Shown piece after piece: positions 1 to 64,000 of a stretch of 64,000 nucleotides of DNA. A program made the position numbers and the translations under genes. The first letter of the stretch is position 1. The number at the start of each line of letters is the position of its first letter. Source of the DNA: Mesaphorura yosii. Its lineage: Eukaryota > Arthropoda > Collembola > Poduromorpha > Tullbergiidae. Below the pieces are notes generated by a model. The model searched no databases. It was not told the origin of the DNA and was given only the letters and a program-made list of their open reading frames with translations. The DNA is taken from assembly GCA_009869945.1 (NCBI GenBank), contig WIXG01000024.1, positions 62,001 through 126,000 of the forward strand, in the 5' to 3' direction.

Positions 1-216
1 GAGAGTTTTTCTACTGTGAGATGAAGCGTCTGCTTTTACGCTCATCTCGGGAACGTCACATCTAATCACTTTCCTCACTCTTCTCTTGCGAAATCATTTC
101 TTTCTGTCTGTCTCTTTCTTACGTGAAGACAATTTACCACTTTACACTTCACTTCCCATCACTCCTTCCATAATAATAAATGTGACGGTTTTTGCTCTCT
201 TTGATAATCTGTGTAG
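1..216 (+). other. Intron of the cadherin gene (3' part)
   Basis: The window opens inside an intron of the cadherin gene. The acceptor is the AG at 215-216 (TGTGTAG), and the reading frame is open from 217. I see no coding or repeat signal here. Confidence 0.7.
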
Positions 217-3200
217 GAGTATAAGGAGTCGATTCCAAGAGATTTGATGATTGGACAAGTGGTGATGAGGATCTCTGCGACTGATATAGATGATGGATCA
301 AATGGAACCGTCCAATATGGTCTTACTCGCCATCCCCAGAGTCCCGGTGACTTTGATTATTTTGACATTGTTCACAAAACTGGAGAAGTTCGGCTCAAAT
401 CCTCGATTCCTGAGGTAAGAGCTAGAAGCATTCATGAAAGAAAGGGAGCAACTTGTCATCTTTTGTCGTTAATTTAATTGGTGAAGGGAAACAATAAGTT
501 CTCTCAACCGGAACAAATTGTTTCTTGACTTTCTTATTTTCGTGTGGAAAAAGAGAAGAATTTACAACTTCTGCTCGTTTCCTCTCCCTTAGACGAAAAC
601 TCAATTCTACCTCACTGCCACCGCCACCGATTTGGGATCGCCTTCACTCGACTCAACCACGAATCTCACTATCATTGTAGTGGAACCAAACAGGAAGCCG
701 CCAGAATTTACTGGGGTTTATCCGAATGTAATCGAGCTTCCTGAGAGAACAGTGGACATTACGAAACAAATATTGCGTTTAAATGCGAGGTGATGCGTCC
801 ACTTATTCTGATTCTCCCGCAGTCCGCAACGCTACTGAATAACGATTTCATTCTTCATTTTGGATTTCTCTTCCAGGTCAAATACTCCAGACGGTTACGT
901 ATTCTTTGAATTAGTCAACGGTCAAACTCAGCCCACGAACAAGGACGCTGTATTCACTGTCGATGGCTCGGGAACCCAAGCGGATTTAAAACTGGATCGT
1001 GCACTGGATTACGAATCGGTCCCAGAGTACACTCTTACCGTTCGAGCATCGGTGAGTCGCCACTGTCTAGTTTTGACACGGAGTGTAATCGTCGGGTATC
1101 CGGGTTTACAAAGCATGAGCTATGATCACACGTCGTAAAAAGTACAAATGCGAGGAAACTAAACTTTCTAGATATTATGATAATATCATACGCGAAATTA
1201 ATCCTCGTTAGTTGAGAATCATTTTGCTCGGCGGACGCGATTTTACATTTGAGGTCTGAGCCCTGATAACGCTTGAAAATGAGTACATGAATCTGCTCGT
1301 TTTTCTTTAGAACAAATACAACTTGGCCACAGAGACTGTGATAACAGTTAAGGTGATTGATGAAAACGACGAAAAACCATACTTCACCGAAGTCGTCTCT
1401 GGCACAGTCCTGGAAAATGAACCTGCTGGAACAAGCGTCATGCGAGTACGAGCCATTGATAATGACGGAACTTCCCCGAACAACGAGGTGAGTTTAATTA
1501 ACTTCATATATCTTTGAGAACTAATTGAATGTCGTCATCGTCTGCAGTATTTCGCATTTAAGTTAAGCCATGTAAAATAATGGGATCCTTAAAATGAAAA
1601 ATTAAGTAAAAAACTTCAGCTCGAGCTGGTTTTAACTTCGTTCGCAAATTATAAAGTGTCAGCTTGAGGAATTGAGTGAAAACTTTCCACGTGTTACTTG
1701 AGATTCGAGAATGATTTCAATTTGTCATCCAACCAATTACTGTGTTTTTCGGTGGGCGTTTGTTTACGCCGTAATCTGATAGACCGTTAATGTGTTGAAG
1801 TTTTGAAATAATAATGGACAAAATTAACTGAATATGACATAAATGGTCGAATTACTACCAACTAAGTATGGCAGGTGTAATTTGTTTTCCCTCAAGTGGT
1901 TAAATATATTTCCAGCATAAATTTTTTGTGGGATACATCTAAATTTCCTTAATTTTTCTTCGCAATGTAGGTTACTTATTATTTGAAAGCCGAAGATACA
2001 AACAACTTCCATATTGACTCATATACTGGCGAAATTACTACTCGTAAGCAATTCGATCGTGAAGAGCAAGAAATATATCAGTTGACCGTGATTGCAAAGG
2101 ATGGAGCTCCCTCGGTATTGACCAACAATAACCTTCCGAATGAAAGTAAGCCTCGCTTAATGTTACTCTCATTTTGTTCGCATTGATAATTCCTCAGTAT
2201 GTTGCAATTGACTATTTTACTTCTACATCGAAATTTCTGACGTACATCTAACTTCTCGACTTTTTTCCTAACTCCTAATCATTTCTCCATCTGACTTGTT
2301 ATGAATTAGAAACGGCAATGACTTCGATGATAAAAAACGATATGATGCAATTGAAATGAAAGGCACTTGGCATTTGCTTCTGTGAATTTGAAACATTTTT
2401 ATTAAATCGGCATGTCGAAGTTAACAATTTCCATTGTTACAATTTCTCATTCTAACTCCTGTTAACAATGCACTTACTTCAAGCAGAGACTCAATGACGT
2501 GGCATCTTGCCTCCTTTCAGTTATTATGTATTAATGGCTCTCTTTTTGAATTCATTAGGACCTTTGCAACTGAAGATTGAAATCGCTGATAAAAATGTAA
2601 GCCTTGATGAGTCTGAAATGTCAAAAATTTAATCAGCTGCTGCACTTCATGGTCTGGATGTACGTTTTATTGATGAAATACTCTTAACTGCTTGCAGGAC
2701 AACCGGCCAGTATTTATCAAAGACGTTTATGAGGCAGAAGTAGCCGAAGACGCCAACACAAGGAGCAAAGTCATTGAAGTCCGGGCAATGGATAACGATA
2801 CGGGTAAGCAACTCCGCATCTTTAAATCAAATTAACGCGTTGCTGACTTCGCCGGCACAGAAAGCGTGTCGGAGCCATACAAACCTGAAAATGTCGTGCT
2901 GACAAAGTTTATGTACGCTTCATCAATGAATTATGGCCCCGACGAATGGAAGTGAGCGAATCTGCTTACGCGTGCACTTTCTTTCTTTTCTGGTGTGGAA
3001 AAGTTATGACTTCAAGAGAGTCTGTTCAGGAAATTGTGGCCCTAAAATGTTTTTTGCACATTCGAAACCGAGTAGCGAGTTTGAATGGAGTTGGGCTTTC
3101 TCTGCTCACAATGTTATCTCTTTCTGACCTGGAAAGCGTGACCCAACCGAACGTACCCCTTTCCTTTTGTTTTTATGTTTCGAGATATATTTAGAACTAA

Positions 3201-6200
3201 GATTAAGGACGCAAGTCTTTCATGTCAGTTCAGAGTCTTGAACGCATTTTTAAAATGAGAAGCATGCTAAGTAGTTCGTTTCGACAAAGTCAGGATCTGC
3301 ATATGTTTATGTACAGTCTCGGGCCGGAGACAGTTTTCTCATGACAAGTGCCGTGAAAAAATTTTCCGCTGAGAGTTTGAAGGTGATTAATGAAATGAAT
3401 CCTCGAGTTAAAACTGATTTATGAATATAAATGACGAAAAAAATGGTCATAAATAATGATGGTTCGCGGCGGCGTTGTTGTGGTTCCTTTCAACATTCCT
3501 TCATAAGCGACTGAGGAAGTTTTTCTAAATTCCATACTTCACAGAAAGAGATCTTTTCATGAACTGCTCTCCAGATTGCATTCTCCACGACCGAATTTCG
3601 GTAGATTATTCTCTCCTCAAGCGATGAGCAAGCACGATGCATGGCCCTATTCAAGATGCAAGAGATTTCTTTTTCCTGTCAAGGCTTTCCATTTTGTTAA
3701 AAGTCAGAAGCCACTGAACTTGCTTCTTGTAATGTGACGAGGGAACACGGGACTCATTCTTCTTCTTTGTTGATCGCACTCATCGCATTTTTATTATTAC
3801 ATCTCGCACTTGCTACTTTATACCACGCCTGATGTTTTTGTTCTCTAGCGTCCGTCATCAACTACTCCATCACGAGTGGAGACCCGGCACAATCGTTTGG
3901 AATAGAAAGCACGTCCACCAGCGGTGTCATCTTTATTCACACTCCACTGGATTACGAGAAAGTTCAAAAGGTTAGAATCTCATCTAATTGGCTTTGCCAG
4001 ACTTCCGTCTCTTCATGATGTGGGCACGATTTTATTATGCGGTTTTTATTCCAGTACGAACTGACAGTCAGAGCCTCGGACTCACTTTATGACGCTTTTA
4101 CCAAAGTTATTATTAGAGTCACAAATATCAACGACAACCCTCCAGTATTCGAGAAAATGCAACAGCACACGACCATCCAAGAAGAGTCCATCCCTCCAGG
4201 ATGCATTTTTATGGTGAGTTCAAGTTCAGACTTTTCTATTAATCAATTCTAAATTTGCAAATATTTAACAAATAGGCAAGGAATTGTAGATGCTGAGCTT
4301 TGATGTATTTTTGGGGTTGTTTTCTCCAATATAATGTATTGGCAATTAGTTCTGTATGCTTTAATCTCTCTGAGTTGTCGAATAGTTCGAGACAGGGGAG
4401 GCTTTTATTAGTTTTTATTGCCCAGGTGTCATTATCAGGCTTCTCTATTTCATTCAGTTACGACCCACTTTGTAAGAGAAATGCCTTTTGAGTGAGACGA
4501 AGCATGCCTCAATTAAAAATATCTTAATAGAAAAATAAACTGCTTTAGCTCAAAATGACGACATTAAAAATGGCCGCCATTCTACCAGGATAATTATTCA
4601 CGCTGCATATGTGTCTGGAGATGACGGAAACTGCTAAAATTTCTACCCCTGCACTTATTTTATGTCACCACGTCACAAATTAAGAGCCGGAAAGTGTAGT
4701 ATAAGTTCTGCTAATCGTGTGCCAAACATTTCGCCGAACTCACCCCTGAGCATTTCTGTTGCTGTTGCTCTAATCAATGATCGGAAATATATTTTACAGT
4801 TGAGAGCTTTTGATCCGGACATCAACGACAGACAAGTTCACCAAAATATTACTTTCTTCATTGAGAAGGGACAGGAGAACTTCGCAGTCAACAATCAAGG
4901 CTGCGTCCGTGTCATAAAGGTATAGTGCAATTGCAGAAATGTCATCTTCCCTTTATCGCAAGCAGAAACCTGAACTAGCCTATGTTTGCTAGCCCCTGGA
5001 TCGAGATCCTCCAAACGGCTACGGATTTCCCCAGATTTCGATTGGCGCTTCCGACGAAAATGGAGTTGGCCCAACCAAGCAAACTAGCGTCATCCAACTC
5101 ACAGTGACATGTAAGATTCGTTTACCTACCCACTAACTCCTGGATTGTTAGCATTTCAAATAAATATTGTTTGACGTTCCAGTGACTGACATTAATGACA
5201 ATCCGCCATTCTTGAACAATGTAAGTCTTTTTCTTGCTGCTACATTGAAGAAATTTACAAGCAGTTTCTTGACCGGTCAATTTTATATCGAACAGACGAA
5301 TCCTGTTGTATGGAGAGAAAATCAACCGGCGGGTGAAATCATACAACTCACGGCAGATGACCATGACACGCTCACTAACGGACCGCCGTTTACTTTCCAA
5401 ATTGATCCGAATGCCGACCCAGAAATACGAGCATTGTTTTCTACAACAGGCGAGCGAGGTAAGTATTTTTATCCTGGTTGCATATGAACCTTGTCCAAGA
5501 AAGTTTGGTAAATATTTCTACTTCCTTTTCAGGCCAAAAGTTCAACGCCATAAAGGACGACTTCGATCGTGAACAGAAGAAACAATATTTTGTTCCGATC
5601 GTTATAACCGATAGTGGAAGCCCGCGACAAACCGGAACAAGTACTCTGGTTGTTATAATTGGAGGTGATTAATTAATCTCGTATAAAATGTGGAACAGTG
5701 CGCATTGTATATAACTCGTATTTTTATAAATTGCGTAGATGAAAACGATAACCACATGTCGGACGGAGAGAGCAAAATATTTGTCTACAAATACAAGGAA
5801 AATTCAAGTTTCTCAATTGGAAGAGTTTACGTCAACGACCTGGACGACTGGGATCTCCCAGACAAAACATTCAACTGGTTGACCAGTGAGCCTCCAGATT
5901 TCACATTGGACATCGAAAATGGCAACATTAACATGAAACCGTCCGCGCAAGTTGGACCTCATGAACTCAAATTTCTGGTACCTTTACAATAGGAGTCAAA
6001 TGTACACAATTTGCATGTTGATTGCACGTATTTTACGTGATCGCATTACTCTCGCAGGTACATGACTCCCATTTTAATGAAGACGCGAGAGCCATAGTGC
6101 ATGTCACCGTAAAGCAAATAACAGACGAAGCAGTCGACAACTCCGGGTCGATTAGGTTTACAGGCATAACAAAGGAGGAATTCATTCTACCCGATTCTAC

Positions 6201-8571
6201 CGTAAGCACTTGTTTCATTTCTTAAGCATTGTTTACATAAATCATCAAAATCATGACTGTCACCGCGTAAACTTTCCCCGCGTGAAATAAGTTATGCAAG
6301 AATATTTTATAAAGTTCTGTTTGCTTTGCGTGCAGGGAAAAAGTAAACAAGACAAGCTCAGAGCTGAAATCGCGCAAATTCTGGACATTCCTGAGTTAAA
6401 TGTGGACGTCTTCACAGTAATAAATCCACTCAGTGTTAATGACTTGAACGTGCTGGACGTCCGTTTTTCTGCTCACAACTCACCCTACTACCGAGTTGAA
6501 AAGCTGGATGGAATAATGGCGGAACGGCAGGAACAGGTACATAATGCAATCAATTGCTCAAGCCACATGCGACTCATGAATCGAATTGCTGTAGTAAATT
6601 ATGCCGCATACAAAATTTGGAATTTTCTAGTTGCAAAATGCGTTGGGGCTCAAGATTGTGATGATTAGAATCGACGAATGTCTTCAAGAAAGACATGGCT
6701 GTGAGTCAAGCTGCACTAACAGACTGGAGAAGAGCACGATTGCCTACCGAATTAATACCAACACATCTTCCTTTGTCGGGGTGAACGCTTACGTGGAACC
6801 AATTTGCACATGCGCGTCAGCCCTGGCTCCGTACTCGTGCACTCCAAATCCCTGCCTCAACCAAGGAGTCTGTCGAAGCGGACCATCCATCCACCGATAC
6901 GAGTAAGACTCGTTGTGTGACTTTGTATAGCTTACTGTCATTAGCTGGTGCGATGTTGTATATATGTCTGATGTCACAGGTGTGACTGCGTGAGTGGATA
7001 CAGTGGACCGAGATGCGAGCAGACATCTATTTCGTTTGAAGGAACAGGATACGCCTGGTTCCACCCACTCTCAGTTTGCAACGACTCAACTCTTGAAGTG
7101 CACTTCAATACACCTGTTGGGGATGGTCTCATTATGTACAATGGACCACTTTCGAGATTAGCTGCTCCAAACTTGACCGGTAACATTTAATACGGGACAC
7201 CATATGTTCAGGAGTATTGACGATTACTAAAGTGTCATACATATGTTATTTGGCCTAGATTTTATGTCCCTGGAATTAGTAAGTGGCCGACCGGTTTTTC
7301 TTATTGACTACGGCTCTGGTGTGAACAGACTTGAGCTTCCTGCCATAAACTTAGCTGACGCGAAAAATCACGTGGTTACACTGCGTTGGACGCCACATGT
7401 AAGATTGCCGTTGTAGATCCTGTCGAAGGCGATAAGACTTACTGACTAATTTGAACTGTTTGTTTAGGAATTATCGATGCGCGTGGATGATTGCCCAACG
7501 AGAGAAAAGACTTGTTATACCTTCAGTATGCCTTCTGGCTCGAAAGAATTTCTCAACGTCAATGGCCCGCTTCAGATTGGTGGAGTCTCTGTTGACCTGA
7601 GATCACTGAAGCCTTTCATGGGCTGGACAAACTCTCCAAACAGCAAACACTTTTCAGGCTGCATCGCTAATTTGTCCCTGAATGGAGAGGTAATTTATCA
7701 AAAACAGATTTAAACTGGATTGCACGACAAGCTTAATGAAATTCTTTGATTTTGCAGTTTTACAATTTGGGGAGTCCAAGCTACTCAGTTGGAAATGTTT
7801 CCACGTGTGATTCACCATTCGTATTAGTGCAGACAGCTACTTTAGGACCTGGGTTGAACTTTATAATAATTCTAATTGTCTGCATTTTGATCTTACTCAT
7901 TCTTGTCATCGCTATTGTCTTCTATCGTCGACGACGTAGCTACGAAGAAGTTAAAGGAGACCCTCACGACGATGTCCGAGAAAACATTATCAACTATGCT
8001 GGTAAGCACACTAGGCATACTGGAAATGTTCTCTTGCTTGATTTTATTCTTCATCGGAAAAATGATTTTCTTCATTTCAGACGAGGGTGGCGGCGAAGAA
8101 GACAAGGCCACGTATGACTTGAATGTCCTTCGAACAGCGTCAAACGGAGCTTTCATGCCGGGCGACAAAATACCAATGGAGGAAATGAGGCAACGAAGAG
8201 GTACGAATCGTTTATTTCATAACTTCACTGTTTCGTCAGAGATTTTGGAAATTCTAACACGTATTATTTGGTATTTAGCTCCTGCCGCTGGCGGACCTGA
8301 CATTGAGAGCTTTTTGGAAGCCAACAAGAACAAGGTTGACGAAGATCCGGAGGGGCTACCTTTCGACGACGTCAGGAATTATGCTTATGAAGGAGATGGA
8401 AACTCAGTCGGGTCGTTGTCTTCGCTAGCCTCAGGGACCGACGACGGAGACTTGAACTTCGACTACCTACCCACCTTTGGACCTAGGTTCAAGAAACTTG
8501 CGGACATGTACGGTGGTCAGTCGAGTGACGACGAAAGTTACATAGGTCCACCCAACGAGGCCTGGTGTTAG
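217..8571 (+). CDS. Classical cadherin, arthropod DE/DN type (3' part, 24 exons)
   Basis: Calcium-dependent cell-cell adhesion receptor that links to catenins. Exons: 217-414, 593-789, 877-1051, 1311-1487, 1971-2145, 2559-2596, 2698-2803, 3849-3970, 4055-4213, 4800-4919, 4993-5110, 5183-5220, 5296-5458, 5533-5664, 5739-5977, 6058-6201, 6336-6536, 6631-6902, 6980-7179, 7259-7398, 7468-7689, 7758-8001, 8081-8200, 8279-8571. They join in frame to 1,330 residues and a TAG stop. Order seen: about six cadherin repeats with DENDEKP, INDNPP and DENDN calcium motifs; the non-chordate region with the DLDDWDLPDK signature (about 5,840); a Cys-rich stretch and one EGF (6,670-7,020); one LamG domain; a membrane helix (about 7,855-7,920); then RRRR and a catenin-binding tail with DVRENIINY, DEGGGEED, NYAYEGDGN, SLSSLASGTDDGD and GPRFKKLADMYG. 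The 5' end lies outside the window. One EGF-LamG unit, rather than two, resembles Drosophila shotgun more than CadN. The family is certain; orthology is not. Confidence 0.93.
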
Positions 8572-10198
8572 AGATGCTCAAGCGTATGGGTCGAGGTACA
8601 TTTGATGTCCACTCATTCATGACTATCACGAAGCACTCAACTTTCAAAACTCCGCTGTGTTCCTTTAGCATTCAGCAATTCGAAGGATTTCTTCCATTTT
8701 ACTTCTTCCTTGAATCGTAACTTCGTTCTCATGTGTTGACTTCACTGTTTATCTGCTTACTCTAATATAAGTTAATTAATCAGAGGTCCTAGTGCAGATG
8801 AATTGTTATCGTACTCGTCAGCTTATAAGTTGTTGGCTGTGTGCTGTGTTTAATTTTCAGGCCTTAGTAAAGTGAAAAATTAAATTGTGAGTGCACAACC
8901 GTGATGTAATGTTTGTAGCAGCTATTGCGAGCAGTTACTGAACTTAAATTAGATTGTATCTATTATTCCTAAGACTGAAGCATTCCAGGTACGCATGAGA
9001 GTTGTACTTATTACTAATGTAGTAATTCAATGTGTATAAGAAGTATGCTGCTGCGTCTGCACAAATTCGATCTAACCTTCACATTCAGACTCGCAACCAG
9101 TTTCGCCATTTTATAGGACTTAATTTCTTTACTGACTTGAAGCAGCGATAACCGAACTCCGAAATCCGTGCATTTTACTTAACCTGCATTCCAGAAAGAC
9201 GCACTGTAGCACAATGAGGGTATCTCATTTTTAACTTCTGCTATGCAGGGGACCATTCCAGTGCCTTTCTTCCCTTCAAATCATCAGCAGCTTCACTTTA
9301 GTGTCAAATTGCCTTACAGATTACGAATCAGTTCAGTCTATGAATTTTCAAATGAACTGTTAAACTGCCATGATAAGCCCTGCCCTCTGCAAGAAATTGA
9401 CATTCAGAAATTTAAGAGTGGAAAATTGAATCTGATTCTGGAAATCTGTGCCATAATGCCATCAAAACCTAGTTACTTTTTGGAGGAATAATGATATTTC
9501 GTACATCGTCGTATTTTGTTTAATTGATCTCGACTATAGTTGTATTTCTGATTTTGAGCGAAAAACCATCCTTGTTGGCAGCCACTTATTGCTTGTATTG
9601 ACATGTGCGACAATCAGAAATGTTGTGTCCAATCACTCGTTCAACGTGTATACTTTTTAACATTTTGAGTCTAAGAATAGGTTTAGTTTTCTTCGTCACA
9701 ACTCGAAATCAGGTGTAAAAAGAACTACCGCTTCGAATTCCATCCGCTTTCTTGTTGAAATTGTAAATACGCTCGAGTGAAAGTTCCCATTTGTGCGTTT
9801 ACCGTGCTGGAGAAGCTTCATTCCAATTTCAACGTGTAATTTTAATGAGAAACGTGAACCAGTCATTTTTTTTGCCCTTACTTGTTGTACCATCGTACCA
9901 TGTTCCAATCGACAATTAATAATGAGTTAATCCAGTAGTTTTCCCACGAGTGAATCATGTGGCTTATTTATATTTGTAAGCTAATTATTGCAGCCAAAGT
10001 TTATATACATTTATGTTGTTTAGAAGTATTTAACACTTAACAGGTTATGAGAGTAAAGCATCAGGTTAACTGCAAAGTAACTGAGAATAGAGCGACAAAG
10101 ATCCTATCTCAATAGCACACCGATAGCTAAGTATTGTGGATAATTTATTATAAAGCGTTTATATTGCATATTGTGACTTATAAAGTGTTTTTAATAAA
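8572..10198 (+). other. Probable 3' UTR of the cadherin
   Basis: No supported gene lies between the cadherin stop and an AATAAA at 10193-10198. An open frame at 9243-9491 has no recognisable content and is probably chance. An ATTAAA near 8877 could give a shorter 3' end. The sequence is AT-rich with no obvious repeat. Confidence 0.55.
10193..10198 (+). terminator. Candidate polyadenylation signal of the cadherin
   Basis: AATAAA about 1.6 kb after the cadherin stop. It is the only canonical hexamer I noticed in that stretch. It lies about 300 bases from the stop codon of the convergent HOP gene. Confidence 0.4.
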
Positions 10199-10335
10199 AA
10201 TGACTAGTCAGTCACTCAATGAAAGAATTCCGAAGCATCGCCTAGTCCACTTGGTTTCTGAACTTGAACGGCTCGCATCATGGGAATCAAATTCAACTTG
10301 AGATCGACAATTCGGATGACAATTCTAACACGAAA

Positions 10336-10341
10336 TTTATT
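10336..10341 (-). terminator. Candidate polyadenylation signal of the HOP gene
   Basis: TTTATT on the plus strand reads AATAAA on the minus strand, about 150 bases after the HOP stop. The HOP and cadherin transcripts would therefore end within about 150 bases of each other, tail to tail. Confidence 0.4.
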
Positions 10342-10493
10342 AACACATAGTACTACAGCTAAAATGTTTACAATTCGGACAAACGAATTCAAAAGAAGAG
10401 TAAGACTTTATCTTCTACAATACACAGGAGAGAGTGACGCATCCGTAATATGCGGCGAATTGAACTCGAAAGATTCTCTTGCGTTGAAACCAT

Positions 10494-12470
10494 TCACGAA
10501 AGTCGTCCGCTGACGGGATTCAAGCCCTGATCTCGTCTCCACATCGCCATGCGATGATCGAACCAAGCCTGCAAATATAATCACATAATTATTTGCAAAT
10601 GTCAGTTAATAAGCTAAACAATGCCAGCTAGTCACATGTAAGACATAAATTGGTGGTAAGTAAATGTGACCTTTGGCGAATACATGCGAAGTTTACTTCA
10701 ACGGTTTTCACGAAAGATTAAGGACGTTGAGACGGGAAATGTGAAACCCATTAAGGTGATTAACAACTGCATAGGTCAAGTAACTTACAAACTGTCAGGC
10801 TAAAGTGATAAATCTGGCGTGAAGCAAGTTCTCACTCACGCTGTGTCTGCGTCTGTGTTGTACATCACAAATTATTGTTTACACAGAGCGAACATTAAAT
10901 AACACACGCTAAAAGGATAAAATCCACAAAAAGCGTGCACAGAAAGGTACAATACGCAGCAGACGCATTGTCTGCAAGCATGTTACAGGAATTGTCATAA
11001 AATCCTAAATAATCTGCTCAGTTCTGTTTTATTAGTGTCTACGATGCGGGCTCGCAATCTCCCATAAAAGCTAAAGAACACAACCTAGACCTAGAATCAC
11101 TCGTCAGTCGTCAGCTGGCGTGCAATTTTTATTGCCTTGTTTAGATTTGCCGTTTCACCTTTTATAACTGTCTAGTTTTATGCTGAGACGGCAATAAAGC
11201 AAAAGCGATACAACAACGCCAGTTCGCCATGCTTAATTCGATTTAAGAAAACTCTCAAGACATCATGTCGCAGAGATACTGCATGAATTCAATTGCCCTT
11301 TCTTACTTGGAATTATGCGAGCAAGACATTTATAATTCAAAACTAATCAATTCCGCTTCTGATTAAGTATTTCCGTTGGTCTGCACTTGGCACTTGACAC
11401 AAGGCATTTTTGCAACGATCATGAAAGCGAAGAAACAAGCGTGCTGATTGTGATAAAACGTTCAGCTAATTTAATTGTCGTGCAGTGGACAACGGGGAGT
11501 GAGCTGCTAATTTTGTTGAAGTGGGACAGATTTCTGATAAAAAGTAAATATCTATTGAAATATGAAGCCGTGAACTCTTGTCATGAGCCATATTGCATCC
11601 CCAGCAGCATTGTTTGAAGGGGACCAAACTGACTCGATTAAACTCAGGCAGCCTTGAATAAATACATACAAAATTATCTCTCTTTCATGTGTGCTTAGCG
11701 TATTCAGCGCTTAGAAAGACCTGTCTCAGCATAAATAACAACAAATCCAAAGAATGAGCGATTACCCTCTTCTCGTTCAAGGTCTCAGTGAGAGAACGGA
11801 AGCGATAGGATGTGATCACAGGGAGAGGAGCTAATAATGGATTTGTGATTCGAGAATGATTTGGACATTTCTGGTGGAGATTCTACACGCGTATAACAGC
11901 AAACATTTTCACTTCCTCGCCAAACATCCAAATGTCCGTTCTGTCTTAGCGCAGGTTGCACAAAAGTTACTTTGACTTGCCATAAAAAAGTTGCTGATAT
12001 ATTTCGGAGCTTATCATTTAGCATGATCACGATCATGAGTGTAATAGCAGACGAACCCGTCAGTCGAAATTTATTCATGGCGGAGTTCACTCAGGCGTTG
12101 CAACCACATAATCAACTCAAGTGCATTATGCACGTTTCTGTAAGAGCAGGAACCGTGTTTACGAAACCTCAGTCCGGTCGTTATCAAGTGACGCATGGAA
12201 AGGCTTTCGCGTACATGGAGCTTCGCTGTATGTCATGTTCGCTTAATTTATGACATGAAAGCATGATTAAATTATTCTCACCTTGACTACTTCATCAGCA
12301 AGACCAGTTTCAGCAGCGATAAGCATCATTTCACTCGGATGAGGATTTTTTGTTTTGTTGAATTGTCTCTCAAGATTCTCGATTTGTTCTTCTGTCAATC
12401 TTGATTCAACGTTGTTTCCAGGCGAATTGACCTGTCGCTGCTGCTGAAGACGTACAGCTTCTGTCGCCAT
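10494..12470 (-). CDS. Homeodomain-only protein (HOP/HOPX-like), 2 coding exons
   Basis: Small protein that is almost entirely a homeodomain. Coding exons on the minus strand: 12470-12282 (ATG to residue 63) and 10568-10494 (residues 64-87 plus TGA). The intron begins GTGAG and ends TTTGCAG, in phase 0. The second exon is too short for a routine ORF scan. The homeodomain spans about residues 22-78: helix 1 has EEQIENLERQF, helix 2 MMLIAAETGL, and helix 3 AWFDHRMAMWRR. Core residues L33, F37, W65, F66 and W73 are present. The invariant Asn51 of DNA-binding homeodomains is His (H68), and Arg53 is Met. Vertebrate HOPX (73 residues) has comparable replacements and does not bind DNA; it acts as a transcriptional co-regulator. 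Similarity to HOPX also covers IAAE.GL and AKWRR..GL-type positions. A CAG acceptor at 12489-12491 just before the ATG suggests a 5' non-coding exon further upstream. Confidence 0.85.
10569..12281 (-). other. HOP intron
   Basis: A 1.7-kb intron between the two HOP coding exons. Open frames inside it (for example 11387-11617 and 11785-12253) show no recognisable domain. I see no repeat of note. Confidence 0.6.
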
Positions 12471-13130
12471 GCTGTCCTCTTTCCTTCACTGAAAATGAAA
12501 ACGTGTCTGACATGAGTACGAGAAGCACGAATGCGGACGCAGTCAATTGAAAACCCAGTCCATCATTTAAAAATGCATAAAATTTGGCCGTAACGCAGAG
12601 CGCCCGCATCCGCGTGTGTCTGGCAAAGTGCATTAGCATTACGTTTTTAACAGATTCAATTTTGATTCCATTTCACTCCATCAGCAACGCACAACTGCAC
12701 GAGTGAAACACAATCTCCAAACCCATATGTCCGTCGAGCTACATGCACGATGGATTTCAGGAATCTACAAATTCGCTTTTATTTATTTAAATGTGTCTTA
12801 AAAATAATTCAATGCAATAACAAATGAGAGAGTAAGAAGACGCGTCAAATACATGAAACAGACTGCGTTTAACCTACTTTGACATTCAATTGCGGGAGAT
12901 AGACAAAAGCGTTTTCGAAGTTCTCGCCTTGACGCATCTCTCAACCCATGGTGTGGGCACTGCCGACACAGTGTACATTCCAAATTCACTAACTCACTTG
13001 CTCTTTAGTTTCACAGCAGTCAAAACAATTCCATTAAGACAGACAGTCGCGGTTCTAATGTCAGTTAATAGACGCACTTTACGCACACGCACACGCACAA
13101 GCTTTATCAATATGCGAGTAGCAGAGTTGG

Positions 13131-13680
13131 ATGGATTAATGAACACCGTGTCCGGATTAAGGATTAGGATTAATTGCATGTGTTAATCCCAATTAAAGCT
13201 GGATTAATCCATTCCAGATTCTTCGGGATTGGATTGAATTAGGATTAATTGCCCTAACTGAAGTGGCTGGGATTAAGAATTATTAAATTGGATTAATATT
13301 GGATTAAGGATTTAGACAAATTACAAATTCGCAAAAAATTAAGAAATGATATTTATTGACACAGCTTTCACCTTACTGCCTATCAATTTTGACTATAACT
13401 AGTGTGTCAATCAATTCATCTGGCAAGTCTTCGAGTAAAAGTTAGACCGCCGTAGTAGCCACAGCTGTGAGTGCACACAAAGCTCGGTCCTCTCGTCATT
13501 TCGATCCAATGCTGGATTAAAATTAGATTGGGGTTAACAAAAACAAAATTCTGATTGAATTAAGATTAGATTTCGGGAATGAAACTTTGGGATTAAGGAT
13601 TAAGAATTGACAGACTTTTTCCGGGCGTGGGATTAAGGGTTAGGGATTATTAGTCCTTAACCCTTAATCTGGATCAACAA
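13131..13680 (+). repeat. Degenerate GGATTA(A) repeat array
   Basis: GGATTA occurs about fourteen times on the plus strand and about twice on the minus strand in 550 bases, in clusters at 13131-13315 and 13510-13670. The strong strand bias and variants such as GGGATTAAG and AGGATTAATT suggest a short tandem repeat that has drifted. The motif is also the binding core of K50 homeodomains (Bicoid/Otx type). The right end forms an inverted repeat: 13631-13649 pairs with 13651-13669 at about 17 of 19 positions. Confidence 0.75.
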
Positions 13681-13899
13681 TTACTTAATCGGACTCTGGC
13701 GAATATTAAATGATGTATTTTGCGGATGTTGTTGCTAGAATGAAAGATTCTCCCCATCTATCAGTATTCAATGGAAAACGATTCAGGGATCGCACGATCG
13801 TCAGTCCTTACAATTTCAATATGTACACAGGGCAGGTGATGCTCGACGGTGAGTCTTATCGGTAACTAAATACGCAATTAGTAATTCGAGTTGAGACTT

Positions 13900-13905
13900 A
13901 CCTTG
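13900..13905 (-). promoter_or_regulatory. Strong splice donor, possible 5' non-coding exon of HOP
   Basis: On the minus strand the sequence reads ACAAG|GTAAGT, a consensus donor with the cut after 13902. It is the best minus-strand donor I noticed between the HOP acceptor at 12489 and 14 kb. A non-coding first exon ending here would place the GGATTA array inside the first intron of HOP. This is inference from splice signals only. Confidence 0.3.
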
Positions 13906-16377
13906 TTTCGAGAAATGTCGATGACGCGGTCGATTGTCGATTTGGTGTGCAACTAGAGCTTCGCGTATGAGTCAACCGTTCACGTCGAACTGTTGAGAGA
14001 ATCAAGAAGCGAAGCGTGAAGGAAAAATTTGCGGGTGTTGTCGGTGGGAATGAATAACTTGCCACAATAAGCATAAACTCCTGTAAACAAACCGCCAGAC
14101 TGACCTCGTGCGTGCCCAGCTGAGAGTCGCGTTTGATTGAGAATAGCCAGATACGTTACCTTGGCATAGATGCTGAATTGCTGAAGCGGAAACAGCAGCC
14201 AAATGAAGAATCGCAGCTCACAATCACAATCGTAAATGTAAAAAGGAAATATCGAAAGAATCAGATACTTTGCAATAAAAGACAAATCTCTGACATTGAA
14301 AATACAAAGCAATGAAGGTAAACGCAAGAACTGGTGTCCTCAGATCAAACAAGGGTGAGCCAACAGAGCAGCATGTGATTTCGTCGAATACTTCAAGTCG
14401 AATGAAGACGAATGACGCAATGTGCAAACTTTTAGTACGTTGTGCTGCTTCGTGTTGGATCATCGCGGCTACGATAATATTGGCATATACATTGAATTAA
14501 TGTGCAAATTCAACAGTCATTCCTTTTCCTTCAATCAGCTTAATGCACAGTTTAACAGAGTTGTACTGCTGCTTGTGTCATGCACAGAGCAACGCAACGG
14601 ACACATTGTAATGACGACCGGAGCTACAATATATTACACGCTGCATACCATGTTGGGTGGTTGTATTTGAGACAATGCTCCATCTAAAGTCAGTATCAGG
14701 AGAAGAGGTTAGATATTCATACACCACATTAGGTCACATTTTTTGCATTGTGGTTAATGAAATCTCCTGATTTGCTCAAACGGACTCGATCATAGTGTAG
14801 TGGACGAATGGGTAATGGGCAAAAGCTTATTCTGAGGGGGCTTGCATTTCTGCGCGATAATTATGTAATGTAAACAGAAGGCAGGGATTTCAGAGAATGG
14901 CTGGGCTTGTATTAAAATCGAATTGTCATGCCACACACTAATTCAAACTCACTAAATTTGAAACGTCAATATACAATAGTGACATTACTGCCCTTCCATT
15001 TTGCGTATGAATTAAGCATTGTGCCTCATTTCCTTCTGCATGGCTCTTTCGCGTTCACATTTTGATTTGCAATTTGAAATTTCTTCGAACGTAGACCACG
15101 ACGATGACGCATATCCATACAGTTATGAATTGCAATTTGAAATCGTGAGAAACAAATTCGAGATTAGGACTTGCTGCATGAACTGAAGATAGAAATGACC
15201 GCGGCGGTTGACCAATCAAATGTCCTTGTTTTAAAAATGCACGAGTTCTGTAAGCCTGCTATTTTAATAGCACAGGAAGCCGCGGAAGAACGCAAATCTA
15301 TTTTGTCCCCACAACCAAGCGCAAAATCACAGTGTGTGTAGTGTTTGTCTCAGCGTGCCCCTTTGCTCAAATTTTGCCACAGTGCCATTTCGTGCTGAAA
15401 TTGGATAGTGAAGCTTCTTGTTCATGATTGAATATGCAGTTCATTCCAATTTCTTAGCGTCACAAATATTAGCAATGTCAACATTCGTAGTTAATTTTAA
15501 ACTTATGCGTAGTTTTTTATGAAACTTAACAAGACTGTCAAGGATTTCTCAAGTTCTAAATTATATTTGCCGTTTCTCATTTTCCGCTTCTTGCTTGCGA
15601 ACAGAATTTAACTACATGTTTGAAATTTTAATATGCGTATGGCTGCACTTGTGAGATGTCACAATCTTACATACTGCTGCAGCCATTAATTAGAACCTAA
15701 AATGCGAGTGAGCAAATTGCCGTTTATAGTATGCGATCAAGAAGAATAGAATAGAATTGCTACGCTCACAATGAATTGTATAGTCCAGACGCACGCTTTC
15801 CTCGTGCACGCAGTCTACATCTTTCCCATTTTGCAAGTCGAAGTATTTTTGAAAGCATGAGATGACGAACTGATCTGAAATTGAACCGTGTACATCAGAC
15901 GCAATGTTTTATTGTTTCGTAAGTTATTTATTGCGTGACACTAAACTCTAAGCTGAGCTCGCACGTAGATAAAACATGATTTATAGTTCGAGTTCTCCTC
16001 GCCTTTCTTCCAGCAGTTTATGCTCGTCGTAAAATCTTAACTTTAAGCAACGTTGAGATAAGTGCAGGCTTGTTCGAGAAATCTCTTCGCGGGTGCTCAC
16101 GAAAGCATGCCCCGTGCTGATTACAGCGAGGACAAATGAGGAACGCGGAATGGGTTTGCCAACCTTTCTAGTTACTTCCTTGAATTAGCTCCATAATTCG
16201 CTCTTTTACGACCTGCGAAAGTTTATGTTCAATTCACAGATACAAGATATTGAGACACGGAAAAGTACAAGAAAATGCCAATTAACGCCAATCAAAAAAA
16301 GCTAAAAGATATGCATTAGCCCCAAATCCAAAATCGAGGACACAGAGTTTTCTCATCCGAGTAACATTTTCGTATCA

Positions 16378-16383
16378 TTTATT
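16378..16383 (-). terminator. Candidate polyadenylation signal of SAFB
   Basis: TTTATT on the plus strand (AATAAA on the minus) about 570 bases after the SAFB stop. Other hexamers may be used. Confidence 0.3.
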
Positions 16384-16951
16384 CAATAAATCATTTCTTG
16401 ACTATTTATAAATTTCAACATACATACGGTATTTGTGAACTTGTCACGTGACAATGCAATAAATGCAGAAGGATGAAATATTATTACGGATATAATTATC
16501 TTACATTACGGAAGTATTTCAACAGAAACATAAGTTTGACATACTCTATAGTAGGGTGTAAAATAAAGGAATTGACAATAACAAGCATGCGCCCCACTTT
16601 GACAACTCTATTCATTCAACAAATAACAAGTTAAATATTTTCTGTAAACTTATAATTAAACAGGGTTACAGTTAGAGAAACTGTAGATTATACGCCGATT
16701 TCAACTTATCTCGTCCAAACTTGCCTATGGATTTTACGAGTTGGCGCGTGGAGAACAGTTTAGGAACTCTATAATGTAGATGAGCCTCGCAAAAAATTTA
16801 GCAAGGTTTGAGTGAATGGGAAATCGCTGAAGTGTCTACATTCAATATTAGTTACACCTAGTTCAACAACCTTGAATAAAAAGAGAGATACTCCGATAAT
16901 TCACGCGTTCCATGTGGATTGCCGAATCTTCCAAAGTGGAAATACTTCTCC

Positions 16952-19900
16952 TTAATAACGCCTCAACTGACCCTGAGGTACTTTGTAAGGGTTGAAACCA
17001 CTGTTGGGTACAGGTATGATGCCACCCATCTCCAACTAAAGTCAAACAAAATCCGTTAGAATTATGTTTCTCAAGACGGGTACACATCATGTGTTCATTT
17101 CATGATTTACTTACGCGACCAGCATGAGGATTAATCACGTGTTGATTCAAGAGGCTAGGACTTGCTCTATTCATATATCCGGCCGCAGGTGCATTGTTGG
17201 CACCCCATCTGTCAAGAGTTGGCTCCACTCTAACTTGACTGCGTTATAAAAAAATTAAATCGAAATGAACCACTTTAAAAATATATACTGAAGAACTTAC
17301 CGTTCATTAGAAACCAATGGAGCCTTTCGGCTGCTATTAGATGCCCAGACAGCCCGCTCAGCACCTGGATGTCCGATTGACGCCGCATCTGCGTAAGAAC
17401 TTCTGCCCCAAGGGTCGGCTGCAATCAAGATTGGCGACAAAGTAAGCAAAAATAGCTCGCGGCGAATCCTTTTATCAGTCCCATGTGCCATTAATGCAAA
17501 TTCTGTCCGTCATGTCATGTATCATACTCGGTTCATACCTACGGGTTCAGGAGCTCCATATGATCGAGATGAACTATTGCCATGTGCAGAATAGTCCCTT
17601 GATACCCTCTCGACCGTCTTTCCAATGATAGGAGGCTGACGGAAGAGTAAAATAAATCCAGATTTTACATTCATCCTTGCAGATATTCAGTATTTGACTG
17701 TGGAAAACAGCATACCTTTGGCGCCCGCGGAAGGGTGTACTCCTGTGGCTTATCCCGTGATCTTGGCTCGACACGTTTATCCCGTGATGAGGATCTTCGA
17801 CCATGCTCTCTCTCACGAGGTCTAGCACGTGATCTGTCGCCCATATCAACCTCGATTCTTAACCCTTCGTGGCGACCGGATTCCACCTTCCGTGAAGACT
17901 CCTGACGAGGACTCCTTCTTCTACACCACATCAGGAATTATGATTATTACAACCAAATGCCACTTTACATTAGATACAACCAGCGTACTAAAACACAACT
18001 CACGAAAACTCCGGCTGAGAATGACTTGAAGGGGCAATTCTGTGCCCTTCCACATGCGACCTCTTAGCCTCAGGATAATCGTCATATCTCACACGATCTT
18101 TTTCTACTACTAAGCTTCTCTTCTGAGCCAACTTCATCTGTGCGCGTCGCAATTCTTCCTTTTCTTTCTCAATACGTTCACGTTCCTGTTGTTGACGAAG
18201 TTTCTCCAGACGAATCAACTCTTGTTTTTCTCGCTCCACCTTTTCCCGTTCACGGCGAAGCTTCTCACGCTCCCTGAAATGTCAAGAAGTGCATAGTCTG
18301 GTGGTTAACAAATTTTCATCATGAAAGTTGAAACTCTTACTCTTCCAGCTTCCTCATTTCGAGTTCATTTCTTCTCTCAATAGCTCGTTGTCTTTCTTCC
18401 TCCTCCCGTAGTTTGCGGTGCCTATATTCTCGCTGCTTTCTCTCAAGCTCTCGCCTAGCCGCCTCGTCTCGTCTTTCCTGAAATGTGTTATCAATCAAAG
18501 TTTAGTCTTTTTGTTTGTTAATTGTATCCTTTACTGAACAGGCGCCAAAGCCACACCATTCTTCCTGCAGATTCTTTTCCTATTTACGAAACTAAATTTT
18601 TAAAGAATTTTTACAAAGTAGACACAGAGTAGGCATAAAGAAAACATTACTCGAATCTTCTCAAAAGTAAGTCGGTGCTCAGATCTATCGGGTCTGTCGT
18701 AAGGTGGTCCACGAGAAGATCGACTGACAGTGTGACCAGAGTAGTAGGTACGACCGCCTTCGTACGGGCGAAAATTTGGAGACCGCAGACGCACTTCAAC
18801 AGCTCGGTGGTGGTGCACCGGTCGATGCGAGCGTTCGTCCTTGCTTGATCTTCTGTCACTTCTGTGTTTGCTATCGTCCCGGTGCTTTGTTTCGTGTTTC
18901 GAGGAGGTTGAACTTGTCTTTCCGCTTCTTTTATCAACAGAAACAACTTTCGGTTCCAACTTCTCGACGTGAACTTTCTTTGGTTCCTCCTTTCTTTCTT
19001 TGGTGACCTCAGCAGTATCTGACTTATTTCCACTACTTGAACCAGCTTCAGCATTTGAAGTTCCACTCTCTCCTGCAGGATTTTCTCCAGATGCAGCAGT
19101 TGAAGCAGCGCTAGCCTTTTCCGATGCAGCCTGTGGGTAATAGGAAGAAATAAAGACCAAGTCCAGCAACGATGGGTGAGCTTAGACACGCAGATGCCAT
19201 GGATCTTATCGTTCCAAAGACCTGCCGCCGTCAAAGTGAAGCGACCATGTGAGCCAAAGACTGATTCAGTTGTGTACCTCTGTCGAAACTGTCGACGAGG
19301 CAGAGCCAGAGTGGGTTCTTTGTGCATTGAGTTCCTTGACAAAATCCATCGCATTCCCTCGCACGCGTGAGACAGTAACAGTGTTGCCATACAATTTTGA
19401 GTTATTCAATTTCTCAATGCAAGCAGCCGCGTCGTCAGTAGTTGAAATCGTGACGTGGGCAAACCGAGTAGACCCTTCTGCTCTCGAGTTGGATATGATT
19501 TTCACACCAGATATCTGTACATCCATCAAAACGGTTAAGCTTCAATGCGAAGTCTTTGCTGAGTCCAAGTTTCGCCGCGATCTGTACCTTTCCAAAGCTA
19601 CGAAATGCCTCTCTAATGTCACTTGCTCTTGTCGTCGAAGCGAATCCAGACACAACAAGGGTTTGTACGTTGGATTTCGAGGAAGCTCCAGTTTTCGGCT
19701 CCGCTTTTTTCTCTTCAAGTTGCATTCAAACAAAATTCGTGTGTGAATAAAATTATGGGTGGTAAACGCGCTTATTGTTAGTATTTTCGTTGTAGAGTGT
19801 GATATAGCTACCTTCTGAAAGTTTTGGGCTTCCCTTTTCTCCTGACGAGTTTGGATCAGTTTTACTACACAAAAATATCCCAAAATGGCCATATTAGTGC

Positions 19901-22296
19901 TTGAAATAGGGAAAATGTTTAGTAGGTCTGTTTCTTCTTAAGTTAGCTACGGAATTAGGAGTACGCAATTTAGACTGACTTTCCTACGGATTTACAGACA
20001 GCAGTGCGAACAGATGTACTCTGCAACTCAAGCGCGCGTTGTGCTTGCTTGATCAATGGGGCGTGATATTTCAGGAAAAATACTAAAATTCGCGGATAAA
20101 GTCGCGACAAATTCACTAAGTCCGATGACTCCATAAAAAGGTCCTTTGATTGTGAACACTCAGCAGTGATTAAAGAAGGAAGATTGACTGCAGCCAGGTG
20201 AAGATTGCTTTGTGGTTTATATTGTTGCTTATTTCCGGCGAAACACTTCCCACGGTCACTCGCTAGGCAAACTCGCCTCGCTCTCATCCGTTCAATGCCG
20301 CTACATGCTTGCTGTCGTTGAATATAAGCTGTTCGATCTTTGTGAGGCCGAGGTTCACCGTTATGCAGAAATATGGCATCTAATATGTGAAATTCCACCC
20401 AGTAATGCGTCTTTTCTTGGTCAATATCAGACCTCGTCGGTCAACACGCCATCCTATGGTGGAATTAAATAGATCAACTAATGTCGCGTCCACAAACCTT
20501 TCATCTTTCGTTGATTTTGATCTCTCCTGGATTTTCTCATCTGGCGCCGATTTCCCGGTTGCAGTTCTTTCACCATCATATGCTTTCCCTTCTTGCGTCG
20601 CCTCTGGTTCTTGATCAATATTTGAAGTTGCTCCAGCATCAACAATGAGTACATCATCATCTGCACTTCCAACCACCACATCTAAGGTTTCAAAAGTCGT
20701 TTAATTTTCGCTGTTGCGTTCCAGAACCCCATCGTGAACGACACGAGTCGAGACGCGTGAGAAAGTCTTGAATGTTTTCGCTGATCTTAAGTGAGTATGG
20801 ATTTTTCGACAGAAGGTACACTTGTCCAACGCTTTACAAAATACGTGAAACCGAACTTTCTAGGCTAGGTACATTACAGCCAAGCTAACTTATAGGTCCA
20901 ATTTTTAGATTATTTTCTCCACTGAACTCAATTCTCAACTACCTTAAAAGCTGAACTCAAATCACGAATTCTAACCTTGTTGTGATCGCCCTGAAAATCC
21001 GGACTCCTGGAATGCAAATAGAAATGCATACAAGTTACAACATGATTAACCGTATCAATAGTATCAAAGATCACTGTCAAGTACTAAGAGTCGGTCGTCT
21101 GTTAAGTTAGAAAGTTCGAAAGAAACAAGAATGCACGGCTCAGATAATATAACCATAGTAAATTCTGGTTTGACTTTAAGGTTGAGTTGGAGAACAAGAA
21201 AATCCCATGAAATATTTCTAACTTTTTATACTTTAAAAGCAATAACTTAGTACAAACCAAAGACTTGTTTACGTTGACGCTTTCATTTCTTGTAGAACTC
21301 TCGTTTGTTGTTTGAGAATCCTGAAACAACAAATAGTTATACTGTGAGCGTGAGTCCTCATTTGTTAAAGAAGTTGCATCATCTGAAGAATTAATTAACG
21401 TACCTCAAAAATATGTGATGACACCTTGATCTTCGGCAAGTCCTCCGAACTATCAGGCTGTTCGCATGAAGTGTTGTTGTCCTCTCTGGAAGTATCCACA
21501 GTGCTTTCACCTTCCAGCAAGTCTTCACAGTCTTCAGTATCAATTTGTCCAGTGCTTGAGTTGGTAATTTGTTGATTTTCAGCTTCATTTTGTTGACCTG
21601 CTAGATGCAAGGGTTAAAAAGCCAGCCCCATATTTCGATTAAAGATTTACTTACTTAGATCGTTCTCGTCTTCAGGTTCTGTTTCTTTCAAGCTAAGATC
21701 TTGTGCTTCTTCGATAATTAGAGCGGATTCGTCCGTTTTCTCATCATCCCTCGTGTTGCTAGAAAGATTCACGACGTTTGGTTCGCCTTGCTGAACCGCC
21801 TGGTCCAACACAAAAATTGGCATAAGTATCCTAGGCGTTAGGTTAAGTACGAATACTAGTAACTTTACTATACTAGTTAAAGGAACGTTTTTCCATGAAT
21901 TCAACAAAAAGAAACTAGCAACTGCAAATTCCCGATTAAATGTGCTAAAATTAATCAGCAATAAGCTTCATAGGTATACAATTAATTCAAGTACGTATTC
22001 ATTATTCATCAGTGAAAAAAATTCTAGTGTATGTGCTTTAGAATGAAATATCCACTGGTAAATGCGCTCCTTCAAGTTAGTTCAAATGCGAAGCTTCTTC
22101 AAGACTTCAGACATTACAGTATAATCACAGCATAAATATGTCGTCATTGGATATAGAAATAGCTTACCAATACAAGTCGATCAATTAATTCGGCTTTATT
22201 GCCATTTTTGCTCAGTCCCCGTTTCTCCAATTCCGCCTTCAGGTCGATCACGCGTAACTCGAAGATCTTGTTAACATTCAGCTCCGCTTCAGACAT
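16952..22296 (-). CDS. SAFB: Scaffold attachment factor B-like protein (SAP + RRM), 17 exons
   Basis: Nuclear protein that binds AT-rich attachment DNA and RNA and links chromatin, transcription and splicing. Exons, 5' to 3': 22296-22168, 21799-21655, 21597-21404, 21320-21258, 21006-20976, 20681-20498, 19864-19812, 19712-19588, 19514-19278, 19130-18651, 18477-18341, 18273-18004, 17920-17716, 17635-17539, 17418-17301, 17238-17115, 17035-16952. Together they give 2,676 bases in one frame, 891 residues plus TAA, close to human SAFB (about 915). Exon 1 encodes a SAP domain (LRVIDLKAELEKRGLSKNG.K.ELIDRL). An acidic middle follows. The RRM (about residues 281-356) has RNP2 TLVVSG, then STTRASDIREAF, and RNP1 TRFAHVTI. 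Next come a Ser/Lys-rich region, a long Glu/Arg-rich helix (about 548-683), RS/RD-rich sequence and a Gly/Asn-rich tail. The 53- and 31-base exons were placed by frame and splice sites and are the least certain. It is head to head with the LysM gene. Confidence 0.92.
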
Positions 22297-23736
22297 TGCC
22301 GACTTGTTTGATGAAGTTCTGTGACTATTGCTAATTGATAATTCGAAGTAACTCGATGTGTTTTAAGAATCTGTTGATACTGTCCTGTAAAAGTCGATGG
22401 GGCAGAATAAATTCAGTTTAACTTGTAAACAATGAAATTCTTAAACGTGCGTTGATATTTTTGCAAATGTGCTGTAACGACTGGATTGGTTCCCGTATCG
22501 CGTTCCCACTGATAATTAAATTGTAGTAACTTAACCACTTCGGAAGTCAGTTGGGAGAAATAACTCTGAAAACTCTGTCGGGAAATTTTGTATTTGTTGA
22601 GCATGCAATTGCAACAATACGTGCTTTAGGCTCAGGAGGCTATCATCTGAATACGTGCGACTGAGAATCGCTTTCTGTATGCAAAGTGTACGGTTCAAAA
22701 ACTTTTCAGCTGGCCATATGTAGCGTCATCTAAAAGGAGAACTCCGTTCTTCGCATCGCCCCTTGGGAGGAGAATATTTATGGACGGCCACTGGTCGAAT
22801 GAATGCGATGAAGTACCTTCTACCCAAACATGTGAAATCGTGAAACATGCGCTCACGGGTCAATAATGCATTGTAGAAACCAGCCTGTCTGTATGCTGTC
22901 TGCAAGTAAATCAATGCAACCAGAACAGAGGCCTCGCCGTATTTTACGTACTTTACTTCTACTAACTTCTCCATACGCAAATATTAAATTACACTAATTC
23001 TACTGCGAGTACTCAAGAGTAGCATGAATCTGAAAATTCTGTTAACTAGCCAAACTGTAACACACTTATTTCCATAACTGTCTGCATACATTTTGTGTGA
23101 GATGAGTTCTGCTCTGAGCTGACTCGAGTCAGTTTTTAAATTGAGCTATCACGAGATAGTTACGGGTTCCTTCTTGCTCAGGTTCACGTTGTTAGGTTGG
23201 TTAGTTTTATCTGTGCCAAGTCAAATTTGTGTTTTACGTCAACAAACAAATCGATTGTCTGGGAGTTGAAGCAGTTTGAAAGACACGACAGCCGAACTAA
23301 CTGCAACCAGTATAAGCCGAGTTAATTGATGCTAATATCCGTCTGAGGAGCTTGCTTGAACTTGGAGACGAGACATCCACAAGATGCGACAGTCGAAGTG
23401 ATAACGAGCAAAGACAAGGGATACATACCACCGATAAGGATGACTCGTGACTTCAGACACTAGGCGCTGTGTACGCCATTGTATCAGTGCCTCCAAGTTT
23501 TAACTCTAACCTATTCATATATCTGCATTGAAGCGTGTCTCAATCAAGTCTTCAAAATTCCACGAAAAATCTCAAAATCCTCAGCTGGTGGTGGCAAGAA
23601 GAGGCAAGGCAGTAGTCATCGGTATCACATTCCATTCTCACCATCACTCCCCTCGCTGGCTTCGAAGTTGGTGTCGGTTGCGTCAAATTCCAGCCTGAAT
23701 ACTGGGAATCAGTACAAACAGCTCGTTCATGGTGAT
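22297..23736. promoter_or_regulatory. Shared upstream region between SAFB and the LysM gene
   Basis: About 1.4 kb separates the divergent start codons. It should hold both 5' UTRs and promoters. Two minus-strand open frames (22413-22604 and 22726-22980) have protein-like composition but no recognised domain and no convincing splice link, so I leave them unassigned. The frame of the LysM gene is open back to about 23479 but has no ATG before 23737. Confidence 0.45.
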
Positions 23737-24831
23737 ATGTCAGAGCAGGAGAGATACATCAGCAACCACGAGGCGAATAATGGAGGTGACGAACGGATTG
23801 CTTTTGGATCAATGGCCAAGGGACAGAAGAAGTACGGAAGTATCATTACACCGCACAGATTAACCAGATCAATGACTGAGGAGCAACCCGCATTTATGTA
23901 CGACTTACAAAAGGACGACACTATGCAAGGAATTGCCGTGAAATTTGGTGTGACGGTAAGATATTATATGTCAAGTAATAATGGCCATGTGAATACAAAT
24001 GATTGCCTTTTGTAGACGGAACAAATTCGCCGCGCCAATCAATTATGGACGAACGACAGTCTTTTCCTTCGATCTAAACTCCTGATTCCATATTCCGGGC
24101 AAAAAGTATGCAATGGACACGAGAGACAACACTGTGCTAGTCAGTCCATCGGGTCGAACAGCTCCTTCAGTGAGGCTCACATTGACTTACATGGCCACAA
24201 CCATGGAGGAAACTTGAATGCTAGCAGCTTCAGTTCACCTCAAGAAGAGATGAGCTGTACGAGCACAATGAGCAATAGCAACAGTAAACATTGGACGCAT
24301 CCACTGAGTGATTCCTTCGAATCTGAAGACTGCACAGTTAGCCCATCAAGCGTTCGTCTGGAAACTGAATCCTCAACGACAAGCTGCTCACCTTATCCTA
24401 TGAATGGAAGGGCATACAGCAATCAAGGAGGTCATTACAGCAGTGCTAGCAACAGTAATATAATATGGACTCCAAGCATGAATGATTGCAACAATAGTCA
24501 GCCACATAGCAGTAACCTTAACGAGTTCTCTTCCCCTCAATCACATTCTACGCCCACGTCGCCAACGGCACACAACTATTTCGTCCGGGATCACTCAGAA
24601 AAGTCTGCAGAAGATTTTCTCGCAAGAATCGACAGTGCCATCGAATCAAAGAAGCGACAAGTTAAAATTAGTGCCGAGAACTTTAACAGTAGGCCATGGG
24701 TAACATTTGAATCTGACAGTGAGTCTGACCAAAGACAATCTTCGAGAACGTTGTTACGAACTGAAGGCAAGCATCTGCGGTATTCGCTGCGAAAGCTCGA
24801 GAAGACTCACGACGAAATATTTGAACTGTAG
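23737..24831 (+). CDS. LysM domain protein, LYSMD1/2 type, 2 exons
   Basis: Intracellular protein with one LysM domain; the function of this animal family is poorly known. Exons 23737-23955 and 24016-24831 (GTAAG...TGTAG intron, 60 bases) give 344 residues and a TAG. The LysM domain spans about residues 54-100 and crosses the splice: DDTMQGIAVKFGVT, then TEQIRRANQLWTNDSLFLR and KLLIPYS. This fits the animal pattern GDTLQG.A.KYGVT..QI.RAN.L.TND..FL...L.IP, with Asp in place of the usual Gly. Near the C terminus, SAEDFLARIDSAI (about residue 270) matches the conserved motif of LYSMD1/2. The middle is Ser/Asn-rich and low in complexity, which makes the protein longer than vertebrate LYSMD2 (about 215). 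No membrane helix is seen, which argues against LYSMD3/4. The start is the only ATG in this open frame; an upstream exon is possible. Confidence 0.85.
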
Positions 24832-24843
24832 CAACAGTTGCAA

Positions 24844-24849
24844 AATAAA
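24844..24849 (+). terminator. Candidate polyadenylation signal of the LysM gene
   Basis: AATAAA 12 bases after the stop. Further hexamers near 25240 and 25334 could give a longer, more typical 3' UTR. Confidence 0.3.
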
Positions 24850-27800
24850 TGAATTGAATCAACGGAGCTTTGGATTATGAAGTCGTCAAACTCCATCTCA
24901 AGTTCCTGGAGCCCACGTAGGAAGCAGGAAGTATTCTAAGTCATTACCTTGAACACTGATGCATAATCATTCAACAATAATATCACGATATTGATAAAGT
25001 CATGAGTTACCTTGTTACTTTTTAAGAGTTAATCGCTGTAGCATTACTCTCGTTGCCGCGTTTCTTTCCATTTCGTACTATCGCATTAATTTAATGATCC
25101 GTGAATGTGCACAGTTGAACAGGTGGATAGACTTGCTTAATGAAGCATAGACTGGCAGTGATGCCTGATACATTGTATAACAATGACAACATCGCCGCGG
25201 TTAGCGGCTGGCATTTGTGGCTTCACTGATTGGAGGCAAAATAAAGGACTTCATGCAATTGCGCGTAATTTATGTTCTCGAAGTCTCGCGTAAAAAATAA
25301 GTAATACGTTGAAATATGATTCTACTGCAGAACAATAAAGTATGATTTCCATTTTCATTGTTTTTTATTTCACACATCCTTGTCAATTATTCCGCCAATG
25401 TGACGCTACTGTACTGCATAATTAGATTGAGCGGGTGTGAAAAATTGAATTTCTATTCATCAGGAGGGCATTGTTAACCGATCGATACCTTGAATCGCTA
25501 GTCCATCTGCTTTGTTTGTTCAGGTTTGTATCTTAATTTATTGACCAGAGTATTACTTCGCAAGAAAGGCCAACTTTCTAGGATTAGGCAGCTGCGAACC
25601 GTGTTCAGATGCTAATAAGTCAAATGGCAGGAGTTCCTTTATCAGATTTGTACGATTAGTTCCGCATAAAATCTTAAAGATTACAGACTGTAGAGCCACG
25701 AATCGCAAATGTCGCATAATATCACCAAGACTTAATTAGTATTACAGCCTACCAAGATCAGCTTAGTTAAAGTACGCTGTTATCGACTGACTGGACTTCT
25801 AAGCTTCCTTCCTACTCATTTTCGATATGCTCATGTCTGTTTTCGCCTAGAGTTCATTTGGACCTGTCCTAGCCGTACCGTTGCTTGAATTTGCAATATA
25901 CACACACGGGTCCATTAGGAACATACGTCATTCATCAATTCATTTCGCTTTATCTCATTTTTATGATGCGTCAGTTAAATAGCCAGTGCAATATAAAAAG
26001 TGGGTCCGTTCTGTTTGATACTGTTCTACCGATGTAGGTGTGGTTGATGTGGAAAGGGAGTGCGCACGCTGAGAAGTTGAAAGCATGGAAAACTATATTT
26101 TTGTATTACTCGATTCGTCAGGAGTAGGAAGGTTTAACCTTGCGAGCAGATATTGCTGAAAGTTAATGAGGTAATTACATTGTTATATTTATAACGACAT
26201 TTTGTTACGTGTGACACGAAGCTCATCCATTAGCCCTTCGTTCTACCTGCTACTTGGCCAGTCGTTTTGTATTGTATGTAGTTTAGAACCTTTCGCGCAC
26301 TTGTCGATCTCTGATGTCCTTTTTTAGTTTGCATTATTCTTTCTCCGCCTAATCGCTTCCTGGCTAGTTATGAAGCGGCGAGATTTTGAGACACTGATTG
26401 TCATTCGAGTCATTGATATGAAATTATTCTAAAGTGTACCTATGGTGACGAAAAAGCAGCAATAATTTTACAACTATCAGATGACAATATGCTTCAATGA
26501 AGTGCAGGTGATGCACACATGAAAAATATGATAGAAAATGAGTTGAATTATTAAAGCCGCAGCTTCTGTTCGATTGCCCTGTCATTAGCGATTTACATAA
26601 GATATTACCTCAGCGATTGCATTTCGCAAGTCATTTATCCCTTCCTAATTCGAAACAAGTGGTTGTGATATTATTCAATTAATCAGCTTTAGTTATCGTT
26701 TTCGAATCGTTTTAGTTAAATAGGATTTGAATGAAGAATTAAGAATCTTCTGCTGCGCAATGATGAACTCATCTGATTCTTGTATTAACATGTACGAGCA
26801 GAATTCAACGGTACGGGTAAGAAATTGAACATGTAAAATCTGAATTAATCAATAAACTATCCAATTACAAAGCGAACTGTTTCTGTGGTTCAGCCTTATT
26901 CATTCATCTCTCTGCCCACATCCACTGGTCAGTCGGAGCGAACAGAGATGCATTGTGTTCACATTTCAAAAGCTGAAATAGCAACCAAGTCTGTGGTGGA
27001 CATTTCTGTTGATTGCGAAAGCGTTCAGCCTTAACGTAATTTAATGCTCATGCACTTGGGTTCAAAATTCAGAAGTGCAGCCGTCGCTGTTCTTTTCTCT
27101 TTCTAAAAAGAATCATGTTTGTTTGTTTGAAACCAAATGAGTTTTCGTATATTTGAGAAACATGAAAAAACATGAAATGGTTCGAAGACTTGGCACTTTT
27201 GTTGCCCTTGCTTCCTACACTTCCATGGCGTCATATGATATGTCTTTGTTGCTTATATGCAGCGAGTACTCTGAAAAAGATTGACCCCGTGTGTGACTTG
27301 CCCACTTTACGATGCGACAATCCTTATCTTAAAGTGAGACTCGACGATCTACCGGCATTTGCTTCTGCCTGGAATAACCTTGACGTCATCTCTACAGCGA
27401 GGATCGCGACATACCGGGACAACACGGGGCATACTTCTTGCCTGCTTGATTCCTTCATATGCACCTGCATGGCGTCATTTCAACAATCCAAAACAGTGCT
27501 TGGTACACTATTTTCGTATAAATGACGTGTCGTGTCTTACTAAGATAGCACAGCACGATTTCGCAAATAATCCCAAGTTTAATTGAAAACTTCGAGAAAA
27601 TTTGATTCTCAACGCGGGCCCCTGCCCGAGGTCAAACCCCGCGGGCTTTAGCCCGCCCCTAGCTTAGCTAGTTTACGTAAGTTGAACGGCCGCTCACAAA
27701 GACTTGCTAAGTTTCTCATTCATCAGCTATTTTCGGCGTTCATTGATCATTACTGCCATGTGGTAATTCATTATTTTGCGGATGACTGGTGAGCATGGGG

Positions 27801-28839
27801 AATGGTACACTCTGAAAGCTGTTTTTACTTCCCGTTTCGGCCAAACTCTTGCATCTCATTATTTATTCGTCTCCTGGTTTGCATATTCGTTCAGACCGGC
27901 TAACAATTATATCTGCGAACAGACAAGCAGGAGCACCCAAACTGCTTCAAGCCTGCCAGCAGATGCAGAATTTAATATTGTTTCAGAAAATGTTTACATT
28001 ACTCGAGAATAATAAAGAATCTCCTTGACTCGATTTGACTTGATAATTTGTACTTGTGCAGGGCACGAATTCGCCGTAAACGCCTGCATTTCTCTCACCC
28101 GGCACCTGTCTGCCTGCCAGTTTGGAGTTGGCAAGCACTTTTGTTGTTTTGCATATGAAAGGCGAGGAAAGAAGCATCAAACATAAATCGCATCAGTGCA
28201 AGAACTTCTTTCTTCCTCAACACCTTGCAACCTTTACAATAAGTGGATTTTTATCGTTACCCTCGCACTTATCGGGCCAACCTGTAATTGAGGTTTGGTG
28301 TTTGTTGTTCCTCAGATGAAGATGAAACGATGCCAGAAATGCCATGCAATTCGTGTTTTTGGTGCGGGTACATCGTACTTACATATACACAAGCAGACCC
28401 TAACGACCAACTCGAGTCTATCTCTTGTGCACCTGTCCTCGGATTCAGAAGATGGTTATTATGACTGGAGGGCAGGTTCAGAGATTCCACAACCGAATGC
28501 ATCGTAAAGGCACAGGTACAACTTTCTCACTGAAGCAATTCAAAACGATATTCAAAACTCAAGTTGACAAAACATTGCAGCAATTGACAAGCACAAAACG
28601 TGCTCATTTTATTCGATTCCGCATACTTGCACTTGCACATGGCCAGTGATCGTTAATTTCTTCAAAAGGTTTATATACTGCCAAATCAGCTAAAATGTGA
28701 GCGTGAAATGAAACCGTGAGGCCGTGGTCTTGGAGAGGAGGCTGGGGAATCTGGAAAGCTGCGAAGTCTGAAATTTGCGTTTTGCATTTGACTGGTTGCA
28801 GTTAAAATGCAATTTTTGTGAGTGCTAATGCTATGATCC
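24850..28839. other. Intergenic region before the synphilin-like gene
   Basis: About 4 kb with no gene I can support. Open frames at 27172-27525 and 27359-27586 overlap in two phases and match nothing I recognise. The one distinct feature is a short GC-rich hairpin cluster at 27612-27671. A 5' non-coding exon of the synphilin-like gene may lie here. Confidence 0.45.
27612..27671. repeat. GC-rich tandem hairpins
   Basis: In AT-rich surroundings, two perfect small hairpins sit side by side: CGGGC-CCCT-GCCCG at 27615-27628 and GCGGGC-TTTA-GCCCGC at 27641-27656. A near-palindromic CTAGCTTAGCTAG follows at 27659-27671. The origin is unknown; it could be a fragment of a small palindromic repeat. 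Confidence 0.5.
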
Positions 28840-31800
28840 ATGATGGATTCTAGCTTGCAGAGCGGAGGTGGCAACAGCGGCGGAAAAAGTACAGGCAGCG
28901 CCTGTCAGAAGACCAAACGAAGAGCCATTAATAAAACAAATGGAGCTCCTTCAACTCGTAACCTTTTGCGAAGGGTTATTAATAATCTGTCTAGCTCACA
29001 GGGAGCAAAGGCACTTCCTAGTCAAGGAGAGATAGAAGCGGCAGCAAAAGCAACAACAAGACATCCAAACTTCTCAAATCACATTTCCAAAAATCAAATC
29101 AAAATTGATGATGACGATGATGAATTCCGAAATAATAAGGTGAAAGAAAGTAGCATTTTCCTCCAGCTTGACCTATAAATTCAAAATACTTGAGCTTTTC
29201 CGGTTTTGAGTCAATACTTTGCTCGTGGCATGATGATAAATTTGTTTTCTTTTCCAGAGGAACGAAACGGAAGATTCCTATGCCACAGTGAACTCAATCA
29301 ATTACGAGCCGCTCCATGTCAAAAGAAACAATACAGTCTCTGCAGACATCAGATCCGATTTTCCGATCACGGGACACGCTCCAAAAACGTTGCCAATTCT
29401 ACAAGCACTGAACGAACTGAATTTATCAGCGAAAGTCATCGTCGGACAAAATGATAATGAAGAGGAATTCACGCCTTTCATGGAAAAATCTAAGATCCCT
29501 TCTTCAATTCTACGTGGCAATGTTTTGCACGGACGACAACCAATTCAACCACCTGAACCGGCTCCTCGGCCTTCAGTTGAATGCCCCATACAAAGGCAAG
29601 ATAAAATTGGGAAACCTGAAATAGCAGTGTCCTCAGCCTCAACCAGCTGTCTCGCCGCTGCAAGAAATTCCGGTCAGAAAGCTGCTGAACTTCCTTCCGT
29701 CGCACTACCGGGCACAAGGAGGTATCTCAAGAATAGCAGAGTTTCAAGTTCGCCACGGAGAAACCTCTTTAGTACCAATGATAACACACAGAACTCAATC
29801 ATCGCCTCGCCGTCTAGCCCAGGCAAAGTACACAAAACACCAAGTTGGATTTCAAAAATTTTTCAGTTCACCAGAAACGGGCGCTTGGATTTACTGGTAT
29901 GCCTTTGACACTTGGTCTTCTAAGGTGTTGAGGTCGAGCATTTCAATCTGGGTTCAACTGATGGGATGTAATGCAATTAATACAGAAAGAAGCAGCGTAT
30001 GGCCTGGACTTGACGTTGATTCGTCACTTGGTGGATGCCAAAGGAAACAATTTGTTGCACAGCTCAGGGCGGAAGGGCCATATTCACATTTTGGAGTGGC
30101 TTGTTTCTATTCTTGGGGACCAGTTCGAGGCAGCGTTAAATGATCAAAATGCTAATGGAAGTAACGTCATTCTGACTACCTTAAAAGTAATTCTTGCTTC
30201 AGTATAGGAATGTCCCTTTTCTAGAGAGTCCATTTGAATTTTCGTTAAATTTCAGAATTCACAGTTGACCTGCTTGCAATGGCTAATCATCAATACGATC
30301 ACTGGCAGCAACGCGTTAACAGCAAAAGACGGCAAGAGCTCTCTCCTTCATTACGCTGCCAAGTACAATCTGGTTGACGCCGCCAGACTGCTTTGTGAAT
30401 TTCACGTGCAGTACCAAATTACACATGACATTCAGGACTCTTCCTTCTGCACACCGCTGCACATCGCAGCCAAGTTTGGAAATATCAACGTTGCTCAAGT
30501 TCTGATTCAATTTGGGGCAGACCCGTCGGGTCAAGTACGTTGTCCCACGCTTGCTTTCTAGCATTGTAGCGATACAAGTGTGTCATTGTCACTGAAAACG
30601 AAAAATGACAATTCAGATCGACCCAGAAACAATCCTCTGACATCACATTATGCTCACATTCAATGCGCTTCTACTATTTTGTTCCTGCCCCCTTGATTTA
30701 ATTCCCGGATGCTGTTTCATGTTTCCACAACACGTTTCTGGTTTAAACATTGCGGGCAGCATTTCCACGCACGAAAGATTTGTTTATACTCCTTCATATG
30801 CTTCGATAAATGGCAAGTTCTGATGTCATGAAAAAGTTTTTCGCCCTATTTGTCAGGCTGTGCTCGAGTGGTCTGCGCCTAGCTTTGTGCGGTACATGAG
30901 CTGAGGACTTGTGTGTGTTGACTTGTTGACTTTTCTAACGCCGTATGATTGGTAATGGTGATAGCAGTTGTTGGAACGCAGCAAGTGCATGCCGTGTAAC
31001 TGCTGAAATTGATTCGATTAATGTTTTCGCTGTTTAACTTTCTAGACCGAGCTCGGCTGCAAACCCTCAGATTTGGCATTGAGACATCGTCACATGCATT
31101 GCGTAGCATATTTCAGGATGGCCGAAGCAGCTGCGGCACTTGGAAATGATCTTGGTTCACTCATGACTCAACTCAACACGCTCCAGGCACACTTTGAGAC
31201 ATTAAGAACTCACTTCAGGTTCGTTCAGTCTGATTCTATAATTCAATTGATCTGCGTAAGATGTCTGGCTACTAACTTATTGATTGCCTTCACTGGGTGC
31301 TCTTCCTTCCAATTGAGTTTATGCCGATATGACCTTATTGTTTGCTTCCTGGCTCCCTTCCCTCTTCGGTAGTTGGCAGCCATTGTAATTGGAACATATT
31401 TCTGGCAGTATTGCCTTTTGTTTTTATGGACAAAAGTGTGAGCTGGAGTTCGTGTTGTTTGTGAGCTAGTTCCGTAACGATATAAACCTGCAGCACCTCT
31501 TTCGATGGTTCTCAGCGCATTAATTATGCAGCCGTCTTCCCATTGAGCAGGAAAATAGTCGCCTTGTTGTGTTGGGCGCATCACTGATTTATTTTGTGCG
31601 TTCTGATGTTTGTGTTGCAGGGATGTGCTTCGTGTTGGTAAATGTCTTACGAAGGAAAGAAACGAGCTAATAAAACATTTCCCATTTGTTGGCTCAAAAT
31701 CATCTCCGGAAGAAACTGCCGCTGCCACAACGGCACTGCTCTTAGGTGGAACTACAAATAATGGAGTCAGATTTTCAGATTTGGAACATAAACTTGTTCA

Positions 31801-34800
31801 AGCAGAACAAGCATGGAAACAAATTGAGACGCGGCAGACTGCAGACGCTGGCTCGTCGCTTCTGAGAAGCTCCTTTCAACGGGACGATTTGTGCAGCAGT
31901 CACAAGCAGTCGTTCCTTCTACAGTTGAGTTTGCTCTTGTGTTTGACTGTTTGTTTACTTGAGCTTGACATAAATTAAGAGCGCAGACCATTTTATGGCT
32001 CGTGTTTCTAAATTTGCGCACCGAGTTTTGTACTTCGCATTTATGTATCTTTTATGAAACTCGTTCTCTTATCCACCTGATGATGCTGCAATGGTATTCT
32101 TCCGTTATTCCATGATTGAAATGTTTTCAGGAAGTACTTGGCCGACATTCAGCCGGTTCTCCAAAGGAGTCGACACTCTTCGGGCTCAATCTTGCTTGAT
32201 ATCGAGTCTTCCTCAAGCGGAGATTCCTCAAACTGTGGGGAGAGCAGTGAAGACGATGACGTGTTTGACGAAGAAGGATTGGGTGAACCAACCTACTACA
32301 ATATCGCTCAGTGCCACTTGAATAAAGCCAAAAGCTGCTCATATCCACCTGCTTCCTCAAACACTCCTTGGCTCCTTCCATCTACCGAAACTTCGATCTT
32401 GTCTTCGCTTTCGCCGGGCGGAATGAGTCCACAAAACTCGCCAATGCCGAATATGAATTTACTCGGAAACTCTCCCTTATGGAAGAACTCACCGGATTTT
32501 CTGCCGAGGCGAGGTAACATTTGTGCTTACCGTCGATTATATTTTACTGAGTTGAAATCAACGATTCATATTATGCACACATTTTCGGAATTAACATGAA
32601 ATCAATGCTCAATTTACAGAGTCCACGCCTCTCAAGAACTCGTCCTTCACTTCATCGTCCTCAATTGGCGTTCCCGTTTCGCCAGGCACACCAAAGGCCC
32701 TAAAGTTTATTCCTGTTGAAACTGGAAGCGAGGAAGTTACCTCAGCTGCGGCAGTAATCGAAGTGATAGAACCAGTGTGCATAAAACCAAATAAGGTATA
32801 CACGCAAAGCTTGCATCGCCAACCTATTAGCTCTCTGTTGCCTGTGTAAACCAACTCAAAATCCTTTGGAGTTTGTTTTCTCACATTTCCCCTATTGCCT
32901 ACAATTTCCTTTCAACCACGTTAGTTTCTGCATTCAAGCGTGGCCGGGTAGCAATTCATTCACTGCTCGTGAGGCACTGGAAATAACCCCAAAAGTACAG
33001 AAACCACATTCGAGGCGTAGCAGTACCAAACTAATAAATATATAATAGAGTGAAAGCGGAGTGCATGCAAAAGGCCAGAGGAAGACTTGTTAAAATTTCA
33101 AATAGTGTAAACGAATGTCATTTCAACTTTTCTGGTTGAAAGAATAGATTGATGAATGAGAACGAAGTGAAGAAGAAAGTTTTTATGATTACCACAAAGT
33201 AAAAACACCAAAAATCCTTCACGACTCTCTTAATCTAAATATGAGAGCGCGCAAAACATTTGCAGGCTGAAAGTTTCGAAATCTAAGTTGATTTATTTCC
33301 TTCGTGATTCGTTTGAGATCCCGACAAATATCACACAGTGAACGGTTTTCTAAACGGAAAGGAAAAGGAACGACTTGCATCGGCACCACTCACAAAAGCA
33401 TTCGAATCCTCTCCTTTCATGTCGGTTTTGATTAGTTTGGTTATCCACGTGCATATGTGGTGAAAATGAAAACCGTACACAGGGATCAAGTGTGCTTCTA
33501 CTTCCTAAATCCTAAATAAACTTAATTTTATTGGCTCGTTTCAAAATCCAACCATTCTCTGCATGAAATTAACTCAACTTGTTTACGCAGTCCACCAGCA
33601 GCAGTCCGGGCAACTCCAAACCAAAGCAAACATCATCATCAAATAACACGCCATCAAAACTTTTACCAAACAATGGAGACGGAGGACATGGCATGAAAAA
33701 ACTTTCGCGTGATTGGATTCCTGCCGACAACTCAATACTCGTTGAAATCGGATCGGGTGGAAGCCTGAGCTGTGCGATTGATAATGAAATGTTTACGTAT
33801 GAGAAGAACAAGAAGTCCACAGGCAGACACGGAACAACAAACTTAGCCGTCCCTACTATTCAAGCTAATATAAAGGTAAAAGGCGAAATTGAACCTGATC
33901 GGTATAATTTTTTAATCAAGTTTGCTTGTGCGGATTCGGCGAATTCGGTCGAGTTGAATAAATTCGTTCTTTTACCTTTAGGAGACCAAAGCAGCAAGAG
34001 ACTCTGGTCAAACATTTCAAGATGTTGAGGCCTGCGAGGCCAATATGCCATTTGCAGGCAGCCAAATTCATCACTCGCCAAAACCAAAGCGGCGACCCAG
34101 AAGACGGGAAGTCGACAATTACGGAGACTCATTTCCAGTCATTGACTCAAAACTGGAAATGGGATTTCCTCCATCAAAGGAAACATGCAATCAAATTGCT
34201 CAATCTACGCAGTGCCATACATTAGATAGTTGCGACATTTGTGGTAACATTGTCAGTAGTAGTTGTACATGTCTAGAATCACCGGAATTGAATATGGGGC
34301 CAGAATATTCCACTGTGGTATCTGCACACTCAGGCTTAACAGATAAAGAAAAAATGCAGTCTCGGGAATCAAGTTTAGTTAAAGTTCCTGTTCCGCAACT
34401 TCGGAGCTCCATTTCGACCTCACAGCGCAATGAGCAGCACCAAAGCACATTTTCAAATCGTTTAACTGCGTTTCCCGAACCCAAAATTAAATTTCCTGTC
34501 TCACATTCCCCATCGAAGAACCCGACAGATCACTCTCACCGTGTTGCCGGTACATCTTCATCTATCACTCACGTTCCTCTCGTGCAAACATCTTCTCCAG
34601 CATCGGCACATTCATCTGGGTCGGACTCTCCGAACATTGAATCATCGTCAACGAGGCCAGCGTGGCCGGTTGTAGATTTACCTCAGTGCTCTCCTTTGGA
34701 GTATGCTAGAAGTCTCAACGGTCATCAGTCACCGAGCCCTTCGGAGACTGAATCTGCACTTGCTCCACCTCCCAGCCAAGTATCGCAGAACTCTGACACG

Positions 34801-36330
34801 TCCAAAACAGAATCTGTACGCGGTCAACAGAGCACAACAGATATGCGGGCTCCTGAAGACGAGGGTTTGGGCGATGCGAACAGAGACAGCAACAGTATCA
34901 TCATCAACTATTGTCAGATCGTGACAGCTCCAGCAAAGTCAGCGTACGATTCCAGGCTGAAGATGATGAGTGGCAGAAAGAGAGCAGATCTTGTTGACCG
35001 AGACAAGGGCTCTTGTGACAATCAACGGCCAGCAGATGACAAAATTGATAATAATGAGACCGGAGAAAGCAGTGAGAATGGAGTGGGCTGTAGTGTTGTG
35101 CAATCATCAATCACGGAGGCTGTCAAAACAACACACTCAACACCCACAATTTCTCTCAACGCATCCACGGAACCCATTCACAGCAACAATAACAAGGAAC
35201 CCATCAAGGTGAGAGCACTGGGAGTAGAGTGCATCTCTCTTCCGCTTCCTTGTTAATGCGAATTACTGGAATAATGAAACGCATCAACCAAAGCACTAAA
35301 TAATCAAAGTCACCCTTCATTTAGTGTGTCGAAAAGAGTTCGCACCCAAAGCCAGGTCTGAGCGAGAATGAAAACTCTGCTCTCTGCTTTTTGCTTATGC
35401 ATTTGCTCGTGCTGAATTCTCTTTCAAAGCGAATTCAATTATTTATTAATGCAGCTTTCTCGTGCTGCGCTGCAGTCACAGCAGTACAGCCTATCTGCAC
35501 AGGAAGAATGCAATTGCCTCTTTTTTCCTTTTCGAAATTTCGTCTTTGATCCTTATATTAGCATAACCTCCTTTCGTGGCGGCAGAATAAATTATTTAGC
35601 CCTAAATTAAAGTTTGCAAAATAATGCGAGTCACTCCTTCAGTCTTTTCAGTTAGAAATAAAGTAAAATGTTTATTGCAAAGTGATTCGCTACGCACATT
35701 TGTTACTCTCATCAGTTTGACAGAAAATCTATGGGAAAGACTTTTCGTGCCCGAATTCTGCTTCCAATCCTCTGTAGCTCTACATTTCTAGTTCCATTTG
35801 ATCATTTTTGGGTCCATTTACTAATTTTACAATTGAGCAAAGTGGGCAAATCATTGAGAATCTGACAGAATGAATTCACATATCTGTCAGAATCTCGTAC
35901 TCTATTTTAATGTGCTGAGCTTCTTTTGCTTAGATCTGCACTTTCTGATTGCTGGCTCTAATTTTCATGGACTCCAATTGTAATTATTGATTCTGATAGT
36001 CAACAGTGTCTATAATTCTATGGTTTAAGTTAAGTTAGCAGTTGACTTAACTTGACTTCATGACTTGGGCCCTTCAACCTTCGTGTAATTTTGTTCTCCT
36101 ATGTTTAGAATGTGGAACAGCAGCCGAAACCCTGGTATGAGGTCGAAATGTCAGATGACGAGGACGAAATTCTGCTTCATGTAGCACGTGCACGTGCGCA
36201 GACCAGCCTATCGTCCAAACCCAACTCGGATGAGGACGAACGTTTGGAAAAAGCCATACAAATACGGCGCAGCGAACATCAGTGCGACTCAAATAATTGC
36301 TCACAGTTCAACTGCCCAAATTTTGTGTAG
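28840..36330 (+). CDS. Synphilin-1-like ankyrin repeat protein, 11 exons
   Basis: Cytoplasmic ankyrin/coiled-coil protein similar to vertebrate synphilin-1 (SNCAIP), which binds alpha-synuclein and ubiquitin ligases. Exons: 28840-29139, 29258-29896, 29986-30186, 30256-30534, 31046-31218, 31621-31923, 32131-32513, 32620-32795, 33591-33875, 33982-35208, 36109-36330. They join in one frame to 1,395 residues plus TAG; human synphilin-1 has 919. The start is the first ATG after an in-frame TGA at 28834. A basic N-terminal region leads to the ankyrin block (about residues 325-500): DAKGNNLLHSSGRKGH, NSQLTCLQWLI, SLLHYAAKYN, TPLHIAAKFGN and CKPSDLALRH. A helix like the synphilin coiled coil follows (LGSLMTQLNTLQAHF). 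The order GNNLLH / QL.C..W / LIHYA / AVHVA / KPS..A / coiled coil follows the human protein. The rest is Ser/Pro-rich and probably disordered, ending in an acidic WYEVEMSDDEDEILL segment. The donor after 31923 (GTTGAG) is weak. Confidence 0.82.
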
Positions 36331-36332
36331 AA

Positions 36333-36338
36333 AATAAA
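36333..36338 (+). terminator. Candidate polyadenylation signal of the synphilin-like gene
   Basis: AATAAA starts two bases after the stop codon, and another hexamer lies near 36456. The second would leave a more usual 3' UTR. Confidence 0.35.
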
Positions 36339-36803
36339 TGACCTGTCTTGTTTTATCCCATTCGTGTGCTCCTTGTAAATTTGTGGCGGCGGTTATCCGC
36401 CCACTACTAAATTATCTCAACAGGTGAAAATGACAATTTCATGGACGAGTGTGGAAATAAATTACAACTTGAAATCCAACTGAGATACGCTTGTTTAGAT
36501 AGGAAGAATGACGCCCGTCTACGCACACAGCTGAGAGACCTCACACAGCAGCGGGTGCTTAAGTTTAATTTAAAATGCTTATTTTATTTTTATTGACCCA
36601 TATAAAATGTTTTATTTATTGTTTTCCACTCTGTCGGTATAAAAACGTGGTACATAATTTTCCAGGGTCTCAGTCCATGGATTGATTAGAGAAGGAAACG
36701 AACAAACACTAAAAGATTAAATCTTCGTCTACAGGGATAGACTTTAAAGTAGTTCACTTCGAAAATAACATTGATATATCATTCGCTAGGAATTGCATGG
36801 GCA

Positions 36804-37805
36804 ATGGGTGCGTGTAATCTAAAAGTCTGTTACTTGGTACTCTTTCTGTGTTTGAGTTTCTCAATTGACTCAAGCGTGAGCAGCCGCGGCATCCGACAAA
36901 GATCAGATGGTTGTGGGCCGCATCCTCTAATTGCATTGGTTTCTGCGGCATCACGTCCTTCGGGTAATAACACCTCAATAAACTTTCCAGCTCTTATTTC
37001 TATCCCTTTCTCCCCTTGCTACGTACTGAATGGAGCCGAGAACAAGCACTGGAAATCTGGATCATACCGAGTGGAGAATCAGATCATCGTGTACATTCAT
37101 CCACTTGTCTTCCCTTCGGATTAGGATTGACTTCTCGTCTTTGTTCATAGTAGTGGAATACAGAAGTATCTTCTGTGCCAATAACAGAAGGACTTTGATG
37201 GCTGGAAGGCATTTCTTTCCTCTCCATGTCATATCAAAACCGTTGAGAGGAATGACATGACTCAGAATGAAGTTTAAGAACAGGAGAAAAAGCAATCAGG
37301 CGAAAGAGTTCATGCAATATGGCCCGTCCTTCGCGACTTTCTCCGCTTTCTTCATTTTAAACCTAACTTGCATTGAACCAATTTCATGGTCAGTGCAGAC
37401 GAGTAAAACTTAACGTTCCGGGCTTGGTGTCCTGATTAGCATGCCCTGAAAATTTGCCGTGTTCAACACTCGATAAACCTTAATTACGAGTTCTGAGTAC
37501 CCAGAACATAAACGCAACCTCATGGGGTGTCATCAAGAATCCATTGCTCGTTCGGCTGATCTAATCGAGTATTGAAATTCTCATCATTTTCAACCCTGTC
37601 TGATGGCTCGTAATTAATTTGATTTAATGGTATAACAGGCGGACCTAACCTCAATGAGATTCTGAAAGCAGTGAAAGATGATCCTGATATTTGGTCTGAG
37701 ATGGTCATCTTGCTAAGAAGGTACGACGACTGCGTTCGAGCTGGCGATGGGCTGCACTACAAAAGGACACCTAAAATGGGCACCGGTTTCGGTCACTCAA
37801 ATTAA
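36804..37805 (+). CDS. Possible small secreted protein or peptide precursor, 2 exons
   Basis: Tentative model: exon 36804-36963, donor GGTAATA, acceptor AACAG, exon 37639-37805 ending in TAA. The phases agree (1 to 1) and give 108 residues. The first residues look like a signal peptide (MGACNLKVCYLVLFLCLSFS, cleavage about residues 21-27). The second exon has a helical stretch rich in acidic residues and Leu (NLNEILKAVKDDPDIWSEM), then RR at 80-81, a 13-residue segment with one Cys, KR at 95-96, and a 12-residue C-terminal peptide ending GFGHSN. Dibasic sites around short segments are the layout of a neuropeptide precursor. GFGH-type ends occur in crustacean orcomyotropin/orcokinin peptides, but the rest does not match and I make no assignment. 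It could equally be two chance frames or parts of a larger gene. Confidence 0.35.
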
Positions 37806-40800
37806 TTCTAAAAGTTCCTGCAAATGTAATATTATGAAATTTAACTAGCGTCTTTATTCTAGTGTTTATCTTTTTAGATAGAATTTCAAACCTAATTGTT
37901 TCGGGGTTAATGTCAATAGCGATAGTTAAAATTAATACTTCAACATAGCTACTGTTGCATACGTAGGGTTTATACCGTTATAACATTGCAGCATATGACT
38001 ATAATGATTGAACTGAGTCTGAAGTTCATGTGGACTGAATGTAAAGCGGAGATTCTGACCCAGAATACTTGTTTATGGTCTGAACCCTTAAACAGAGCAT
38101 CCCGCACTTTCCCTGTCAAATGTACTGTGTGAATTAGGAATTATGCAAAATCGGGTCGGGAGAGTCGAGACATGAAACTCGTCCTTCTACGTTATGCGAA
38201 CCTGTAAAGTAGTACAAGAAAATTGTCATGATGAATTATTGTGATTGTGTCGTTCTTAGAATTCTGTGCTAAGGGGGCCGAGGAAGAAAATGCATGGCAG
38301 AACAATGCAGAGTACAATCGTACTCGAAACATTTGTTCCATGAATTGACGTGAAATAAATTTCCTTTTACCTTCGCCTTGCTGCATTGATTTTAGTGTCA
38401 CAATAATCGTCCTGGCGCAATGCCTTGTTTCAGCAACAAATGAGGCATGGCAAAGTGCATTATCATCAACATGACCTCACTGTTGCGTCGTTACCGCACA
38501 TTGCTTGACTAATGGGATGAACCGGATTTCAAGAAATGGTGATGAGAAGAGGGCGCACGACCTTAAAGCCCTGCTAGTCGCAATTTTCTTGAGCATATAA
38601 CAATTGTAATTTCCTGAGGTATCGACCCAAGAGGCAGGTGACATTTTCCGTATGCCCAGAAAATGCATGAGGGACAGAATGTAAATTTGGGATAGTGATT
38701 AATTAATTTCATGGCTGAGGATTTGTCCTTCACCAGAATACAAAACTTCAACCCATTTTAGCTCCCACAGATTGTGCTCAGGAAAGATCTTCCTGATAAC
38801 CACCAGTTCCTCTTGAACAGCGATACGACGCCTTTGACATGGCTCCAGCGCTCCTGCGGCATGTGCAGTACTAGGTTAAGTTGTGCTTTTGGCTGGGAGT
38901 TGGTTTTCATCTGCTCTGCTCAAGAAGCAAATGCCAGCAGTAAAACTCCGTAGATGAGGTTGTGGAAGTTTGCTCATTAGGCAATATCGCGCGCCTGATA
39001 TGGTTTTATGGATGAATTCAGCTGTGCAAGATTTCAACAAAAGAATTTGGTTGGGATTACTCACGACTCTTAATAAGACGAAGAAAGTCTCTTCCCTTTC
39101 ACCGAGAAATCAGGTTCATGGCGCGACAGCCTGATTATTTTTGAAGCAGAACAGAATCCAAAGTTAAGCCAAAGTGTGTTGGTGGGTTAATTCATAAAAT
39201 AGATTTATGGGGAAAATACAGAAAAGAAGCAGCCTTCCTTTGTTAAAAATGAAAAGGAAGTAAAGAAGAGGAGGATGTGAACTGAATAAATTTACAATAA
39301 ATATCGAGCAGAAACTCTTTCTATATTTAGAAATTAAGAACTGGAGGACAGAAGAACGCACAGCGAGAATGTTTCGGGAGAGGTTTCGTCTTTTGTTCTC
39401 CACCGAAGTCAATATCGAAACCCGTGGTTTGTACCCTGCATGAGTGTAATGAAGGCATGAACGCTAATAACAATCTTTCATTTTGCATATTCAATCCTGA
39501 GTAGCGCGCATGAAAAGAAAGAAGTAAAGCTCTTCCAGCATCCCAATACTGATTTAGCCATGATGGACAAGTATTCCTGAAGAGCGCTAGAACGTGCGGT
39601 TGTTGTATTATTATTTGCGCAATGTTGGACTGATAAGATGTTCTGACCACCCATGCGAGTGGGTAAACACTGGAGAAAGCTCTAGTACACAAATAAGATT
39701 GCTAAACTAAATCCACAAATTTTTACTGAAAGTTAAATACAATAAACTTGGGTTATGTGAAGATATTGAGAGAGCTCAGAATAATTGTTCGCAATTTCTT
39801 TTCTTCCTCTTGTCATTTATGAATTGTGAACACTTGCCTGGAGTGGAAAACTTTTATGATTTCTCTATGAAGAAAGCTCCGGCGAAAAAAAGAGAAAATG
39901 TTTTGTTTTGAATACTAAACCGGAAGAAGTAAACTGAAATTGAGAGTGGCCTGGAAGCAGGTTTGTGCGGAAACTCTGTGTACATAACAAAAACGTTTCC
40001 ATTACACGATGAAAGAGCAAACGATTTTAGAAGCAAACAAGTCCCTCCTCCATGTGCCCTGACTCCTAGCTCTTCTAGTCCGTGTTCGAAACTGATCAAT
40101 GCTCTTCTAAGCAGCGTTCTGAGTTGACAAGGACAACAAGTTGAAAGTGTCGTGTTTCACTTTTCGTCAATTTATAGCATTCTTCAAATTTCCATAACAT
40201 GAGCAGTTTTGTGTTCTGTTTTTCGGGTAGGAAAGCCATAAAAGTGAGAACATGGAAGTCTGTTTCGTAATTCTTTGGCTCTTGATTCAAAATTGAGATT
40301 ACTCTCACATTTTTGGGTACTTTTTCTTCAGGCCAGTTTGAGTAGCATGCTTTCACTGGGAGTGCTTCAGTTGTACGAGCAGCGTGCACGCGACGGGACC
40401 GGCAGACACTACTGGCATAGTTTCAAGGAGCAAGACGAAAGATAATGGAATGAGTACAACAAACCAGACTGTGACTGAATTGAGGTGGAGAGTGGGTGTT
40501 TATGTGCGGAATCGCTGAGAGTTTGTCTAGCCTCGTTCTTGCATGAATTCTTCCGTGCTGGTGCGGTATAATAATCATAATAATGGGTCGTAGTGGCGAG
40601 AGAGTCAGTACACTTTCGCCAATGCCAGCGTTCAAAGCTCAGCATCATCACCGCCACCAACTGGTAATGCGCATCAGTAAGTACTGTTATGTTTGCTGGA
40701 ATGAATTTAAACTTACTGAAACCTAGAACAGAAAGCTGATTTCATGTTTCCTGACTACCACACGCTCACACTCAGCCAAGATTTTTAGCGTCTTCCCTGA

Positions 40801-43800
40801 TTGCTGAACACACTTTCTTCGGCATTTTTGAGACGAAGACCACCAGCAATACAACGCGCTTGGCTCTTGCCTCCCGTCAGAGCAGTCGCGACAGTGAAAG
40901 TGCAAGCTTCAACTTTGGTGCTTTGTTCCGTCGGTCCAAGTTGCAAAACGCATCTTCGAGTTTAAGAAAATGTAAAAGGAGTGCATTGTTAACGAATATT
41001 CGAGTCGTAAATGGACCCCTTTCGCTTTTCCTGAAACTCGGTGAAGTAATTAGAAAAGTGTTTCAGCGTGTAATTCTCGCCATGTGCCAACGTAATTTGA
41101 TACTAGTTAAGCTATTAAGGAAAACTTTCTCGCCATACAATTATTACTTTATTCATAAAGTTGTGGCTGCGTTAACATGATCTCGGGAATGAAATGTTAG
41201 TGTGAGTTGCCAATTAGCGAACAGCGAATGCGTTCGTACACGTTTTTTTAATAACTGTTATCATACTGCGTTCGGGAAGTATGACACACAGACATAATTT
41301 GTTGAGCATGTAGTGAAAGCTTCAGAATGTCGACAGAAATTGCGGACATCGCATGAGTGCCATAACGTGAAGGCAGCTTTCGGAAGAGAAATCAGGGGCG
41401 TCGGATTGCAGGGCGAAAGAAGTATGAAGAAATGAAATATGCGGAAAGACACCAATCTCGACTGTAACAGGACGAAGTAAGTCCAGCGTAATAAGTAATA
41501 TGCGTCGTACATAAATGGAAATGTCCAGTAAACGACAATTGATCCTCGCTCCGCATTAACTCTTGAGCCATTTTGTGGTCCCGTTGAAAGCGATTGCAGC
41601 TCGCCTGAAAGCAGCTTTCTTTCATTCGTACCGACAACGGAGACAAAGACAAATTCATCGTTGCTTCCTTCACAAAATAAATGTGAGTCAAAGTCAAATC
41701 CATTATCGTTTTCATCATCCTTCTCTAGCCCGGGCTTTTAGAGCTTTAACTGAATTTTTTGTCCAAACGAGACATGGCACAAGTGTATAAAACAGGATTT
41801 GAGCAGGATTTCGGTGACACGGAAGCTCACTTGCCCACCCTTTATTGCTTTATTCCAGGCAAAGCTCTCCGGTTTGAATTGTTGAGAACACGGTTGAGTT
41901 AAGCGTTTGCTTAATCAGGAGAACTTAGTAGTGCGACCGCATTCCTCGTGTCTTAAAATCATCACCGTCTCTTTCCGAAGTTGGTTGCAAGTACCGTTGA
42001 TATTAGCGTTTCTGGTCTTTCCACATAACGGTGGAATTTTGATTCCCCGAAATTTCAACTTTTACGACGCGATATGCACGGTGGCATGCAAGGAGCTTTT
42101 AATACCTTTTCCATCACACAGAACACAGAAGTTTCAACGATTTTTCATCCTTCCTGTGCTTCCTTTCTCAGGTTTTCGATTTGGAAGCAAACTGAACCAT
42201 ATTGAAGTTCCCAAGATTCCACAAAGAGGCTAACCAACTTTTTTATTTCTGTGCGATTGTTGCGCATTTGAAGATTCACGTTCTAAATGTACTTGAGCAG
42301 GATTTTAGGTCTCGATTTCCTCTTGTGCGATGCTCATTCTTGGGCTCGAACACAATACACAAATACTCTCATGTGTTGTTATGGCGTTCCTGTCCCTTTG
42401 TGTCACTCACTGGCTTCACACTTGATGCACGCATGTACTCTGATTTAATTTGAGAGAGGAAAGGTTTCTCGTGCCCGGGTCAAACATATTATGTCATGTT
42501 TCGATATTTCCTTCATGTTTCTCATGAGAAATTCTCATCTGCTGCTGCTGCTTTCACTTTCCATGTCCTATTGATTCATTTCACATGCCTGCTCCTGATT
42601 TTCTGCTGCACAGTTCATTCGAAGTGTCTCATTTCGGATTTCACGATTCGCGTAATCCGAAACACCGAAACTTGAAATGAGCCAGTTCCAGCGTTTTTAC
42701 CCGTGTCATGAATTCTGGTGTCAAGTTGCAAACGATTTGTTTTGTGTACAGACAGCAAGAGGACCAGGCTTTGAGTAAGAGGAGGATTTAAGTACCGCTT
42801 TTACTGCTTATTTACTATGGCTGCTGCCCATAGTAAAGGAAACCTGACATTATGGATAATCATTTCAGTATTCATTACAGGTACGGCAAAGAATACTTTC
42901 TCATTTCGTTCCCCTTTTATATTACCTTCAGATATAATTAAGGTCGGCTCTAGACTCGTCTCTTATAATTGAACACGATTCTTTGCTTCTTTCTTCTCTT
43001 CTTCGCCGCGGTCTCTTCTCAGTTCCCTTTTGTGGTTTTCGTTTAAAAATGTATGATAAACTACCTTCAACTGTTGCAACAGAAACTCAACTTCTTACAC
43101 GAGATTAGTCTGAAATTGCCAACTGCAAAATGCCTGTAATGGAGAGCAAGTGCTCGTTCTAACCACAGACCTTCCTGACACCAAGAGCTTACCTGTGTAT
43201 GTCAGACCCTCTCCAACAAAAGTTGTTTCTGGGAGTTCATGAATCTGTCATATGTTTGGATATGATAAATATGTACGCGACACGGAAACTATTTATTTTT
43301 TCACAGGAGACCAGCGTCACGCAATTCTCAACTTTATTTACCAACTGTTAGCACTAGCGTTTGTACTTGCTTTGTTAACAGAATGATAGGAATCGAACAG
43401 AGTGAAAATCGTTATTAGAAAATTAACCTCAAACTAGCAAACGTGTTCCATAGAATCTATACGAAAAGCTAGCATCGAAATCAGCCTTTTTCTATGATAC
43501 ACTAGCGAATATTCCTTGGGCTTAGCTTTCCATGAGTAATGTCAGTTCACTTGTAATACGTGAGATTCCAAGATAAATCGTCAGCAATAAAACCTGAAAG
43601 TCACCGTCATTTGAAATCTGGTTGACAATAATTGGTAACCTCTTTGTGTACACGCCTTGCGAGTTGCAATAAATAGCTCTACGATTGTCAGACTGGACAC
43701 AAAGACTTCAAGGTACACAAAAGAATTCATATAATGGGCAAGTTTAATTATATTTTCTTCCTCTATTTGCATACTCATCGATAAGAGCAACGAAGACGGC

Positions 43801-46800
43801 CAAGAGAAGTTAATGACATGAAGAAAGATGTCACAGAGGCTATTTGTTCAACGGGCAGCCAGACAGAGCGGGTAATATTTTTGGTTCACGAGGAGGATTG
43901 CCGGTTGCCAGTTATGGCTGCAGCACAAAGAAATGCAAGCAAATGATGAGCGAATCGATGATTTACATTTACAATGTCGTTATTCGTTTTTCCTTTCTGC
44001 TGTCGGGTTCTCTGACTTTTCTTTGCTTCTTCGTCTCGTCTGCTCGAATCTTGGCGATGTTCCAACTTTGGGCTGATGTCAAAGACTTTCGCTTATCTGG
44101 GCCTTTCGCACTAAATTCTCTATCCATCCATCATTTATCAGTCAGCAGAAGATTAGCCTTGTAAGATTGAAATGATCAATTATTAGAGTGTGGAAAAGGT
44201 GCTTCCACTTCCTTTCCATCCTCCTCCATCATACGGCTATCGGCTGTAAAATGTGGCTGAAGCTCGTACTTTTAAGCTGCGAAACAAATTTCAACCCAAT
44301 CAGTTCATCCTGTCAATGCCAGCGCCTGTGTTGTGTTCCTTTGGCACCAATCTCAAGTTAGTCTTCGTTTTTAGGAATAAATTTTGATCTCCAGCAATTG
44401 CCGCCGTGGGCGCATTTAGCAAATATTTTGAAGCTAACTGAGCAATTGTTCATAAAGAGACCCAGCATAATTCGCACTAACAAAGAAAATCACGGAAATC
44501 ATTACCGTAAGCACTCGACAAATGGAGTGATTAATTAAAAAGTTCTGAATGCGAGAAAAGCAATAATACAGAGTAAAACGCATGTATACTTTTGCGCCTA
44601 GGAAAAATTCAAAAGCATTTGTCCTTGTTGGGAGGTCAGAGCTCATGCATTCATTTCAGATTGAGTTGGCTTTTGCGGTGAAAGCTTTACCGTGTAATAT
44701 GAATTTATGCATTGTGCTCGATTGGTTTTAACTTAGTGCCTTGCTTTCTCCACTACGGGTTCCGTTCGCGTGCTCGCTCCCTCATGAATTCATGCATGTG
44801 TTGTGCATAGATCCGATCCAAACCTATTCTTTGCTCATTTCTTTCCCTCAACCACGCAGCATAATGTGATGTAGACATTGTTTTTGTATCATGCATTGTG
44901 ATGCAAACGTGCGTGCACTCCCGCCAACAGGGTAAGACAAGGAGTAAATGCCGGCGAACTTCTCAGCAAAACTGGTTCTGCTTGCGAAACTTTTTGATCC
45001 TCATACGTTTGCACTAGGAGAAAAAATTGCAGAATTGGCGCTTGTTATTTTATAAGCAAGACAGCTTTTGTTCTTGTAGCAGTCTTGGTTGTAGTAAACT
45101 ACAATCGAAGTGACGCAGCTTTGGCTTCTCTCAAGCCAATGGAATTTTCATTTTGTCTTATTCTCGTTCGATGCGCTAAAAGTAACTTGAAAGAAACTTA
45201 CAACAATTTCCTCTGACTTTTAGCTCGCATTTCTTTGCAAACTCTAATCGCATTTATGGTTTGCTATAACCGCACTGTTTACTTCCCCCGAGAGAAGAGA
45301 ACGAATCAATGTGTCAGTGGCCAGAAACTAGGCAAGCTTTGTCTTTCCAGTGGGTAGACAAGCCACTCTGCTGACGAGCAAGTTACAATCCAATTTTTCA
45401 ATGGTCAGGAGTATTCCGTAGGTTCTGTCTCCCGTGGAGCCTTTACATTATTCGAGATAGATGATATCTGACCAAGGATGTGTGGTGAAATGTAAATTGG
45501 TAGACTAATTTGATGCAATTCACAGCCAGAGTTGAGCCCGTCTGTTCGGTACGCTTGTGTCTCAATTTTTGGGTTTTTATTCATTCTCCGTGCAGCGGCA
45601 TCTGCACTGGTACTGGTGGGTTGGTCTTGTGCAGCGTGGGTTGCAAGCTTTCTTTTGTGTAAAAAGCGTTTTCAGCCCGCACTTTGCGTTCTTTCACTCG
45701 TCGACTAACTGCCACAGCATACACACGTACAATCGAGTAACGTAAAGCATTTCACAGTTTGTTATTCAATTCAACCAAGTTAATCAATCAAAACAAAATA
45801 ACTCGTTCGGTGTGTGCTGCATCTAGTCAATTATTCATTAGTCAGTCATCAGTTAATCAATCAGTCGTCAGTTAATCGGTTGGAATCAGCAATTCAGGAG
45901 TGCATCAGCCCAGCAGCAGTTGAAGGCAGCAATTCAGGATTGATCATCAGCAGCTTTGATTCAGGCCTCCAATCACACTAATTCATATCAGTTAATTCTT
46001 GGTCAGTCGATTGTTGCCTCATTCTATTTGCTTTGTGTCCAGAGCTTCGCCAATCAATCGCTCAGCTTCGGGTCCGAGCTTTATACAGTCCTCTCAACGT
46101 CAGTATCGGTGGCGAGTTCGGTCAAAGTCTTCCCAGGGCAAGGTGGGAGCAGACTTGACTGGAGCCTGGGTTGCCAAGGTACGGGTAACCAGGGCTCGGT
46201 CTATATCCCGAGTCCACTTCAAGTTTAGTTCATCACTTCCACCACCTCAACCGATTTGCATTCATTCACTTCGGCTTCCCGAATTAATACCAGCGGCATC
46301 GTACTGTCAGCGTACACCGTCTTGTCCACTCAATAATCGCAATAGTGCAGGGTGGTGGCAATGATATGCTTGAAAATGTCGTGCTTGCTATGCGCCCCAA
46401 ATAAAATGGCCAATAACCAGATCTTGAAATGCGTTTTATTCTATCTCAAGACTTGAGAAGTTGCTCCGTTAAGCCTTCACCGCAATATTGGCAGAGTCGA
46501 TGAGCACTGGGGCGAACAAAGAAATGATATTTTTATTTGTTCCATTTCAAAGAAAGGACAGAAAATCAAAATCAAATTTGAAGAAAGGAAACGGGAAAAG
46601 ATTTTTGCAGCTGCTCTTCTTTTGAAAGCCATTTGACGATATTATCTTCATCACACCGACACCGAAACTGCGACGTTTATGTGATAAACGTATACTATCG
46701 CAGAGATCCAGCCATTATCGCCGCGTAACACGCAGGGTTTCCAAGGAGACGAAAGAGTAAAGACGCGCATCACGTCAATGTCGTTCGCTCACGCCTTGAA

Positions 46801-49302
46801 AGAAAAAGTTTGTCTGGTTGACATCGAGATCGCTTCTTTTCATCTCACATAATTGGAAATAAGTAACGCTGAAACCGAGATTTCTGGTACGCTAACTTTG
46901 AGCACTTTAGACATTCTGTTCTCCAGAACCTTTGTTGCTTTCATATTTCTTAAACAAATATGGCACGTAGTTTTCGAATATCGACATAACAAAACCGATT
47001 GAAACATCTCCAGAGATGCGTAGCACTGCTTTTTTTAAAGTAATAAGATGCAAATCCTTTGGTTTTGATTAACACATTAGGAAGTTAACATTGATACAGT
47101 TTGAGGATATTCATGATACGTTACAGTGTTTTTTGGATGCATGGCTTTTCAACCACTTACGATAGGCAAAATCAATTGACATTCAGAAGCTTGAGGTTTT
47201 AATTCAATGAATTAATGCAGTGGCTTGCACACGATGTTTATCTGTGCAAGCAACTCACACCGCCTCACGCAAAATGCGAGGTTTTACCCTATTGCAGCGG
47301 CAGCCCAATGGGAGGGTCTAGTTTATCAACATCTTAGAAGAAATAGTTTCCGAAAATCTTCCCAGCGACCGGATTTTGACAACTTTACATTAGCGCCTCC
47401 ATTTCCCTGATTGATAGGAGCCCGCAATTTCACTGTCCATTTATGCCCCACGTAAGACGGGTGTTTTTCGACTAACCATGTATAATTTGTGGAGATTTAG
47501 AACGCACATCGTTAAAAATGCGCTTAACTATGCGTCCTTTTGATTAAGCGCAACCGACAGGCGCCTGATTTTAATAACCCCACCAGCCCTGTTGTGAAGC
47601 ATATTATCGTAAAAGGTGAACTCATTAGAATGTGTACAAAGTTGGCAAGTTTACAAGATTTCTGGGCAGAATGGCGAAGCATTTAGTATTTCGCGGATTG
47701 AGATTAGGCAGGCAGGAAGATGAGGCATCCGCACTAGAAGCTGTTAAGGACAGGGACATACTTAATATTTAGATTGTGCTCCCATAAAAGAGAATTTTAT
47801 GCGCTGAACGTCTTCGCTCAAAGAAGTCCCAAACAGGGCTGCTTTGAGTGAGCGCGTAATTTGTAAATCAAGTACGGGAGAAAGTAAAAATGCTGAAACG
47901 GATGGTTTTTACGGTTATGTAAAGTATTTACATTTTTGTTCGTCTTCGCAAACAACAAACACGACGATAATAATAATAAGCATGTACGTGGAAAAAATAT
48001 TACTTGCTCGAATGAATATCGAAGCGTGTACAATCGGGCTGAATAAATGCGTTCTTGGATCGTCTTCTGCTGGGTGAGCAGGCGGAAGACAAGTCTGTCG
48101 CTCACCCTATCGCTGCGTTTTTATGAGGCATAATAAAAAGAAAGGAGATGAGAAAGTGAAAAGGTGCGAAATGTTGGTGACATTACGCTCACTAGCGAAA
48201 GAAGGAATTTAGCAAAAAAAAAGTGACATACAAAAAATTTAGGGTTTAAAGAGAATCCGGCAGGCATGCAAAGCAGCGTAACTAGACAGTAATTTTTCCA
48301 CGGTGCAAATACGGTGCACGGTGAAAGGAAGACTATGAATAGAAGCCTCGAATGTGTAGGAAGTACAGCGACATGTGCAGGTTGTTAGTGAAGGAGGGCG
48401 ACGTGGAGTTTTCCTTTCTGATATCTCTATCGGAGGCCTGGCCCAGTTTACGTGCATGCACGTTGTCATTTCTTCGTAGATTAATCACAACCAAGTTTCA
48501 GACGGCGAACACTCATTGTCACTTTTTATCCAGCCATCTTCGCTGCCTTCCAGTACTTAGCGCTATGGCGCTGCTAGGTTGCACCCTAATGCGTGTCTCT
48601 CCGGAGACGGAGCTGCTTTCGTCTCATAATTCCATGAATGCGATGTGAGGATAGATAAATCAGACTAGCATTTCCCTCTATAAAATGGATTTTCTATATG
48701 AAATATTGGAAATCAAATTACACGGTGTCATCAATATCAGAATAAAAAATCGGCGTGACAACCAAACGCAACACATAATGCAATGGAACACAAATGCATT
48801 ACCGGAATGTAAAGAGCGAGGAAGCGTCGCTAAACTACGCACGCGAGTGATAGATTAGAATCGCACGTTTTAAATTTCACACTTCATCAGTGCACCTCTT
48901 TCTAAGTGACAGACGCGACACTCATATGTACAAGAGTCCGATCGACCTAACACCGCAGGACTTGGCATGTGAATTTGTTGTGTGAATGCATTAAACACCG
49001 ATGAAATATTTAGTCTTGTTTACATTGTTTTCATGAGTTGGACGGAGCTATTACGATTTCTTTCATTCTTTTGTGGAATTGAAGTACAAAATAGACCCGT
49101 TTCACGACTTGAGTAAATCCGTAATATTAATCGCATTTTCTAAGGGCTTCATTAACATTAAACATCTCGTACAAAAATGAGCACTTTTACGGTCTCTTGA
49201 GTTTGATATTTCAGTCGGGCGGCCAGATTTATATCCTCAGTTTATGAGTCATTTCTCATGCCATTGTCGTGCTTGCTATATTGCTCAGGGGAAATGAACG
49301 GC
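37806..49302. other. Long intergenic region, no gene recognised
   Basis: About 11.5 kb in which the open frames are short, overlap on both strands and show no domain or consistent splice partners. Small items only: CTG repeats near 42540, a 10-bp perfect hairpin at 42811-42837, and an imperfect repeat zone at 45.83-45.97 kb. The region may hold regulatory DNA for the receptor gene downstream; nothing in the sequence proves it. Confidence 0.5.
45830..45970 (+). repeat. Imperfect short repeats rich in TCAGT, possible promoter or 5' UTR
   Basis: TCAGTTAATC occurs twice (about 45849 and 45868) with further TCAGT copies. A second unit, GCAATTCAGGA(G/T)TG followed by ATCAGC, occurs at about 45889 and 45928. 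TCAGT is the arthropod initiator core. A good donor, CCAAG|GTACGG, follows near 46178-46180, so a transcribed non-coding exon is possible. No coding meaning is evident. Confidence 0.35.
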
Positions 49303-49609
49303 GAAGTAAAGGGTTGGATTGGACCGAAGGGTGGGCACGAGATTTTCAAAAAAATTTTAAGTCCCAGAAAAACGAAAGTCTTATTTTTGTCTGAAACGTG
49401 TAAAAATGTTTTCGGGGCGACTTGAGACATGAAAATTTTTATGACCTCCCTGATGCTATTAACATGGGGAAATTTGTTGTCTCAAGTCGACCCGAAAACA
49501 ACATTTTTACACGTTTCAGACAAAAATAAGACTTTTTCGTTTTTCTGGCACTTAAAATTTTTTTGAAAATCTCGTGCCCACCCTTTGGTCCACTCCAACC
49601 GAAGTAAAG
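49303..49609. mobile_element. Foldback MITE with long inverted repeats and 9-bp target duplication
   Basis: Inverted arms 49312-49429 and 49478-49600 are nearly identical when one is reversed, differing at a few bases and small indels. They begin GGTTGGA and end TCCAACC, and surround a loop of about 48 bases. The flanks carry the same nine bases, GAAGTAAAG, at 49303-49311 and 49601-49609, as expected of a target-site duplication. No coding sequence is inside, so the element is non-autonomous. A 9-bp duplication with long terminal inverted repeats is typical of the Mutator (MULE) superfamily. The high arm identity and intact duplication suggest a fairly recent insertion. Confidence 0.88.
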
Positions 49610-52600
49610 TGAAATCTCTCGGTGCCAAAAGTCAAAATTATAGAATTACTAGCTAAAACGGCTGGTCACTGAGTGAGCGGCGAAAATGAATTGTCAACAT
49701 TGGGTCGGGGCACCACACAATATAGCGCGATAACACCGCCTGACCATGGCGGACATGCTTGTGAAAACCGCTTTTTTAAATTATTAAGGCGTTTCGGAGG
49801 AGTAGTGTCACAAGCAAGAATAGCTTCAAGAGCATTATAAGAGGTCGGATGCTTTCATAAATGATTAAATGCTTTTACAGGCGTTCTTGGCATGAGAGGT
49901 CGGTGTTTTAAATCATTCTGTTGTTTAAGTATTTTCTTTATTATCACACTTGTTGTCTCAGTTTTTGAGTTAACAACAAATTCATACGCAAATAAAAATA
50001 TTTTCATTTCTTTGACCATAATCTTGCCAATCACTTCTCAAGTGGCTCACGCAAGCCAGCAATGTTGTTGGTGAATAAATATCCCTAGGGTACTCCGCCG
50101 TAAAATCTAAAGCATTTAGTCTTTTATTTTGGACAAAATTACAACCGATGTATTCAAAATGAGCGCAAGTAATTCTGTGTTTCTGTAAAGTTGGTAATTC
50201 TATAAAATTTTACCGGCGAAATGATTCTATCAAAATGCCCCCTATCCTAAATAAACGTCAGTAAAGTTTACCGACATTTGACATTTTTCATGCCCTACCC
50301 TCTAGTATATTCTGACAATATTGATGTGGAGTAGGGAATTCAACTTCTCGCGATGGGACGAAAATCAACTGGCATTACGAGGCAAGGACCACGAAAATGA
50401 GTAATGATTTCCGGTCCACTTTTGCCAGACAGTCACACAGGTGTATTAATTTCACTTCACCAGGTTCATGGTTTCTTCAACTGTCAATGAGACAGAGGCA
50501 TAAAAGGGGAGAGTGACTGTGTAGTCACTGTACCATCAGCTGGAGAAACCACACTGGTCAATAGATATTGGAATCCGACGAACAGGACGGGGCTGAAACA
50601 GTTGAAAGTAAGCCAGATGGTCCTAAACAGTGACTAAGTGGCTAACGGTTGGGTCGAATCCATTCAGAGTGTATGCTCAAGGTATACAAATATCTCGTGA
50701 ATTTACGTATGAAACGAACCCACAATATGATCCTTCATTTCAACACGACAGTAAAGTTGGGTTTAAAGATGAAGTAAAGACGAAATTGTCGGAGTTGACC
50801 AATTGCATAGAGCGGAAGGAGAGGAACGAACTCCAAAGATCAAATCTCCAGATTTCGATAACCTTCCACTGAAACGAAGTAAAATTTCTTCATTAAGTCA
50901 GCAGCTTCAGCTTTGGAATCGACGATTAAATCTCGTGCCATTATTGACGAACAGCGCTTGGAATTCGAGAGATCTTGCCGTTCAGACGAATTCTACATCC
51001 AGGTGCAAGACAGGAAAGAAGACAGGCTGAAATCATTTCTTGACATTCGGATGCAACTTCTGAATCACTTGTCTTCATAATCTGGGAGAATGTTCACATA
51101 CCATGAATACTACTCTTCGTGTCTCTCGGCCTCATATATCGTCTGCTGAGTACGGAACAAATGTCTTAGCCGCACTCACTTAACACTTTATCAAGGACAA
51201 TATCTGATGAAGCTGATATAGCTTCCGGTGTCCCAATCTCAAAGATGGTTTGAATTAAACATTTTCTATTGAACTGGGCCATCGCTTAGCACTTATATTC
51301 TATTCAAATGATCAATGGGCAGCCTGATCAACTTTCGACTGGTTTTTAAATTTTTACCGACAACGCAGAAAGTAACCGTTCAAAATCGATTGCGTCATTC
51401 AATAAGTCTGTCAAACTTAACAGAAATACAGATTTACCGGTTTCATTTTGAGTAGACCGAATACCATAATTTCAAGCTCCATTACATTTTTAACTCTTCC
51501 ATCGGCCTATTGTATGATTCGAAGGCAATTTTTTGCTCTGTTATTTCATTTCATTCTTATTCACGACTTCAGCGTTTAACCTTCATTGAATTTCATGACT
51601 GATGAAAGAACTTATCCATTTAAATTTAACATAAGAAGGCAAAGAAAGCACGAGCGGCTCAATGCAACATAAAAACGAGAATAATATAAAGACAGACTCA
51701 GACAGTCAGGTAAGAAAAGAAAATGATATTTGACGAGATCTTCCGGTCGTGCGCGCAACTAGGTGCGACGGTAAGGAGAAAGTTCTGCTTTCTCCAGCAG
51801 AGCTCTCCTTCTCTCGTTGTAACGCAGCCTTGTGAGCGTGAGATATCTTCATTCTTCCACTCTGAACTTGAAGTACGCTCGTGCATTGTACGTAAGAATT
51901 TTATTTACTGAGAAAGGTGGACAGAACAGGAAAAGAATAATGATACGGAGGTTTAGACAGTGCCTGGTCGGATGCTGGATCGAGGAGAGAAACCAACCGA
52001 CTGTAAAAAATTGAAAGGGCAGAGAAAGAAATAAATGTCATCAATTCAATTACCTTACATTTTTCTTTCCTGCTCTCGCAGTGCACCAACCATGCCAGAA
52101 AACTCAACCCCCGAGTTTTCAGCTCACCTTAAGCTGAATGATGAATGTGGCTTGTAACCCTGCTTTCTGTTCAAATTAAATTCAAACATTCTCGTGCGCA
52201 TTTGTTCCCTGACAGGACATTGGTTGGCGTCAACGACATATTCAAACTTGAGTTTCGTTAATTGAATTATCAGGTTCGATTGCAATGGAGTTTTATACTG
52301 GAATGAGATTTGAAAAATTTTATAACAAACATGGTTAGGCGAACGCATTTCTAAAGCTTTGAAGCATACTCAGGGTTTAGATTCCGCTATTGTGCAGGAA
52401 GCCTTGTTCCAAGCGCAATTGCAGGTTCTTTGTGCAGGGTATCTTGGAATCTCAGGCAATCTACCAAACAAAAACTAACTTTGAACTTAACAATCAGATT
52501 CGAGAAAGGAAAAAGCGTAAATGAGAATCGAATATTTGAAGTTTCTCGCAGCTGCTTGGCCTCTTCTCTCCGTCTGGACTCAGTCATTCAGGATTTTTTT

Positions 52601-55600
52601 TGACTCGAGCCAAGAACAAATCCGTTCTATTATTGAACGCAAACCACTAAAATGCTTTTATTTGTTGCACTACAAAAATCCAGGAATCAATATCACGGCA
52701 ATGGCAATAAAACGTAACTTGTTTCAAACTTATTCTACAAGATTCATCTATTCTTAAATATTCGGCTGCTCCCGTGTCGTGCCGAGTCAAAGTGAGGCAA
52801 CAAAGTTTTTGATACAAAGGGAGTAGGAAATCACTTTTTCGTAAGATGTTTACTTTTCCAATTTCTCAACACGTAAAGGTGTAAGTAAGTGCTAACTATT
52901 GTTGTGCTCCTGCTCTGCTCTCCACTTCACAAGCTCTCTGTGTAAGCTTCGATTGACTTTGATCCAGACGGATTATTTCGACCGTGCTATACTCGTGCCA
53001 TAATCCAGCCCATTCTGCAACGCTGACAACATGTTAAAATTTCATTAATAATTCTGGCTCTGCTGATTGATCGCCAGTATGCGATACACACGCACTCCTT
53101 CCTGACCTGAATATTGTAGATCACACAATCTGGAAACAGGAATAGCACCCAGCCTTTATTTGAAGTCGAACATAATGAATTCATTTAATTTTTCGGAGTC
53201 AATTAATGTATTATTTTGAAACATACTTTGATGGACACGTCAACCAAAAAACACAATCTAGTCTAGGGTTTTGCATCGGCGATGAAGAGAGGAAAACTGT
53301 CGTGATCCTCAATGATAAATGAAAATGATAAATAATCATAAATGAATGGCGTGACGATGAAAGGTTCCATATATTTCAATCATTTCAGAAGGAGAGCACA
53401 TTTTGAAAATTTAAACACAATTTTGAATATATTATTTGCATAAACCATAACGGAAAGCTTCAGTTCCAATAAAGGCGTGAACGTGAAATATTTAATAAAC
53501 CAAACTTTAAGTTAATTCTGTTTGATTGGAATTGAAAGCGTCCGTTCTTCAAATGATAGAACTTAATCCACGTAAAAATTGAAGCCCCAGAAAGATCTCT
53601 TCGAGTCTCTGAGGCATGAATAATCACGTAACATAATTAGGACCATACCTCCTCCCTACGTCGTCTTAATAGAATTGAAGTGTGACACATGCTTCAATGA
53701 TGTATAATTACGTGCATGAGTGAATTCTGAGCAAATGATGAAATGAATTTCGTCCTGAGTGTACTCGTATTGTCTACACGTAAACAATGTATTCGCTGGA
53801 AACGGGTTCTGTATTTCTGTTTCCCGGAACGTCAACAGATGAAAGCGTAGACTGTGCGTGAACAAAGCATAGGAACGTATGGGGTTTAGATATTAAAGTC
53901 ATTCCACGACTTTTGTGGTCTTGGTGAACTCTTAATCTCTGAGCAATAAAATTAACGTAAACTTAATCCTAGTAATATTTCTAATATGAAGACAAAACTT
54001 TGGCGGAGAATAAGGAATTTCTGCCCCTCTTCTTTGGCGTCGGTGAGAGATCCCCAATGACAATTATAACACTCGTGGCATATTCCTTGTTAATTAAAAT
54101 CCACTAAATTCTGCAGAATCAATCTTTCACGTCTCACGTACAGATTTTTTTCTCCTAAACATTTCTCAAGACATGACTCAAAATTTGATAGGCGAGCAAG
54201 CTATGAAATGACATGATATAAATGGATAGAGCCCAAGGTTTGTTAGATCAGTTTCGTTCTGAGGCAACTGATGGAGGTACAATAATCGAATCATAGAATT
54301 AATAGGAATTCTATTCACCCTTTGGGGAGCATAATGCTATAAGAATTAATTCCACTAGATCACGTGGCCACTGCGGTACTTTACGCTGGGCGGTGGTGAG
54401 TTGGTGGTGCTTTCCAGATTATCAGCCTGCAGCGAACTGATGCTTCTACAAAGCGGATCACGTTACTACCGAAAAGGCTGGTTGATGTGATTATGGAACA
54501 ATAAAGAATATTTTACGTTCACCATGCCGTTGCAGTGGTGGGTACAAGTTGTGTGCAAGCGAAGAAGCTAGGCGAGGCATAGCAAAGATAGTAAGTTGGA
54601 ATTGCAAGGCGCTTGCCAGACTTTTTCACCTGTTCAGTGCCCCTGAATGTAGACGCTCAAAATAACGAAACGTGTTCCCAGACATGATAAAAGTGTGAGC
54701 ACGAGGAGAAAGTCGAAGCGCAAGCATGTCCCAGTGCAAAGCTTACTCCAAAAACCTGAAGTTGATCCAGGAAATGATGACTGAGGGACTCTATCGTTCT
54801 GCTTCCACTTCTCTTTCTTGTGCGTGTAACGTCTTTCTTTCTTCCATCTGGGTTTTCGAATGCTTTCGCTTCTGCACTTCCCTCTCGTAGCCGACCAAGT
54901 CTTCCACTCAGGGCCTAGCATCCGCTGATTCCGTAAACGTATTCATGTGCTCGTCGTGTGTAGTTCTTTCACTTTCTTCCTTTCACAACCTAAAACCTGA
55001 ACTACGACTCATTGCGTACATTTTCCAAATATCGACACAGACAAAACTACTCGTAAACCCACATTTATGGAATAAAGGTCGGGAGTCCGCTTATAAGAGC
55101 CTTTGTCGAGTTTTGTGCATGTGCGAGTCGTGAGCAGTGGCCAAACAAGCCATCATCACATATCTCTGCTTCGTCCAAAAATTGAAACAATTTTCTACCT
55201 CCGAAGCACGGAAGAACTTCGCGGAACTCATTTCATTCTCGGCCCGTCGTATCTCCCAATTCTATCGGTGTAACGTTGTGACCTGTTTGCGAGTGCAGTC
55301 AGGCCGTGTTGCAGGACCGGAATAATATATATTTACAACTTTCTCAAAGAAAGTGAGTTAGTCGTGGACATTGTCCCCTGGGCTCCGCACAGCACCATAA
55401 TAGTCGTAATAGCCTGCCCACACACAGAACTCGTCAAGAATCTGACAACTTTCTCACACTTCTCGTTCTGTGTGTCTGGCTGCATTACGGTTGGAGTGAC
55501 AAAACTTGAGACGGAGCAGAATGATTGCGAGTGCGACCCGGTGTGCTAGAAAATAAGTTTTTAATAACGTACACAAGAATGGCAAGCCTCTAGCCAGGCG

Positions 55601-56730
55601 AAACAACAAAACAAAGTTCGTTTCTATTGTGAATGTGGAATCTTTTCCGGGACCTGATAATTTCCCATTTTCCAAATACGCCGCCGACAAATCTCAGACG
55701 CTAACGACAAAATTCATTCACTCGGCTGGCAAAGCAGAGTGAAGACCAGAATCAGATTAAAAGTCAGTGATGTTTTGGAAACTCCTGAATTCTGAAGGCG
55801 GTACTTTCATTGTGATGCATATTTTGGTGGAAGATCAATATTTGTTTAAGACTCAGCAGCGAGACAGCAAGAAGAAACCGCGATCCATCTCGTCTTTCCA
55901 ACACTCTGCAATTGTGTACTCACATGAGCCTGTGCACCAGTTTTGGCAAAGTGCTGGCAGTTGGAATACATCGCAACGCACTCATGCCACGGGTTGATCA
56001 GAATGACGAGAAGACGATGACGTGTACAGGCAGTGATTCAGAAAAGAGGAAATAGAGCGATCACAACTTTTACTGCTAAACTTGCACTATTTCGGGCACA
56101 TTCCAAACTTGTCATGGCTTCGCTTAACGCGGCGTTCAATAGACTGACTGACATCTTACCAAGTTTGGCTGTCAACTGATGATACTAATAATACATTTGG
56201 ACGTAAACACATCAGGAAAACATGCTGTACACTGACTGATTGAATGTCGTTTCTTGTGATGTGTCTCCTTCGCCTCAACGTCTGGTTGCACTGATTTCAC
56301 GCTTCAGCGTAGGAATCAATTTTTACAAGTCGGAGTGAACCGCATCTGATGCGGTGTCTTTCTAACAAAGGGACCTTACCCCTGAAACGTATTCAGTCGA
56401 GAACATCTTCAGCACGATTGAACTCTTCTGTGATCCTTGCACCGCCGTTTCATGGCCGTGAGTGTTCATAAAACACGAAGCGATAATAAAGCTTGCGACT
56501 GTCGCTCTGCATACTAAGGTTCAGATGACCTCCTTCGAATAGCATATAACAAGTGCAGGTCGGCGGAAATCTTGCGCGTGTCGAGTGAAGTTGGTAATAT
56601 ATTGACAAAGTTTATTTTGTAAATACAAGAAAAGTAATAAAGATCCTGAGTACTTCGGGAGCAATTTTTAATATAATCAAGAATCCCCACACTGAACTGA
56701 AGAAGAGACGTGAGAAGAAAGAAAGAAAGA
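49610..56730. other. Intergenic region upstream of the receptor gene
   Basis: Apart from the decayed fragment at 50.5-51.1 kb, the open frames (for example 51698-52107 minus and 54634-54921 minus) carry no recognisable domains. A short GAAA run (56718-56730) precedes the receptor start. The promoter of the receptor should lie here, but I cannot place it. Confidence 0.45.
50540..51080 (+). pseudogene. Decayed gene fragment, function unknown
   Basis: Protein-like sequence continues only if the frame changes. One frame (50630-50872) ends with DEVKTKLSELTNCIERKERN. A second gives RTPKIKSPDFDNLPLKRSKISSL. A third, to a TAA at 51079, gives ESTIKSRAIIDEQRLEFER, then DEFYIQVQDRKEDRLKSFLD and MQLLNHLSS. 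The charged, helix-rich C-terminal end resembles tails of Myb/SANT-like or MADF-type DNA-binding proteins, often transposon-derived, but I cannot name it. No splice sites explain the shifts, so it is probably a pseudogene or retrocopy. Confidence 0.3.
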
Positions 56731-59700
56731 ATGAGGCTGATTGGTTTCAACAGAAGGCGCATGGTCGTCATCATGCGGAACCAGAGTATCTGTTACTACT
56801 TGATCATTCTCTGTTTTCACGTCGAGACAGGCTCAGCTGGCAACCCAGACGCCAAGCGACTCTACGATGACCTTCTGTCAAATTACAATAAGCTCGTTCG
56901 GCCCGTCGTTAATGTCACCGATGCACTGACCGTCAAGATTAAACTCAAGCTGTCCCAGCTCATAGATGTGGTAAGTTTTTATGTACTTTCACTCTCATTA
57001 TTAATTCATGACGCATCGCTCTCCTCGCGTGAGTGTGGTGGGAAATAACAACCAGAAGCATTTGTTTGCCAGGACCATGCTGCGTGATGGTCGGATTTGT
57101 TTCCGTCTTGTTTTGGGGCATGCAAATAAGGAAGCAGAAATTGCAACATAAGTGGGCTTAATTATGCATAAAGAAACGAATAAAGTTTCACTTTGTCTTC
57201 TTGCCTTGCCTTTCTCGCCACTTGAATTCATTCATTGCCTGATTTTATTAAAGTCTTTGTGCTCAGTTCGCGGCACTGTTAAAGGAATTTCACACTTCAT
57301 CGGGTGCGAGATGGAAGAATGGAAAGAACAATAATTACAATGGTACATTGTTCGTGGAGTAGGAATGTGAAGCTTTGAGAGATGAGAAAAGGAACGAAAT
57401 GCGAGCAGTGGCGAAAAGTGCCTGACTTTCTATTTATGCAGTTGGGGAAAGTAAAGTGTTCTCATTTCTGAGATTTCTGCCCAGGCCCGCTTGTCTCGTC
57501 AATCTGTCATCTGGATTTTTATTATTTAAGGCACAGGGCTAAATGCCAACTCTCATTGTTTTTTCCATCGGCGCTTATTTATTCCCGAGTCAGTTAGCGG
57601 TTTAGCAAACAGTGCAGCTTTCACCGTGCTGCCACTTCAACTATTTGCCTCATTCATATTCTGGAGATATCCACATCGTCCGATGCTAGGCTGAAATACA
57701 GAACGTCAAAATTCAGAATTAATTACAGGTCAACTGTTGGGAGTTTGAAGGTTTTTCAATCATTTAAGAGAGAATAAGCTCAAATCGGTCTTCGATGTTT
57801 GCTTCATCATCAGGGTTGTGTCACACCGACCACGGGAGCCAAATAAATCATTTCTGCAATTTCCTTTCACAAATTAGTTTAGCAAGTTTAGCAAACCTCT
57901 TCACACTTCAAAACTTAAGCCCTGTCCAAATTAAATTCCTGTGATTTATACTGAAACAAACCGAATTTGATTGAGCACGACTTCTTTCGGTTGACAGAGT
58001 TGCTCAATCTCATTACAAAGTTGGCGGCTTTGAGAATTCATAAGAGCGTCAATGTGAAAAATTATCAAATCCTCTGAGATCAAGAGAAAAGTCAAACCAA
58101 AGCACATGACACTAACATGGAGAAATGGAAAAGCAACAGCAAAGAATTCAGGGTTTTGATTAACACAAATTCTATGAATGGCTTTAAATCATGGTTTCAA
58201 GCCTTGAAGGAAGATGGATGAACTTAGCAGAAGAAGAATATTAAATTGAGAACCATGCAGGCGTGAAAACTTTGTCAGTCACTCGGTTTGTGTACGCATG
58301 TTACTCGTTTTTCTGATCTCTGCTGCTGCTGCTTTCTGACTTGCCTTTCTCCTCTGGTAGCACCGTGCGTGATGTGATGGTTCGTTGGCTAGACCGACAT
58401 TAAAATTCTAAACTTGCAAAGTATTAACGACTCTCTTCATTCACTTTTCTGTGCCATGCACTCTTCACCGCACACAGCCTCCGGTTCAAGTGGCACAGTT
58501 CTAGAAAGTAGAGTAAAGAGGGTATGATTGACTTCGCATTCCAGCTCGAGATAATATTATAAGATTATTCGAGTGTCTGGCTGTTAGAGTGCAGTCTGCC
58601 CCGAGAAGGTATGCGTCGGCCTCTGAGTTTCTCGGGTTCCTCGCCTCTTCACGGCAGCCTCATCATTCCCCAATTCCGTCTCCTCGTAAAGTGTTGTGTA
58701 CGTGAGCCATGAATCATTTTCTCCTTTCCGTGACTAACGTGCGGACCCACTCTCCTGCCCTTTCGACCTCGTGGTCGTACATAATTGCACTTCTACCAGC
58801 CCCGAAATTTGAGCTCACCGTGGCCACTCTTGCCTGCGTTTGATTTCAACTCCACTAAGCCATACATTTCCAATTGTAGCGAAATTTGCTTCATCGATTG
58901 ATTCATAAGAGTTGATGCCAATAATAATGATCTGCCAACTTTCTCCGAGAAGTTTCCTTCTCTTTTCACTTCTTTTCTTCTTTATCTCCACAAGAACTCT
59001 TGCCTGGAAAGACTTTTCACAATCCACCGCCACACAATGCTTTATTGTAATGCGTTTCTGTGCTACCATTGTCCAGGATTATAAGATTCTCAAGAGCGCT
59101 AATAATAATTTGAGTCTGCATTCATACGCGCAGTTTATAAGTAGGTTTGCAGAAGTGGAAGAGAAGGAAGTACGAAGAGTGGGGAAATAGAGAAAAAGTG
59201 AGATTGTTGGAAAACTAATTTCTTTGTGAAAAAATGTTCTTATCTGCTGTGTATTTGAATACGTGCTCAACTTCAACATGATTTCAACTGCGCTGTGGAA
59301 CATTCTGAATTTTGTCGGCTGCTCTAAAAGCCAAAACGTCTAAACCAGCAGCCAACTACAACTATTTGTCACAATTTAACGTGGCCGTAGAATAGGCCAC
59401 AAATTTTGAGAAAGTGAGTTTGGGACGAAACGAGAGGCTTGGGAGCGAGGTGACTGCTCCAAAGAATGGCGGCAATACAGAGCAGCGTGCGTTTATAATC
59501 CACTGAAATGTATTCAACAGCCGCACTCATTATGAATGAGCATGTAGATTATGTATGCGATACATCGTGGCACACTGTACGACAACCACACGTTGCTCGC
59601 ACCAGGTCGTTTTAGCTTTCAAACTTTTCCAGCATGTGGGCAGAAGCCGGCGAAGGTAAACTTGTCTTGAAAGGAAGAAGGAAACAAAGGTGCTCAAAGA

Positions 59701-62700
59701 CCTGCAGCGACTGACAGAAATGTTTTTCATGAGTTTGAGTTCAACACAGAAGGGCATGCTTGCTCTGTCTACGTTGCGTATTCTTGAATTGCTTTCACTG
59801 AAGCCAACAGAATTTGTATAAAAATTCGAGATAAAGTGCCAGCACTGAACCAGCAACCAAGTTCCTGGTTACATTCTGATGTGTCAAAAGTTTCCTCATT
59901 TATTAATTATTCAAAAGATTAGAGTAAGCCCAAGTGAAAGCGGGAGCGATACAAAAACAGGTAATGTTCTGAGTTCTGAGTGCTCGAGAGACTCTGACCA
60001 GACTCTAGTCTCAGGGATCAAGGCAGAGTAACGTGCGTTTTAGTGTAGAGTGCGAAGGGAAGGAGCCAGAAAGGTGACTTGTTTATGCCAACTGCTTCCT
60101 TTTTATATTTATTGCTTTGTCTACCACTCACATTTATCCACCATTTGCGTTTCTCGGAGGATGCTCAGTTGACTCAGTCGCCTCACGATCATTTATCGGA
60201 AATGTGGAGAGCATATCTGTTCAAGTATGAGTTGTGCCATACTAAAGAGCTTATATATCAGCGCAGGAATATGGAATTCAGCCCAGAAGTTTCTTAAAAT
60301 AATTAATCCCTTCGAGCATGCATATCTAGAACACAAATAATTAATTCATGCGATGGCGAATTGTCCCGAGCCAATTAGCACAATTAAAATTAGTCATATA
60401 AGTAAGTAATTAGTTTCTGACTGCAGCTCCCCAATTGCATTTACGAGTCTACTACGCTTTGTGTGGCTCGAGATTCTTTCAGGACGATCTTATGCGTGTA
60501 CACGAGGCGTGTGCGTGTATCTTGTTCTACAACTTTCATCTGAGAGTCGTTATCCTTAGCACTGGGGTTTCTATAGAGGGAAAGGAAAGCAAGTTGGTTG
60601 GGAAGAGACAGAACAAGAAGGTATTAATTGAGTCGATTCTGTCTTACATACAGAGACCGCAACATTACTACAGCTGCTATTATTGAAAATCGAGCCAACG
60701 TCCTCAGAAAGTGAAAGCGACGAGAAACAGTAGCCGAAAGATAACATTTGCCAGAAACCAGAGACTTCGATTACACATGGAATCCTAACTTCGCGGAATT
60801 TCCATTTCCTACTACAATATCTGTTTTCACGACTGCGTCATGCCCAGGAGTTCAAAAGAACTGAATTGTCTACCTTGTGGTTCATTTTATGCTTAAACAA
60901 CTTTTCCATCAATTCCAATCGCGTGAGCATCATCATTGGTACAAGTGTGCAGTCGTTGTCACCACAAACCCAGTGCGCATCAAATACTCTGACAGAATTT
61001 TCAATAATAATCAGAGCAATGGGAGCGCAGACAGGCCAACATTTGTATGTACCTTCGCATATTACATTTCCAACGGGATAATGGGAAGCAGCTCTCGGAG
61101 TCCAACTATATGTTTACACTGAACCAATTCGAGTCTTCCACCGGCACGTCATTCCAGTCTAGTCCACTTGACGGAAGGGTGAAAGTTCCAGGAAGGAAAT
61201 ACGAGCACGCGACATGATATTTATTCCATATGACAGTCGCATTCCTTTGAATTTTCGACTTTGCCCAAATGATGTCATTCAATCAGCGCTTTTCCAGAAT
61301 TTTCTTTTTCGCCTCTTTGAGACGATCTTGTATTTGCCCGCTCTTCATTACTCACTTTCTGAGTAACCAGTTTTTTCTTCGAAATTTAACTCTGAACGCA
61401 TCCAGTTGTAGCGTGCTGATAATTAATTGACTGTGTACACAGATGGGATAACGCATCATGCATACAAACTCGAACGCAAACATTGAATGGAGTCGTGCTT
61501 TCACGTTAATGAATGTCTAAATCAAACTTCTTGCATTCCAAATAAGTTAATTAAAATAAAAGCTCAAATGCGAAGACGGGAGGATCGTGGAGGTGGCAAG
61601 TGTTCGCCACGCGACTTTTCAGTCACAGCTTTTGCTCGTTCGCCCCATTGTAAAACTATTTCAATTTAGGCAGAAGTTACGCTTACTTTTGTCACACAGC
61701 TCGGAAAGACTAATGCTGAATTGAAGGCTTTACTGAGTATCCGAATTTTGCTCTTTCATTAAAGCAGAGGCATTATGCTAAGAGGCTCAGAATAATGACC
61801 ACAGATCTTTCATCCCCACGTGCAGGGAGTCAAGCGTTCTTTAATAGCTTGGTTTCGGCGATGTCACAAAGTAGCATTTTGTCGAGCTAATAAGATCAGG
61901 GGCCTTAAAAGTTTCATTTTAAACAAACTGCAAACTCACTTCATGAAAGCAGCTCACGGACCGGTGAGTAATGAGAGACGGCAGCAGACGGCTGCTGCCA
62001 GAGTGAAAGATTGCACGTCAACATGCCGACGAAGAAAACTCTCAGAGGAAAGGAGTGTTTTGCCTGCTGCTCAAAGTTTGCCATGCACAAGCTTCAATCT
62101 GTGTAAATGAAAGAATAGAATATTTATAGTGAACGAAATTAGCAGTTTTAAGTGACGGAAATTTTGTGAAGGCAGCAAGTATTTTGATGGAGGATAATTC
62201 AGGAAGAGTGCACGCCGTGCCGTGCCATGCGCATCCTCTTCAGTACAGCTTGCACTGTGCTGGAGTGGAAGAAAGGAAGTGAAAAGACAGCGAAGTTTCT
62301 CCTAAAGACCCAAACAAAATGAAAATTACTTTCTGGATCGGATCCTCAGTCCACGTCGGAGTAGTCGTTTGGCTTTGCACTGAATGACTTGTATTTAGAA
62401 CCGTTTTCGAGTAAATGTTTGCCAATATGCATTCACTTGCAGGATTGGACGGCAGAATTATGTTCCCTTTCAGAGGCAGGTCGGATTCAGGAAAGTATGT
62501 TGCAGTGTTTAATAAGACGGGCACAGCAGGGTTCGCGTTCATTCATTCCATTTCATCTTTTCTCGTAGTCTCTTCCGCCTTAATTCAATCATAAGCTGTA
62601 ACTAATTCCCGCTCTCGAGCAACAACTTTATTAATGAAAGGTAGTTAAAAGATGGTCGATCTCTGCTTCTAATTCCCTTTGAAGTCGACTCGGAGCTTTT

Positions 62701-63899
62701 GTTGTGCACTTACAGAAAATTGCCTCTTTTTTCCTCCACCTTGCCCGTCACAGACGGCGATCAGCCTCGATTGGTATTCATGGTGCAGCGATTTTATTTT
62801 CTCTTTAGACAACTATTATTTGTTTCTCGAAAACGCCAAGAAAGAATAAATTCAAGATGCGAAATTCCGAAGTGAAGAAGTGGGAGACTCACAAAAGAAA
62901 TCACTTTCCATTATTGTGATGAGTGCGAGAATGAAGAATAGATTTAATTATATTAGAGAAGCGGCACAAACTGTCCATTTTGGGTTCTTATACGAAGCTG
63001 CACGTACTCACTACGCGGAAAAGGCGAACAAGATGTATTCTGCGATGCTGAAAGAGGTGGATCTCAAATATTGCACCACTTTTTCTTTCGTTCGTTTTAA
63101 ACTGAAAATGGAAGGGAAATGAACGCCTTTGTGAATCGTAAATGCTACACTTAGCTTGTATGGTGCCTGTATTCCCACTCCTAGATTGCACCATTAATTT
63201 ATTGAGGTTTTATGTACAGCACTTATTCACACTCATTTGTGCTTCTCAAAGCCAACGACCTGAAAATTTGGTGTGCGCAACGAGTTTATCGTCAACACAT
63301 ACAAATTCACCTGCAAAATCACTAATTTTCCATCTCTGCAAGCCAAGTCACTGCGATTCTTCATCCAACGGCAGAGCATGTTTCATAATTTCCGACTCCT
63401 TATGAACGTTATGTGAAAACTCAGAAAGCGTAGTGTGGGTAAACCGTAAGATTGGACGTGTATCTTAATTACACTTTGTAGTCTGTTACACGCTCACAAA
63501 CAATGAATTATGGTTCTAATCTCAATTTAAATCTGGCAGTGGGGAATGTAATAAAGCAGGTTACAAGCGAAGTGAAAAATCTTTCATGTTCTCGCCTGAA
63601 GTGTGGAATTTACTGTTGTGCATAATATTCTGTAGAGACCAACTGCAAGACTCCCTGACTCTGGAGGTCAAAAGTATTTGAGTGGATCCAGAGAATTCAT
63701 TTAATCGTGTCCTTATTCATGCTCTCGCCATGTCTTGTGTGAAGGAAGTGGAAAACTTGATATTCTACGTTTATAAGATTGTATGAAAGTGCAGGCTCCA
63801 TATCTCTGACCTGATTTTCGACTTTGGTTAATCGCTCGGGTTTTCGTTTTACAGAACTTGAAGAACCAGATAATGACAACCAATTTGTGGGTGGTGCAG
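56731..63899 (+). CDS. Nicotinic acetylcholine receptor alpha subunit (first two coding exons)
   Basis: Ligand-gated cation channel subunit of cholinergic synapses; only the N-terminal end is in the window. Exon 56731-56970 and exon 63855-63899 (ACAG|AAC ... CAG|GTAAGC) join in phase 0 across a 6.9-kb intron. A signal peptide ([18 protein letters not shown]) is followed by the start of the mature extracellular domain: [21 protein letters not shown], an N-glycosylation site NVT, and [14 protein letters not shown]. Exon 2 reads [15 protein letters not shown]. The match is best to insect alpha1-alpha4 subunits, above all the alpha3 type. The Glu usual in TTNLWVEQ is Val here. Three in-frame ATGs (56731, 56761, 56773) are possible starts; I took the first. 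The Cys loop and membrane helices lie beyond the right edge, so the alpha label rests on N-terminal similarity alone. Confidence 0.88.
56971..63854 (+). other. First long intron of the receptor gene
   Basis: A 6.9-kb intron, GTAAGT to TTTTACAG. Open frames on both strands (for example 58815-59190, 59530-59856, 62240-62542) show no recognisable domain. A CTG run lies near 58321. Long first introns often carry regulatory elements, but none can be named here. Confidence 0.6.
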
Positions 63900-64000
63900 G
63901 TAAGCACTTCAAACTCCTTTTTGTAGGCCATCGTTTTATCCCCGTTCGTACTGAGAATGACAGTACTCAAGTATCGTGTCTTCCATATTCAGCGCTGAAT

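Follow-up and report, generated by a model that had tools for sequence, protein, structure and literature searches.

Does a compact arthropod genome hold a counterpart of HOPX, the textbook case of a homeodomain working without DNA? The question is raised by a short minus-strand gene in a 64,000-nucleotide stretch of DNA, hereafter the window, which corresponds to positions 62001-126000 of contig C24 in an assembly of 93 Mb and 1127 contigs. Two exons of this gene join to encode a complete protein of 87 residues. Its features, in window positions, are as follows.

12489..12490, minus strand: possible upstream splice acceptor AG of a 5' leader (TTTTCATTTTCAG), read by eye, with an in-frame TGA directly after it
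12282..12470, minus strand: exon 1, ATG and codons 1-63, encoding the N-terminal tail and homeodomain residues 1-46
12282..12419, minus strand: homeodomain residues 1-46 (helices I and II), from the PF00046 match, numbered by W48
10569..12281, minus strand: intron of 1713 bases, GT-AG, phase 0, at homeodomain position 46/47
10494..10568, minus strand: exon 2, codons 64-87 and the stop codon TGA, encoding homeodomain residues 47-60 and the C-terminal tail
10527..10568, minus strand: homeodomain residues 47-60, the recognition helix, with D50, H51, M53 and M55
10336..10341, minus strand: AATAAA, a candidate polyadenylation signal some 150 bases beyond the stop codon, from a consensus match only

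Judged by its anatomy in the sequence, this two-exon unit is a real gene. The initial annotation had proposed the junction 10568/12282 and the 87-residue product, and we confirmed the coordinates, the reading frame and the GT-AG, phase-0 intron. The splice donor reads AAG/GTGAGA and the acceptor TTATATTTGCAG/GC, with the slash marking the exon boundary. An in-frame TGA lies as the codon 18 bases 5' of the ATG, so the reading frame cannot be extended N-terminally. Scored against the 17 HOP residues that follow position 46, exon 2 reached 55, whereas the runner-up among 1639 open AG acceptors on the same strand of the window scored 16, the best of 1624 open acceptors on the opposite strand scored 31, and the best acceptor in 20 shuffled 64-kb sequences scored 28. 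The short second exon is therefore no chance pick. A second exon of 24 codons, together with strong divergence, illustrates how such a gene can escape homeobox surveys. That the locus is instead a pseudogene or an unexpressed relic is hardly credible, given the intact frame, the canonical splice sites, the upstream in-frame stop followed by an ATG, the polyadenylation signal and the retention of the helix-core residues L16, F20, L40, W48 and F49.

The predicted product is little more than a homeodomain, and Homeodomain (PF00046) was the only Pfam family above the cut-off (4.5e-13, protein residues 24-75). In a phmmer ranking of PDB chains, which covers 131 distinct sequences with E values up to 1, the top two matches were structures of HOP, 1uhs (mouse HOP; 5.3e-14) and 2hi3 (1.8e-13). 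These were followed by engrailed (5.9e-9, a two-domain chain), Pax6 (1.2e-8) and goosecoid (9.6e-8), so that HOP and the next match are separated by about five orders of magnitude in E value. Identity across the homeodomain was about 50% (28/55 residues to 2hi3 and 27/56 to 1uhs) and at most 35% to any of the 49 other homeodomains in our tree, the best values being 20/57 in two rows and 21/60 in GSC. We also defined 25 positions as HOP-specific, meaning that the HOP residue is present in no more than two other rows of the tree. The protein shares five of these residues (E10, N21, P28, L33 and E43), all of them outside helix 3, and the next row, human GSC, shares two.

In the reciprocal direction, mouse HOP was searched against the genome exon by exon, with only the best candidates scored. 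Exon 1 (match coordinates C24:74279-74470) obtained 29.6 bits with 53% identity over 39 residues and a Pax-type gene on C49 obtained 29.8 bits with 39% identity over 57, a tie that we attribute to the intron splitting the HOP match. No second HOPX copy was found among the 11 mouse HOP matches with E values up to 10 in the genome. One of the 11 was exon 1; the other ten comprised the Pax-type gene on C49, Pax6 on C98 and further homeodomains, and all ten have Asn at position 51 as read from the translations.

We then placed the gene in a tree of 52 homeodomains, comprising the gene itself, two rows for HOP, 38 further homeodomains of this genome and 11 from human. The two HOP rows are near-identical and are the only HOPX references, and the family labels of the genome's own rows were given by recognition. 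The genome's own rows were drawn from 50 homeobox loci (L007-L036 and L043-L062) out of 108 profile matches; 12 loci (L018, L024, L025, L033, L034, L036, L052, L056, L057, L059, L061 and L062) were left out as copies, as partial or for brevity, and L010 and L014 were labelled with the names of their duplicates, L003 and L006. The gene formed a clade with HOP with support of 100/98. This grouping persisted at 96/92 when it was built from columns 1-46, that is, after removal of columns 47-60, which contain the changed contact residues.

An alternative to orthology is that the locus is a fast-evolving PRD-class gene, such as Gsc, Pax or a lineage-specific duplicate, which lost its DNA contacts independently and resembles HOPX through convergence and long-branch attraction. 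The branches of the gene and of the HOP stem are indeed long, the tree software warned that long branches may be meeting, and the residues at positions 50, 51 and 53 are unlike those of HOP. In the approximately unbiased (AU) test on 57 columns, a clade with Pax3/7 was 13.96 log-likelihood units worse and was not rejected (p 0.264), whereas a clade with Gsc was 16.45 units worse and was rejected (p 0.0245). We weigh the tree as good, not decisive, because it rests on 57 columns and long branches. Convergence would nevertheless have to accommodate a HOP grouping that holds up without that helix, the five HOP-specific residues outside it and the E-value gap to non-HOP proteins, and we consider a divergent PRD gene unlikely. 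The HOPX assignment made in the initial annotation is thus supported by the PDB ranking and by the HOP clade in both versions of the tree; the homeodomain phylogeny that it had called for bears the assignment out as regards grouping with HOP and exclusion from Gsc, and leaves the Pax3/7 placement standing in the AU test. Taken together, these comparisons indicate that the gene is very probably an arthropod orthologue of HOPX.

The position of the intron is compatible with this assignment. Human HOPX has an intron at 46/47 that is common to many PRD-class genes, according to Holland et al. 2007 (PMC2211742), and the phase-0 intron of the gene studied here lies at the same position. In the same genome, 15 of 20 homeobox loci end at 46/47 in phase 0, as read by eye from exon ends; these 20 were chosen because their profile match stopped near 46/47. 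Since the intron is shared with other PRD genes, as a divergent member of that class would also show, it speaks for PRD ancestry and fits HOPX, without setting HOPX apart from the rest of the class.

The residues that contact DNA are changed at the positions noted in the initial annotation, Asn51 to His and Arg53 to Met, both of which we confirmed in the translation. The protein has E5, H51 and M53, where HOP (1uhs) has A5, Q51 and L53. All other tree rows in which the column is filled retain the canonical residue (R5 in 48/48, N51 in 34/34 and R53 in 34/34). His51 and Met53 differ from the Gln and Leu of HOP, so the loss at these two positions may be partly parallel. The net charge of the homeodomain is -3, as it is in HOP, compared with +2 for PAX6, +7 for OTX2 and +12 for Antp. 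On the basis of residues and charge, the protein has probably lost the ability to bind DNA.

According to a review (PMC9179269), vertebrate HOPX shows no DNA binding and works through SRF, HDAC2 and Epc1. The genome studied here contains an SRF-type MADS box at C405, split by an intron, and a MEF2-type MADS box at C463, both typed by recognition. From the lost contacts, the charge, the review of HOPX and the SRF gene, we take the product to be a protein-binding co-regulator, with its expression and its partners inferred. In the mechanism that we propose, the 87-residue, PRD-class-derived, homeodomain-only protein would adopt a normal homeodomain fold through its conserved core residues. The loss of R5, N51, R53 and the basic residue at position 55, together with the net acidic charge of the domain, would leave it with no hold on DNA. 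It would instead serve in the nucleus as a co-regulator by binding other proteins, as vertebrate HOPX does; SRF and a histone deacetylase are candidate partners, and the transcription that they control would be damped or redirected. We regard this co-regulator mechanism as reasonably likely, and we hold the explanation as a whole, an arthropod HOPX orthologue acting as a co-regulator, to be quite probable.

The gene shares with vertebrate HOPX (1uhs and 2hi3) its homeodomain-only size, about half of its residues, the 46/47 intron, the loss of N51 and R53 and a net acidic domain; the human isoforms are 73 and 91 residues long according to the HOPX review (PMC9179269). It differs in having Asp50, His51 and Met53 where vertebrate HOPX has Lys, Gln and Leu, and in a 17-residue N-terminal tail that falls outside the alignment. 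It also lacks the one-residue insertion that vertebrate HOPX carries between helices I and II, a difference that counts against the assignment, although we know the insertion only from the human protein and the PDB entries.

In Holland et al. 2007 (PMC2211742), Hopx was listed among the families without invertebrate orthologues. Paps et al. 2015 (PMC5322547) reported molluscan Hopx, from two oysters and one snail, inferred an origin at the base of Bilateria with several losses, and had Tribolium as the sole ecdysozoan in ten genomes. On that account these molluscan genes, likewise from protostomes, belong to the family too, a likeness that we draw by description. The initial annotation had presented the gene, if confirmed, as dating the family before the protostome-deuterostome split; that suggestion is outdated, as the same date had already been drawn from molluscan Hopx by Paps et al. 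2015. A further candidate is Lopx, a divergent homeodomain family near Hopx that we compared by description only. In a spiralian survey (PMC6118893), Lopx stands apart from every PRD-class family but Hopx, which would allow the gene to be a Lopx member or an arthropod counterpart of this lophotrochozoan family. The same survey describes Lopx as carrying a conserved C-terminal motif and as confined to Lophotrochozoa, whereas the protein encoded here ends 10 residues past the homeodomain. On this description, Lopx would be a very surprising identity for the gene, and HOPX remains the assignment that we prefer.

What appears to be new is the occurrence of Hopx in an arthropod, and hence in Ecdysozoa. 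The searched text of homeobox papers on spiders, centipedes and Lepidoptera (PMC10726417, PMC4244043 and PMC9977156) does not mention Hopx, and we found no report of an arthropod or ecdysozoan Hopx in the literature searched, which was mostly the main text of open-access articles; protein databases may still contain an entry that has gone unnoticed. The sequence also adds that the vertebrate insertion is absent and that the loss of DNA contacts is shared with HOP. We lean towards the view that no ecdysozoan HOPX has been recorded before, and that a contact-free, acidic homeodomain had a single origin before the bilaterian split, persisting in one arthropod or more while many other lineages lost it. 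If so, the one-residue insertion would be a later addition to vertebrate HOPX, and the adaptor role would be older than the heart programme in which HOPX was found. An arthropod copy would extend the published chordate and mollusc range of Hopx to Ecdysozoa, support a single ancient loss of DNA contacts followed by repeated gene loss, and make it possible to ask what the ancestral adaptor did in an animal with neither a vertebrate heart nor a lung.

The arthropod host inferred in the initial annotation is well supported: the genome contains 66 matches to the RR-cuticle domain (Chitin_bind_4) and, on contig C22, a Hox cluster with abd-A, Ubx, Antp, ftz, Scr and Dfd in order, named by recognition. 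A contaminating contig from a mollusc or a vertebrate was ruled out by the 405-kb length of the contig, the DE-cadherin-type neighbour, the arthropod Hox cluster and the RR-cuticle matches. We found no match to COX1 in the assembly, and none to insect odorant receptors, a blank that does not show absence. More than three globin matches would be expected of a branchiopod, and the genome gave three. When its arginine kinase was compared with PDB chains, 4rf6 and 4wo8 scored highest (741 and 702 bits) because each consists of two domains that both contribute to the score. Among single-domain arginine kinases, 4bg4, 5zhq, 4bhl, 4am1 and 8yx0, which we take to be from decapod crustaceans, scored 626-644 bits, followed by 7re6 (608) and 1m15 (588), the latter presumably from the horseshoe crab. 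Our best guess for the host is a pancrustacean other than an insect.

The nearest recognised neighbour of the HOPX-like gene, about 2-4 kb away, is a DE-cadherin (shotgun)-type gene at 6291-8568 on the plus strand, with two Pfam domains.

6291-6665, plus strand: Ig_Shg domain (9.3e-15)
7891-8568, plus strand: cadherin cytoplasmic tail (4.5e-26)

On the other side, 0.66-1.18 kb 5' of the start of the HOPX-like gene, positions 13133-13649 hold 14 copies of GGATTA and two of TAATCC within roughly 520 bases. The second motif is the core site for Lys50 homeodomains. An 89% copy of this cluster at C86:40661-41170 makes a dispersed element likelier than an enhancer. Farther along the window, an open frame at 30238-30558 encodes ankyrin repeats (Ank_2, 2.2e-12) and is surrounded by long open frames (28837-35253), three of which have no Pfam match.

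Two further observations concern other homeobox loci of the genome. L027 (C621:12349-12519) is a divergent Antp-like homeobox, FNRFITNKRRSEISRTLGL, which lies outside the Hox contig and is perhaps a derived Hox duplicate. The homeodomains of L018 (C36:40447-40617) and L017 (C794:11790-11960) are letter-identical, with residues that differ shortly downstream, and the pair is likely to be a recent duplicate or an uncollapsed allele.
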